DNA from: Fragilaria crotonensis
Taxonomy: Eukaryota > Bacillariophyta > Fragilariophyceae > Fragilariales > Fragilariaceae
Reading direction: 5' to 3'
DNA length: 64,000 nucleotides
NCBI GenBank assembly: GCA_022925895.1
Contig: JAKSYS010000245.1
Span: 1 to 64,000, forward strand
Position numbers and translations under genes: made by a program. This document shows positions 1 to 64,000 of the stretch, in pieces. The stretch's first letter is position 1. Each line of letters starts with the position of its first letter. The notes below the pieces were generated by a model. That model ran no database searches. It was not told where the DNA came from and saw only the letters and a program-made list of their open reading frames with translations.

Positions 1-21
1 GTGCAGTAGTACAAGTTATCC

Positions 22-1611
22 ATGCTCTACAACATGAAATTGAAATCAGTGGCCGTCCTGGTCGCCTCCCTTTTGCCGACCATGGCATTCGTCCTGACTC
101 AGGCGCGACGTAATATTCGAACAAGTGATACTAAACTACACCTTGCTGTGCGCAATATTACGGATGTATCTCCTCCTCCAAAACCAAGGGACATTATTGC
201 CTTCCTCTCAACACGGTACGGTGAAGGTGATTGGACCAAGACACGCAACTATGTATATCATGCCAAAGAAAAGTTGTCATTGCAACAAGTGGCAGGAGTT
301 TTGGATTTTCTTGATGTCAATTTTGATAATGAGCAGATTCGATCTATTCTCCAGAGTTCCCCTCGAATTCTGCGCAAGAATCCCAAATCAAAACTTAAAC
401 CAACTGCGAAGTTTCTGAAACAACTATACGGAAAAGACATGTTCCATGAAGCGGTTTCTCGAAATCCAGATTTGCTGTTGATAAGTGGATTGGGTTATGA
501 CACATCGAACGACAACCCCATTGAGCCCTTTCTTCTTAGAGAGTTGCAACTGAGCAAAAACGATGTTCAAAAATTGCAGCAAACTGCTCCATTCTTCTTT
601 CAAATACCGCTTGCAAAGATTAAATCGGTAACTACTTACCTGATGGACCTCCTTCAAGACGGTGACTACTCGCGTGACGATGCGGTCAAAGTAATTGCCA
701 AAGTCGTGGTTGCGCATCCACATCTTTTTCATCTGAGTGTCGATGCGAATTTACAACCCCGCATTGATTTCTTGGTCAAGACTTGCAACTTGTCGAGCAA
801 AAATGTCGCCGCACTCATCAAATCGAGTTCCGGAATTTTGGGACTTTCCGTGGAGGACAATTTCAAACCGACTCTCTATTACTTGTTGCAAGTTCTCGAC
901 TCGAACACAGATGCGGGACACCATGCCCTTAACAAATGTGTCCTCAGTCACCCACCCATTCTCGCACTGAGTCAACGGAATATGGAGCAAAAGGTCATGT
1001 TCTTCGATGCCATTGACCCTGGAGGAGACGGCGGCTCGTTGGCGGCCCGCATTGCCATGAGAAGTCCAGTGGTGTATTCTCTGAGTCTCAAGGACAATAT
1101 TTTGCCAACCGTTGAATTTCTGGCCAAAGTTTGGGGTGCTCGAGTGCCTCGCGTTTCATGGAAAACGCAAGACTTGGTGGTCGTTGAAGCTGAAACCCAC
1201 GGGTGTCGCGATACCACGCTGGGCACCTTGTTGCGCGAGTATCCAGGAATCTTGACGCTGAGCCTTGAGGGAAACCTCCAGCCAACTTTCAATTTTTACA
1301 ACAAGACTGGATATACAGAGTTGGACGGCGACTGGAACTTGGTCGAGGGCAAGGTAAAAGTACGTGGTCGGTACATTGGTGCGTCGCTCTTTCATCGATT
1401 GCTGCCCCGATGGCACTATTGGATGGATCAGAATTCAAATGTCAAGCCGCCTCTGCATATTATTGCCGGATCCACTGACGCCAACTTTTGCAAGCTCCTC
1501 GGATACGATCTCGAGATGTACCAAGAGTTTAAGGAGGAATCCGCACCCAGACTCAAGTTTTCATCCCAGTTCGACACCTGGCTCAAGACTGGTAGAGCAA
1601 TAGACGTCTAG
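22..1611 (+). CDS. mTERF-repeat protein, probably plastid-targeted
   Basis: Single uninterrupted frame of 529 aa. The N-terminus (MKLKSVAVLVASLLPTMAFV) reads as a signal peptide followed by F at the presumed cleavage site, the diatom plastid import signature, then an Arg-rich stretch (QARRNIR). The body (about residues 85-430) is a series of roughly 35-residue helical repeats with recurring LSVDANLQPRIDFL, LSVEDNFKPTLYYL, LSLKDNILPTVEFL and LSLEGNLQPTFNF units, the proline-marked mTERF pattern. Family members bind nucleic acid in organelles and act in transcription, RNA maturation or ribosome assembly; the target here cannot be told. The second in-frame ATG (position 34) would still leave a good signal peptide. 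It converges on the next gene. The C-terminal 100 residues (GRYIGASLFHRLLPRWHYW onward) match the single-domain tail often seen in mTERF proteins. Family assignment is firm; plastid location is inferred. Confidence 0.82.
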   Translation: MLYNMKLKSVAVLVASLLPTMAFVLTQARRNIRTSDTKLHLAVRNITDVSPPPKPRDIIAFLSTRYGEGDWTKTRNYVYHAKEKLSLQQVAGVLDFLDVNFDNEQIRSILQSSPRILRKNPKSKLKPTAKFLKQLYGKDMFHEAVSRNPDLLLISGLGYDTSNDNPIEPFLLRELQLSKNDVQKLQQTAPFFFQIPLAKIKSVTTYLMDLLQDGDYSRDDAVKVIAKVVVAHPHLFHLSVDANLQPRIDFLVKTCNLSSKNVAALIKSSSGILGLSVEDNFKPTLYYLLQVLDSNTDAGHHALNKCVLSHPPILALSQRNMEQKVMFFDAIDPGGDGGSLAARIAMRSPVVYSLSLKDNILPTVEFLAKVWGARVPRVSWKTQDLVVVEAETHGCRDTTLGTLLREYPGILTLSLEGNLQPTFNFYNKTGYTELDGDWNLVEGKVKVRGRYIGASLFHRLLPRWHYWMDQNSNVKPPLHIIAGSTDANFCKLLGYDLEMYQEFKEESAPRLKFSSQFDTWLKTGRAIDV

Positions 1612-1842
1612 GAGTATAGTGCTGGTATCTGTTAACAGGTTCTTCTTCTCTATCATTCTTTATCAGTAAACAAATATAACACTGTCGCGATGTATACTCA
1701 CAGTCTTCGTTGGAGCGTAATTCCTCGCATTATAGAAATCACAGTTATCCAATAAGGATGCGAAATTAACTTTTGACACATTTCTCGGAGCTCCCTAGAA
1801 TCTGCTGAATCCGGAGTGGTGACCATCGGAAAAATATCTCGT

Positions 1843-3359
1843 CTACCAATCAGCCCTTTCAGGGGACCGTTCAGGGGATGTCGAACTAGCAGAATAGAAA
1901 ATGTGCGGGGATGTGGGAGGTGATGCATTGGGCAGACTGGGAATAGGACTGCTAACGCGCTGGTCGTCGTCTTCGCCCTCCTCTTCGGATGACACAGAAT
2001 CCTCTGATTCCGGTGATTCCAAGTCATACAGTGCGCTGTTAAAATCGCCATCTGCTTCGGGGATGGAGTCAATTCCCAACGGGGCAGCGGACGCGCGCTC
2101 TCGCAACGATTTCTTCTTTTTCATCTTCCCTTTCTTTCGCTTACGCTGGCGCGTGGAGGCAAGGTATACTGAGGTCGGTGCAACACCCGGTTGGACCGAA
2201 TGAATAACTCCGTCCTTCTCCACGTCCATCGGCGGTTGAAGTGGTTCCCATGGCTCATCACTGGACTCAGAAAGCTTATGCAGTTCAGGGTTTTCAGGTT
2301 TTGCTTCCGACGCGTCCGTGCTCGTCGTTGGGACTTCCTGCAAATCGGGGCCTATTTCCTTGCCTTCCAGCCCCTTGGTCTGAAATGCGCGTTTTCTCTT
2401 GCGGCGCAAAGCCACGGTCACAAAGAGTGCAATCACTATCACGACCGCGAGGCCGATTGAAACTGAGACCAAGAGTCCATTAGGTGATACGGCAGTGTCA
2501 CGATTTCCTCCAGTGGTCGGGGCCGAAGCTGCATCTGGCACCTCCTGCCCCACAAAGGTGACACCCTGAACGTCCTCCACACGCATCATTGTAGTAAACA
2601 TGACACGTCGTATTTCTTCAAGCAGAAATTCTTCAACCAATTCCGGCTTGTATCCTGTGTAGAGTATTTGCATGGAACCTTCGACAGGTATACACACTGC
2701 TGATGATTCTATCGATTGAGTGTATCGACATGATCCTGTGTGGTTAACTTGAGTGAGTTGCTCTCATAAACCATCGGTAGTACCAAGGACAAGGATCTAA
2801 TCAAGGTACCTCGCACAATCTTACCTATATCGCGATCCACAGTATCTTCACCATCACTCGTGAGCGACAAAATGTATGATGGTGCAGCATCTGCACCATC
2901 GGCATCAGTCTGCATTCTACGCAGACCATTTCCCCCTCGCTGCGCCACAGCAGCAACAGTCCTGTCAAACACAAGTGACTGCTTAGTAAAGTCACATCGA
3001 TTAAGCCCAATATCTTTAACAATATTCCAAAGAATGCTCCACTCTAACGCTCGCAAATTTGACGCCACACTGCTGTCTTTAGGCACAACCATCTCATACT
3101 TGAACGAGACTTGAAGAAAGTCGGCATCGACTTGTTCTTGTATTGCATCCAAACACTTGTATCGAACTGGATATCCATCACGGACTTCGATCCGATCCAT
3201 GTTGTATGCACTCCCATCGGAGGAGTCATCGCCCTCGCGACTCACACCACCAGAAAATGCCCGTCGTCGCTTCTCTTCCGCAGGGGAAATTTGGTCGTCG
3301 ACGTCGACGTAATTATTGCCAGAGCCTGCCATGATAGGTCCACTGGTGCACCACCACAC
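1843..3359 (-). CDS. Single-pass membrane protein, unknown function, spliced
   Basis: Two minus-strand frames join into one protein. The upstream frame (from ATG 3359, or the internal MAGSGNN at 3332) gives an acidic soluble segment. The downstream frame carries one strong transmembrane helix (SVSIGLAVVIVIALFVTVAL) followed by a basic stop-transfer RRKRKR and a long cytosolic tail with KKGKMKKKK and an acidic SESEDSVSSEEEGEDDD stretch. A GT..AG intron at about 2736-2809 joins the frames in phase (donor GTACC, acceptor CACACAG); other junctions are possible. There is no obvious signal peptide, so the large N-terminal part may be inserted without cleavage. A short SEA-like flavour (VRYKCLDAIQEQVDADFLQV) is not enough to name a domain. 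Not recognised as a known family. Confidence 0.55.
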
Positions 3360-4563
3360 TGAAACACCAAATTGCGGATGATGCCAAGTCCTGGCCTTGT
3401 TTCTTTCCCTCCTTCACTCTCTCTCTCTCTTGGTGGGGGCTGGCGGAAGCGCTAGCTCGGAGTGAAGTGAACTGCTTTAGTGTGCCACTTGAGACGACGG
3501 GTAGATTGTAGATTCTCAGAGTGTTGGTCGTTTCGTGCCGTAATGCCGTTGTGATTTGAAAGTGGGTGAAGTTTTGCCTCGACTCATTTAAGACTGGTCA
3601 AGGAGCTTTGATATTAGTGCGTCTATCCATACTTAAAATTCGTCGGAATGAGTAGAAATGGACATTTCTGTCTTGAGAATGCCAAGACCTACTTTTTATT
3701 GAGTATCCATACACGAGGACATGTTGACAATACTTAATATCCGTTTATGTGATTAGAAACAAGAGCGTGCAGGAATTCCTACGCCCACGTCAGATGCTGC
3801 GATTGGTGTTTCACAACAGCACTTGTTGCATGAATCGCACCAGCATAAAATCGTACTCAGGTGTCCGATCGCATGCAAACTGGTACAAGTAGTACCTGGT
3901 ACTGGTACCAGTACACAGAACGATACAAATTGCTTGCAGTTACTCTCAAACTTCTAATTATAGTCATACGTACATGACTGTTGAAACGCGGACACTGGTA
4001 TCCTACTAAAGAATTTGTACCAGTACCAGGTATGTACTATGTACTACAACTCCGGAGTTTTGTGTGAAGGCTCACACCATACATGTATGAGTATGTAGTA
4101 TCATATGATATATTATGCAGGAGAGTGTTGCAGTAACGGTAAACGACACAGCCAATTTAAACCCTCAACCACTCGGAGTCTATTGCGAGTCTTGTATCAT
4201 TTCTGTCCTCAGGATCGTTGCTCTCGCCAGGTTTTCTGTTTACTGGATACTGGAGTACTCCTATACTCTACCTTCGGTAGTAGCTACAGTAGCGTCATCC
4301 AAGGTTCCACGATCTGTCATCATAATGTATGTCATGAGAACCTATTCCTTTGTCCTTGAGCTGCTATTCTAGCAGACCTGTCCGGAAGACAACAAAAGTA
4401 AATAATGTAGACACCCGAGAGCACAGTTGATGGCAGTGAGGATGCCATCTTTTCAGAAGCAGCTTGAATAGGACCCAACCTGCTAAGGATTGTTACCCAA
4501 GTATGTAGACCACGAGTATTATTATCGCATTTTTCGATTTTCCCTTAGTGCCTCGGCACCTAG
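3360..4563. other. Intergenic spacer, GTAC-rich
   Basis: No convincing gene. It starts with a CT-rich microsatellite near 3412-3430, likely in the 5' leader of the minus-strand membrane protein gene. The 3870-4060 part is dense in GTAC-type words (tacctggtactggtaccagtac) that recur in most spacers of this window. The short open frames here have no family resemblance. Confidence 0.6.
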
Positions 4564-6740
4564 TCAAGCGTCGTCAGCTGTCTTCTCAAAAACTTGCGCA
4601 GCTTCCAGTGCATCTACTTCCAGGTCAAGATCCGACTCATATTCACCATAAATCATGGCATCGACAGTCTTGATAAGCTTGGGTCCTTCCCAAAGACCAG
4701 CAAGCTCATTCCGTCTCCATCCCAAAAAACACATTGTTCCGAGACACATGGGGACCAAATACAGCAAGGCTGGCTGTCCCATATTCATAAGGTACACTGC
4801 AGCATTGGCCATCAACAATCCAATCGCGTACGCCACAACGAGCGGAGCAAAGTAACCAGTGGGGCAAGGGCAACAGGAGTTTTGTTTGGGAGTCTCTCCT
4901 CGTCCACCGGCGACGCCCATAAAGTTCTTGGCGGCATCCAAGCGCGCCGCAAAGCTGAGCAACAATCCAGGCAGGACAATGTCACCGAGACCCAAAAGGC
5001 TGGCACCTCCTTGGTAATCGTCGAAACGTGGGACTGTGAGCAACATGGGGAGTGGATCGCCTCCTTGGCAGTTGGAATCATCGGGGTACTTTTCACACCA
5101 ACTCGGGTCGGCCTTTGGTGGTCCTCCGCTCGTTGCAACTGTAATCATGACAGATTCGCCCTTGAAAATGAGGGGAGTCACAAAGACGAAGAAAATATCA
5201 TAAAAGAATGCGACCATGAGGAGGATGGACGCCACTCGCATACTGTTCAGCTTTATCAAGGACAGGAACATAATACACATGCAAGCGCCCAAGATGTCCT
5301 GCGTGACCCAGAAGAAGGTATTGGTTTCTGGATGGTGGACTGTGAAGGCAACATACAGCCAAGTGGCTCCAACAGAATATGCACAGATTCCAGCCAGCAT
5401 GTCAACCACAGTTATGTCTCCAATGTCCTCCATCTTGGTTTGAATCATAACTTTATTAACAATGCGAAGTCTGCGAAAGATTTTCTCGAAAGTTGGAATG
5501 AAAATGACTTGCATGACTGCACGAGAACATCCAAACCCGTACATGACCTTGACAAAGCTATAAATCTGATGTAGCAAAGAAGGATAAGTATCCTTATCAA
5601 GCGAATAATTCAGTTGCTGCAGTGCATACATACGCTTACCTTGAAGACGAAAAGAAGCATCAAGCCCGACGACGCCATGACAATGAATCCTAAGGCATGG
5701 CCAGCGCTCAACTCGAGTGTTTCTTCGCCTTGCTGCGTGTTCGTGCGATTCTGCGGTGAGGTCAAGGCAACGCGTTCTCCGATTGATGCTCCGTTGGCGG
5801 AGAGGTTGTCGGATTCTAAACTGCGGGCTTCGGCCCGTCTCGTCATGACCGCCGTCATACTACGATAATCACTGGCGGACGAGTACGCTGCAACAGAACA
5901 GACAAAGACTCCCAGAGCCCAAATCAAGATGGAAGAAATGTTGTAGGACGCGCGGACACGTGACGACACAATAACGTAAATTTGGTTGCTGTGTAATTCC
6001 TGTTCCAGATGTTCGCCCTGTTCGAGAGTAATGTAGACGGCAGGAATGGTAACATCGTCAGCGCCGTAGTTAGGGTCGTTGTACAGCCAGACATGCAAGT
6101 CCCACGCACAGCAAGCTTCCAAGTTACCACCGGCAGTTTTGTTGCCGGTCAAGAGACAAGCTTGTGAAGTGCACATTTCGAGGCCGTCCGGAGAATTAGC
6201 GAGGCAGAGGTTACTGGCCGATGGTCCCGACAGGACAGCATCGTTCACATCTGAGTTGTAAGCAGGCGTGAGAGAAATAGCAGAGGCTGGAATCTCAGCA
6301 CGGCCCTTGGAGCAGTCAAAGTCATTGAACTGCGAAGGATAAATGACCTCATTTGTGGTTAAATTGAGAGAATAACGGCTAGCCAATGATCCACGGACAA
6401 TCAGACCAGCAGCTCCCATGCGTTGAGCATTCATCGCCTTCGTCTCGAAAGTACACTCTCCACGAGGTACCATAACAAATGTCCCGCTAACAGCTGGATC
6501 AGCGCTTGTGTCATTGCGACACAGCAGGGGATTGTTACGAGGCGCAAGTGACAAGAGATGCGCTTCGTTGTTTTCCACCCCCATTTTAGGGTAGGATCCG
6601 AATGAAGCCTGCGATGCGAAAATCGAATAAGTTCCTCCATTGCTTAGTTGAACATCCACCTGGGCGGTTTGTGTAATCGCGTGAACATAGGTGGATCCGA
6701 AGACCAACAAAAGGAGTACCCTAGCACAGAACATTGTCAT
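4564..6740 (-). CDS. Signal peptide peptidase-like aspartyl protease with PA domain (SPPL2 type)
   Basis: Two exons, 6740-5640 and 5565-4564, give 700 aa; the 74-bp intron (donor AAG|GTAAGC, acceptor CATCAG) joins in phase 0. An intron-like 23-bp alternative (CTGCAG acceptor) is unlikely. Intramembrane protease that cleaves type II membrane proteins or signal-peptide remnants, usually in ER, endosomal or vacuolar membranes. Seen in order: signal peptide (MTMFCARVLLLLVFGSTYVHA); lumenal protease-associated domain with GECTFETKAMNAQRMGAAGL; then about nine transmembrane segments. All three catalytic signatures are present: FFYDIFFVF (first Asp), LGLGDIVLPG (second Asp) and QPALLYLVP (PAL motif). 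WVTQDILG also fits the family. The PA domain plus signal peptide place it in the SPPL2 branch rather than plain SPP. No frameshift. Confidence 0.93.
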
Positions 6741-7517
6741 ACAATGACCCTTCGTTTACGTGTATTCAAAAATGAACTTGATGGCACAGTAAGGCAAACG
6801 CAAAACACGAAAGTTTGTCTGCTTTATTTGCTGGTGAGCTCCTTCAATGTGCTTCTTCTGCGTCGTCAACTTTCTGGATAGATGATGGCCTAACGATAGC
6901 TGGCAGGAGCAACTGTAGAAACAACTACCGGTAAGAAGGTTGAAGTGTGAAGCGATTGTTTTTTAGAAGCAGATGACTGTTGCATTTACAGTGCTTGTAC
7001 TGCAAGGAGAATTACGCGTACATTTTATGTATGGACTCGAGTACTTGTACTGAGTACATGTACGATGTCGTACGATACTTGTTGTACTCGCCTGTGGAGT
7101 CTGGAGTCAGTCAAGGATTGGGTCACGCGGGTGTGCCCACCTGAGCCAATCGGCCATCAGAGACTTGTGTCAATGCCCGCATTGGCTGTTATTGCAGACC
7201 GTAGCGCGGCATGTCAATAGTTTACCGTCACACCGGTCACTGGGCACTGGGCACTGGGAGCTGGGAGTCGAATCAAGCATGGGAGCATGGGTCCTCAAGA
7301 GTCGCCCTGAAAGGATGATGTGCTGTATGATGCGACGGCGCAGGGGCGAATTCTTCGTTATCGCTTTTGTCGCAGTGAGCTTGTCAAGGCCGAATCTAAT
7401 TGGATCTTGTCCTCACAAGTCTAGACCGAGACAATGTCCTTTTGCCAAACAATCTCACACATAACGGTCTTCAGCTCTGTGTAACAATTGCTTAACAGTG
7501 CTAACGAGGGAGGCATT
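6741..7517. promoter_or_regulatory. Divergent intergenic region, protease and lipase genes
   Basis: About 780 bp between two divergently transcribed genes, so both promoters should lie here. It contains a GTAC-rich cluster at about 7020-7085 and a GGGCACTGGGCACTGGGAG short tandem near 7240. No protein-coding or RNA gene is recognised. Confidence 0.4.
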
Positions 7518-10500
7518 ATGCATCGTCAACAATACGGAACCAGAAGGTCGACGAACCCTTTCGACACTGATGATGATTCAAGTGATTTCTTTCATGATGC
7601 CACGGACACATGGAGTCAACTCTCAGGTTCAATCGATGATCATGATCGTAAGTCTTCAATTTCATTGCCATGCCGTGCAGTAAACTTGAATATCTGCCGT
7701 GCCGTGGTCAGGTGCACGAAAATGCGTCTTGTCTCACTCACCCTGAACCGGTTGTCTGTCATCTCAATTCAGATGGATACAACAACGACGAAGAAGAACA
7801 CCGCGAAGCTGAATTCCTGTCTCCTCTTGAAGAAGCTCTTTTACATTGGAACGATGTCGATCCAGATAAGGTGATGCCACTGTCGCCGAATGTATCCGAT
7901 TTGGGCGTGAGCCTGACCGCTGATGATTCCGTAGAGGTGCCGTCATGGGCAACGTTCGATCTGCAGGATCGAGAGGGTGCATCGAACCAAGCGATTGATA
8001 CACTGGAAACAGAACGGGATGTTAGAAGACAGAACACGTCCATTAGGCGCCGCACCAAACGAAAGTCGGAGCGTAAACCAGAATTTTCAAATCCGGTGTT
8101 GGAGGCTATCGAAGTCGAGGACAGCGAGTTTGACATGGATATCCAGGGAGGTGGAAATACTCCCTGGACGAAGCTGTTGTTATTAGAAGAATTGGGAACG
8201 GCATCGTCGTGGGCCATCTTAATCATTCCTTACGTTGCCTTCGTCCTCTCCATTGTTCTGGACACCCATTCCAGCGTATTTCTAACAAACGTGGGGCCAT
8301 TGTTTGCCGAACATCCATGCTCCCTCGAGAGTGCGATCAGTGGTGGTTCGGACTCGTTGTGGCTCCAGCTTGCTGAACAAAGATCTTGCTCGCATCCATT
8401 TGTAATGCAACAGCAGTCTGGTATGTCCAATTATCAGTTCCAGTCCTACCGCTATCGCAAGGCCATGCATGAAGGTTGGGCATTCGTTTCAGGTCCTATA
8501 CACGATGTGCCACCAATGTCTGTCTTTCTTCGAGGTGACTCGCACTTTGACTTGCTGTCAACCGAAGCCGCTGCGATGGTATCACAAGGGATGATAGTAC
8601 AATCCACAATCGTAATGCAACGTGACTCCGCGACGGGTGATTGGGCAACTGTTTCTATTTCGGAACCATCGCCTTTGGCCATGCATTGCATAGCAGACAC
8701 AAACAGAGCAACGTGGGATTCCCAGTGGAACTGCGTGAGCCCACGGATTGTGGATGTTTTGTTTTCACTTCCTGGAACCGGAATCTTGTCCGGAGAAGAC
8801 CTCCAATTAGTCGTCCTCTACGCGTTGGCAAAGACCCCTTTCAGTCCTCGGCACGATGACGATGATTCAGTGGACGCCGATGATGTCTCGTACGTTTATT
8901 CCGAAACTCCTGGAGCAGCCTCTCTGCTCTTGAACACAGTTGTCAACAACACATTGGACGGACTCGAGGAGGTAGTGAAGTCGTCGTCGTACATTGTGGA
9001 ACACGCTAGCACATTTGACGCCCAGGTGAACATTGCAGTTCGCCTGTCCACTCTCGTCATCACATCTTTATTTCTCTTTTTTTGGTGTCGAGCTCTTCTT
9101 GGAAAGGATACTACGTTCGATCTATGTTGCAAGATACGATCTCCTTGTGTTGCTACAAGAATGGGAACCGACGAAGAAAAGACACCAATTAACAAGAAGC
9201 CCTTTTCTTCCCGAAACAAGTTTTGGTGGGAATCACCCTGGATTGTATTTCCTGAACGAAGATACTTGTTGGTGCTCCTGTTGTGTCTGATTCTAATTCA
9301 AAATCCGTTACTGGCGTATGCGTTTTTCTACCCAGCCCTGTACGAGAGTCGACGAATGCATGCAGCTGTTGATTGCATGGTCGGGATTGGGATTTTCGGT
9401 ATTTTCATGATCTTGCACTGCCTCTTTCACGGCTTGCGATATCACACGGCACAAGTGAATAGGCGTCGAGCAAAGCAACAACGTCACGTACTTGAGTTAC
9501 GACGAGCAGCAAAATACATGGTCAAACCAGTCGGAACAGAAGAAGAGACCGAGGACGAAGTTTCTAGGTATCTTCATGAATACTACGAAACTTATGGTGA
9601 TGCAGATGGCAGCGATTTCTCTGCTCTAGATACTCGTCTGAGGCATGACCCGTGTGGCGATGACTGGCCTGATTTTCTACTTCCGAAGCTACTCTTGTTT
9701 ACCTGCGCGGTTGCGTCGGTCGTAACTGCCAGCGTTTACCGTTTCCCAGTCGCAAATACAACGCCGTTCTCACAACAAGATCTTCAGCGCTTCAATACAA
9801 TTTACGTCACCAGCTCTTGCTTTCAATTGGTTATTGCATTTGTGTGGGTGATTATGATTGCTCGACAAGCGACAAGATCGGGGTGGATGCTGCGAAAGGA
9901 ACCGTTCCTGAGTACCAGGCCAGCTCAGCTGGCTTACCGAATCTTCCTTTCTATCCTGCTTCTAGGGTTTGTTGCCTTCGTAATACCGTTCCTGGTCGAC
10001 GCGTACTCCCTCCTCAGGAAGTGGACGTCCGATGACAGCATTGAGGCTCCTCAAACCGAAATTCTTGACGATCCTGGTAGGTCTGCCACTTCCACCGTTG
10101 ACGTTATGCTGCAAGTTCTTAATAAAGTCAGCGAATGTTTCCCGTATAGCGGCACAGCCGGCTCGATCGGGTCTGGCAAAATTCTGTACGCTACAGTTTG
10201 CGGCCTGATCATGGCGTCTATATTTTTGCCCTCAGCCGAGGTGTCGAAACGACGGAATCGCTTTCACGAAAGTACTAGCACATTCTCTACTTTGGCGCGA
10301 AGCACCAAGAGTGACAAGCGCTTGGTCGTGACGCTTGCTCGATACACTCAATCTTGGCGCATCTTCCCTCTTCCTATCCTGAAAGTGTCTCTTGCGTCGG
10401 TTTTGCTTTCTGACGTTGCGTTTAAGATCGGCCCGCGAGAAAGAAGTACGGCATACTTTGTACGGTATACACCTGTATTCTGCCTCGAAATTGCGTGTTG

Positions 10501-11881
10501 GTTGCTGGAAGCGTCATGGCAAGCTTACTATTCCCCAAGGACTTTCCTTGTGATGTGCCTTTATGGCTCTGGAAACCATAGGCCTCAAACTCGAGAGTTG
10601 CATCCTTGACAAAAGCACTGATTCGCAGGTTTTTGTCGCCACGAATCTGTACTCTCAAATCGATGGGGAAGAAGATAGCATTGTTGTCGTTTCATTCAGA
10701 GGCACAGCAAACACCACAAATATGGCCATTGATTTAAAATGGGGTCAGGTTCCACTTCGATCAAATTATTGGCATTGATGACTTTCCGATGTTCGAGGTA
10801 TCTGGTGATGGCGTACACATGAATGATTCGGGTGATTGGTTTTGGGATTCCCCCTATGTAAGAAAAGCAGAACTGGAAAGCTTCAGGCCTCCGGATAGCA
10901 CTGAAGGATGCCTCTGGTTGGGTCGTGGTGCTTCACGTAAGAGGAGCGTGGCTTCGACCTTCAGCTTTGGTGCCAAGGCGATCGTGGCGGCGACACCTGT
11001 TGCTCGACAGGCACTTCCATGCGTTCACGAAGGATTCCTCGAAGCATACTCGCATATGCGAAAGCAAGTACTCACCTGCGTCGTGGAAGTCATGCAACGC
11101 CAACTTGCCAAGGCTATCGAGAGATCTCAGGTGGATGGGGCCTCGCTTGTTTTGCCGAAGGTCTACATAACAGGCCACTCTCGGAGGATCTGTCGGACAG
11201 TTGTTTGCTTTGGACCTAGCAAGCAATTGTGTTCTAGAGGTTCCAACCGATCACACTCACGCGGAGAGACTACACACCATGGATGGCGAAGAATTCCATG
11301 CGCTTTCGACCGATTATTCGCCTCGCAATGAGTCGGGAGGCGCCAACGAGGTGTTCTTTTCTCCTTTCGATGACTCGAAATGGTTTCACAATGACAATCC
11401 ATCGAATCCAACGACCGAGAAGACGTTAAAGCTCCAGCCGCCGATAGCCGTGTATACATATGGCCAGCCGCGCGTGGGAAACCATGCGTTCAGTCGGCTC
11501 TACAAGCAACGAGTCCCTCACACGTTCCGTGTTGTGAATGAAGGAGATGCCCTTACAACCCTTCCTAACACAGTGATGCTCGGCGGTCAGTACAAGCATG
11601 CTGGTTTGGAAGTTATTCTGGACGAAGGTTGCACCGGTAATATCATCGTTGGTCCGACAGTGGTGGAAACCATGTTTCGTTTTTCGAAAGTTCGGACAAG
11701 TGTAGCGGCACATTTTCTAGATGGCTACCGCCAAAATCTGGAGAGTGGCTTCACCGAGGATGAACTCCATGAGTATTATCGTGGTCATGGCATTACCAAG
11801 TCTTCACCAGCTCAGCATTCTACCAAGGATTTACCGGAATGGTTAACGCAAGTGAAACGACCCGCAGGAGATTACACATAG
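7518..11881 (+). CDS. Polytopic membrane protein with C-terminal class 3 lipase domain; frameshifted as assembled
   Basis: Exon 1 (7518-7647) joins exon 2 (from 7773) across a 125-bp intron in phase. The first ~960 residues are acidic at the N-terminus and then carry about eight hydrophobic spans (for example ILIIPYVAFVLSIVL, LLVLLLCLILIQNPLLAYAF, IFLSILLLGFVAFVIPFLV). The C-terminus is a class 3 lipase: IVVVSFRGTANTTN, PCVHEGFLEAY, KVYITGHS (nucleophile elbow), YTYGQPRVGNHAFSRLY, RVVNEGDALTTLP and a C-terminal His region (VAAHFLDGYR). Such enzymes hydrolyse acylglycerols at membranes. Three frame changes interrupt it: near 10560 (T run), between about 10745 and 10765, and at about 11175, where GHS runs into an out-of-frame LGGSVGQLFALDL. 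The last looks like loss of two bases in a TC repeat. Either a decaying gene or indel errors. Converges on the next gene, 58 bp apart. Confidence 0.72.
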
Positions 11882-11939
11882 TTAACTGGACAGATCACAT
11901 GACTTTATCTAGCATAACATTTTAGACAGCTCCAGATTA

Positions 11940-14067
11940 CTACGCCCACAGCTCTTGAACGAAACGACCCTCACTAGCCAATTTGTCCATGTAGTGTTTA
12001 GCCGAGTCCGCCGTATGCTTTCCTTGGCTCACGCAAATACTTCTTAGAGCTTCCGAGACGTCGTGACCCATCTTCACACCCCCACACACGTAAATAGACG
12101 CTCCTTGGCTATCAACTAGGTTCCATGTCTCGCTTGCATTCTTTGCCAGTAGGTGTTGCACGTACACCTTCTCGGACTGCTCTCTGCTATAGGCAACGTA
12201 AAGCTTATTCAGAACACCGTCTGCCTGAAACTTAGCCATTTCATCCTCGTACAAGTAGTCTAGGGATGCCTTCTTACATCCAAAATACAACACATTATCA
12301 CCAAGTACCTGCTTCTTGACATCACGCAGATAGGCTCGTTCCTGGAGGAGAGCGCGCATTGGGGCGATACCTGTTCCGGGACCAATCATGAGAATTGGTT
12401 TGGAAGCATCCGTCGGCAGCCTGAACGTAGATTCTCGATTGAAGACTCGCACCGTGGACTTGCCCGCTACGACACCAGCCAAGTAACTGGAACAAACGCC
12501 TTTAAAGACAGTTCCATCCTTCTTGAGTGTTTCAGTAACTGCAACAGTCAAATGAACCTTCTGAGGGTGAACCGACGAAGAAGAACTGATTGTATAGTAC
12601 CGAGGAACCATCCGTGGACAAAAAGCCAAGAAATGTTCAAGGGGTGCCTCAATGGAAGGACAGAGTTGCAGTAGATCAACGAGACCAACATGAGAGTCCA
12701 CAATCTTCTCACGATATTCGGCCTTCCCTTCCTTGGATGACATGCGCAAGAGTGCCTTCTTATCTGTAGGGTCCTTGGCATATAAGGCCAACAACTTCAA
12801 GTCGGACCGCCGTGGTGCAGATGTGAGGTCACAATATCTTGATAGACACTCACGAATAGAAATAGGCATGGGGAACGGAGCTCCGTGCCATTCTTGATTC
12901 GGAGCACATTTGACTATGAATCCTGCATCCAAATTATAGTTGAGGGACTTCGCCACGGCTTCCACAACTGCTGTGCTGTTCAAGGGAAGTACCCCGAGGT
13001 TGTCGGCCGTGTGGTATGAGAAATCCTTGGCACTCGAAACATCGATTTCCACATGCACTGTTGATCCGGGATCAGCAGCTTTCCGCAACTCACGAACAGT
13101 CGACACCGGGCAGTCAACAGACGTAAAATAATGTCTGCTGGAGCTGTGGATATCAGATGGGGCGAGCACTTCTGGTTGGGTAGTGCTGACAAATTCGACT
13201 ACATATGGAGTATCAGGAAGAGACGAAGAGGCCTTTTGGATCACAACAGTACCTTCTTTGATGTATCTCTTTGTCAGCGTTGGCCACAACACGTTCTCTT
13301 TCCATTTCTCAAAATCATCTTCAATGTCGTTATCGTCATCGCCCAGTCCGATAGGTGCCACACGGTTTCCGCCTAGTTTCTCAATCGCACTATCAAAGAA
13401 TTTACCCATGGCGTTGTAATGCTCGTACTGTGTGTTTCCAAGACCGAAGACACAGTACTCGAGACCAGCAAGACAGGGTTCGACCAGCGGAGGTTCTGAA
13501 TCCTTCTTTTCTTCCTCCATGTCTACCGCAAATCCAATTCTGGACTTGAGTTCCATGACAAAGCTCAAGGAATTATCAGTGGGTTCGCCTTCACCATATG
13601 TGGAACACAGAAAGATTGCTTTGGAAGTATCGTCATCGCGTCGTTCTTTAGTCAAAAGTTGAGCAACTTGCGTATCCTCCAAGTCCACAACATGCACCAA
13701 GAAGCCGTGCTCGACCCCCTCACGCTCCAGTTGTTTCGCATAGGTTTCTGCAGTTCCTGTTTGTGAACCAAAGTAGATGCTAACAATACCTCCTGGATAT
13801 TGGTTCCGATCGAGTTGTGCCTCCTTCGGTTCGTAACATTCCTCGGGATTGGCTGTTATCGAAACAGGGGTTGGTAAGTATGAATGGTGATGCGTGATTG
13901 AAAGAATACCAACCCAAGTCCATGCACGTCTCACTCCCATGCAGCTTCGTTCTATCCACCTACCTCTTTCTTCGGAACATTAAGACGTAAGTCAAGGCGG
14001 AAGCCAAAACAAGTGTGGTAATTCCACTTGCCACGACGACTGTGAATGGAAGAGTTGTGGCCTCCAT
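11940..14067 (-). CDS. NADPH-cytochrome P450 reductase-like diflavin reductase
   Basis: The main frame is 11940-13852. It passes electrons from NADPH through FAD and FMN to P450s or related haem proteins at the ER. Motifs in order: FMN domain with IYFGSQTGTAETYA, STYGEGEPTDN, FGLGNTQYEHYNAMG and GLGDDDNDIEDDF; FAD domain with PRYYTISSSS and GVCSSYLAG; NADPH site GPGTGIAPMRALLQER and YSREQ; and the terminal aromatic in QELWA that stacks on FAD. A probable first exon (14067-13964) encodes MEATTLPFTVVVASGITTLV..., a membrane anchor ending in RRKR. The best donor (AG|GTAGGT) and acceptor (GATAACAG at 13853) are out of phase by one base, so either a one-base error exists or the junction differs. 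Without that exon the protein would be soluble. Core assignment is strong, 5' end uncertain. Confidence 0.88.
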
Positions 14068-14481
14068 GTCGTTTCCTACGTTCATATTCTCTTTGATGGC
14101 CACAAACTTTCTAACAGCTTTATCACAGATGGATATTCAAAGCAAAGTTAAGCTATCTTGTTGCTTCATGCAACGCGATGTAAACAACAATGCCACTTTT
14201 TGGTTTTATGGCTCGCACTCGTGTACGTTCATCGCGCGGGGAAGGAACAGTGACGATGCCGTCGTGGCAACGAAGTTGTGGCCTGATTTTTCGCCTTCTT
14301 TTGTACTCGTACTCCGAGCACGCATGCTCTACCGGGGTATGTATGCATATATAATATACATACCGGTAGTACACAGGACCTGATATGTACATTACATAAA
14401 CAATACTGGAGTACGCAAGTATGGCACATTCTACTATACGTAGCTACAGTAGCTATCGACTAGTAGTATTGTGCTTCCGAG
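14068..14481. other. Spacer between reductase gene and hAT element
   Basis: Includes the probable reductase promoter. A GTAC/CCGGTA-rich stretch with tataatatacataccggtag lies near 14345-14375. No gene seen. Confidence 0.4.
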
Positions 14482-14497
14482 CAGGGCTTGTTAGTGA
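14482..14497 (+). repeat. hAT left terminal inverted repeat
   Basis: CAGGGCTTGTTAGTGA, exact reverse complement of 17624-17639. Confidence 0.93.
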
Positions 14498-14697
14498 GTC
14501 CGTTTTGGGCTTAGTTATAGTATGCACTAACTAAGCCACTGTAAAAGCGTAGTTATAACTAATTAGTTAACTAAATCAACTAAATGTTTCACTAGAGACA
14601 TGTGACATGTGTTATTTTTGAATAGCATTTTGCTGTATGCGAGCCTATAGAGTGCATGCAGCTATTGTAAATTGTAACGTATACTTCTTGTTACTAT

Positions 14698-17296
14698 TCA
14701 ATGCTTGAACCTTTTTGACGCGTGTGAGGTCTCTTCGTCAATACAATCGGCCGCATGCTTTAGCATGTCCGCCATAGATCCCTCTTCGGTCGCCTGGATA
14801 TCTTCGGCGTCTTCAGTGTCAAGATCGAAGAACTCAGTCAATGCAGCTGCGGCTGCTACTGCTGAAGTCGATGAGCGAAGGGAATCCAGAAGGCAGGACA
14901 TGCTCATAGGGCCACTTTCGCTAGCTGACCTTATAAACTCTTTGTTAAATGCAAGGAGCGTGAGCATCTCGAATTTCGATGATCCCAAACTCTGCCGCAT
15001 GTGAGTATCGATTAGACGACAGAATGAAAATACACGCTCTTGCATCCCGTTTGCATCGGGGGCTGCAAGTTCAGGCGCAGCAATACGAGAGACCATTGTG
15101 TGATCTTTGCCGTTGAGACGATACCACATCAGAATATCAACCTTACTGGTTAAAAAAAAGCAGTCTCCTCGAGATATCTTGACCTTTTCCACATCGGAGA
15201 GTTCGGCGCGCTGATCATTTCTAAGGAAAGCATGCCAGTTAATCAACTGATTCATCCATGCATCATATGCTTCATCAGCCATTTGGGATGCAGTTTGCTG
15301 CACTGGTTCAAGAACAACAGCTTCTTCGCGAGGAATGGCATTATTTCGCAAGGCTGTTGAGAATGGATCATCACTGTCATAGTTATCATCCATCAAACTG
15401 GAATCGACGGGTTCATCTAACACAGTTGGTTTCCAAACCCGCACAGCCTCTGCATTCAGCATTCTCTTGAAAACAGCGAGAGCCTTATCAACAAGGTAAC
15501 CCTGTCCAGTTGCTCGAAGGAATGGTAGTCCTGTAGTCATCATAACTGGATCAACAACCATAGCAACTAATTGGTGGTCGTTTGGAGCCGGGAAGTAGTT
15601 CTTAATCTCATCTAGCAGACGATAACGAAGATCCTGTACGTCCTTGTGCAAGCCTTCAGTGGCAACTTTCTTCTTTGGTAGATCATCGAAGGAACAAGAC
15701 CCATCCCACTTCTTATCCTCATCTTCAGTGAACGTGATATCCACAATGTTGAAGTGAGGCTTTTCGAGGGCCATGACGCAGCTGTGAAAATGTTTAAAAG
15801 AAATTAACAACAAATTTTCGAATTGGCAAAATGAAAATGCATACGTACGTTAAAACTTGCAGCCAGCTGGATCCAGCAGTCGGTTGCGAATCAACTTGGG
15901 TCACAAACGAGAAGTTACAAACTGGGCGTAAAACTGCTTCAAACCCTGCTAGAAGCTCCCACTCCTGTTCTGTAAGCATATGAGCTCGCCCAGTAGCGGA
16001 TTCCTGATTCATATAGACATGAAGAGTGTAGAAGCTGCGTAACACTTGCTGAAACATCATCTCCGTGCCGCTGATTCGAGTGTCATTGTCGAGCCCGATT
16101 CGAATCGTTTTCATGTTAGCATTATCATTGCGAGACTTGTACTGGACTTGGCGAGACTTGGCTTTCTTGCTGAAAACGTACTTTGCGAGTTTGCGCGCCT
16201 TGACACGTAATGATTCACACGGGGGGAAGCTATCAATGATGACATGGTTCTCTGATCGTGTTCGCTTGCCGCATGCGTGGTCAGCAACAAGATTAGCCAT
16301 GTGCATATGGCAATCACCATCTTCTCCTGTAAGTCTGCGCCCCGTTGCAACAGATGCATTTGTCGTGTCATTAATGCTCATATACAGATCCGTATCTTGG
16401 ATATCGTAGCGACTTAGAATCGATCGTGCGGCAGCAGCGCAAGCATCAGCGGAATGGCCATCAGGGATGGCTAGCCCGAGTGCAACTTTATATCGTTTCC
16501 ACTTAACAGGATCAATCCAGTAGACAGAAACACCGAAGAATTGTTTAATTGTGGAGTCCCAGCCATCGTGACAAACAATAAGCCACCCAGGTGGCACATT
16601 GGAGTTGTCAGCCGAGGAATACACAGAACGAGTACATGCCAGACGTGCTTTGATTTCCGTCACAAACGATGAAAACATTGAGGCAAGGGCGGCGTCCATC
16701 TTTCCTCGGGTCATGGCCTTGTATGATCCAGGTTTTAAGTGACTTGCAAGCTCAATGATGGCAGTCAATTCAGGATCAGTGGCAAATGACAGTGGCAATC
16801 GGCGATTGACAACCAGCATAGCAATTGCAGCATGAACTTGGTTGTTGACGGCGTCGTTTCCTCTTGCTAGGAATAAGCTCATCGTCGTCATCCCCGATTC
16901 AGATTGTGAACTGTCGACTGAATTGACAACCATTGGTTTTTTGCCTTGAGCCTTGGGGATAACATTCCTGTGGTGCGTTTTAAGATGAGATTCTCCGTTT
17001 GAAGTTGATTCATTGTAGAGAGAAATCAAACACTTCTGAAAGACTCTCATGGGAGCATTGTCAACGTCAATATTGTCATAGCATATTTTACAAACATGGC
17101 CAGATTTTTCGATCGGCCCATTGGTTAGTTGGTAAACGTAATTCCAAACCCAAGAACTCTTTGCCACCTTAGTAATTGCGCGCTGCTCCGCCTTTGATAT
17201 CTCTTGCAACGGTTGTTCGTTTCGGTCCTCCTCTCCTGGCACAGTATCGCCGCCAACCCCTTCGATATCCATGATCAATACGACGACCGATGACAA
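14698..17296 (-). CDS. hAT transposase with BED-type zinc finger
   Basis: Two exons, 17296-15849 and 15781-14698, give 843 aa. The 67-bp intron (donor AC|GTACGTATG, acceptor TTTTCACAG) joins in phase. BED-like zinc finger near residues 60-110 (VCKICYDN ... SHLKTHHRN). RNase-H-like catalytic core from about residue 230: LIVCHDGWDS, a conserved WI..KRYKVALGLAI block, then LYMSINDTTNA and GEDGDCHMHMANLVADHACG, matching the hAT second Asp and the C..H feature. The C-terminal region (second exon) contains the hAT dimerisation segment; DVEKVKISRGDCFFLTSKVDILMWYR resembles its conserved WW.-type block only loosely. The frame is open throughout, so the enzyme could be functional. It cuts and reinserts the element. 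The start is the first in-frame ATG before the zinc finger region. Confidence 0.88.
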
Positions 17297-17623
17297 GTGA
17301 GAATTGACAACAAGTGAGGCGGCAGAGGAGCAAGCAAATTGAATTCTGAGCGTGTATTACTGTGATTGTGCAGGATGCTGACACAAGAGACAAGGTGACG
17401 GATATAGGATTCTAAATCCGTTTGATAATATTGAACGACTCGTCTGCTCTGAGCTGTCCGCAGTCCGCAGCCCGCAGCCTGCATTACTCAGCAAATGTGC
17501 ATATTGAATTTAGTGACTATTTAGTTACTAAATTAACTAAGACAGGCAGAGCTTAGTCATAGTGAAACTAACTACGGTATTTAGTTAGTGATAGTTAGTG
17601 AAAAAAATCACTACGTCACAGGT

Positions 17624-17639
17624 TCACTAACAAGCCCTG
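17624..17639 (-). repeat. hAT right terminal inverted repeat
   Basis: Reverse complement of the left end, 16 of 16 bases. It is followed by GCTCCGAG, the near-duplicate of the left flank. Confidence 0.93.
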
Positions 17640-17851
17640 GCTCCGAGAACAACATCAAGATTATTTTGTCAGTATCGAGGCGTTATTTATATCCATTTCT
17701 GCATCCGACACTCGTATGAATGCAGTATGATACCTCTCGTATCTCCTGTTCTCACTTTTCAGGCAGAAGCGAAAAGGACAGGACGACGCTGAGAAGAAAG
17801 CTGTTGTACGACGATTGGGATAGGACACTGGACGCAAGTGATTAATCGACA

Positions 17852-18806
17852 ATGGTATTCGCATACATGAGCAACCATACCTTTTTGAAGGTTGCGCCGC
17901 GCGACACGTCGAAGCTGTTGGCGATGGCCGGAATTTGTTGGGACGGTTCAGTCACCAACAGACCTGGATCCAGATTTGGTCCACGAGGCATCCGTACCGC
18001 CAGCCATATGCTCTGTGATGGGTATCATCCGCATTTTGGAACGACACCAAGTGGTGTATTGACCGATATGGGCGATTTCAACCTCCCAAACACCAGCTTG
18101 ACGGAAATGCGTGCCAAGCTCAAGCCTCAGGTGATTCCCCTCTTGAACAAATATCACATGATTTGGCTCGGTGGCGATCACAGTATCACCTTCCCCCTCC
18201 TGCAATGCTATCACGAGGTTCTCAAGAGGCCTTTGGCGGTATTGCACTTTGATGCCCATTGCGATACTTGGACTTCTCACTTTGACGAACCCAGTGGCCA
18301 CGGGACTTGGGTGTACGACGCAATCGAGGCGGGTGTGGCAATGAAGGAATGCTTTTTTTCAATTTGGAATCCGTTCGGCAGGAGTGAAATCTGCTCAGGA
18401 ATATGTGAATGAGCAAGGAGGTCGAACATTTACGGCGCGTGACCTACGGGGATTGGAAAGTCCATTACAGTTGGAGGAAACGATCGCGGACGTTTGCTCC
18501 CGGCTGGCTAGTCACGGTAACCCTCCCGTCTATATTTCGTTTGATATTGACTGCTTAGATCCAGCGTTTGCACCTGGGACAGGGACGCCGGAACCTGGAG
18601 GCTTGAGCTCGAGTCAAGCGTTGACCCTGATGGAGGAGTTTGTATCTCGAGTTCCCAATTTGGTGGGAATGGACCTTGTTGAAGTTGCCCCGGCCTACGA
18701 CCATGCCGAGTTAACAACCAACGCTGCGTCAAGCATCGTGTGGACTTACATGTGCGGTATTATTGCGGCATCCCCGGAGATGCAACTACTGCAAGATCCA
18801 CCGTAA
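17852..18806 (+). CDS. Agmatinase/ureohydrolase family protein, one frameshift
   Basis: Binuclear-manganese hydrolase that would release urea from agmatine or a related guanidino compound. Seen in order: [11 protein letters not shown] near residue 45; [11 protein letters not shown] (first metal His); LHFDAHCDT (metal cluster DAHCD); SGHGTW; and [23 protein letters not shown] (metal Asp residues and the family signature). The frame breaks at a run of seven T (18353-18359). With six, the conserved FQFGIRSAG strand would join directly to [13 protein letters not shown]. So the coding sequence is 17852 to about 18355, continuing in the next frame to 18806. A single-base homopolymer error is the simplest explanation; a real frameshift mutation would inactivate the enzyme. 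Agmatinase is preferred over arginase because of the overall bacterial-type spacing and GIRT motif, but substrate is not certain. Confidence 0.85.
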
Positions 18807-19197
18807 GAAAGCCGGTATTGTGAAACAGAACGAAACTAGATGTTTAATCGGACAAGGACCCTATCCCACAATGTGCTACCGGTAGATGATCTCTATTAGC
18901 CCTTCTTTGGTACTACTACTAGTCGACTAGTCTAGTACCTGGTACAATGTACCGGCAGTGAACGACTAAGCATAGACGCATGGGTGTGTGTGGCATGTGG
19001 AAGCGATGCGTTATGCTGTTATGCAGATTGGATTCTGCATTTGATAGATACTGGAGTACTGTATACTGTAGTGTTACTGCAACTACTACACCACTACAGT
19101 ACCCTTCTACTAGAGAATGTCAAAGTCGACGTGCGCCGACGATCGTGAATGCCCTCTACGTTGTCAAGATATGATGGATCCATCAATTTAAGAAGGG
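18807..19197. other. Spacer left of the MULE
   Basis: GTAC/ACTAGT-rich stretch at about 18905-18950 and around 19040-19110. No gene. No clean target-site duplication is seen against the right flank of the element: ttaagaaggg (19188-19197) versus atttacatta (26257-26266). Confidence 0.4.
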
Positions 19198-19815
19198 GGA
19201 AATTACAAAATCACGTATTTTTCAGCCACTTTTCAATATAGTACAATGACCCTCTATATACAACTTTACATCTTACTATATCACCGATTTGCTTTTGACG
19301 TTTACAATATCACGCATACATTTGTTCATATATTACTATATCACGCAAACGTGATATAGTAACACATTTTGTCGCCAGCCACATCTTCTCTCCACAGATA
19401 ACATGGTACACCGTATTGTAGCCAATGTCATAAATGAAGAATGGCCAACCTTGCACCACAACCTCTTTCTCCGTCGTTTTGTTTCAATCACTTGTACCTC
19501 TCAGTTTGATTGCGCTAATGTGGTAGTTGTTATCACTCTTGTAGTGTGGTCATTATTTGCGTTGTGCTTCTTCTGTGTTGAACGTTCAAATTCAAATTGA
19601 CCATTGTGGGCGATGCATTTGAATCAACTGAACCTGATACAGTAGTCTACGCACCTTTTGGTATACAGTACCATAATGTTCATCTGAGAAGTACATGAAC
19701 CTAAATCCAGCCCCTTGTCGTCACCCTCATCGAATGCAACATGACGCATATAGTTGTTATGCACACTTGAACTACCTGCCTATTAGAGACTATTAGAGAC
19801 TAGCTGGGGCAACTT
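19198..19815 (+). repeat. MULE left terminal inverted repeat
   Basis: Matches the reverse complement of 25637-26256 over its whole length, with a few substitutions and small indels by eye. It begins GGAAATTACAAAATCACG and ends near the stop codon of the minus-strand gene. Contains an open frame of 65 codons (19403-19600) also present in the other arm; probably incidental, but only a few codons differ between arms. Confidence 0.92.
19333..19362. repeat. Subterminal hairpin in left TIR
   Basis: Perfect 13-bp arms TTACTATATCACG / CGTGATATAGTAA around a CAAA loop. Related words (TACTATATCAC, CAATATCACG) occur just outward at about 19275-19320. The same hairpin is at 26091-26120 in the right arm. 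Candidate transposase-binding sites. Confidence 0.7.
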
Positions 19816-21874
19816 CGTTTGTCGTGGCCGGCCGCAGCCACTTCTAGGCACGGACTTTCAGATGCATGAGCACGGCCAGCGGCTACAATCTTCTCCTTTG
19901 CCGCAGTGAAAGTGCCAAATAAGTGATTTGCACCTTTCCAACCAGTTCCTACGGGCGCAGCACCTTCACCGTCTGGCCTAGACACAGATGTGCAGTGCCT
20001 CAGTGCACGGCCATCCCAGCTGATGGCAGTTGCATGAGAAAGCTTTATGGCGATGCCGTTGTAATCCGTACCACATTTCCTCTTGCCGTACAAATTTGGA
20101 ATCAGAAAGTACCAGTTTGATCCACAACCCGGCTTCTCCTCTGTCCATAGACTAAAACCCTGTGAAGCGTCATTCACATCGAAGTGTGACGCGTTTCCCA
20201 GGTCAACGCTTACATCAATTGTGTACCCAACCCGGAGGCCCTTACCATTTCCATCCATCGGAGCTATTGGCACAAGGGACGAATCGGCTTCCACGTTCTG
20301 AACAACGGAAAGGACATCCGGAAAACAGTAGAGGCCAACAGTGGCAAACGCCTCGACAAAGCTCCTCAGTAACGGTTGAGGCACCTTATTGTTTGCAGCG
20401 AACCCGACAGTTGTCATTCCATCCAACAGAACACGGGTCCCAATTGCGTGCATTGTACCAACATCCCCGGTATTCTGCCTCGCCGTGCCCACCGCTGCTT
20501 CTCTCCGAAGGCGAGAATTGTGTTCACCGATCACCTCGATGGAAGCAAGTAGGTCATGCCTGCCCATATGGCAATACCTTGACTCGTGGGAACCATCAAG
20601 AATACTCCTCACCATGATAATCGACTTCCTCCCAACTGCACCAGAACCACTGGGGGGCGATGTCGACAATGATATCAACGAATGGGTGTTCCAACGGGTC
20701 AATCGTCCAACAAGTGTCGGGGATTTTCAGGTGCAAGCACCCCGGGGCGTAATGTCGACCACCCACCCTTGCTGAATTCGAGTTGACAAGGCGGCGATTG
20801 TATTCTTGCGCACGGTCAGCAACTGGCCACGCACCCACATCGTGTCCAGCAATAATGTCTGGTGGCATCCGAGGGCCATCATGATCCGCACATTGCGTTG
20901 ACACGAACACTTCGCGCAGTAACCTTGGTGCTGCTGGATAGTACGAAACTCTCCAGGCAGAGACCCCAGCACTTGTAACGGAAGCAAACCTCTTCACGTA
21001 TCCATCCTCTCCAAATTGTAAACGGAAGTCCGACCCCCGGTGGAACCTGCACCGACATGTTCGTCCTTAGTCGAAACCAACTCATGTCGAGAGCAATGCG
21101 TGAACCTTCAACACCCTCAGTCTTCCTGCGCCAGTCCCTTGCGCAGTAGAACACTCCCGCCCCCGGCAGGAAAGCAAGGAGAGTCCTGTACTTGTAGTCA
21201 TTGGCATCGTCAAGATCCTCAGGTCCGCTTGCAGGCGCCATAATTACATCATCAGGTCCCAATGCAACAACGTCCGCGTCACCAGTTTTAAAAGCACTAC
21301 TTATATTTAAGGTCGCAGCGGCCGTCGGAGTAATCTTTCGGTTACATATCACATCCATGAGAATGAACCCCGAAAGGTACTTCGAAGTGGTGGCATGTTT
21401 CATGAAGACCTCATCCAGTGAGCGCAATTGCGTGATGGCACTGCAATTATCACTAACTTTATAACCGGCTTTCACCTGCTCCTCGTCAGCAAGCCGAAGG
21501 TCCTTGCAGATCGAACAATTAAGCGCATACGATATCCATCTTAAGGGCGTGCCGCATACCTCGACCTCGCCACCAATAGTTCCAGTCAAAGCTGCAGAAC
21601 GAAACGCAATCGTAAAATCGGAAGGGGAAAAAATATCCCTCCCATCCAGGGGGAAGCACTTCAGTAGCAGTGCCAACACTTTCGGACCTGAAGGGAAGTA
21701 ATTCCTTCTCGCCCGCTTTCGTGGCATCTTGTTACTGAGCCGCTTCCTCGAGGCGGGCACCGCCACCACCCTTGGATTATCCTTCCCGAGGTTTAGTACA
21801 GTAGTGCGACAAATCGACGTCCGACCTCGCATCTTCAACGCATCATTGTCTTCATTCCGAACCAATCCTGACAT
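19800..21874 (-). CDS. MULE-borne gene, candidate 2-oxoglutarate/Fe(II) dioxygenase-like protein; two frameshifts
   Basis: Three overlapping minus-strand frames (21874 to about 21040; about 21036 to 20655; about 20652 to 19800) read as one protein of roughly 690 aa if two frame changes are accepted. Both fall at homopolymers: C5 at 21036-21040 and G6 at 20652-20657. The N-terminus is basic (NKMPRKRARRNYFPSG). The middle has Cys-containing segments (LNCSICKDLRL). The C-terminal part contains NASHFDVNDASQGFSLW, then about 40 residues later AIKLSHATAISWDGRALRHC. The HxD ... H spacing, with preceding strand-like segments and WDGR.LRHCTS, looks like a double-stranded beta-helix dioxygenase core. 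This is pattern recognition, not a confirmed family. It could act on nucleic acid or protein during transposition. Divergent from the transposase. Alternative: an unrelated captured host gene. Confidence 0.55.
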
Positions 21875-22540
21875 ACTACCGTGAACTCCCAGCTAGATGG
21901 CAGGCAGAGACAGCGTATCGTCAGTCAGCAGCACAACAAACACGCCCGGCTAGATGGCAGGGAACTGATGATGTGCTTCCAAGCGGATCGAATAAATGAT
22001 GAGCAACGAGCGTCCATGCGCGTCGTCCGTAAGCAGCGCAACAAACACCCCGGCTAGATGGCAAATGATGATGCGCTCCTCAACAACAGACGCAATGCTG
22101 ATCAGCAAGAAGTCAATGTGTGAGAGGCAGCGAAGTGTGATCAAGGAAATGCATTTTCGCGCAATTTTGCATTTGGTTGACACCCTGATGTACTGGCGTA
22201 CACGTATGTATGCATACGTGGTGTAGTATGACGTTGTCATTGCGCGCGTGCAAGACGTCAAAAATTCATACATGCCACAGTTCATTAAGTGTCTATTCTT
22301 GCGCGCAAGAATAGACACTTAGGAGTATCTGAACAGATTTGTACCATACCGGTAGTAATACAACAGCAATGCGGTTTCCAATATACAGTAAAGTATTTCA
22401 TAAGGATGCAGTGCCGTTTATAACAGTTTATAAGGAGTGATGCCAATGTAGTACAAATACAGCATAGCTACTACTTCTTCATCGTCTTCTCAAAGCATTG
22501 TTTCCTTTGTCGTCAAATACTGATCAGAACACGATAAACC
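21875..22540. promoter_or_regulatory. Divergent promoter region of the MULE with direct repeats
   Basis: Lies between the two start codons. Holds copies of GCTAGATGGCA near 21892, 21949 and 22052; the last two sit in a longer direct repeat of about 40 bp (about 21919-21958 and 22024-22063, with CAACAAACAC inside). A perfect palindrome lies at 22286-22321. These are likely control sites for both genes. Confidence 0.6.
22286..22321. repeat. Perfect 36-bp palindrome
   Basis: Each half is 18 bases (TAAGTGTCTATTCTTGCG), meeting at GCGCGC with no loop. It lies about 220 bp upstream of the transposase start. Could be a dimeric binding site, a cruciform, or a terminator between the diverging transcripts. 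Confidence 0.85.
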
Positions 22541-25500
22541 ATGGCAAAGAAGGCAAAGAAATGCTTTCCAGGCGATCCCCGCTTTTCGGGATGGATATCT
22601 CCAAGTAGCGAGGATATTTCTGCACTACCGCGTAATGCTTGGTTGAGCACGTTGCTGTTGGACTGCATACTGCAGCGATCTGCGCCGCCGGTGGATGTGA
22701 CATCCACTGACACTTTTCATATTGGGAGTCTTGGCACCCGAACTTACATCCAGTCATGTAACGATCTGATCACGTATGTACCCAATGGACCCGACGCGGT
22801 TCAAGTGGGAGGGCAAACCGACGAAAAGTTTCACGCATTCGTGCATCTTTGCAATCTTGTTTCCGATCCCGTCCCGTCAGCAGGCTCCTTATACCGATTG
22901 TCTTGGTACACCACTTTTTTGTGCTTTGCTTGGATTGTTCGTTCTCTAGTCGAGAATTTATTACCAATTTGACAATTTACGATTCCCTGCAACGCCGCAC
23001 TCGTCAAATTAATCCCGACGTCGCAACCATCGTAAAGGAAGTCAACTACTTCGTGCGGTTCTACATTCTTCAAGAGGAGGAACATGAGCACCTTCGACTG
23101 ACGGATGAGGCCTTGCTTAAACGAGTGGAGTATGGAGAATGTCCACGTCAGTTGAACGGATTTGATTGCGGTTTATTTGCAGTTGGCATCGTTTTGCACC
23201 TTGTCGAGGGTAAGGTGATCACGATGGAAACGTTTACTCAACAAGACATCACCGGTTTGCGGGCTAAACTGACGGCCGTGTTTGGGGGAGAGGGCACCGG
23301 ATTAGGGACGACAAGTCAGGTTGTCCGCGCCTGCTTCCCAAAACTGAATGGAAGTAGCATCCTTGATACTTTTGGTGTGGAGGTACTGGACGTGCCTGCC
23401 GCGGAAGTACACCAAGTCAGGTCGGCGGGCGGCAGTTCGATTACGGAGGAGGTGGAAACTGCTGTGAACAAGGAAAACACGATGGATACTGCTGGCCATT
23501 CGGGAAGTGACGAAGACATGGAAACCGCTGTGGAAAAGTGCGCATCACTACTTGCTGCTACTGACGATGATTCGGCGAATGGCAACGAGGATGCGCTTAG
23601 TTATCACACTTGCGAGGACAGCGAGAGCAGTAGTGAGCTTAAGGATGATAATGTTACAGATTTTCGAACAGGAAATGAAGGGAGCAATCTGGCAAAGCCA
23701 GTGCCCGTCAACAAGTCTCCTGACGTATTGTTCTATGACATAATGAGGGACGCGAAGGTGGATTGCTTTGCGACGTTGGAAGAGGTGATGCCATTAATTG
23801 AAACGTATGAGATTCGGTCAGGAAATCACTTGCGGGTGCAACGCTCACTCCGAAATCAATTTAAGCAGTTCCAATGTCGGGAGCATGTCAACTGTCCATT
23901 CCAAATTTTAATATCGAGGCGGCGATCTGACGGCAGGTTTGGCGTGTCGAAGATTAAGGGTTTGCATGGCGACGTGCGACGAGCTCCGCTCGCGGCTGAT
24001 GGGCGGCATTGGAAGAAGCGACATCCGAACCTGCATGGAATTATTGGTCAGGTGGTTCAAACAAAGGAAGGAACACCGACACCGGCAGACGTTCAGAAGA
24101 CGGCTGCGACACGTTCTGGTCTGATTGTGCCGTACATGACTGCGTACCGAGCACTGACCCATGAAACAAGCGCTCAAAAGGCTGCAACGTTGAAAAACTT
24201 CGAGATGATTATCCCTTTTTTGGAAGCGTTGAAGAGCTGTAACCCTGATTCCATTATTGGATGCGAGAGGGATAAGGACATGAGGGTCGTTGAGCTGCAT
24301 GTTTTCCCCGGGATCATGAACCGAGCGCTGAAGTTTGTGCGCCCGGTACTGTCTTTGGATGCCGCCCACCTGAAGAGTGTGTTCAAAGGCACTCTGTACG
24401 TTGCATCAGTTCTGACGGGTAGCAATGATATCTTCCCAATTGGATTCATGATCTCGGCAGGCAATGAGGATGGTGCTTCGTGGCGAAAGATGCTTCGTTA
24501 TCTGAAGAAAGCGTGCCCAATCATTGGAGAGCAGGTGTACGGAAATGTTGACGTGGATGGGGTCGCGAGGCCCCCATTTCTGTTCATTTCTGACCGAGAC
24601 AAGGGTCTGAAACCGGCGTTGAAAGCAGTGTTCCCTGATAAATTTGAGATGAGCTGCGCAAAACACATCGAGGGCAACGTGGCGCAGAAGTTTGGCAAGC
24701 AGTGTTCCAAATATGTATTGGCAATTGCAAAAACATTTTCGACAAGAAATTCTAGTCGCTTATTTGAAGAGGTACGCAGGATTAAGCCGGAAGCTGCAAC
24801 ATACCTGGATGAAATCACAGACAAGGATCGTGTTCTGTGGCGGACCACTCAGTGGTACTCATCTTCTACCGCCGTTGTCATTCCACCAAGGTATGGAATT
24901 GTGACGTCAAACACAAGTGAGGCAGTGAACAATATGTTCTCTGAAGCTAGAGACCTGGGGTGGTTAGAGTGTGTGAACAAACTCATCGACATCATGTCGA
25001 CAAGGATATACGTGTGCAGAAAGAAGTACAGTGAACGTGAGGGGTCCGAAGTGGTGCCTAGAGTTGCGCAGATAATGAAGGTTAGGTGGGATGCAGCTGC
25101 TAGCATGACGGTTGTCGAGTTGGAAAGTGGATGCGGTGACTTTAAGGTCGTAGAACCATCATCACTTGCGGAGGATGACCTTGCTGAGAATACAGTACGA
25201 TCGTCAGCAGGATACCTGGACCAAAACCGCATCAACATAGTAAAGCCAGACCTTCAATGGTGCAGCTGCGGTGTCTGGCAAGACTTCTTGTACCCCTGTC
25301 GACATGCGTGTGCAGTCTTCAGGAAATGGAAAGAAAAAGACTTCACCTATGTCATCGGCAATTTGGTGCATCCCTACTACAGTTTCGAGTTTGTACAAAA
25401 CACGTTCAGGAGCAACGTCTTCCCCGTCTGCTTGGAAACACTCGAATATGATGGCGTGACGAAGGAACCAGCATTGCCAAAGCGACAGGCGGGACGCCCG

Positions 25501-25665
25501 AAGACAAAACGAATTCGCAGACGAAGTAAATTTGTCGAATTGAAGCAGTCGCCTGTAACATGTTCCATCTGTGGGAAAAGGGGTCACAACCGACGAAGTT
25601 GTGTTCCGTCTGTGCAGAAAGGTGCCAAGTCCAACGAAATTGCCCCAGTCTCTAATAGTGTCTAA
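22541..25665 (+). CDS. Ulp1-like protease / MULE transposase fusion
   Basis: Exon 1 (22541-22773) joins exon 2 (22884 or 22881 to 25665) across an intron with donor GTATGT; both acceptors keep phase, giving about 1004 aa. N-terminal third: C48/Ulp1-type SUMO-protease-like domain, with His near residue 88 (VLVHHFFVL), Asp near 111 (LTIYDSL) and QLNGFDCGLFAVG carrying the Cys near 173. An acidic Ser-rich linker follows. Then a WRKY-GCM1/FAR1-like DNA-binding segment (FKQFQCREHVNCPFQI). The MULE DDE core has LSLDAAHLK (about 569), FISDRDKGL (about 647) and TSNTSEAVNNMF (about 755). A SWIM zinc finger (WCSCGVWQDFLYPCRHAC) and a CCHC knuckle (CSICGKRGHNRRSC) end the protein. All catalytic residues are visible and the frame is open, so it may be active. 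The stop lies inside the right TIR. Confidence 0.92.
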
Positions 25666-26256
25666 AAGATAATAGGTAATGACAATTTTAGTGTGCGTAA
25701 CAACTATATGCGTCATGTTGCATTCGATGAGGGTGACGACAAGGGGCTGGATTTAGGTTCATGTACTTCTCAGATGAACATTATGGTACTGTATACCAAA
25801 GGTGCGACTACTGTATCAGGTTCAGTTGATTCAAATGCATCGCCCACAATGGTCAATTTGAATTTGAACGTTCAACACAGAAGAAGCACAACGCAAATAA
25901 TGACCACACTACAAGAGTGATAACAACTACCACATTAGCGCAATCAAACTGAGAGGTACAAGAGATTGAAACAAAATGACAGAGAAAGAGGTTGTGGTGC
26001 AAGGTTGGCCATTCTTCATTTATGACATTGGCTACAATACGGTGTACCATGTTATCTGTGGAGAGAAGATGTGGCTGGCGACAAAATGTGTTACTATATC
26101 ACGTTTGCGTGATATAGTAATATATGAACAAATGTATGCGTGATATTGTAAACGTCAAAAGCAAATCGGTGATATAGTAAGATGTAAAGTTGTATATAGA
26201 GGGTCATTGTACTATATTGAAAAGTGGCTGAAAAATACGTGATTTTGTAATTTCCA
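25637..26256 (-). repeat. MULE right terminal inverted repeat
   Basis: Reverse-complement partner of 19198-19815. The last codons and stop of the transposase (about 25637-25665) lie within it, so the repeat reaches into coding sequence. Confidence 0.92.
26091..26120. repeat. Subterminal hairpin in right TIR
   Basis: Mirror copy of 19333-19362, arms intact and loop TTTG. Confidence 0.7.
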
Positions 26257-26458
26257 TTTACATTATAAGGGCGGTAAACGAGATTTTCGTCAAACCAAAC
26301 CGGGGTCAGTTCTGACACGAAAAATGGTCCTCGATTAGGAGGGCCTGAGAAAGTTATCACCAGCGATAGTCGGACAATTCCACAACTTCCAACACACGGA
26401 AACCCGCACAGATTTACGACCGGTTCCTTGGCACATCCGTTTCAGCTCCTGTTTTACC

Positions 26459-27374
26459 ATGCCCCCGAGTATCCACCTGACACAGCTATCACCTGCACCT
26501 GCGAAAGAGGCTAGGAGGAAAGCGTCGACGACAAGTCGAGGAAAAGATCGAGAGAAGCAGCGAGAGCATCACGAAACAACAGCTCCGTCGCCTCCAAATC
26601 CCACGCCGCTCGCCGCGACGGATGGTGCCATCTTCCCCATTACCAACTCATCTTCTTTGTACGGCGGCGCTGGTATGTATGGTGGGGGTATGTACGGAGG
26701 TGGATTGTATGGTGGAGGTATGTACGGTGTTTCACCATTTGGAGGAGGAATGCCCCCACCTGGTCCCTTGTCTGGTCTGAATCAGTTTCTATTTGGGGTA
26801 CAGAACGTGGTGTTTTCGTTAGGACAAGCAGTGCAGGTAAGTTAAGCATAGTTCCTCAAGGAGAGAGACTTTGACGCTAACGTCATCCTTCATTCAGATT
26901 ATCGGGATGAATACGCAGGCAATACAGCATCTCCGGAGACAGCCTCGGCTATGTTGGACCACGCTCTGAAAACGTATACTGAGATGCGAAGGCTGGATGC
27001 GAGTAGAAACGAATCAGAATCTGAAGACAAAAAAGAAAAGACGAAGATTGCGAGCTTTGAGGTGGATGATAGTCACGGTTGTCACCTATGCGGGATTCCG
27101 AGTAGTGAAATTAGCCTTGCAAAGGCGTAGACCGAAATCGACCCAATTCAATGGGATGGTTCGCACTATGGCACTCCCCCATCCTTGTCCTATGGAGGCC
27201 TCCATGCGCAGTCGAGCTGGGACATATGATTGCCAAGTGCTGCTCCTACTGGTAGTGGTTACGATACATAGGAAGCAAAGTTACAGCGTTTTCGAAGCCG
27301 TAAAAAGAACGCAAATTCCTGTACCCTTCGGCGTTTCGAAGACTTCCATAGTCCTTAATTCGCCTTTTCGTTAG
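26459..27374 (+). CDS. PEX13: PEX13-like peroxisomal docking protein, frameshifted as assembled
   Basis: Exon 1 (26459-26836) encodes a Pro/Ser-rich head and then a Gly-Tyr repeat (GMYGGGMYGGGLYGGGMYG) and SGLNQFLFGVQNVVFSLGQ, the order seen in the N-terminus of PEX13. A 61-bp intron (26837-26897) is followed by IIGMNTQAIQ, then a frame change near 26925-26932 into LDHALKTYTEMRRLD. Another change falls at the A6 run 27029-27034 into RRLRALRWMIVTVVTYAGFRVVKLAL, a membrane span. Peroxins of this type dock import receptors at the peroxisomal membrane. The C-terminal part is Gly-rich in more than one frame and its exact end is unclear; the SH3 domain found in animal and yeast PEX13 is not seen. 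Assignment rests on the repeat head and the membrane-adjacent block. Confidence 0.58.
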
Positions 27375-27392
27375 AGGAAGGACTCGTTCGCT

Positions 27393-27874
27393 TCAATGAC
27401 AGGGACAATGAGAGCCTCTCTTTGCCGCCTTCAGTTTCGTTGCCTTCGAGAGAGCATTAGAGTCGTAGCGTCGAAGAACGTCGGCAACACCGCCGTTCTG
27501 CTTGATGAGCTTGGAAATGAGTTCCAAAACTCCCGGACGAAAGCGCTCTATACCTCCTTGAACATCATCACCTGTCATGAAGGTATCTTGTCAGCAGGAG
27601 AAGACGAGCATTTTCTAGCAAAGTGCGAAGCCATCTTCATGACTTACTGGAAACTCGAAGTGGCCCGTGACCGTTCTTGCCCTTGGAAGCTTCCGCCGTA
27701 ATCAATTTGAAGAATTCTGGAGTGAACTCAATGTTCTCGCTAACAAACTCCCTCAGCTCGGCGTAAGAATGAGGCCAACGAGGGAGGCAAACTCGTTTTG
27801 GATTTCACCCATTCCTCACCAGTTGAGTATTCTGGTAGTTCGCGCTTGCTTTCGCCCGCTGCCTTCCATGTCAT
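27393..27874 (-). CDS. Small spliced coding segments, separate gene or 3' end of the USP gene
   Basis: Minus-strand frames MTWKAAGESKRELPEYSTGEEW (from 27874), LREFVSENIEFTPEFFKLITAEASK and DDVQGGIERFRPGVLELISKLIKQNGG can be joined by GT..AG introns. The second intron is clear: donor GTAAGTCATG at 27647, acceptor ATGACAG before 27571, in phase. The first, about 52 bp, is weaker. The stop is at 27393. The segment starts only 19 bp past the USP stop codon, so it may be the real C-terminus of that protein reached by an unseen splice or indel. No family recognised. Confidence 0.35.
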
Positions 27875-27892
27875 GCGGCGTGACTGAGTTGG

Positions 27893-29220
27893 CTACGGTG
27901 AATGTCGAGGAAGTAGCAACGGAGCCGCAGTCGCCGACAATGCCGGGGCTTCCATGGTAGACGACGTTGCAAACGTCGCCACCTCGGCCTGTTTGGCACG
28001 AAGGTCCTGTGCCACGGGGTGATCTACCACACGGTAAAAGAGCATGTAGGCTTCAGCGTTCAAGACTTCTTGCGAAGTGGCACGCGACACGCGAGCATCA
28101 TCCATTTTCCACCATTCGTTCTTGCTAATGTTCCTCACGTAGGCGACGTAGTGGCCAGAATGCGAGTTTTTGCCCGAATGCACGACGACAGCAAAGAGGC
28201 GACAGAACATGTTCTTAACCTTCCCCGACAGCTGCTCTGTCAGGAACGGTTTAAGATCAAAGATCTCGAGGAATTTGATGTGTCCTTCAATTTTGGCAGA
28301 CCCCGAGGCACCTAGTAGTTGCGACACTTCGCGACCTCGACGAGCCGGAGGGGGTAGAGGCTTGCCGTCGGATCCGTAGCGGAATCGTTTGAGGTGAAGA
28401 GTCAGGATAGGGGGTATCGAGGCCAAGCGGGACTGTTTAGTCGCCCGACCCATCTTGCCGCATCGGTCGCACTTGTATTCTGCAAGCGGTTCCACCTTGG
28501 TGAATCGTTGGAAGGCGGAGCTCAGGTCAGAAAGGGCTGACCCAGACGTATGCGTCACTTCCAAGCCAATATCTTCGATGGGATCGATGGTTGAATTCAT
28601 CGCATGGCAGGAATCGCAACAGACGTTGGACTCGACTGTTCCTCGGAACAATTTAAAGGGATAGAGCTTCTCGTTCTCCGGATTGTCATGAACTGACCCA
28701 TGCCCAGTTGCCTTCGAGGCCAACGCCGACGATTTTTGCATGGCCTCGATGAGGATTCGGAGAAACTCATGCGAGTCTTCTTGGACGCCAAGTTTGAACC
28801 ATGGTGGAGCCACTTGTTCAACGAAGCCATTGACAAAGACCTCCGGGGCGACGGGGTCACCGGATCTCGATCTCGCATGGACCTCAGTAATGTGATCTTC
28901 GAACTCACAAAGGGTGCAAAACTCCATATCCACCGAATCATCCGAGTCTGTGCATGGACTCTTTTTACCAGACCGCCTTGACTTTCGTGTTGATCGCTTT
29001 CTGGAGGGCCCTTCGCAGGACGGACCAGGCGAGGTTCTTCGCCGTTCTTCGTTCCCTCGAGCGATGGGACATGTGAGTTGATGAGGTTCATAATCGATTG
29101 CAAGACAAAGTTCCGGGGCATGAGCCAGCGCCTGAAGGACGGCATTCATGTAACAAGTGTTTCCAAGGTTGGCAACGCCAGAGGCGACCCGCGCTGTTGG
29201 GATGGCGGCAATTCTGGCAT
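27893..29220 (-). CDS. Ubiquitin-specific protease (USP/C19 family), 5' end unresolved
   Basis: Deubiquitinase that removes ubiquitin from proteins. The Cys box VANLGNTCYMNAVLQALAH is read just upstream of the first ATG at 29149, so that ATG cannot be the start; an upstream exon is needed, since an in-frame stop lies beyond about 29230. Further family blocks: FVEQVAPPWFKLGVQEDSHE (USP helix region), two zinc-binding CxxC pairs (VCCDSCHAMN and YKCDRCGKMG), PPILTLHLKRFRYG and the His box NSHSGHYVAYV followed by WWKMDDARVS. The N-terminal insert between the Cys box and the middle is basic and Ser-rich. It resembles the USP36/USP42 side of the family by layout only. Frame intact from the Cys box to the stop at 27893. 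Confidence 0.87.
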
Positions 29221-29720
29221 GTCGACCCGTAACCGAACGCTGTCAAATGATGTACCAACAACGACACCGATTTTTGTAAGAGGAAAGGTCCACAATGTGG
29301 ACAGATGGTCCCAAAGGACCGCTTTACGGTCGTCGTGATGTTTTCACTTGCTGTGATTGATTGTAATTCGCTACGTCGCAACCAACCAGGAGAGAAGGAA
29401 ACAAACAAACCAACTTTCGACTCGCAACGTGCGACTCGCGTCTCGCGAACAGTCCTCCGTTCTCACGGTTGCCCTTCGTCTTCCACCTGTGACGACAGCG
29501 CTGCGAGCTTCAGAGCTTCGAGCCGTGGCCAGTGAGTGGTCTGTGCATACAGAAAACAGAACTCCAATCTCTCTATTCATCATTTCATCCCCTCGTAGTC
29601 GGCGTACCAGATACTTGTACTGACTATGTACGAGTAGAGTACAAGTACTAGTACCAGGGACAGTCTTAAAAATGCGAAATTTAAGAAAGCGTGACAGAAA
29701 GTCCATTATCTGCATACGAC

Positions 29721-29749
29721 CTCCAAGGCGGCGGTTCGAGTGCACACGG
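29721..29749 (+). repeat. 29-bp inverted repeat, left copy
   Basis: Matches the reverse complement of 31282-31310 at 28 of 29 positions; shared core GCGGCGGTTCGAGTGCACAC. The copies are about 1.5 kb apart. Possibly the ends of an unclassified element; the core also resembles a tRNA B-box (GGTTCGA), but no tRNA fold is seen. Confidence 0.6.
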
Positions 29750-31281
29750 TTGAAGAAATTTCCACGAAGAGAATTTGACTAATCGCACGTGTAGCTTCTG
29801 ATATTAATTCTACGGTGCAACGTTCACTGTGTTGGAGCATCGTCCGAGTCATAAATTGGTAGAAAGTGCAAGCTTCCATTGCGCAACTCCTCAAGTGACA
29901 ATGACATCTGTAACACCGCCATTTGCTGATGTACTGTGCGGCCACATGAAGCAAATTGTTCATGAGTTCTAGCCTGTTGGGCATGCTGAGTTTGAACAAA
30001 TTGAAAAGGAGAAATGCACAAATTCAACTTTCCGCGCGAAAGCACGAGCAAACCCAAGATTCCAAGCTGTTGGAGGAGTTTAATCCACTTTTGGTGGGAA
30101 ATTGTCTAAGTTTCAAGGAGGAATTTGAAATTAATAATGATGAGAGCTACAGAAAAGCAGCAAGAGCACGAACATGGCCAAGAGAGAAGTGGAGATGTTG
30201 GCTGCATGCTGGGATATGACGGCCCTTACAAGTAAGCGGACGTGTCACGAGCTGAAACAAAATCAGCAGGCAAACGATTCAATGCTCACAAGAACGTCAA
30301 GAATGAAGCACTTGCTGATGGTTCATTACATGGATAGAATAAGGAATAGCAAGCCAAAGAGCTTGGAGTGGTTTGAAGTTTGGGATTCGAAACGAGCATC
30401 TTCAGCATCGGCTGTGCCAACAGTACCGACAACTTTTTCGATTTCTGGCAGGGCGGTCATCTGTCGGTGTGTCTGGTTCTGATACACAACAATGAACTTG
30501 CAAAGGAAAACATGGAAAGAGTACGACAAAGGCAACTCATGAGCTATCAGTTACGTGGCAAAAGCGTGCGGTGTCAGTAAAAATCATTCAACAATTAAAA
30601 CGCACGAAAACGAAGTCGGCAATGAGAGGAATTGAAATCACGCGGAACAAAATGTCATTGACAGTCAAGAAGTGGCACAGGTATGCCTTTCTGCAGTAAG
30701 AAACCTCTTTGTTGCTTATCACATTGAGGAGCGGAGGAACTACGAGAAGGTATTTGAATGTGACATGCAGCCTCGAGCAGTGCTGTTTTGCAACTTCAAT
30801 GAGGAAGCAAAAGCCGAGTGGATGTAACAAAACCTGAAGGCACTGCATACAGAAATCTGGTAAGCATCTTTGGAAGTATTGTCGAATTTAGGGAACTGGT
30901 GTATTGTATTGCTGCGACGTCAAGCGAGAGCTGTGATGAGAACTTTCCTTCAAGAGCAGGAGTCTCATTTGAGCACGTTCGAGCTGACTTCCTATGTACT
31001 CGAGTACTCCCCAACATGGTGTAGCAAAGAAGACTGTTGTAACAAGGTAACACAGTAGAAGTAGCACCAAGTACTTACAAGTGCAATAGTAATAATCTTC
31101 TTGATGATGCCAGGCAGCAGGCAGTGATCGAGAGTATGGATATGTTTATAGTTTTACTGTACGAGGGTTTTTGATTGGAGCGATACGTTTCGCAATCTCT
31201 ACGTGCAACTGTACTAGGAGGTACGTAGAAAGAAGAAAGCAACAAGTCATGAAGAAAAATCACAGTAAAAATACGTGAAAG

Positions 31282-31310
31282 CCGTGTGCACTCGAACCGC
31301 CGCATTGGAG
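31282..31310 (-). repeat. 29-bp inverted repeat, right copy
   Basis: Partner of 29721-29749. Confidence 0.6.
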
Positions 31311-33885
31311 CTAGTTGAGCTGTCTACACATAGGACCATAGCCACATAGCCACAGTCCACCCACTCCACAGAAAGGCGGCCGAAGCACTGTATTCCGTGT
31401 GCGAATGTAAAACCCTGTACAAAGTACAGTACAGTAGCAGGGCGAAATGAGCACTATTCATATATACTAGTATTCACCATACACTTATACGAGTACAGGT
31501 ACTCGTACGAGCACGCAATAGATGCGGGTTCAGTTCCTATGATGTACGAGTACTGAGTATGTCATACGCGGAACTCTGACACTCTGAGGAACGAGCGATA
31601 CCACGAAGTGCGCCGAATCGGGTTGCTTGTGGTTCGAGACCCAAGACGTCGGACAGACTAATACAACATCAACAAGAACATAACAAAAGATCTCACCAGA
31701 TACGGGGTCTGAAGCAGCCATAGTGACCGAGGTCAGCATGCGAATGTCAGGATTTCCATCATAATCACAGTGACGATGCTAAGGTTTAAGTAACAATTTC
31801 AACATAACATTCCTCCTGTCCGTGTCCACAAGAATGCAAGAATGGTCATGATGGCTAGTAAAGGAATGTCAATGGAGTGAGAAGTGTGAGCAAACAATCT
31901 GTTGCTATGCAGTGGATCTGAAGCTGTTTGCAAGCTGACGAGACAACAGGAAACATATAGGAATGGGTGGCTAAAGTACAACTGTTATTTCTGGTTCTTT
32001 GACCTTTCATTCACTCCGCAATCATCAGTTCTGGGACTGACAAACAATTAAGGATGATCCAAGCAGAACAATTTGATTTGGGATCACACTTTGCAGCACC
32101 AGTGCCATTCCTGTTTGGTGATCCAGGAATATTGGGCAATTATGGCCCTGCTGAAACCTCTGACAGGAGCAGCTTTTCATACATAATGTACTACTGCTGC
32201 GCAGCATACAAAGTTGCACGGGGGCATTAATCATTAGAAACCCTTTTTCTAGTATAAGAATGTAACCAACCAGCAGAGCTGATAAAACCGTCTGCTGCGT
32301 TTCTTGGTATCTTGTACCCCCCCCCCCCAAGGTTCATAAAAATGTCCAGCACCTTGAGAAAAATTGGATGACGGACATACCAAAATGAAGTTGCACCAAT
32401 ATTGAATGCACTGTTAAAAGGACTCCAACAGACTTATTTCCCTGACACAAATTTCATTTGACAACTTAGGCATCAGTGCCTGGCCTCCTTAATTCACAAG
32501 TTGAGAGAAACTCCAGCTTTATCCCAAATTGATAGTTGATGACAAACCTGACTTTAAGAAGAAAGTTGCTTGTGGTCACACTAACAATCAACCATCCCAA
32601 GTTTGAAGATAGAAACTGAAACAAGATATAAGCAACCCAGCCACTCCTGGCAGAAAATCAAGGATCTTGTCACAGTAATGGCTTCAATTCTTTAAACCTT
32701 GGAGGAAGAATCATTCCGGTGGTCTTAATAGGTTCGTTTACGACGTTTCATGGTTTTTTTTCCTTGCTATTCACCCTGAAAGCTTGCATCCGGAGTACAG
32801 CATCATGCCGAGGGAAGAAACCACGTGCAAATGATTGCACCATCTGACAATTCTTGGCTTCGAACATGAATATATTTCACACCGTGTATGACATAGCTGC
32901 CAACACACGGTCCGTATAGGTCAGCGGCATGATTGCTGAAAAATTCGTGGAAGAGTTTGGAGGCACTTCAGGAGGAGCACCATTGTCTACAGGAGAAGAC
33001 TAGGCTACCAATATGGTAGCTCATCCTAAGCTGCAATCGGATGGGTTCTGCTCAGCGCCACGCTACGAGGCGCAACTCTAGCTGGGATGACACATTGGAT
33101 TTCAAATACAAGCCATGCATTGTCTGGTGATGGCCGTTCTTAGACATTCTTTTGTTACTACAAGTTAAAGCTTAAAGTTCCTATTTGTTAAGTTTTACCT
33201 ACATACTTTGCAACAACCTTGTTGTTACTTTCATCTCCAGCACGAATTGAGAAGCAAAGTGAGTGCATCAATGCTAAAAGATCTGGTATGCTCATTCCAT
33301 GAACTTACCTTGCTTGAGTTGCTTTGTTGTCTATAATAGATATATAGCAGACATTATGGTTGTGATGTGAATGACTTTGTTGTGCAGGGCTACCAGAGCT
33401 CACCAACACGGCCACAACCTGAATCAAGTGGCTGTCAAAGATAGTGACTTGATGAACACAATGGGGTGGAAGGAGGCTCACACCACATTGGTCAATTCCA
33501 TCGGTTATCGAGAATGCTGCAACTCCTATGCTTCAGCGGTTACATCTGAAAGCACGGAGTGTGAACATGTATGATCGCAAATACTGCTGATACTGATGAC
33601 ACACATGACGCAGTTCATAGTTCATAGCGTACGGCATATTATTTGCACTCTTGCTTCTCAGTCTTGGTACAATGTCGATGCCACCAACACCTGCGTACTT
33701 TGCATGAGTGCTGTCTCGCTCTTCGTACGGTACTGCCGAGTGCTCGATACATACCACATTTCGAGTACTCCGAATACTGGAGAACAAGCCGTGTACGTAC
33801 TAGATGTTTGATTACTCTAATGAAGTTCAGGTTATTCCACTGTACACCAGTTCTGGATCATTCCGAGCTCCAAGTGGCATTGTCA

Positions 33886-34629
33886 CTATTTAGAGTCTCT
33901 TGCATCAAGAAGACCATCCTTTTTCGCCCTCTCGATGCACATTCTGAGGCTAACTGTTTCCTTGCCAATAAGCCTACATTTCCCAGCCGTTTTCAACACT
34001 TCTCCAGCGCTATCAAGTGTGACCGAGCAATGATGTATCCCGCATACAGCAGCAATCTCCGGTTTAGACGATGAGAGCTCAGTTGATCGCACCCATGCAG
34101 AAACGAACGGCCTCGAAACAAGACCGAGTTGACCGTCTCCACCTTTGCCGAAAGCGTAGACGTCCCGCTTGTTGGACGACAACGCAAGGGTATGGTCTCC
34201 TCCAAGTGCCACATCTCGGATCGATTCATCTTTACTTGCCAGTAAATCTTTAATAAAGTCATTTCGAGTGAAGAAATCTCTCCATATCATTCCGTTTTCC
34301 CACGTGTATCCGGATGCCCCGCCTTCTGCCGACCCTAAACCTAGCTGTTGCCACCGATCGCATCCAGCCATCCACAGATAACCATCAGAATCCAGGACAA
34401 CAGTATGACCCGACTCATTGCTACCGCCGGCGAAGCCCCGTATTGCACGGGATGGAATTGCCACTTGCGCTGGTATCCGACAGTCCTTCCGTGATATGGT
34501 TTTACGACCGAGTTGGCCCATTTCATTCGATTTTCCCCACGTGAAGACTTTTCCGCATGACGTGATCCCCACATGTTGTTGTGATCCGTCAGCCGACATT
34601 GCGATATGGGAGAAATTTTTCATGGCCAT
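33886..34629 (-). CDS. RCC1-repeat protein
   Basis: 247 aa in one frame, with an in-frame stop just upstream of ATG 34629. It has several RCC1-type blade repeats: HVGITSCGKVFTWGKSNEMGQLG, HTVVLDSDGYLWMAGCDRWQQLGLG, IRDVALGGDHTLALSSNKRDVYAFGKGGDGQLGL and IHHCSVTLDSAGEVLKTAG. The repeats build a beta-propeller used for protein or chromatin binding, including Ran exchange factors. With only about four visible repeats it is shorter than a seven-bladed RCC1, so it may be partial, or a smaller member such as the animal mitochondrial RCC1-like proteins. No targeting signal is obvious. Function beyond the fold is not assignable. Confidence 0.78.
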   Translation of the reverse strand: MAMKNFSHIAMSADGSQQHVGITSCGKVFTWGKSNEMGQLGRKTISRKDCRIPAQVAIPSRAIRGFAGGSNESGHTVVLDSDGYLWMAGCDRWQQLGLGSAEGGASGYTWENGMIWRDFFTRNDFIKDLLASKDESIRDVALGGDHTLALSSNKRDVYAFGKGGDGQLGLVSRPFVSAWVRSTELSSSKPEIAAVCGIHHCSVTLDSAGEVLKTAGKCRLIGKETVSLRMCIERAKKDGLLDARDSK

Positions 34630-34794
34630 CGAAATGCAAGTCTAACAGGTTGTGAGATGGTGGAACAGCTATTGGGCGCGGAATCGTCATCACTCATCAT
34701 ATCTTATATGCCAGGTATGCATATATCTTTTGATGCAATCGACTGAGTTGTTCGCGGCATCACTCGCCAATCCTGTCGTGGCCGAGTCATCGTG

Positions 34795-35177
34795 TGTCAA
34801 GATGTACTGTGCTACAAGTACTGCTCAAGATGCGTCGAGTAATACTGTGTCATCCGGACACTACTCGAACAACGACAGTACACCAGTATCTAGTATCTGT
34901 TCCGGTGATCACGGCAGTGTTGATGGTTGGACTGTAATCCAGGCCAAGGCTAAAGCAAAGAAGACTAAAGAAGCTCCACACAGAAGGAAGACTGAAGAGT
35001 CTATTATTGGTGTGAATGGGATTCACAAGGTGGTGAATGGGAATGCAATTGCAGCTGATGGGATTGGAGTCTAGAAATAGAGACTAACAGTAAAGCTCAC
35101 AATACAGATAAAGGAAATTCAATACGGTTGTAATATCGTACTGGCTAGTGTTATACTGTATCAAGGATTATTTAACA
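34795..35177 (+). repeat. Copia left LTR
   Basis: 383 bp, TG...CA ends. Contains an open frame of about 90 codons (MYCATSTAQD... to IAADGIGV, about 34802-35074) that is shared with the right LTR. Confidence 0.94.
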
Positions 35178-35219
35178 CGTTTATAAACGGTCAGTTTATA
35201 TTTTGAAGTCTCAAGCAAC

Positions 35220-36574
35220 ATGGTCGACGAACAGTCTGAGTCCGGGTATGGTACTACTGTTCGTGCGTTTGCGTTTGATGGCGACGAAGCCAAGTACCGT
35301 TCCTGGGAAGGGAAGACGCTTGCGCTTGCCGGGTCGAGGGGTTTTCTACTTGCACTAACTAAAGCAGCTACCGGGAGGGTACTTACTGTGGAAGAGTATG
35401 AGTACGGCGAGGTTGAGGTGCCTGGTATGGATGTCACTGGTGGCGCGGCTACCGCTGCAACGACACGTCCAACGACAGCTGCGGAGAACCGCAAGTACCT
35501 CGCGAAGGCTACAGCTTGGACATATTTGGTTGCAAGTTGCACCGGTACAGCCTACGCTCTAATTGAGAGTGCGCGAAGGTGATCCGTTTAAGGCTTGGGC
35601 CATACTTCAGAGAAGTACTGTGCCACTGACGCGGAAGAGAATTACCCCGAACTGGATAGAGCGTTCAGCGATTGCAAGCTTGATGGCACGAAGAAGGATC
35701 CGGAACTCTGGTTCAATGACTTGGACCACTTGAACATGAGGCTTGCGAGAATCAGCTTGAAGTATGAGAAGGACGATCTGCAAATGAAAAGTCACATGAT
35801 GACGGCTATGTCGAAGGACTATGAAAGCGTCATCGTCAAGTTCGTGGTGACCTCAGCAACACGCCTCTTGCGAAGTTGCGCAAGGAAGTGGTACTCCAAT
35901 TCAAGACCCTTGTCAAGGATGGTAGTGGAAAGGGTTCGGAATCTGTTCTAAGTGCCAGTAACCCATTTAAGGGAACATGCAGGAATTGCGGCAAGATTGG
36001 CCATAAGGCACATGAGTGCAGGTCGGCCAAGGTCGAATCTACGGATGGCGCAACGAAGGAAGCCAGTACTGCCGACGACGTCGATAAGTCAAATGTGACA
36101 TGCTATAATTGTCAAGGGAAGGGGCATTATGCGAACGAGTGTGCGAGCGCAAAGAACTTCAAGTCTGACCCTACAGCTGATATGGCAATGTTTGTCGGAG
36201 CGTCATGCGTGGATACTATGCCCGTCTACAAGGGCTATGACTATTGTGCGGATGTGGGAGACAGCTTCTTCGACAACATGTCCGATTCAGTGGCTTTTGG
36301 CGAGGTTGATGACACTTTGTTTGGTCATTTGATCCTGGCCGGTGGTACTTGTACTAAGAACGATACTAAAACTGCACGCATTGAGGACACTGCGGCGGAG
36401 ACTGAACCAGTTGCCATTGAGGTTGAGTTGGTTGAAGAACAGGAATCCAAATGTGACTTGGACGTTCTTGCAACTGACATGAACACCCTATCATGGCTAC
36501 CAATGAAACTACGGACAAAAATGATAAAGTCATTGTCATGCCAAGCGCTTGTGTCGGATCAGCAGTTACGCTAG
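35220..36574 (+). pseudogene. Copia gag-like region with two CCHC knuckles, frameshifted
   Basis: Starts at 35220 (MVDEQSESGYG). A Gag-like body follows, with DPFKAWAIL and EKYCATDAEENYPELDRAF separated by two small frame changes near 35570 and 35612. Another change near 35850 leads into NTPLAKLRKEVVLQFK. Two zinc knuckles follow: CRNCGKIGHKAHEC and CYNCQGKGHYANEC. The capsid region would package element RNA. With three or more frame changes it cannot give the usual polyprotein as assembled. Confidence 0.8.
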
Positions 36575-37074
36575 GACTTGCGGAGGAATGGCTACTTGAT
36601 GATGGCGGCGCTACTGGTGGCGTCGCATACGACAACAAACATACGACAGATTTGACGGATTCGAATCGTGACGTCACTATCGGAAATGGTGGCGGTTCCA
36701 GAAACCATGTTGAAGGACCTACCGGATGACAAGTTGACATTGGAAATGCCTGGACTTGTTGAGATCGCGGAGGATGTCCCTGCTACTATGGCTGTTACTG
36801 GAGTTGCACCGTTGGTCGCACCGATGGAGTCATTTTCTAAAATTCTGAAGTCACTTGGGCTTATTCAATGCAAGGCCGATCCATGCCTCTTCTACCTATT
36901 TGACAGGTACGGAAATTTACAGGCAATCGTGGTTGCGTGCTGCGATGACTGCATTGCTGTTTTTACTGGACACGAGAAATGGTGGGTCACGAAGCTCAAG
37001 ACTGGAATATCGGGAGGAATGACCATGCCGGAAGGAATTTCGGACATTTTGTATGATCCCCAGAACACGGAGGA
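36493..37074 (+). pseudogene. Copia protease remnant and truncated reverse transcriptase
   Basis: EEWLLDDGGATGGVAYD (about 36583-36633) resembles the Copia aspartic protease entry (WLLDSGA). After an apparent deletion between about 36720 and 36830, a reverse transcriptase fragment appears: LKSLGLIQCKADPCLFYLF, then VVACCDDCIAVF in the place of the catalytic YVDD block. The fragment stops at the right LTR, with integrase and RNase H absent. Confidence 0.72.
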
Positions 37075-37457
37075 TGTCAAGATGTACTGTGCTACAAGTA
37101 CTGCTCAAGATGTGTCGAGTAATACTGTGTCATCCGGACACTACTCGAACAACGACAGTACACCAGTATCTAGTATCTGTTCCGGTGATCACGGCAGTGT
37201 TGATGGTTGGACTGTAATCCAGGCCAAGGCTAAAGCAAAGAAGACTAAAGAAGCTCCACACAGAAGGAAGACTGAAGAGTCTATTATTGGTGTGAATGGG
37301 ATTCACAAGGTGGTGAATGGGAATGCAATTGCAGCTGATGGGATTGGAGTCTAGAAATAGAGACTAACAGTAAAGCTCACAATACAGATAAAGGAAATTC
37401 AATACGGTTGTAATATCGTACTGGCTAGTGTTATACTGTATCAAGGATTATTTAACA
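37075..37457 (+). repeat. Copia right LTR
   Basis: 382 of 383 bases identical to the left LTR by eye. The reverse transcriptase remnant reads into it without a stop until 37354. Confidence 0.94.
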
Positions 37458-37463
37458 ATCGTG

Positions 37464-38305
37464 TTACCTCCGAGCCTTCGAGACATGCTGCTGAAGTCTG
37501 GAGCACAGTACGCGAGTGCGAGTAGTAGAAACGTAGAACAACTGGTACCGGTACCCAATCAACCTGTATCCCACCAGCTATGCATAGAATGTTGAATAAC
37601 AAATTGCTGTACTCATAGTATGATGTGTATGCATCTAATGCATACTAGTACCGGTACTGCTGGTCTACTTAGTACTTACGCGTACCCCGACGACTAATAA
37701 CAGTTTCCCTGTGGACAGTGGACGGTGTACTGAGCAATCAAGCACCCCAAGCACCCCTACTACAAGCTACTACAAGTATGATACTTGTACCGGTATAGTA
37801 CTCCTAGACTCGGAGTTTATGTCATATGATACCGGTGTAAGTTTATTATGTTCTGTCCCAGCAGGAGGATTATATGCGTACTGGGGACAGACCTATGTAG
37901 TACTACCGGCAGACTTGTAAACTGTAACTATGGTAGTAGTACCAGGTAGTCGAGTATGCATAGATACATACAGTACTCGGAGCTCGGAGTACAAGGTACA
38001 ACAGTGAAGTACTGCGTGCTACTGGGTTCTCGTGGTACAAGTACTACTACTACCTCGTAAAAGGGACTCCAGTACTGTATGTAGCAATACCGGTTGAAGG
38101 TAATTTACTGCTTATGTACTGTTGTACTGCATCTGACGTGTTCAAGAAATTATAGTCGATTGAGTCGTACACTACCCGGAAGTTGACACACAAAGATCGG
38201 GAAGCTCTATTGCTGGTCGTACACTGAAAGCGTGTAGCCTGTAGACGGAAAACGTACGTGAAGTGCGTCCCAAATCCCACAGTTGCCAAACAAGCAGATT
38301 TGACC
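37464..38305. other. Spacer, very GTAC-rich
   Basis: One of the densest examples of the recurrent GTAC/CCGGTAC/TACTAC motif cluster (about 37540-38060). The promoter of the next gene should be near its right end. No gene seen. Confidence 0.5.
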
Positions 38306-38714
38306 ATGTTCCGCACCGCTCTTCTCTTCGCTATCTTCGTTGTTGCCACTCAGGCCTTCGTGGTCCCAGCCAACCAAGCGGGTGAGTTGATCAACAATAT
38401 CCTGTTGAAGCCTAAAGAAACGATGGATTGGACAATCTCGTTTCATACGTCGAATCCTTGTTGCCGTGACCTATCTCTCACTATTTCGTTCTTTGCCCTT
38501 CTTTTCAGTCGCCACGCCTGCTTTCGCTCGGGTTACTGCCCCAAAGATGATCCCTCTTGAGGCTACTGATGTCGCTGTGAGCAACATCGCTGCCAATGTT
38601 AACTTGATCGCCGCATCGGTCGATGACAACGGAGGCTTCTTCTTCCCTATTGTTGGTCTTGGAGCCATTGCCGCCCTCATCCTTTTCCTTTCCCCTCCAC
38701 TTGCTGATGAGTAA
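38306..38714 (+). CDS. Small plastid-targeted single-helix membrane protein, possible photosystem subunit
   Basis: Exons 38306-38381 and 38509-38714 (127-bp intron, donor GTGAGT, acceptor CTTTTCAG, in phase) give 93 aa. The N-terminus MFRTALLFAIFVVATQA|FVVP is a signal peptide with the F-type plastid motif. A second hydrophobic-to-AxA step (AVATPAFA) could be a further cleavage site. The mature part has about 20 polar residues, then one membrane helix (FFFPIVGLGAIAALILFLSP) and a short acidic tail PLADE. Size and layout fit the small nuclear-encoded subunits of photosystem I or II in secondary plastids; which subunit cannot be told from sequence alone. Confidence 0.72.
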
Positions 38715-39503
38715 ATAATATGGGAATAGAATGCGAAACAATAGATAACTGATTTTCTGCATTTTTCGTTGGGACGACTTGCGTCATCGGAATGAACGCT
38801 GATGCCCTTGTGCGATGGTTAGAGTTCCTTACATTACATAAGCTAGTGGAGCCACTGATCAATGCCACCTATTCAAGTACTGAAGTAGTAGACAAGTTAT
38901 TAAACTTGCCATCAAGCAGTATAGTCCTCGATTCTTAACAGCGCCGTCGTGAGTGAGTGTATGCGGCACACTAGCTACTGTACGACACCAGCGGTCTTCC
39001 AGCATTTGCGAAAGGCTTGCATGTTGCATGTTGCATGTTGCATGGCTCCAATGATTTCAATATACTGGTACCAGTACTCCAGTATGGAGTATGGGAACGA
39101 CGGAACGACCACCTGTAAAACTGTGACATGGGATATTGTTGTGATCGTTGATCTTTGACATGAGATTTTGCGGATTTTCCGAGCTATCGCTCGCAATTGG
39201 CGGAACATTGGAACCAGGTACTGGGTCTTTCTCACATGTCAGGGTTATGGGTATGGTCGTTGGCAAGCATTTTTGTCACCCTCGAACCTCGAAGGTACAA
39301 GTACTACCGGTAGTATGCATCCTAGTACCAGGTACAAGTACGCGGTACTCGTACCTCCACCCTGCAAAATCGATGGCGTAATCCACACAACACCACAACT
39401 CAAAACTGCACACTCCACATCCCAACAAACCATTCAAATTCTGACTTACGAGCCATACCTTCACCCCCATTCAGCTTTTATTCTCTTCCGCATAACCTAG
39501 AGA
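38715..39503. promoter_or_regulatory. Intergenic region with small tandem repeat
   Basis: Lies between two co-oriented plastid-protein genes. Contains four tandem TTGCATG units at about 39017-39044, GTAC/CCGGTA clusters at about 39060-39085 and 39295-39350, and the probable promoter of the dehydroquinate synthase gene. No gene seen. Confidence 0.45.
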
Positions 39504-40936
39504 ATGATGTCAAAGTTTTTCCTGTTAGCAGCTGCCTTGTTTAGTTTGACATCCCAAGCGTTCATTCCCGCATCATCTCGCAGTCGTCATCAACTCTTTC
39601 CACTTAGCAGCACTTCTGCTGCCACCGACTACGATACCGTCAAGGTTGACCTCAGCGATGGACGCGATTATCCTATCTACATTGGGGCTGGATTTTCGGA
39701 TGAAGAAGGTGAGTCTATCATGAGAAACTGCATCTTTCAATTCGAGTACCTTCATTCACTTTTCTTCCGCTCGATTCGACTTCCGAAAAATCGCACGAAC
39801 AGCCTCCAAACTCTTGCAATCCCACGTGAAGGGCACCAAAGTATTACTGATCACGAATGATCGAATATCTCCCTTGTATTTAGAAAAATATGAGGCATTA
39901 CTTCGACATGGCGGGACGTTGAATGTGGAGACCTTGGTTCTGCCTGACGGAGAAGAAAACAAGTCCATGGAAGTGCTCTCACTCATTCTTGACAAGGCCC
40001 TCGAATGCGCCTTGGATCGAAAGGCAACATTTGTTGCTCTCGGTGGAGGCGTCATTGGTGATATGGTGGGTTTTGCAGCTGCAATCTACCAACGCGGAGT
40101 CAACTTTATTCAGGTGAGACAAAGTCTGGCAGAGTCCTACCATCTCTTTCGTCGTACACATTCTAACGTTGAATTTATTTGCCGGTGCTTCCTTGCAGAT
40201 TCCAACGACAGTAATGGCAATGGTGGACTCATCCGTCGGAGGAAAGACGGGTGTCAATCATCCTTTGGGAAAAAACATGATAGGAGCATTTCATCAGCCT
40301 CAATGTGTTTTTATCGATACGGAGACTCTAGAAACCTTACCAGACCGTGAATTACAATCTGGAATCTCCGAAATAATCAAGTATGGTCTTATTCGTGATT
40401 CGGAATTCTTTGAGTGGCAAGAAGAGAACATGCCCAAGGTTCTGTCGCGGGACCCGGCCGCCTTGAGATTCGCGATTAAGCGCTCGTGTGAAAACAAGGC
40501 GGCAGTAGTAAAGGCTGATGAGAAGGAGGCCGATGTTCGCGCCACGCTCAACTTGGGCCATACATTTGGCCATGCTATTGAGAACGGTTCAGGGTATGGA
40601 ACTTGGTTACATGGAGAAGCCGTGGCAATTGGTACTGCTATGGCCGCTACCATGAGTGCAGAGATGGGGTGGATCGACAACGACTTGCTCAAGCGAATCT
40701 ACCAGATTCTGGAACGCGCAAAACTTCCGTTAGAGTTACCTGTCGATTCACCCATGGACAGAGAACTGTTCTTGAAGCTTATGAGCGTCGATAAGAAGGT
40801 TGCAAATGGCCAGCTGCGACTTATCTTGCTAAAAGGGGCTCTTGGTAGCTGTGTTTTCACTGCGGACTTTGATGAGGCTGCGATGATCAAGACGATTGAC
40901 GAGTTTGTCGCTGAATGCAAGGGTCAACCGGCATAG
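39504..40936 (+). CDS. DHQS: 3-Dehydroquinate synthase, plastid shikimate pathway
   Basis: Three exons (39504-39708, 39803-40113, 40199-40936) give 417 aa; both introns (94 and 85 bp) keep phase. It converts DAHP to 3-dehydroquinate using NAD and a divalent metal, the second step toward aromatic amino acids. The leader [22 protein letters not shown] is a signal peptide plus F-type plastid motif, so it acts in the plastid. Family motifs: [25 protein letters not shown] (NAD site), [19 protein letters not shown], metal-binding [11 protein letters not shown] and [10 protein letters not shown]. It is a stand-alone enzyme, not part of a fused AROM protein. The frame is complete and undamaged. The gene ends about 95 bp from the convergent nucleoporin gene. 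Confidence 0.96.
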
Positions 40937-41030
40937 ACTAAACTGTATAATGTAACTACCATCATAGTTCCATACAGCGCTATATAATGATGAGCCTCGC
41001 CTGACGAGGTGAGAAAGAACCCTGGTCAAC

Positions 41031-43728
41031 TCATGGAGCGGTAACTTCCAACACCCTGATTTTTATGTCCACCATCAACTCAAGGAAGTGCTTGAGATCT
41101 GTCTCACCGAAGGCATCGTAGATTCCGTGCTCTTCCGATGCAACTTTGTTCGCAAGATCATGCGCATGCGTGAGCCAGTAAAGTGGAGCGAACGGTGACA
41201 AATCCTCCACTTTGTCAAGGGCGCTGAGGACCTCCTTGGCGTCCTTGCCCACAACGGGAACCCCATCCTCCAACATCGTCTGCATCCATGTCGCTGTCTC
41301 CGAGAACACATTGTGAGCTAGGAAGACAACCTGCGGAATGAGGCGAGCTTGCAGCGCCTCGAGTTCCAACTGTCGCTTCTCATCGTCCGAGCTGTCAACT
41401 TCGTCGTCGTCGTCATCATATTCTTGGAGCCATCCACCTTCAAACGTCAAGACGTCATCAAGCTTAGATTGGGCAGTGTTGGCAGCGTCAATCATCCTGT
41501 TGGCCGCCTCTCGCTTTTCGTCAATCAATCGTCGTTTCTCCATTTGATAAGCGATTACCTTCTCTTGCTCACTAAGCGCGATGTGGTTCAAGGTGCATGG
41601 AGTCGACTCGGCCGCAACAGCTATCATACATTCCTTCCAATTATCGAAGGCGGCGTTTGCTTCAAGGTAGGCCAAAAGAGCACTGTGCTCACGTTTGGCT
41701 GACATGAATTGATCATAGCTGTCTTCTTGTACAATTGTAGGAAAGTAATCCCACAAGAATTGAGACGCGATGTGCGTCTTATCAGACAGCAAGAGTTGTC
41801 GAACGAGTTCATTGGCGCAAACCAAGGCTGGTCCATAGTGATCGGTAGTAAAACACAGCCAACCAATTGATTGACATTTTTGAACGTCGGAGGAATGAAC
41901 ATCTGACAGGATGAGACGGACGACTCTTTGCAAAATATTGACGTCGACGCCTGGGTCGAAGAAGTCGTTCATTTGTTTCCATACAAGGCAACGCTCTTCG
42001 GGAACTTGAATGTTGGTTAAAAGAGCAGGCAGTTCAGACAATAACGTCGATGTCGGCAACATGGAAGCGTACAAGGTAATGTGCTGGGACAAATCGGGAT
42101 CTTTCGCCAATCGACGCATGTATTCAAGTACAACATGGTCCTTGATTTGAGAAAGGCCCTGAACATCCATACGTACTATCGGCAAGGAGTCCAAATAAAT
42201 GAGAAGATGCGTCATCATACGGAGCGATTTGTCACTTTCCTGGAACAGAGTGCTAGTCAAGACCTCCTGCACAGCAAGCCTTCCTCTGATGAACGCAACC
42301 ATCAATTTCTGACTAAGTGTCGCAGCTCGCAAGTCCTTGAAAGGCGACGCCTCCAATGCGTCAAATATCGTGTACTCGTTAAATGCTGCTACATTGGATG
42401 TTGCCAACATATGCTCCATCTCTTCTTCTTCATAGTAACTCCCAGGAAAGACTACACCGGCCTTGCGCAGATTTCCGTTGTACCGGTGCAATAATTCGTC
42501 TTCAGTGCGTCCAAGTAAACTAGTCAAGCACACTAGGAGACCCCTTTCCCAAGATCTTAGACTCGCGCTTGCCAAAGCGGTTTGGACATCGTCAGCGAGA
42601 ATGGCGTAAATTGCAGACTCCGCACCCCAAGTCTTCTTCGCTAGCTTGCGACATTGAGATTTCCAGAGAATGCGCTCCGGATTACCCCCAGTGGCATGCA
42701 CAACGGATCGAGTTTCGTCCTTGGCCGAGGTAACGATTTCGAACGGACGACCGCCTTGCCAGATTGCAGCACGCCACGGCTGTCCTTGTTCCTTACATAA
42801 CTCCACGGCCTTGTCAAGACGACCAGAAAGAATGTAATGTAGACAGGCATTGACGAGGTCTGCGTCAAGCGAGGTCTTTTCCGAATAAGGGTTCTCCGCT
42901 TTCCGAGATCAACAAAGGAGCATCTGGATGGAGAGTATCAACTTTGCCAGGTCGCTGCATGTTGTATTGGAGGGCCTTGGTACTGTCAGGCCACATTTCG
43001 GACTGCGGACTGGGCAATTCGACCTCATCTTCAGCAGCTAGGCCTTGAAGCCATTCCACCAGCGCCTTGCGACGCTGCATAAGGAGTGTCGACGTTTCTC
43101 CATACAAATTGTAGATGAGTTGGGCATGAGTAGTGCCAGTGGATTTAGACAGTCGCGCGAGCGTCCAACAAAGCGATTTGTTGCTGACGTTTGGCCACAG
43201 ACGAATCGTCCATCAAAGCGAGTCCATGCCGAGATTACGAAGCTTGGCTAGTAAAGACCACAGCTTGCTATCCGTAGCAAGTGATTGAAGGAAATCGCAG
43301 TCAAGAGCCATTTCATTATCGTCTGCGCTCGCAGAAACGTCCATACGGTACTGCATGGATTTCTTGCAACGGACATACCTCGCGAGTGCGTCGTGATACA
43401 TGCGATATTCATCGTTAGAAAACTTGGCTGCTGGAGGGAAAATGGGAACATCCAACAAGTTTAGTGGAGAAATGCTGCGGTCTGGTTTCTTTGCAGAATT
43501 ACTCGTCACCGGTGTACTGGTAGGAGAAACGGCGTCATTAGCAGGTCGCTTTTGAGGGGTCAGGGAGATGTTTTGAGCCATGGTGGTTTCCATCCACTCG
43601 ACCGCGTCATCTTCATATGTTCTCCAGTTGGACGACATTTTCCCCACCTTGGGCGATGTCCATGAGTCTAGCTTGGCCGACACAGCCGCGTATGCCTTGG
43701 AGGCGTCGTCTTCCGCCATCGTCACCAA
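41031..43728 (-). CDS. NUP107: Nup107/Nup84-like nucleoporin, frameshifted as assembled
   Basis: A mostly helical protein in three consecutive minus-strand frames (43728-43213, 43107-42865, 42806-41031). Nup107 is a scaffold of the Y-shaped nuclear pore complex. Supporting blocks: the N-terminal segment ending LWSLLAKLRNLGMDSL; RRKALVEWLQGLAAEDEVELP; SEMWPDSTKALQY; HPDAPLLISESGEP; and DADLVNACLHYILSGRLDKAVELCKEQGQPWRAAIWQGG, the last being the most typical Nup84/Nup107 element. The frame breaks near 43200-43140 and near 42890 sit in otherwise continuous coding sequence and have no intron signals, so they look like indels. The C-terminus is alpha-helical with an acidic DDDDDEVDSSDDE loop. Confidence 0.72.
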
Positions 43729-44545
43729 GCGTCGTCAAACTTTGTCCTGACTGTCGTGGCTTTTACCGGTTGTCTACAGTCTACAGTCTCATAGGGTCGA
43801 GTTTTGAGTCTTTGAGTGTCGAGTGTCGAGTGTCGAGTGTCGACTCGTTTTACTGGACACCCGAACTGCCGTAGAGTGCATGTACTGTTCATACTGCTTC
43901 ACAGAATTGCCTACTTGTACTGTCTAGCGAGTACCAGTTACACTGCATACACGAGCATGGCCGTTACTACGGTAGAGTAGCGACACACTCCTACTACTAC
44001 TGGAGGTAGTAGTACTTGTACTGAGTATCGTACTCGGAGTATGCATCATGTGCATTATCATACGAACTCACAACTGTGAACTGTGAACACTCTACATGAA
44101 CAATGAACATATGCAACAGAATACAGAGTAAGTACTACAGTAATACATTACAGGTACCGACAACGTATATGACATACGTCGTATGCATACTCCGGAGTAC
44201 AAGTAGTATGCTTTCGAGTACCTGGTACTGTACTACTTGTACAGTACTCCAGTAAGTAGACTCATGTGCTACTAGCAACAAGTAGCTCTGCATAGTAGGC
44301 AGTAGGCAGTCGGCATTGCTCCCCTTGCTCCTTGTGCCTTCTGGTTTTTGGAGGGCGCGGAGAAGTCACGCCCGTTTAGAAATATACAACTCACATTTTC
44401 GGAGGCAACCACACCGTGGTCAGCTCTATTGGCATAGAAGTATGCTAGCAAGTTCCAATTCTAGAGCCAATCATGACTTTTGAGATACTTTCCATTCATC
44501 CTCACAACATAACTTTACGAGCATATCAGACACATTTGAACCGCC
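43729..44545. promoter_or_regulatory. Divergent spacer with tandem repeat and GTAC clusters
   Basis: Promoter region for the nucleoporin and surface-protein genes. Contains four tandem GAGTGTC units at about 43814-43843 and dense GTAC/TACTAC words from 43885 to 44270. No gene seen. Confidence 0.5.
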
Positions 44546-47500
44546 ATGAAAGCCATGGCATGGTTTGGACGTGTCTCAGTTCTAAGCCTGGGGTGGGTAG
44601 TTAGCTTACAACAACTGTCTCACAGCGACGCCGCCTATCTTCGTGCTCCAAGGTTTCGCGATTTGCAGGAAAACCCAACTCAAGTCTCCTCAATTCATCT
44701 GTTTCTGACTCTTGCCTACGTGAACAATGCCATAGCTGATAGTCTCGAGTCCAGAGTTTCGGGCGATGAAGTGGTCGCAACGTTGTGTGAAGCCGTTCAT
44801 GCACAGGTATGTAGCGTACAGTAAGGATGCTGACATTGTGACGACCATTCCATGCCACTCGACAATCATGATCTCATCCTCGTTACAAACCTGCCAGGCC
44901 GGCGGAAGCCAAGTCAGATTGGCCGCAATTGAACAGGGGGTCGTTGTTCGAACTGACGATACAACCAGAGACTGCGAGATCTTGGCAACTCAACGGATCT
45001 CCGCCGGTGTGCAAGGTTTGTACACAATGCAATTGGCATTGAGGCAATCTGTCCTTGCATCATTGACTGACTTGAGTATATTGGCGCCATTGATTGAAAC
45101 CGGCTTCAATAGTGTTGGTGATGGAGGAGCAACGTTCCTGAATCTCTTGAAATTTGGCAACGATTTTTATGATGATTTGCAAGATGTCAGTGTCCTTACC
45201 GCAGCAACCTTCGCTTCCAACCCACCAACTAGGAGCCCGTCGTTCCTGACCGTGATGCCGTCATCCTTTCCTCCGACAACTCAAGTGCCTTCAGAGAATA
45301 ATGTGTATGTGACGTCTGGAAGCCCAACTGAAATTCCTTCATCAAATCCGACTACACCAATGCCACATGTTACATCAGGAACACCCTCTCTTTCGGAATC
45401 CTCGAGCCCAACCGGTCAGAATGACGTAGGTCCATCTTGGCGTCCGTCGACGTTAGATTCGAGTCATCCTTCACACAACTTGTCTTCCACTCCTACCGAT
45501 GAACCCTCCCACAACAGGATCTACGCTCCTTCGAATCGACCTGCAACGCAAGTGATGCGAAGCGAAACAAGCGACGAGATTTTCACTCCACTCGTCATAT
45601 CTGCCATTGCGTTGGGATCACTTGCTGGAGTAGTCTTTTGTTGCTTTGCAATCCGCTTCATCTGCTGCGGGTGCAAATCCAAGAAGCAACGAGCCCCTGC
45701 CGCTGCTAAACAAGGGAAAACGGGGGGCGCCGCCGTCGAATGGTAAGCAAAAACCTTTCTTCCCCAAGGTGGTTCAACTTAACGATGACAATCGATCTCT
45801 TGCCAATACAACGCTGGGCGAGCACACAGCGGGTCGCAAGCCGCCAAAGAAAAAAGAGAGTTGTGGAAATCAACACTTCGTTTGACGATTCGGTATACAC
45901 GTCCTCAAGCAGGATTTTGCCAGCCTATCATATTCATGACGCCACTCGAAGTACCAGTCACGCAAGCCGAAAGCCAGTTTCCAATCCTGATCGAAGCATC
46001 AAGAGCTCTCCCGTCAGACAGGGCCTTGTCGAATCGCCAAGTCTTCTTGGGTTTTCGAGTCTGCAAGCAAGTTTCTTTGCAGGACCAGATCGCAGCCCTA
46101 GCGATACTGCGGATTCGAAAAGTCTTGATTTTGCAACTGACTTTGGAGACGACCTCTTCTTCGGAGACGACGAGGGGATGCTGGGAGCCATGGCGCCAAG
46201 TAGCCCCGTCGCAGACAGGATCGAAGACATGGTTACGGAGGAGTTAGGTGGCTCGTATTCTGATTCAGAGGAGAATTCTTCGACCGCTGATAACATGATT
46301 TCAGGCATGGATCTCGACTCGCCACTGGATCTTCTCCGCCTGGACGCAAGCAACGTTGTCGTCGTTGGCGACCGAGAGAACACGGTTGGGAGAGCCGCGT
46401 TATCGAAGGACAGGCGAAAGATCGACTTTGAAACCATCTTCGGGGATGACAGTGATTTGGCGTCTCATAGTACACGATCGTCGATAACGGAGATCATAGC
46501 GAACAAGGCTCCGCTACGGAGCAACAGCATTGTGTCAGATGATGTCAACAGTGATGGATCGCTGCTGCCTGAGCGTCGGAAGCGGCCTAGCGAGACTTTA
46601 AGCGCGTTCATTCGGGACAAATTGGCGGAGAGGAAATCCACACGAAGTGTTGGTAGTGGGTCTTCGAAAGAGCCACTATCACCAAATGCATTCCAACCAA
46701 CAGCAAGTGAACAGCACGCGGTTAGCGCTAGTCCTGCATATAGGTCCCGCTACTTGGGTGCATTGGTCGAGAAGGAGACATCTAGTAGCGACGACGACAA
46801 AGCGAAAGGCTCGCCACTTCCATTGCCACGTGGAGCTTCCGTGGCCGACAACCGCCTTGGCACTGCTGCTTTATTAAGCGGGGCTTTGTTGTATCCAGAC
46901 ACGCCGACAGATCCAACGCCGCCTTCAGAGGATGGTGCACAAACAACCCCTCACGCATCCGTTCACGACGGTCTCCAGTCTCCAGCAGTTGTGCGAAGAT
47001 CGATCACATCTACTAATCATCCGTTTAGATCACCGACGCCGATGACACTGATCCAGTCCAAAATTGGCAGAAATGAGGCTCCTGTCTCCCCTAGTGGACA
47101 ATCGTCGGGAAGCGAGGAAAGCAATTTGTTTTTATTTGGTGCCATCGAAAGAACGCTAGGCCCACTCTCGGCGTCTGCCGACATGGAATCTTTAGGTGGG
47201 AGATCTGGTCGATCACGTGATAGCAGCGAAGGTCGGAAGTCGGCGAGAAAGCGCAGGCTTATGCGTGCTGACAACAGCATCGGCAGTGGCAACAGCGGGA
47301 GCACGAGCCACCGACGGAGCTTCGCCATTTCAGAAGAAAAGAGCGACGCAGCGATTGTCTCCCCTCGCACGTTGGCTCATGACATTGAGCGATTGGAGAA
47401 GCAATTGGATGTTCTAAGGACAGAGGTGACCCGGACTCGAGCTGCCGCGAGAAATGCCGTCGTCTACGGCGATCAGAGCAAATGGGGGCGAGGATCATTC

Positions 47501-47824
47501 TGCTGCTTCTCCTCAGCTGCGATCAGCTAGAACAAAGAATCGTGTGGTTGTAACAGTCCCGCCCGGCAAGCTTGGCATAATCCTGGCCAACCGACGCGAC
47601 GGGATGGGAACCGTCGTCGCGGAAGTGAAGAACTCAAGCTCCTTGAAGGAGTGCTTTCGGCAGGCGACAAGCTAGTGGCGATTGATGGCGTTGATGTCAC
47701 AGGGATGCTAGTCTCCCAGATTACTACCATGATGTTGACGAGGTCCACCAAAGAACGACATTTGACTGTTATGACATCTTCAAAGGTTAAAAAACACGGG
47801 GAAGAAACGAAACACTCACCATAA
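44546..47824 (+). CDS. Cell-surface membrane protein with Ser/Pro/Thr ectodomain and PDZ-like C-terminal domain; frameshifted
   Basis: Exon 1 (44546-44806) encodes a signal peptide (MKAMAWFGRVSVLSLGWVVS) and the start of the ectodomain. Exon 2 starts at 44898 after a 91-bp intron, in phase. A Ser/Pro/Thr-rich stalk with repeated PS.PT-type units (about 45230-45560) leads to one membrane helix (PLVISAIALGSLAGVVFCCF) and a CCGCKSKKQR stop-transfer. The frame then shifts at G6 (45722-45727) and A6 (45850-45855), and a long acidic, Ser-rich cytosolic tail follows. After further shifts near 47485 (G4) and 47640, the end reads RVVVTVPPGKLGIILANRRDG and LSAGDKLVAIDGVDVTG, a PDZ-like domain (GLGF-equivalent LGIIL). 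The domain order suggests surface adhesion or sensing tied to an internal scaffold. Function is inferred. Confidence 0.66.
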
Positions 47825-48028
47825 AAATGAGTCATGAATCCATCATGAAGTCCTGATATAAAACTTTAAGACATCTTTCATTTGTAAGCAACGACCTCTG
47901 TGTTCGATTGTGAAACGGGTTCGTTATGTAGCATATTAACGTTCCCTGCTCTTAAACTTAAAACTGATGCATTCGGCGCACTTTAGAATCGCGCGAGCAC
48001 GTCCGGTTGTAATCGCTCCCCCTTCCCT

Positions 48029-49276
48029 CTAAACTGTCTTGCCAGAAAACTTGGTATCACCCGAGCACACTGAGTCCGCATCACTCAACCACCAACTTGC
48101 ATTGGCAGTATCCATCTGCAATGCAGTCAAACTCCCATTCCCTGCAAGTGTATCTCTAGCAATTCGATGCTTGCTTCCCACAAGCGATCGTTTGCTGGGG
48201 ACACGCGTTGGTGTCAAATGTCCCAATGAGGGCACGGGAGACAACGATTGCGTCGTCGCCGTATCCAGACCACTCGATGCCGACAGGCCAGATAGTTGCG
48301 TGTCAACAAATGCTTTTGCAGCATGGCCTTCCGACTCGACGCTTGCTTAGGTAAACTGCGACTCGATCCCTGCTTTGGCAGGCTTCGGCCGGAAAGTTGC
48401 TTGACCATGGTGCGGCTCATGGCACTGCGCCTCATGGTTTCGCACAGCTTTTCCATGGCGTGACTGTATTCAGGAAGATTTCCCGATGTTCCTGCAGTGT
48501 TGGATGGACAGTGTTGCTGTTGGGGAGAAATTCCTCCGCCAAGAGCAGCGCTCGTTATGCGTAAAGGTGGATGCGGTTGCTGCGGGTGCATTGGTTCGCT
48601 GTATGCTTGTTTTGTGTTGACAAAGTTTGATTGTTGATGCATATGGTACAAGTTAGGCTGAGGACTCGGCTGGCCGAAGGCTTGATTCAAATGGATTGGA
48701 GGTTTTCGAGCATGCCCTTCATTCCAGCCAATTGTTGCTGTTGTTGTTGATGCCGTTGTTGCATTTGCTGAACTTGACGCAACTGAAGTAACGCTTTCTG
48801 AAGTTCGAGATTATTATTCTGAACCAAGGAAAAGATGGTGGCTGCTGCTGAGGTTCCGATGAGAGAAGCCCCATCGACGGAATCGATGTGTCTGGGCGAA
48901 TCACTGGAAAGCCTTGATTGTCAATGATGGTTCGGTTTGGAGCTTGCGGTTGTGGAGGAGGCGCTGCTGTTCGAATTGGCGTTGGTTCGTACAGTGAAAA
49001 GTCAGTTGCAAGCAGGTCTGATAACGATGATGTCTCGGATAAGTCGGCTCTCATAGGCGTTGGCTCGAAATCGTCGCCGAACGTCAATGTCTCTAGGGCA
49101 GTGTTCGAGTCTGCTAAAGGCTCGGACACAAGCTCTTCAGTTTCAAAATCAGACATCTGATTAGCATCTGGTCTGCCATTCCCAAGAAGGGCAACATCAT
49201 CTTCTGATTGATCGGAGGACATCACCTGATCCACTGTGGAAGCGTTCATAATCCAACTCGTGGTCATCTGTTGCAC
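48029..49276 (-). CDS. Gln/Ser-rich low-complexity protein, frameshifted, unknown
   Basis: Minus-strand frames 49276 to about 48840, about 48840-48700, 48690 to about 48330 and about 48330-48029 join as one protein. It has an acidic head (SSDQSEDDVALLG), an EPTPMR / EPTPIR pair, a helical Gln segment (LELQKALLQLRQVQQMQQRH then poly-Q) and a basic SGRSLPKQGSSRSLPKQASS repeat. The Gln-rich part looks like a coiled coil of a nuclear or regulatory protein. No domain is recognised. At least three frame changes are needed. Confidence 0.5.
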
Positions 49277-50553
49277 TTGATGGTCAGGTTACAATGAGGA
49301 TGCACTACTACTATTACAGGTAGAGTGAATTAATTGTCTGTAGGCCGGAGTGTATGCATAGTATAACTCCTACTCTGTTAGATGCAGTATCATACAAACC
49401 ACTGCAACACGCCCACAGACTAGAGTATACTATCGATGAACAACCACAATTCGAACTCAAGTATCGTACGCTGAAGCACTTCGAGAACTCCTTCTCGTAC
49501 AACTACAACGAACGCGTCAAAAACGTTCGTCTCGTTTCGCTACCGGTACTCCGGCATAATAAATAGAATACGACGCGTCTCAAATGTGACTAGACTATCG
49601 AAATGTCCAGGACACGAGTTATCCAATCCGGGATCGCTTCACTGACATTAAAAATCGTATTGGGTCTGATGCTGCATATAACGGTTAATCAGTACTGCCT
49701 CGTACGAGGACAAAGTACCGGCACCCAACATTTGCTGAAGTTCAAAGAACAAGTACGGAAGAAAACCGTATGTCTGTAAGTTAGCTATAGTACGGCGACG
49801 ATGCTTTTTGAAAACTAATTGGGTGTCCAGGCATTCTTTGCTTGATAAGATTTCCAGGGTGGCAACAAGAAACCACATAATAACGATTCTCGGAGGGGCC
49901 GGATTTCTGTTTGACGCACCTTGCCCGGTTGGACGAGCATCGGTGTCTGCAGGAGGCACAACGGATTTATCTTAATCTTGTCGTGTGTTCCCACAGATGT
50001 TGAACGAGGGATTTGTTGCACCCGAACAACTTTCATTCACATGTGCATGAAGTTTATAACATTGGGAAATAGACTCTTCTGCAGTGCAAGTTGCTGCATT
50101 GCGGTGCTGCTTGCGATGTGACTGGAACCAATCAAAGAACTGAGAAAGTTTGATGACTCGTCAAAACTCAAAAGTGCTCACATGCCTGTCACTTGTTTGA
50201 GATTTTACTTCGTGGCATGTGGACCATGGTGCTCCCGTGCTCCCATCAGAGCGTGACTATTTACCAAAATGTTGTGAAATGACGCGAATGTGTTGGTTTG
50301 CGTAGTCTGTGAAAAGTTAATCCCTGGAAAAAAGACCAAAGAAAGCCTCTCAAGCCTGCTTATTTTGGGGCTTGAATGCACCTGAGGCGATACGTTGTGA
50401 ACGTTGAGGACAAGTTTATCATGGATGCATACTGATGTCATGTGACGATGATCCAATATCCAACCAACCATCGCTAAAAGAAACCAAAATTGCACGTTAT
50501 TTCCACGAGATTATGGTGTCAGGCCTAGCAATGTCACGAGACCTAATAAAGGT
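49277..50553. other. Intergenic spacer
   Basis: 1.3 kb. A frame of 103 codons on the minus strand (49648-49959) has no family features and is not called. GTAC-type words are present but fewer than elsewhere. Confidence 0.4.
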
Positions 50554-52853
50554 TTAGCAAGCTCCGGAAGTTGAGGAAACGAAATCATCACGCAGCAACC
50601 TGCGCATAACCTTATTGGATGCAGTTCGAGGAAGTTGAGAGATAATCACAACTTCACATATTCCGAACAGTGGATTCAAGTTCACCTTGATGGAATCTTT
50701 CATGGCGGCTTTGAGAGCGGTGACAGACGTCGTGTCCACATCACTCACACATAATACTGCATAAACCACCAATTTAGACGGACCGCCGTTGGGACCGCTC
50801 ACAGCAATCGCGGCTGTCTCTTGTACGCCCGGCACAAGATTGCAAACTCGTTCGATCTCCAAGTTGCTGACTTTGATTCCTCCAATGTTCATAGTGTCGT
50901 CGCAACGACCGAGAGCGCGAAAGTAGGGCGTACAGCATAATCCTGCATTATCGCCATCATCGCTGACTTGATGCTGCGAGTTACGAACCATTTGAATTTC
51001 ATCACCGTGACGCCGAAGGACTTCGCCATTAGGACCACTTGGCATCCCCAAAAAGTAAGTGTCAAAGTGATTACGATTCAATAAGTGAGTGCTAAGGCCC
51101 AGGGCTGGTGGAACCAAGGCAACTTCTCCGGTGATGAAATCGTGAGTTCCTGTGGTTGGCTTTGCAGTATAGGCTGACCTGTCATCTGGTGGACTGGATG
51201 ATTCGGCGTCCAACAGAAGAATCTGAGACCCCAGAACAGGTGTTGAAAACATGGAAGGCACATTGGGCTGCACCAACGTGGACGAGAGGAATGAGCCTCC
51301 AATCTCGGTACCACCGCAATATTCCACCACAGGAGCATACCGGGGACGCGCGACACGAGCCACAGGTAATTCTCAGGGTCACTGGCTTCTCCCGTGGAAC
51401 TAAATCGTCGTACACAGCTCCAGTCACACTGATCAGTTGCGTTCTTGGCTTGCCATGCCTTGACAAGTGATGGAATCACACCCACCATCGACATTTTGGA
51501 TTCTTCAACGAACTGGCAGAAGGCGTCCGTGGATGTGACACCATTAAAGATACCGATGGTTGCACCGTTAATCATTTGAAAAAGCAACCAAGGTCCCATC
51601 ATCCAACCAATGTTGGTCGGCCAGGCCACACGATCTCCCACCTGGATATCTTGATGAAAGTATCCGTCAATCGCGCCTTTAATTGGTGTGCTGTGAGACC
51701 ACGCAATGGCCTTGGGCTCGCCAGTTGTTCCACTGGAAAACAAGATATTACACGGATCCATACTATCGCGCTTGACACTTTCGAAGGAATCACTGCAACG
51801 GTGCAAAAAATCATGCCATGCCCAATCCATCGAGGGGCGCAGCGCAATTGACCCATGGAGAGGAACTGGTTTGCCTTCGGGGTCACAATCGTTCCACGTA
51901 CCACTCTCGCTGCGTTCCATCGTTTGAACGCGTGGATAAGGGCCGGCATGCAGCAAACCTGGGACTACAACAATTCGAACGGGTTCAAAGTCCTGTTCGG
52001 ACTTGGTTTCCTTGGACTCATCCACGTCATGACACTGAACCGACAGCAGCGCGAGAGCTTCCAAAACACGTGAGTAAAGGGGTAGGAATTTAGACCCACG
52101 GTAGATTACATCTTGTGTAAAGACAGCCTTGGCGTTCCCCAATCGACACCGCGTGGCGATCTCGGTGGCCGAGAAGGAATCGGCAATCGAAACCACAACA
52201 CACCCGGATTTGACTATACCGAGATAGATAGCAATCGATTCTGGAGTCATGGGCATACAAATTGCGATGGCATCGCCGGGGCTCAATGCGAGTTTTGTGT
52301 GAATTGCATCCGCAATTTGATTCGATAGACGGTTTAGCACACCAAACGTCATGGTCTGGAGCTCTCTTGGATGTGATTCTATTGCGTACACTAGCGCAGG
52401 ATCGTTTGCGTCGCGTTTGTGGAAGCAGGAATCACTAATATTCAGTCGTCCCTCAGGAAAGTAGCTCGCGTGAGCCGCTGACGCATTGCATGAAGAAAAA
52501 GTGCTGGTTGGTTGTGTATCCCACACAATATCCAATAAGTTCATGCTTTCCATCCAAAAATCATCTCGATAAAGAATTGACCATTGGTAGAGTTGTTCAT
52601 AGGACGTAAACCCTTTTTGATCCATCATTTTGTAAATGTTCGTTTTGGTGATATCGGATGGAATCCAACAAGGCTTGACGTCTTTCACATTCTGGTAGAC
52701 CAACGCATAACACTGCTTGTGCACTTCATAAGGAGTTGACGGAGTAAGAAGTTCACGGTGAAGGACGGCCCAGACTTGCGAAGGTGCAGCCCCATGTCCA
52801 GCCTTTGTACGAGCCTGATGCACTAGCTCTACTGCTGCGTCCATGCCCGACAT
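50554..52853 (-). CDS. Acyl-activating (AMP-forming CoA ligase) enzyme, AAE17/18-like; one frameshift
   Basis: ANL-superfamily enzyme that adenylates a carboxylate and transfers it to CoA. The start is taken at MSGMDAAVELV (52853); the longer frame to 52910 is unlikely. Family blocks: phosphate loop ILFSSGTTGEPKAI, WPTNIGWMMGPWLLF, VRRFSSTGEASDPENY, VVEYCGGTEIGG, RCDDTMNIGGIKVSNLEIE (hinge and A8) and the catalytic Lys block LPRTASNKVMRRLL. WIPSDITKTNIYKMMDQKGF near the N-terminus resembles plant AAE17/AAE18, peroxisomal acyl activators; the substrate is not known. The frame changes at about 51345-51365 (GTGTCGCGCGTC) between LWLVSRV and RPRYAPVVEY. No clear peroxisomal SKL: the end is SGAC. 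Confidence 0.84.
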
Positions 52854-53378
52854 GGCAGGTGGGAGTGATATCACCACTTGTTGGATGCACGTATGATATA
52901 TATGATACACATATGTTATGACATAAAGCGACGTACCACAACCCGCCCAAAATTATGTAGTACGTGGTACGTGTACTGGTATGTAGGTGTATTCATCATT
53001 CTTCATACTTCAATCCTACAACTCTGCAGGCGGGATGCTGCATTGTGTTCGTTGGACCCAGTGCGCGAGCCAATGACAAGATATTTACGAAATACTGTAC
53101 TGTGTGTATCATATGCAAACTCCGAGCTCCCAGTCTCTCCGAGTATATCATACGTATACGTGTAGCGTGTACTGCATGGACACGAACAGGACGGTACCAC
53201 GTAGGTTAGTGTTAGTGCATGCACTCGGAGTTAAGAAAAACTGTTAGTCAGTGCGGGCATCGAGTCTATAGTCTTGGTACAACTCCGAGTACTTTGAAAA
53301 AAGCACGGGAACGCAACTAGTAGAGGTACTGTTAGCATCAATAATATATTTGGAGTGCCACATAAGAGGTATCCTCTC
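52854..53378. other. Spacer with GTAC clusters
   Basis: About 525 bp upstream of the acyl-activating enzyme gene, and downstream of the PRPP synthetase gene on the same strand. GTACGTGGTACGTGTACTGG lies near 52960. No gene. Confidence 0.4.
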
Positions 53379-55132
53379 TCAATAAGCATCGTACCTCCGA
53401 TCGACGTTACGATCGTCAAGATCGAGGATACCAGAAATTGACTGGTTGTGAAGGGCCCTCGCAATGGCCTCGGCCAGCAGCGGAGCGACATTGAGCAGCT
53501 TTACCTTGGAAGGAAGCTTGCGCTTGAAGCCAACCGTGTTAGAGATGAGCAGGTATTCCAATGCGTCCAACTCCTGGAGTTTCTCCATAGTGTTGTTGTC
53601 GGGAGTGACAAATACGCCGTGAGTCGCCCATGCGTAGATTGATTCCGCACCGGAATCATGCAGCTTTTGAATGCTGGCGATCATTGTCGTCCCCGTGTTC
53701 ACAATATCATCCACCAAGATGCATTTTCGCCCTTGGACATTACCAACCAACAAGGCATCGTAACTAGTCTGGGCCTGCGTCTGGCGAGATTTCGACAAAC
53801 ACGCGATCTCAATCTCGGTTCCTGATAGTCGCTGCAGTACGGAACGAAAGTGAGCCGCACGAGCGACTTGACCTTCGTGGGCTGCGACGATAGTGACCTT
53901 TGGATACTGACCATCCTTTTCTTGATCTTGCATTGCGCTGAGCTCCTCGTGAAAGTACGCAGCAGCAACAGGGCCTGGCATTAGGTGCTGCAGTTGCGTA
54001 GTATTAGTAATGGTGGGCATGATTTTGTGAAATGGTGATAGGCCTCAAAGAAAGAAAGACAGCGTTGCATTTGCGACACGACGATGGGACTCACCTCAAT
54101 CGGGATCTTGGGCGGAAAGAAGCCAACCAGGGTATCAGAATGCAAATCCATGCACATCACTCGATCCACCCCCATTTCCTCCAACATGAGTGCGACATCC
54201 GCCGCTGCAATCGGTTCACGGACTTTGCGGCGGTCTTGGCGACTGTATCCATAGTACGGGATTACAGCCGTAATAGTTTTGGCACTGGCTCTTCGCATTG
54301 TGGAAACAAGCAATAAAAGCTCCATAAGAGAGTCAGACGATGCCGTGGTATTGATCACATATGCGTGCTTGCCTCGGACAGAATCCCCCAGCTGAACCTG
54401 TGTCTCTCCATCGGCGAATTGTCCAACTTGGAGACGATTGAGATCGAGCCCTAAGAGATGCGCAACGTCGCTTCCCAACTCCATGCTCATGTTCCCTGCA
54501 AAGAGTGCGAACCTTTCGGCCATTTTAGATTGAATTTGAGGAGATCGGTAAAAGTACATGCGACGCGTTGTGACCATGGTGTTTTCGTCGCTCGCCTCGG
54601 GAGCGGACGAGGCCACTACCTTCTCAGGATGCGTCGACGCCGCCAACATTGATTGCTCCTCCAGTTCAATTTGTTTCTTTTCACGTTGCAACGCCTCGAT
54701 AGCCTCAGGTTCAAGAGAATCCAAGCAACTCTCGAGCGCACGGACGCTTTGTCGAAAGGCAGAACTCTCGCCCTCGTCAGATCGATTTGTCTTCGGTTGG
54801 ATGGTTTGAATATACATATCTTCCAGAGTTGCTTCGTTCATCTCTGCAAGCATCATTGCGTCGCTGGTACTTCCAAAGTTCGGCAATTCCTTGTCACATC
54901 GCGTTGTTGTACAATTGAACGCGACAATTCCTGTGAGACCGACGATACATGCCGGGATCCAGAAATTGTACATGTCGTGATCTGATGATGCCACTGTGGT
55001 GTGACTCGATAGCGCTTGTGTTCTCGCAGCCAGGGGAGACCGAACCACCTGATTACGCACTCGTCCAACAACATGTTGATGATTGCCTAACATCCGTTGC
55101 GACAGCCGGCTGACAACATTGGACGACGACAT
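53379..55132 (-). CDS. PRPS: Ribose-phosphate pyrophosphokinase (PRPP synthetase) with long N-terminal extension
   Basis: Exons 55132-54095 and 53987-53379 give 548 aa; the 107-bp intron (GAG|GTGAGT, CTGCAG|CAC) keeps phase. It makes PRPP from ribose 5-phosphate and ATP for nucleotide, His and Trp synthesis. Core motifs: [38 protein letters not shown] and the PRPP-binding loop [14 protein letters not shown]. The core begins near residue 210. Before it lie a basic, Ser/Arg-rich N-terminus ([20 protein letters not shown]), one hydrophobic span ([16 protein letters not shown]) and an acidic Gln/Glu linker. This looks like an organelle-targeting leader plus membrane anchor, possibly mitochondrial; it lacks the F-type plastid motif. 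The frame is undamaged. Confidence 0.93.
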
Positions 55133-57296
55133 GGCTGTGTGCGAGGGTGTTGACCTCTAACACATGCAGTCGAATGTCATCAGAAACGTAACTCACGCTG
55201 TACTAGTACGAGAGATGCGACTACGGCAAGGATCTGACTCGTAATGGCCACACCTTAAAGTTTTTACTGGGAACCGAAGCCGGCAGCCGGACGAATCCCT
55301 GACGGTCGGCAATCGAAACTCGTCCACAGTACAAATACTTGTACATACGTGGTACTGGTACCACAGTCCACACAGCCCGAAAACGGAATACGGAATCCCT
55401 TGCTAGCAGCGAGTATATACCGTAGGACGTACAGTACGCTTCCCACGAAAAGGAGGCTTTTTCGGCGATGTCTCACGGCAGTGTTCATTGTACTAGTAGT
55501 AGTGCCCGTACCATGTATCATACAAATATGACATACGGCTGGTTGCAATAAATGAAAACTTATAGTAGCCCACGTAGACCCTAGTACAAAAGAATAGCAT
55601 TAACCCTGTCGAACTAAAATTATCACGGCAAATTGCACGCTTCGTTCGTCTCACAATGGCGCTAAAAGATCTCTCAAGATCTCCGTTGTTTTTTGAGCTG
55701 CCGTATTTCCACGAGAGTTTATAGACTTGTGTTCAAGTCCATGAATGAAAACCGTTCATGGAAATACTGCAGCAATGAAATTCACAAAGTTATGGCAACA
55801 TCGGTGAACATGCCGCTGCGCTCATTGTAGAAATGCCATACGAGGGTCTCACGCGCCATGCTTTCCAAAAAAATTAAGAACGAGATGTTTAGTATGGCTC
55901 AGTACGTAGAATCGTTAAATGTCAAATAAATCCATACGAGGGTCTACGCATCCTACGAAAATCATCATCATGATGCAACCAGCTATAGAGTTGTGTGATC
56001 TTGCATCTGTTCTGCGTATCCCTGTTTTTCAAATCACTGGCCACCTGGCCACTGGCATCACGTTTCGATCGGCCGACGGCAAGACAGTAAGTACGCAATT
56101 GACAATTGCTGACGCACTCTCCAGGAAGGTCCGGCACTTACGTATTGAATCGTGAATGAAGATGAAACGCGCCGGCCGGTGGAGAAATCGGTTCCGTTCA
56201 ATGTCTGGCTGGTGTAAAACTGGATATGCCGGCGTGATTATGATGCAGCTGACGTCTGCAAAAAAATTTGCTTACAGGAAGACAAATTTGCTGACAGAAT
56301 TAAATTGCTTAAACAATTTGCTTACGAAAAGCAAATTTGCTTACTGAAAAGCAAATTTGCTGAATCAGCAAAAATATTGCTGACGGAGAATCGAATTTGC
56401 TGATTCAGCAAAAAAATTGCTTAGGGTGAATCGAATTTGCTTCGTCAGCAAAAATAATTGTTTACAGAATTGGCTTTCATAGTAGAACGTTAGTTTATGT
56501 CGCCGTGGACATGGGAATCCTACACTCACGTTTTTCTTTTAAGGAGCAATTTGCTGAATTGCTGATACAATTTGCTTACGACAATCAAATTTGCTGATTT
56601 GCTTACAAAATTTGCTGACGACAATCTGATTTGCTGACAGCAAAAATTTGCTGACAAAATTTGCTGACACTTTGATTTTGCTTACAGAATTTGCTGACAG
56701 ACTGAAAAATTTGCTGACAAAGTAAGACCTTGCCGGCTCGGTTGGATCAACAAAATCGCTAAAATTGTCGCATCACGCCAATCGGAGGACGGCTGGCGTC
56801 AGCGCTCATCGATGTCACAAATAACGGCTGGAACGTGCTTGGGCCGGACCTTCCAGTAAAAAGTCATACATAAGACCCAAGACCCAAGTCGTAACTCGTA
56901 ACTCACAAGTCACATCTTATTTTTAGGACGCCTTCTGTAGGAGTGTAGTAACCAGTCCGCGCACAGCAATGCAGCAATGCCTTCGAGTGCCTCGTGCCAG
57001 TCTCGGTCCAAAACGCAAGACTGAAAGTGCACTGAATCAAAATCGAATCTCGAATCTCGAGCCACAATTTGGCGACTTTTCATGGCCTCACGACGACTCC
57101 AACGACAGTTGTTCGAGGTGTATTTCGAGGAGCAGTATCGGCAAACCACCAACGATCATGTCGCAAACAAGTTTAAGACATAATAGGGATTCAAGTTATT
57201 CGTTTTATTTGCAGGTAGCCCTACGTTCAGCATAAGTCTTATGTGACTTACTGCTAGAAAGTATCATCCAGATTCAGTCATCGCGGAAACCCATCT
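55133..57296. other. Gene-poor stretch with AT-rich minisatellite
   Basis: No gene recognised. GTAC-rich to about 55500. A CCATACGAGGGTCT word appears twice (near 55838 and 55932). The minisatellite at 56255-56730 is given separately. Confidence 0.5.
56255..56730. repeat. Irregular minisatellite built on AAATTTGCT(G/T)AC
   Basis: More than twenty loosely spaced copies of the word AATTTGCTGAC / AATTTGCTTAC, some as GAAAAGCAAATTTGCT with the inverted AGCAAATTT beside it, so local hairpins can form. Units are not of constant length, and a non-repetitive 70-bp piece (about 56465-56545) interrupts them. Confidence 0.85.
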
Positions 57297-57938
57297 TCAA
57301 GATTCATCAAGGTCCAGATCAAAGACCTCAAGGTCGACATCATCGTACCCTTCGCCATCATGCTTATCCTCGTCGTGTTCGAAGACAGCTTGTGGACTTG
57401 CGGGGCTTGGATGGCCTGATTCCGAAGACTCGAGGAACTGACCTGTTGTCCTGTTCGATATTATTCCCAACATCTCTGGCCGATAGCTGCGAGACGCTGC
57501 AATTAGATTGTGCATTCTCCAGGTATCTTGATCGTAGAACCGTTCCATTGTATGGTATGAGGAAGACGTCAGAGGGGAGACGGACAAGTCCAGAAATGAA
57601 CTTTCTCCTCGTTCAATCCTTGACTTCGTGGTAGGGGCATAGGATGGCGACTCGGCGGGGAGTTTGATGATTGATCCAATCGGCGACGATGCATCGATTC
57701 GGGGACAATGCGCGTCAGTTTCTTCTTCTCCGATTGACACCGCCGTGGCCTGATGAACCCGATAGGCGCATAGAGTCGAATCATATTCTGCGGTGGTTCG
57801 TTCCTCGAGAAGTTGCGCCATTTGCAGCGATAGGGTTGAAGAAACACTCAAATTGAACTGACCGTCAAGGGCTGACATTACAGGCAGAGGCTTTAATGAT
57901 AGTGAGTGTTGCAAACAGCTTGACATACGGAGGAGCAA
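57297..57938 (-). CDS. Hypothetical protein with acidic C-terminus
   Basis: 213 aa in one frame; ATG 57938, or the internal ATG at 57878 (MSALDGQ). It has no hydrophobic span. Features seen: a mildly helical middle (LSLQMAQLLEERTTAEYDSTL), a Ser-rich stretch and a very acidic end (HDEDKHDGEGYDDVDLEVFD). No family is recognised. Coding is likely because the frame is long and open, but there is no other support. Confidence 0.45.
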   Translation of the reverse strand: MLLRMSSCLQHSLSLKPLPVMSALDGQFNLSVSSTLSLQMAQLLEERTTAEYDSTLCAYRVHQATAVSIGEEETDAHCPRIDASSPIGSIIKLPAESPSYAPTTKSRIERGESSFLDLSVSPLTSSSYHTMERFYDQDTWRMHNLIAASRSYRPEMLGIISNRTTGQFLESSESGHPSPASPQAVFEHDEDKHDGEGYDDVDLEVFDLDLDES

Positions 57939-60072
57939 TTGTTACAATGGAGTTGAATTTAATGACGGCGCAAATATGTGCTTTCGAATGGTTCTACAAC
58001 GAAGATTCATTCGAGGTTTTCAAATTCCATGCGAACTGAGCCTAGGCGAGGACGCATGTATTCTGCAACAAGTACCGGTAGTCGTAGTTACGTGTTGTGT
58101 TGGCTGTACGCTATGATAGTACTTTTGACTCCGGACTCCGGACTCCGGAGCAAAGGAATCGGTGGTCCCGGTGTCCCGGTTATTAGGGTACGTGGCACAC
58201 GGGTAGAAATTAGTAAACCTTGTACTGCATGAATATGACGGCTATGATATGATACTTGCACTGAGGCTTGTAGTAATAGCACGTAATCCTTCTATGATAA
58301 AAGATCACACTCTACTATGATAAGAACTCGAGGATGTATGCATACGCCTGACCTGTACGGGCACAGTACTATATTTCTGGTAATCGGATTACTCCAGTAC
58401 TTCTTACTGGTACTGTCGTGTGGTGAACGAAATACAACCAGTCTCCAGTCTCCAGTCGCACCAGTCTCGTTGTTCCACGCTCGCCCACCTACAGGTCGTA
58501 CGGGCACGGGAGTGAATTCTTCAAGAAACGTTCGTAGATTTCCTTTGTTGATGTCATCACGTTTGCCATTGATATATGCGAAGGAGCTTGAATGATCATG
58601 TATTGAGGTTTTTGTTGCCAAAACTGACCTCGGTGAGGTATCTACAAATATCAGGCATTAACAGGAGCCCCTCCGGCCTGTGATGTCCATGGACAACCTG
58701 TGTGTCCATGAATTGCAGACTGCAAGAGGTCATGAATTGAGAATTAAATTCGAACATTTTATTAATCATGTTCGTTGCCAAATTGGAGCAATGTATTAAT
58801 TCAGAAGTTACCTGATATTGGAGGACCATTGATTAAAATAAATGTCAACATTAGACCTTTTTGTCATAAATTGCAAACATTGTCCTTGCCAGCAGCACCA
58901 ATCTACCTATTCAAACAAATGAAAGGTCCTCTACATAGGTATGACAAGAAGGGAACCCCATCCGAAGCAACCCAAGCCACTATTATTTTTTGCAATCTTT
59001 TTCAAACCGCTGTGGGAGGCAGTCTACATAGCATAGAACAGCACTGGTCTTGTTTTTGGATGGAGGGAGTATATCTGTAGATTATGTAGATGATGCCCAT
59101 CAGATTTTTGTCTATTTCTTGGGCATGGGATGGAATATGTGCAAGGACAAGTTGGCTTTTAAATGGAGATTTTTTTGACATGACTGTCCCTTCATGGAGG
59201 CAAACAATAATTAATACAACTTGTACTGCTGACATAGGAATAGACTAAAGAGTGCGCATCACAAGTAGAGCATAGATGTTCATGTATTGCAATATTCATG
59301 CGGTGAAGATGGGGACGATGGCACCACCGTGATCAATCACCACCATTGTCATGTTGATATGCTCCTCCTGACATTGCTGTTCCTGCTGAATAATAGCAGC
59401 TTCTCTTCAAGGAGATCAAGACATAAAACAGAAAACTTCGAGATTCATCAGCTTGTCGTATTGGATTTTGATACATGCTTTGTACAGGCAGTATTGAGGG
59501 AGGAGGATGCTGTCTGGACTGGTTCAATGCAACCTGACTTTCTAATTTGATTTTTGCTTTGAAGCTCAGTCCCAACTCCCAAGTCCCGAATTGATCTTGA
59601 GAGGAGATTCGATGCCATCCACAATCGGTATATACCTTAAGTAGATTACATAAACGGATGTAGAAATTTCACTTCACATCACGTCTGCAGATTCTTATGT
59701 TGAAAGTTGAAACCAGGTGAGCGTCGTGCATGACTTTCGGACACATGGAATGCGAACCCCAGTTTGACACTTCTCTCTGTTAAGATAAAATCACTCCAAA
59801 TCCAGGACTTTGTACTATCCTCATATACTGTACTACTACCAGGTACCAGGTACTCTGTAGAAATACTGTAGGATATTGATTCTCGTATGTACTCCTAGCA
59901 GATGCACTATGCAGATGACAGCGAAGAGCAGATGCGAGATCGAGAGTGAAACTTCATCAACCGCCATCAACGATCAATGCAAGCAACAACAACCGTTAGT
60001 CAAAGCTATCAACCATCAGTCTGGTGCGCCGATCGCATTCACAGCCAACCCTAACGAAGAACATAGTTCACC
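57939..60072. other. Gene-poor stretch, possible decayed transposase near 58.6-59.25 kb
   Basis: Two GTAC/GGACTCCGGACTCCGG-type blocks lie at 58070-58150 and 58330-58410. Minus-strand frames between about 59240 and 58600 contain readable protein-like fragments (KKIAKNNSGLGCFGWG, SNVDIYFNQWSSNIR) broken by many stops, and plus-strand fragments also occur. They look like a dead transposase, but the family is not certain. Confidence 0.35.
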
Positions 60073-62541
60073 ATGTTTTCCGCTCGCGACCGATCATCTT
60101 CCTTCTCGTCCGATGATTCACATCCGTGGGACTCGGATAAACCAGTTCCTCCTCCAGTTTTGGTGTATCATGAGTCGGCACGATCCATTGTGTTTCGAGA
60201 TCATTTGAGGAGGGCTCATCTGCACCATGCGATAAGTACAGATTCCTCGATTGGAGGTGACGACGAAACCTTTGAAGTTGTCAACTATACTCCCAAAGTT
60301 AAGCCCCTCCCCCGGCTCGAACTCACTGCCAAGGATGAGTTCACCCCATTACTTCAAGATATTGTGCTTGAGGATTTGACGGAGGCCGAGCGGGATGTGC
60401 TTGACATGTTGAGGGAGCAGCGAGCGTGCGTCAAGACCCTCCGAAACAGTGACTGGACCGCATTTCTGCGACGCTTTTTGAAACCCATCGCCAAGCTAGA
60501 TTATCGAGCGCCGCATGTACACGATGACATTCCTCCTCACGGCAGCTATCCGTACAACTCGTTCGTTACATCGACGACGTTGCTTCCCGAAAACGGGAAA
60601 AAGATGCGAGCCTTTGGTTCCACAAATGAATACACAACTGGAGTTGTTTTCGCGCTGCCCAGGGATTATAGTGGCGGTGAGACCGAAACGGAGGCAGTCA
60701 CGAGGACCAAAACGTGGGCATGGCCGTCAGGGTATGCCGCTAAAACAGAATTCAACATTGATAGTAGAGGCAAGCTGATCAATGGTCGTCAGGAGGCGCT
60801 CGTGTCGCTTGAAGCGCTACGGAAGAACAATAATGACTACCTGACGAAAAAAGATTACGCCATCTTGGGGCGGATGATCGAGGGTGGCTTGCAGACCGTA
60901 CCATACAATGAAGTGTTCTTGCGTGTTGGAGGTGTGGGTCGTATTTCTAATGTCGATGATGCGACAAATGAGATTTCAAGCAATGAGAATGCTATTCCTT
61001 CGTTGGACGATGGTGTTGGCCTTCCAGTGGCATTCTTCGTCCGCACCGCCACCTACGGCCACTTGATATCACTTCTGCGCACTCGAGCTCGTGTGGCACA
61101 TGTGTTGAACCCAGAGATGAAGTCGACCCCTCTTCTCCTGATCACACCAGAGTTGGGAGCACGTGTCTTAACGTCCAAAATGGAGCAGCAGTTGCTCAAG
61201 ATTGCAGCCCGAAACTTGAATCCATTCCAGAACGTAGCGATCGCCTATAAAACCACTGTCGACAATACGGCTGACGCGGAGTTGAAGCAGAAGATGGAAG
61301 AACTATTGGACTTGGAGTCAGATAACATCCGCCAAGTCTTGACCCCAGAGGAGCGCGCTCGTCTCGCGGGAGGTTTCGGAGCAACTGATGAGAGTACTGT
61401 GAAGCTCTTAATGGAAGCCAAGCGCAAAGATGACCACTTGGATAACAGTGAGGCAGCCAAGCAAAGGCGCGACGCCCGCCACCACCATCTACAGGACATC
61501 GTCAACGAGGGACTCGCATCTGCAGTCCGTTCTAGCGACTACCATACTGCCCGACAGCTTCTCATTTTGTATTCCCTTGTGGCAACTCAAGGTTACGAAC
61601 TCGAGGATGCAATGAATGGCGACACAGCGACTGAGTCTTGCGGAGTAGGCGCATGTGGCGTTGAGGCGAATGCTCACTTCAGTGATGACATTGTCAAAAG
61701 GACGGCTTGTGGGAAACTGGTGCATCACAGTATTCCGTCTCCACCTCCACCTCCTCCGCTTGATACTGATCGATTGCGTTCTGCTACCAATTCGGATGGT
61801 CTCCTCGCAGTCTTGGGTGCAGCTCAAGTCCTCAAAGCGATGCAGGACGGTGGAGCCAAAAAGAGGGTCAAGGAATGCATTGAGGCTATTGAAGAGTGGG
61901 TGGAACACGGTCAGAACTCGGTTGCCTTTCGCTTGGCTTCGTGGCACAATCAGCACGCAGCTCAGGCCGACCTGCAGATTGCCATGGAAAACGATTCCAG
62001 CTTCATGGCATTCGTTAGCAATAAAGCAGTTGTGAATCGAAAAGTATTTGCTGCGAAACTCAAAGCAGCAGTGTCAGAGACCGACTTTCAGAGTGTAAAA
62101 TTCCTCCAGGCCATCCACGAGATGGTTTCCAATATGCACTCCCCATGTCTCCGCTTGGAATTGCTTCAGTTTGTCTTAGGTTTGGACAATCGGTTCTCAA
62201 TCGCGCATCTGGCCCGAAGCGTTGAGCTTGCAGCTACCTGCTTGAGTATTACCGCCAGCCCTGTCTCGGCTCCAAAGCTATTGGAAGAGCTCGTGAAACC
62301 TTTGAAAATCGCATGTTCTAGTAGGCAGTATCAAGGTAATGTTAGTGTACAACCCAATTACATTGTATCTGCCTCGGATCAGATGGGTTACGGTTCGCAG
62401 AGTATTGCTCTTTGGCTGTTAGTTTGGGAAGCCTGGCTCCATGCGTTTCTTCCTAAAGCGGCCAAATGCTGGCATCCCCTTCTCCATTTCGAGCGATCAA
62501 TTCATTTGTTGATGAGCGAAGATCATCGAAGCTCCGCTTAA
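60073..62541 (+). CDS. Large conserved-looking protein, unknown function
   Basis: 822 aa in one undamaged frame without introns. The N-terminal 60 residues are Ser/Asp-rich. A conserved-looking block follows (LTEAERDVLDMLREQRACVK ... WTAFLRRFLKPIAKLDYRAPHVHDDIPPHGSYPYNSFVTSTTLLP), then NEYTTGVVFALP, a helical charged middle (LKQKMEELLDLESDNIRQVLTPEERARL) with a His-rich RRDARHHHLQD, a PSPPPPPPLD linker and a helical C-terminus. No membrane span, signal peptide or known catalytic motif is visible. Probably a lineage-specific scaffold or regulatory protein. The end overlaps or meets the convergent gene. Confidence 0.7.
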   Translation: MFSARDRSSSFSSDDSHPWDSDKPVPPPVLVYHESARSIVFRDHLRRAHLHHAISTDSSIGGDDETFEVVNYTPKVKPLPRLELTAKDEFTPLLQDIVLEDLTEAERDVLDMLREQRACVKTLRNSDWTAFLRRFLKPIAKLDYRAPHVHDDIPPHGSYPYNSFVTSTTLLPENGKKMRAFGSTNEYTTGVVFALPRDYSGGETETEAVTRTKTWAWPSGYAAKTEFNIDSRGKLINGRQEALVSLEALRKNNNDYLTKKDYAILGRMIEGGLQTVPYNEVFLRVGGVGRISNVDDATNEISSNENAIPSLDDGVGLPVAFFVRTATYGHLISLLRTRARVAHVLNPEMKSTPLLLITPELGARVLTSKMEQQLLKIAARNLNPFQNVAIAYKTTVDNTADAELKQKMEELLDLESDNIRQVLTPEERARLAGGFGATDESTVKLLMEAKRKDDHLDNSEAAKQRRDARHHHLQDIVNEGLASAVRSSDYHTARQLLILYSLVATQGYELEDAMNGDTATESCGVGACGVEANAHFSDDIVKRTACGKLVHHSIPSPPPPPPLDTDRLRSATNSDGLLAVLGAAQVLKAMQDGGAKKRVKECIEAIEEWVEHGQNSVAFRLASWHNQHAAQADLQIAMENDSSFMAFVSNKAVVNRKVFAAKLKAAVSETDFQSVKFLQAIHEMVSNMHSPCLRLELLQFVLGLDNRFSIAHLARSVELAATCLSITASPVSAPKLLEELVKPLKIACSSRQYQGNVSVQPNYIVSASDQMGYGSQSIALWLLVWEAWLHAFLPKAAKCWHPLLHFERSIHLLMSEDHRSSA

Positions 62542-64000
62542 TTGATCTGAGGAGCTGGTCAGGATCCCAGTACTGCCCGACATAATGGATTGCCGAGAGG
62601 CGGTGTGATCGACATCCGAATCCTTGCGTCGTCCTCCTTCACTCCCCATTTGGCGTGCCACACCAACGCCTCGCTGCCTAATCTCGTGCAAAGGTATTGA
62701 AATAAATGGTTCGCACTCACTCCTCGTCTCCACTATTGTTTTCGTGATCTTGCTGTTCGGAGTAGCGGGAAAATCGCCCAGAACTGATCGCATTCTATAA
62801 CCACCCTCGGACGTTTGATGAACGACTTTGATGTAGGTTTGCCATCGTCGACCAGAGGGGCAACGGAAAGGCATTTGCTTCCACCCGTTGATGCTGGTTT
62901 CGTGCCGTGTTTCCTTTCGCGATCGCTACACTCCAGGAGCACTGAACTGTAAAGGTCACCCATATTTGTCAAAGTAATGACAGAGAGTGCCATGGATGGT
63001 GTACTCGTATATTCGAGGTGTTTGCACTGTCTGTCGTTGAGAATACTGGATACACTATCACGAAATGATGTGATGCCACAAGTGAACACTCTCGAGGACA
63101 CATCTGGGAGTGGAAACACCGAAGACCGCGTCGCGCTTACGCCTTCTAGACTCGGGCCGGATAGCAACTCCAAACTCTGAGATTCCAAAAGGGGACGTGT
63201 CACTGGACGCTGGTAGACGCAAAAGTCAAACGCCTCAACACTCGTGTCAACACTGAGGAAAGGACGCAGCACTCCATCCCTATAATCATCTCTTGGTCGA
63301 TGAAGCAAGGTCCTGCATCCATGAAGATCGCCACAGTACGTGTTTACTCCCATGCTTTGACATAATCCCGGCAACGTCCATGAATCCAGTGCACGATAGG
63401 GCATTCTCGAATCGACTTCCCAACACTTTCCTGCAGATGTCGACGCAACAAACAAGCTATTGTCCTTGTGCACATCCGAGAGTAAACCAGAGATGGAGTG
63501 AACACATTCTGTCACAAACTCTGCGGCACTTGGACTCCATTGAAAGGCAGCCTGGTCGGATCGAAGATCTATTGTATAGAGCGACGATCCGAGTCCCAAC
63601 ATCGGACGCTTGGTAACAAAGTTGTCCACAAGTGCTGGTCGCATGTGGGACGTGGCTGCCGAGTGAAGAATCATCGGATGCCTCCCAGAAAACTCAACGA
63701 GGTCAATCTTTTCAAGATTCTCAATCGTATGCTTGACAGGTGCATCAATGCCACAGTGGACTACGTTCGCCGTTCGAGCGCGATCCAACCTGGACACCAC
63801 AGCAATTAAGGAATCGGTGAACCAGTTACTGCCGTACCTCTGGTGGGCTGTCGCGTAGAGCGGTCGAAAAGATGGAGCGGAGATGGACATTGATCTTAGG
63901 TCGAGTCGTTTGACTGACTTGATATGGAACATGCAATTACCTGTACTCTCGATGCTCACAATGGTACAATAGTTGGAGGTGCGAACTAGGAAGTACCCAA
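62497..64000 (-). CDS. TAF1C/Rrn6-like RNA polymerase I factor or other WD40-type protein, 5' truncated by the window edge
   Basis: The minus-strand frame is open to the right edge (position 64000), so the start lies outside. Residues read FLVRTSNYCTIVSIESTGNC..., VEFSGRHPMILHSAATSHMRP, SLYTIDLRS and SLFVASTSAGKCWEVDSRMPY followed by SWTLPG: beta-propeller-like strands and a DxRM block that recall TAF1C, a subunit of the RNA polymerase I selectivity factor. The main frame ends at 62733, but near 62752 (TTTTCCC) the adjacent frame continues with TPNSKITKTIVETRSECEPF down to 62497, suggesting one more indel and a short overlap with the convergent gene. The family call is tentative. Confidence 0.45.

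Follow-up and report, generated by a model that had tools for sequence, protein, structure and literature searches.

Locus, ends and copies of the element

The window, i.e., the complete stretch of 64,000 nucleotides of Fragilaria crotonensis DNA that was analyzed, contains a MULE element with two divergent genes, one fusing an Ulp1-type protease to a transposase and one encoding a protein with a predicted TET-like fold, enclosed by long terminal inverted repeats (TIRs; Table 1).

Table 1. Features of the MULE element, with positions in the window.
Feature	Position	Strand	Basis
Whole MULE element	19196..26255	.	Inverted repeats; copies with 9-bp duplications
Left TIR, two blocks (450, 111 nt)	19198..19767, true start 19196	+	Repeats; copies
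TET/JBP-like gene, three frames in the window copy (21874-20879, 20868-20596, 20615-19800)	19800..21874	-	ORFs, relative L016, fold, residues
Stretch separating the two divergent genes, presumably their common promoter region	21875..22540	.	Position only
Ulp1-transposase fusion gene, frameshifted in the window copy within 22774-22883	22541..25665	+	ORFs, relatives
Peptidase_C48 (Ulp1/SENP-type) match	22885..23271	+	Pfam E 7.8e-8, over cut-off; SENP1 profile match; fold
MULE transposase domain	24346..24669	+	Pfam E 3.4e-7, over cut-off
SWIM zinc finger	25252..25326	+	Pfam E 5.1e-6, over cut-off
Zinc-knuckle-like motif C-x2-C-x4-H-x4-C	25561..25602	+	Pattern by eye
Right TIR	25690..26255	-	Inverted-repeat comparison

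The inverted arms consist of a block of 450 nt (19198-19647/25806-26255) and a second block of 111 nt (19657-19767/25690-25800), both 99% identical, so that the TIRs, rightly described as long in the initial annotation but put there at 620 bp, measure about 570 bp. The other MULE traits present are a MULE/Transposase_mut domain and a target duplication of ca. 9 bp. Near-identical copies bearing such 9-bp duplications were found elsewhere in the 62-Mb genome, as were the family ends that the initial annotation had proposed to map. These ends, read from the other copies, are GGGG...CCCC, and the start of the window element was therefore put at 19196; at its right end the final CC is lost, and no intact target duplication surrounds it (4/9). 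The duplication is perfect (9/9) in L001 and L002 (which have the same flanks), L006, L009, L010, L012, L013, and the C2 element, matches at 8/9 positions in L004 and L011 and is out of register in L003; L005, L007, and L008, which are cut or degraded, were left out of this scoring.

Both genes of the window copy are broken. An intron had been proposed at 22774-22883, but in the copy L003 a frame of 1041 amino acids runs unbroken through the matching stretch and in a sister family (L013, L016) homologous residues are kept there as protein, and the intron is therefore rejected. A single base separates the window copy from L003 within this coding stretch, which means that the fusion gene of the window is frameshifted: it encodes 143 amino acids from its ATG (22541-22972) and is out of frame thereafter, while in the main frame no ATG occurs before 23224, a position past all four catalytic residues of the protease. 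The divergent second gene is real, being carried whole by L016 (799 amino acids), but is split over three frames in the window, the HxD...H catalytic part residing in 20615-19800. The window copy, consequently, is not an intact unit; it is a recently inserted but mutated member of a recently active family of autonomous MULE DNA transposons.

Protease and transposase in one chain

The Pfam search was run on the window fusion protein with the supposed intron excised. Besides the matches in Table 1, it gave Transposase_mut over its cut-off (E 2.5e-5) and DBD_Tnp_Mut below its own (E 0.088). A SWIM domain and a zinc knuckle had both been predicted; the former is confirmed by its profile, whereas no zinc-knuckle profile matched this protein and the knuckle is recognized by eye.

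The N-terminal position of an Ulp1-like protease in the transposase chain, as originally proposed, is correct for the family. Neither of the two results named beforehand as refuting it was obtained: the C48 profile matches, and the protease is in frame with the transposase in all seven aligned fusion proteins (L003, L013, L016-L020), which were picked for long open frames. The window contains the catalytic His, Asp, Gln, and Cys that had been predicted, and in the family profile they align with those of SENP1; as H125, D148, Q204, and C210 they are invariant in 7/7 proteins. The rows of L017 and L020 begin at their first ATG and miss the N-terminal part. The protease profile matched 16 PDB sequences at E ≤ 1, every one of them a SENP or Ulp protease, and the predicted fold, from a model that is weak overall (pLDDT 59.9), is closest to SENP5, SENP7, SENP2, and Ulp1. 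Both enzymes of the family are under constraint: dN/dS is 0.11-0.19 in five pairs compared over the C48 core, and 0.10 in the one pair usable for the catalytic part of the TET-like protein, dS being saturated in many of the pairwise comparisons. The values above unity for L018-L019 (1.16 for residues 1-110 and 3.57 for the linker, at a dS of 0.01-0.02) we take as noise in a near-identical pair.

The TET-like gene and its distribution

No Pfam profile reaches its cut-off with the intact protein of L016. Its predicted model, however, falls with the TET family: the first 17 Foldseek matches are CMD1, TET2, and CcTet (best E 1.4e-7), and the first 16 of VIA-align are TET2, CcTet, NgTET1, and CMD1 (Z 15.7-11.2, over 242-306 aligned residues), followed by an entry at Z 9.8. 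PDB sequence searches with three alignments (A1, A2, A5) and one single domain retrieved no TET protein. Tet_JBP (PF12851) matched neither five proteins nor the genome. It was equally silent in all 14 control genomes, which makes the lack of matches in the genome uninformative. The TET assignment thus comes from the predicted model and the spacing of residues, with no sequence profile linking the gene to TET.

The iron site typical of TET/JBP dioxygenases, HxD...H, is present in all rows of an alignment of 22 TET-like sequences (A5, i.e., the 23 of A2 minus L038; the near-identical pairs L025/L041 and L033/L034 make the number of independent sequences smaller than 22). H548, D550, D553, and H611 are invariant; H598 was rejected as second iron ligand, being conserved in 20/22 rows only. 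D553 lies at H+5, the position of D350 of CMD1, the Asp that contacts N4 of 5-methylcytosine (5mC; PMC7854593). In TET2 (R1896) and NgTET1 (R289), though not in CMD1, an Arg after the second His binds the C5-carboxylate of 2-oxoglutarate (PMC7854593). No conserved Arg or Lys was found between H611 and K645 in the 22 rows; R607, R610, and K645 are invariant and might take that role.

TET-like genes occur at 112 or more places in the genome, and at 70 of 112 a listed transposase from one of four groups is found no more than 6 kb away, even though at most 3.9% of the genome is that near to one (the 6-kb distance and the merging gaps are our choices). Orientation is fixed per transposase group in 69 of these 70 pairs, all 18 pairs with the MULE group of the window being divergent, and in copies with known ends the TET-like gene sits between the TIRs. 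Conversely, 42/112 places are more than 6 kb from any of the four listed transposases, and a TET-like gene is missing within that distance at 18 of the 36 places of the window's MULE group, four of these 18 being close to contig ends. As the transposase searches scored only 44/319, 57/511, 76/505, and 59/70 candidates, the unpaired TET-like genes may have an unlisted transposase.

Beside other TET-like copies lies a putative Plavaka-type transposase (PF18759, E 3.1e-4; 20.5 bits, below the cut-off of 26.3), to which group B is related (BLASTP E 6e-20). In a tree of 24 rows labeled from the listed pairings alone, nine rows, including L024, carry no label; in an alternative labeling, L021 and L024 are Plavaka-linked by eye. 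Pattern matches turned up in viral contigs (11 for A2 of the TET-like proteins, 99 for A3 of the transposases) and in bacterial and archaeal genomes (24 for A5); none was confirmed.

Possible roles and comparison with known systems

The relatives of the window copy have two divergently transcribed genes. The product of one is a transposase carrying an Ulp1/SENP-type protease at its N terminus, that of the other an enzyme with a predicted TET/JBP fold of the kind acting on 5mC. The latter would modify 5mC on the transposon DNA and thereby lift silencing, in keeping with the C5-methyltransferase genes of the host genome (13 matches to PF00145), while the protease, delivered by the transposase, would remove SUMO, or a similar modifier, from the transposase itself or from proteins of silencing or repair. 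With a SUMO-cutting protease and an enzyme of a 5mC-acting type on one element, two parts of the host silencing machinery may be disarmed, and we consider it fairly probable that both enzymes of this MULE family counter silencing.

A protease that serves transposition itself, by deSUMOylating the transposase or repair factors or by cutting the fusion in cis, and plays no role in silencing is a serious competitor, to which we attach somewhat less than an even chance. SENP-type folds cleave ubiquitin-like proteins, which argues against it, but the protease shares its chain with the transposase (L003) and is kept in frame in L017-L020, members of the MULE group without the TET-like gene. For Ginger and MULEs, moreover, Ulp1 has been proposed to act in transposition or in repair (PMC2836005).

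For the second gene, another Fe(II)/2-oxoglutarate dioxygenase (AlkB-, FTO- or prolyl-hydroxylase-like) not acting on 5mC is improbable. The whole superfamily shares the fold, the model is matched by ALKBH3, FTO, and PHD2 as well (Z 9.3-9.8), and the missing profile link to TET fits this reading too. We rejected such an identity for the poorer fit of these three compared with the 16 TET-family entries; the invariant Asp at the 5mC-contact position also speaks against it. It also seems rather unlikely that the TET-like genes are a host family or passengers that merely lie near transposons and are of no use to them, as the unpaired genes and the half of the MULE-group places without one could suggest; fixed orientation, the small part of the genome near a listed transposase, the position inside the TIRs and the incomplete scoring of transposases all speak against this.

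The novelty lies in the second gene, to which the initial annotation had assigned no function; Ulp1 domains in Mutator transposases have been published (PMC2836005), and elements bearing them include Kaonashi of Arabidopsis and those of melon, rice, grapevine, hydra, and lancelet (PMC2836005; PMC2528002). In these descriptions, as in our family, MULE transposase and Ulp1 protease occur in one element, in some cases within the transposase. Kaonashi, however, is described as lacking TIRs and as carrying a ULP domain that is oriented against mudrA; for grapevine, a ULP sequence downstream of the transposase ORF is reported (PMC2528002). Neither Kaonashi trait is seen in the window family, which, judged by these descriptions, is set apart by an N-terminal protease on the same strand and in the same frame, long TIRs, and the TET-like gene. 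Ginger1 is likewise reported to combine a DDE transposase and Ulp1 in one protein, but with a Gypsy-integrase-like transposase and a C-terminal Ulp1 (PMC2836005). MULE-Diatoms (group 37), an algal MULE with SWIM, is given as having one ORF, a TIR of 123-124 bp, and no target duplication, and no word starting with "ULP" or "protease" occurs in the main text of that study (PMC6446971).

Transposon-borne TET genes are known from fungi (PMC12730594), where TET/JBP genes are reported on several unrelated lineages of one genome, Plavaka included, and the same anti-silencing idea is put forward. Mutator is not among the ten lineages named there, and the fungal PE-type TET has HxE, unlike the HxD of all 22 rows here (PMC12730594). 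The host in our case is a photosynthetic alga, as also indicated by 61 matches to PF00504 in the genome. The literature searched contained no report of a transposon-borne TET gene in a MULE or an alga. If our reading is right, transposon-borne TET-like enzymes extend beyond the fungi and abound in an alga, in Mutator elements too and beside a fused deSUMOylase. One could then test directly whether mobile DNA uses a DNA-modifying enzyme of its own against methylation-based silencing.

CMD1, among the best fold matches, is described as an enzyme of Chlamydomonas and not as part of a transposon; its H345, D347, D350, and W358 have the spacing of H548, D550, D553, and W561 (PMC7854593). If our reading holds, more than 100 natural variants would be at hand of an enzyme family that has been little sampled, and relatives of the vitamin C-using CMD1 may be among them. 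A much bolder scenario, which we think unlikely, makes the TET-like protein a CMD1-type enzyme that depends on ascorbate in place of 2-oxoglutarate. It would then not erase methylation but put glyceryl-methylcytosine, or another bulky mark of this sort, on the transposon DNA and so hide 5mC from host readers, while the transposase-tethered protease would strip SUMO from silencing complexes there. One element would hold two coupled counter-silencing enzymes, and the TET-like module would have moved between at least four groups of transposons in one alga.

CpG ratios are 0.90-1.01 in L001, L003-L005, L012, L013, and L016 (window flanks 0.95) and lower in L008 (0.84), L017 (0.71), L020 (0.68), and L023 (0.74), yet L018 (0.94) and L019 (1.02) are not reduced, a pattern too mixed for use.

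A TET-like gene linked to four transposase groups

The second gene of the element is spread over three frames in the window copy; it is intact in L016, a relative of the sister-family type, where it encodes 799 amino acids, and has a 696-codon open frame in copy L002. Of its relatives, 23 were collected from the genome, and the five analyzed with Pfam gave no match over the cut-off. With a predicted model of residues 1–680 of the L016 protein (pLDDT 77.7, pTM 0.85), the first 17 Foldseek rows against the PDB are all CMD1, TET2, or CcTet (best E 1.4e-7), with ALKBH3 next. VIA-align gave Z scores of 15.7 for TET2 (rmsd 5.2, 306 aligned), 14.7 for CcTet (3.9, 254), 13.9 for NgTET1 (4.6, 245), and 13.3 and 13.2 for CMD1 (9.1, 287 and 4.6, 282); the last TET-family row has Z 11.2, and ALKBH3, FTO, and PHD2 score at most 9.8.

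An alignment of 22 rows showed that H548, D550, D553, R607, R610, H611, and K645 are invariant, while W561 occurs in 21 rows. According to PMC7854593, iron is bound in CMD1 by H345, D347, and H397, D350 touches N4 of 5mC (with D234 in NgTET1 and Asn1387 in TET2 as counterparts), and W358 occupies the position of the Arg that holds 2-oxoglutarate. Since D553 (H+5) and W561 (H+13) have the same spacings as in CMD1, and no Arg or Lys is conserved across the 22 rows between H611 and K645, a CMD1-like cofactor site is possible in this enzyme.

Relatives of the gene gave at least 124 matches in the genome (118 of 353 candidates scored), which were merged into 112 places. The genome was also searched with four transposases, i.e., this MULE and the transposases adjoining L022 (group A), L021 (group B), and L023 (a second MULE/SWIM protein), these being stretches of the same assembly. 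Group A is probably related to Plavaka (Pfam profile E 3.1e-4, short of the cut-off) and group B resembles it (BLASTP E 6e-20); the second MULE has a MULE profile E of 0.003–0.005, also under the cut-off, and no significant BLASTP similarity to this MULE. Of the 112 TET-like places, 70 have a member of the four groups within 6 kb, and at most 3.9% of the genome falls within that distance of a listed transposase. The paired genes are divergent at 18 of 18 places for this MULE, and convergent at 29 of 30 for group A, 13 of 13 for group B, and 9 of 9 for the second MULE. Among the candidates scored, 42 TET-like places have none of the four transposases within 6 kb (e.g., C34:84372-84785 and C393:40903-41295; further carriers or lone genes), and this MULE group has 36 places, 18 of them without a TET-like gene within that distance; four of these 18 (on C318, C330, C540, and C93) are near a contig end. 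Because only the best candidates were scored, all these counts are lower bounds.

In a tree of 24 rows, nine of them unlabelled, a single clade (100/100) unites the genes that accompany this MULE, and those of group B stand next to it (joint support 91/91); both group A and the second MULE are present on either side of the deepest split. This topology suggests that transposon lineages have exchanged the TET-like gene and that this MULE acquired it once, a direction that we infer.

The protease–transposase fusion

The initial annotation had placed a Ulp1-like protease in the transposase protein, and this is upheld by Pfam: with the proposed intron excised, the window protein matches Peptidase_C48 (E 7.8e-8), MULE (3.4e-7), SWIM (5.1e-6), and Transposase_mut (2.5e-5), all over the cut-offs. 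The intron itself (22774-22883) has to be abandoned, as the frame is open through this stretch in copy L003, whose protein of 1041 amino acids without any intron yields nearly equal Pfam values, and L013 and L016 of the sister family have homologous residues there (2 nt different between them across 52 codons). Compared with L003, the window copy and L006 each lack one base in this stretch and, consequently, the fusion gene of the window copy is frameshifted; it encodes 143 amino acids from its ATG. When the window copy and seven aligned copies were compared, only L003 had the whole frame. Assembly errors may account for some of the one-base differences. Probably dead, the window copy would be mobile in trans only.

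In this family, the protease seems to be functional. The residues H125, D148, Q204, and C210 (L003 numbering) are constant in all seven alignment rows and align with those of SENP1, and the 16 PDB sequences matched with an E of 1 or less are SENP or Ulp proteases without exception. With a predicted model that is weak overall (pLDDT 59.9), Foldseek gave three matches below 1e-3, namely SENP2, SENP5, and SENP1, and VIA-align gave Z 10.2 for SENP5 (rmsd 3.8, 164 aligned), 9.7 for Ulp1 (3.8, 163), and 8.8 for a NEDD8 protease (4.4, 159). The dN/dS of the C48 core is 0.11–0.19 in five pairs, in most of which dS is high (best pair L016–L013, 0.14 at dS 0.07), much like that of the transposase part; the linker is the least conserved part of the fusion.

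Possible mechanism and previous work

We observed the families, folds, and constraint of these proteins; their substrates and the link to silencing we infer. By homology, the transposase would bind the TIRs and move the element. The TET-like enzyme, encoded by the divergent gene, would modify 5mC in the DNA of the transposon, which host methylation would then no longer silence. The protease, brought by the transposase, would strip SUMO from the transposase or from proteins of silencing or repair. The host genome has 13 PF00145 matches, i.e., C5-methyltransferase genes.

Ulp1 domains have already been reported in Mutator and Ginger1 transposases (PMC2836005), and plant MULEs and CACTAs are described as having ULP sequences (PMC2528002). 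In a MULE survey whose main text contains no words starting with ULP, one group is from diatoms and has SWIM and a single ORF (PMC6446971). TET/JBP genes were described in 2025 from ten fungal transposon lineages, including Plavaka but not Mutator, with an anti-silencing proposal of the same kind (PMC12730594). The available text of an Ectocarpus transposon paper has JBP in its reference list only (PMC12477816), and that of methylation and Chlamydomonas papers (PMC12344493, PMC8226300) mentions no TET-like gene in a MULE or in a transposon of an alga. Nor was such an element found in the literature searched; as this search did not extend to Repbase reports, priority is not established.

Ends, copies, and surroundings of the element

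Inverted repeats in two blocks, of 450 and 111 nt (99% complementary), delimit the stretch 19198-26255; the copies place the true termini, GGGG...CCCC, two bases away from these limits. At least 40 matches to the first 303 bases occur in the same 62.1-Mb assembly (best 40 of 74 candidates scored), and 15 stretches taken from it were compared (see table). The 9-bp target duplication is perfect in L001, L002, L006, L009, L010, L012, L013, and the C2 element, matches at 8 of 9 positions in L004 and L011, and is out of register in L003; L001 and L002 have both flanks in common and thus represent a single insertion seen twice. The short elements L009–L011 were probably mobilised in trans. The window copy has no target duplication, its flanking 9-mers agreeing at 4 of 9 positions. 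Because its right flank (26208-28280) is 98.3% identical over 2.1 kb to L046, beside copy L005 on C28, the two copies probably occupy a single locus, present on two haplotypes or in a duplication, although the element sequence of the window copy is nearer to L001 (99.5%) than to L005 (97.6%).

Copies of the element, neighbouring genes, and further observations
Feature	Location	Strand	Remark
Near full-length copies	L001-L005		
Deleted copy	L006		
Copy truncated by contig end	L007		
Degraded copy	L008		
~1.07-kb elements	L009, L010, L011		only outer 148 bp in common with window element; 9-bp duplications
Sister-family members	L012, L013		
Two ends of 11.9-kb element	L014, L015		on C2
11.9 kb between outer 148 bp of same TIR	C2:24624-36478 (L014, L015, L047, L048)		perfect 9-bp duplication TTTTTTAAA; unrelated ORFs inside
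ORF in C2 stretch	L047:2245-3891		ends in a motif that is Ulp1-like by eye; Pfam gave no match at E 0.01
1240-aa ORF	L022:918-4640		TET-like domain, then ~500 more residues
Signal peptide peptidase	window 4564-5631	-	ordinary host gene
492-aa ORF	window 15794-17272	-	by eye, resembles part of a zinc-finger/hAT-type transposase; Pfam gave no match at E 0.01
Ubiquitin hydrolase	window 27893-29149	-	ordinary host gene
AMP-binding enzyme	window 51078-52853	-	ordinary host gene
Ribose-phosphate pyrophosphokinase N-terminus	window 53981-55132	-	ordinary host gene
Perfect 34-nt palindrome	window 22287-22320		by eye, between the two divergent genes of the window copy
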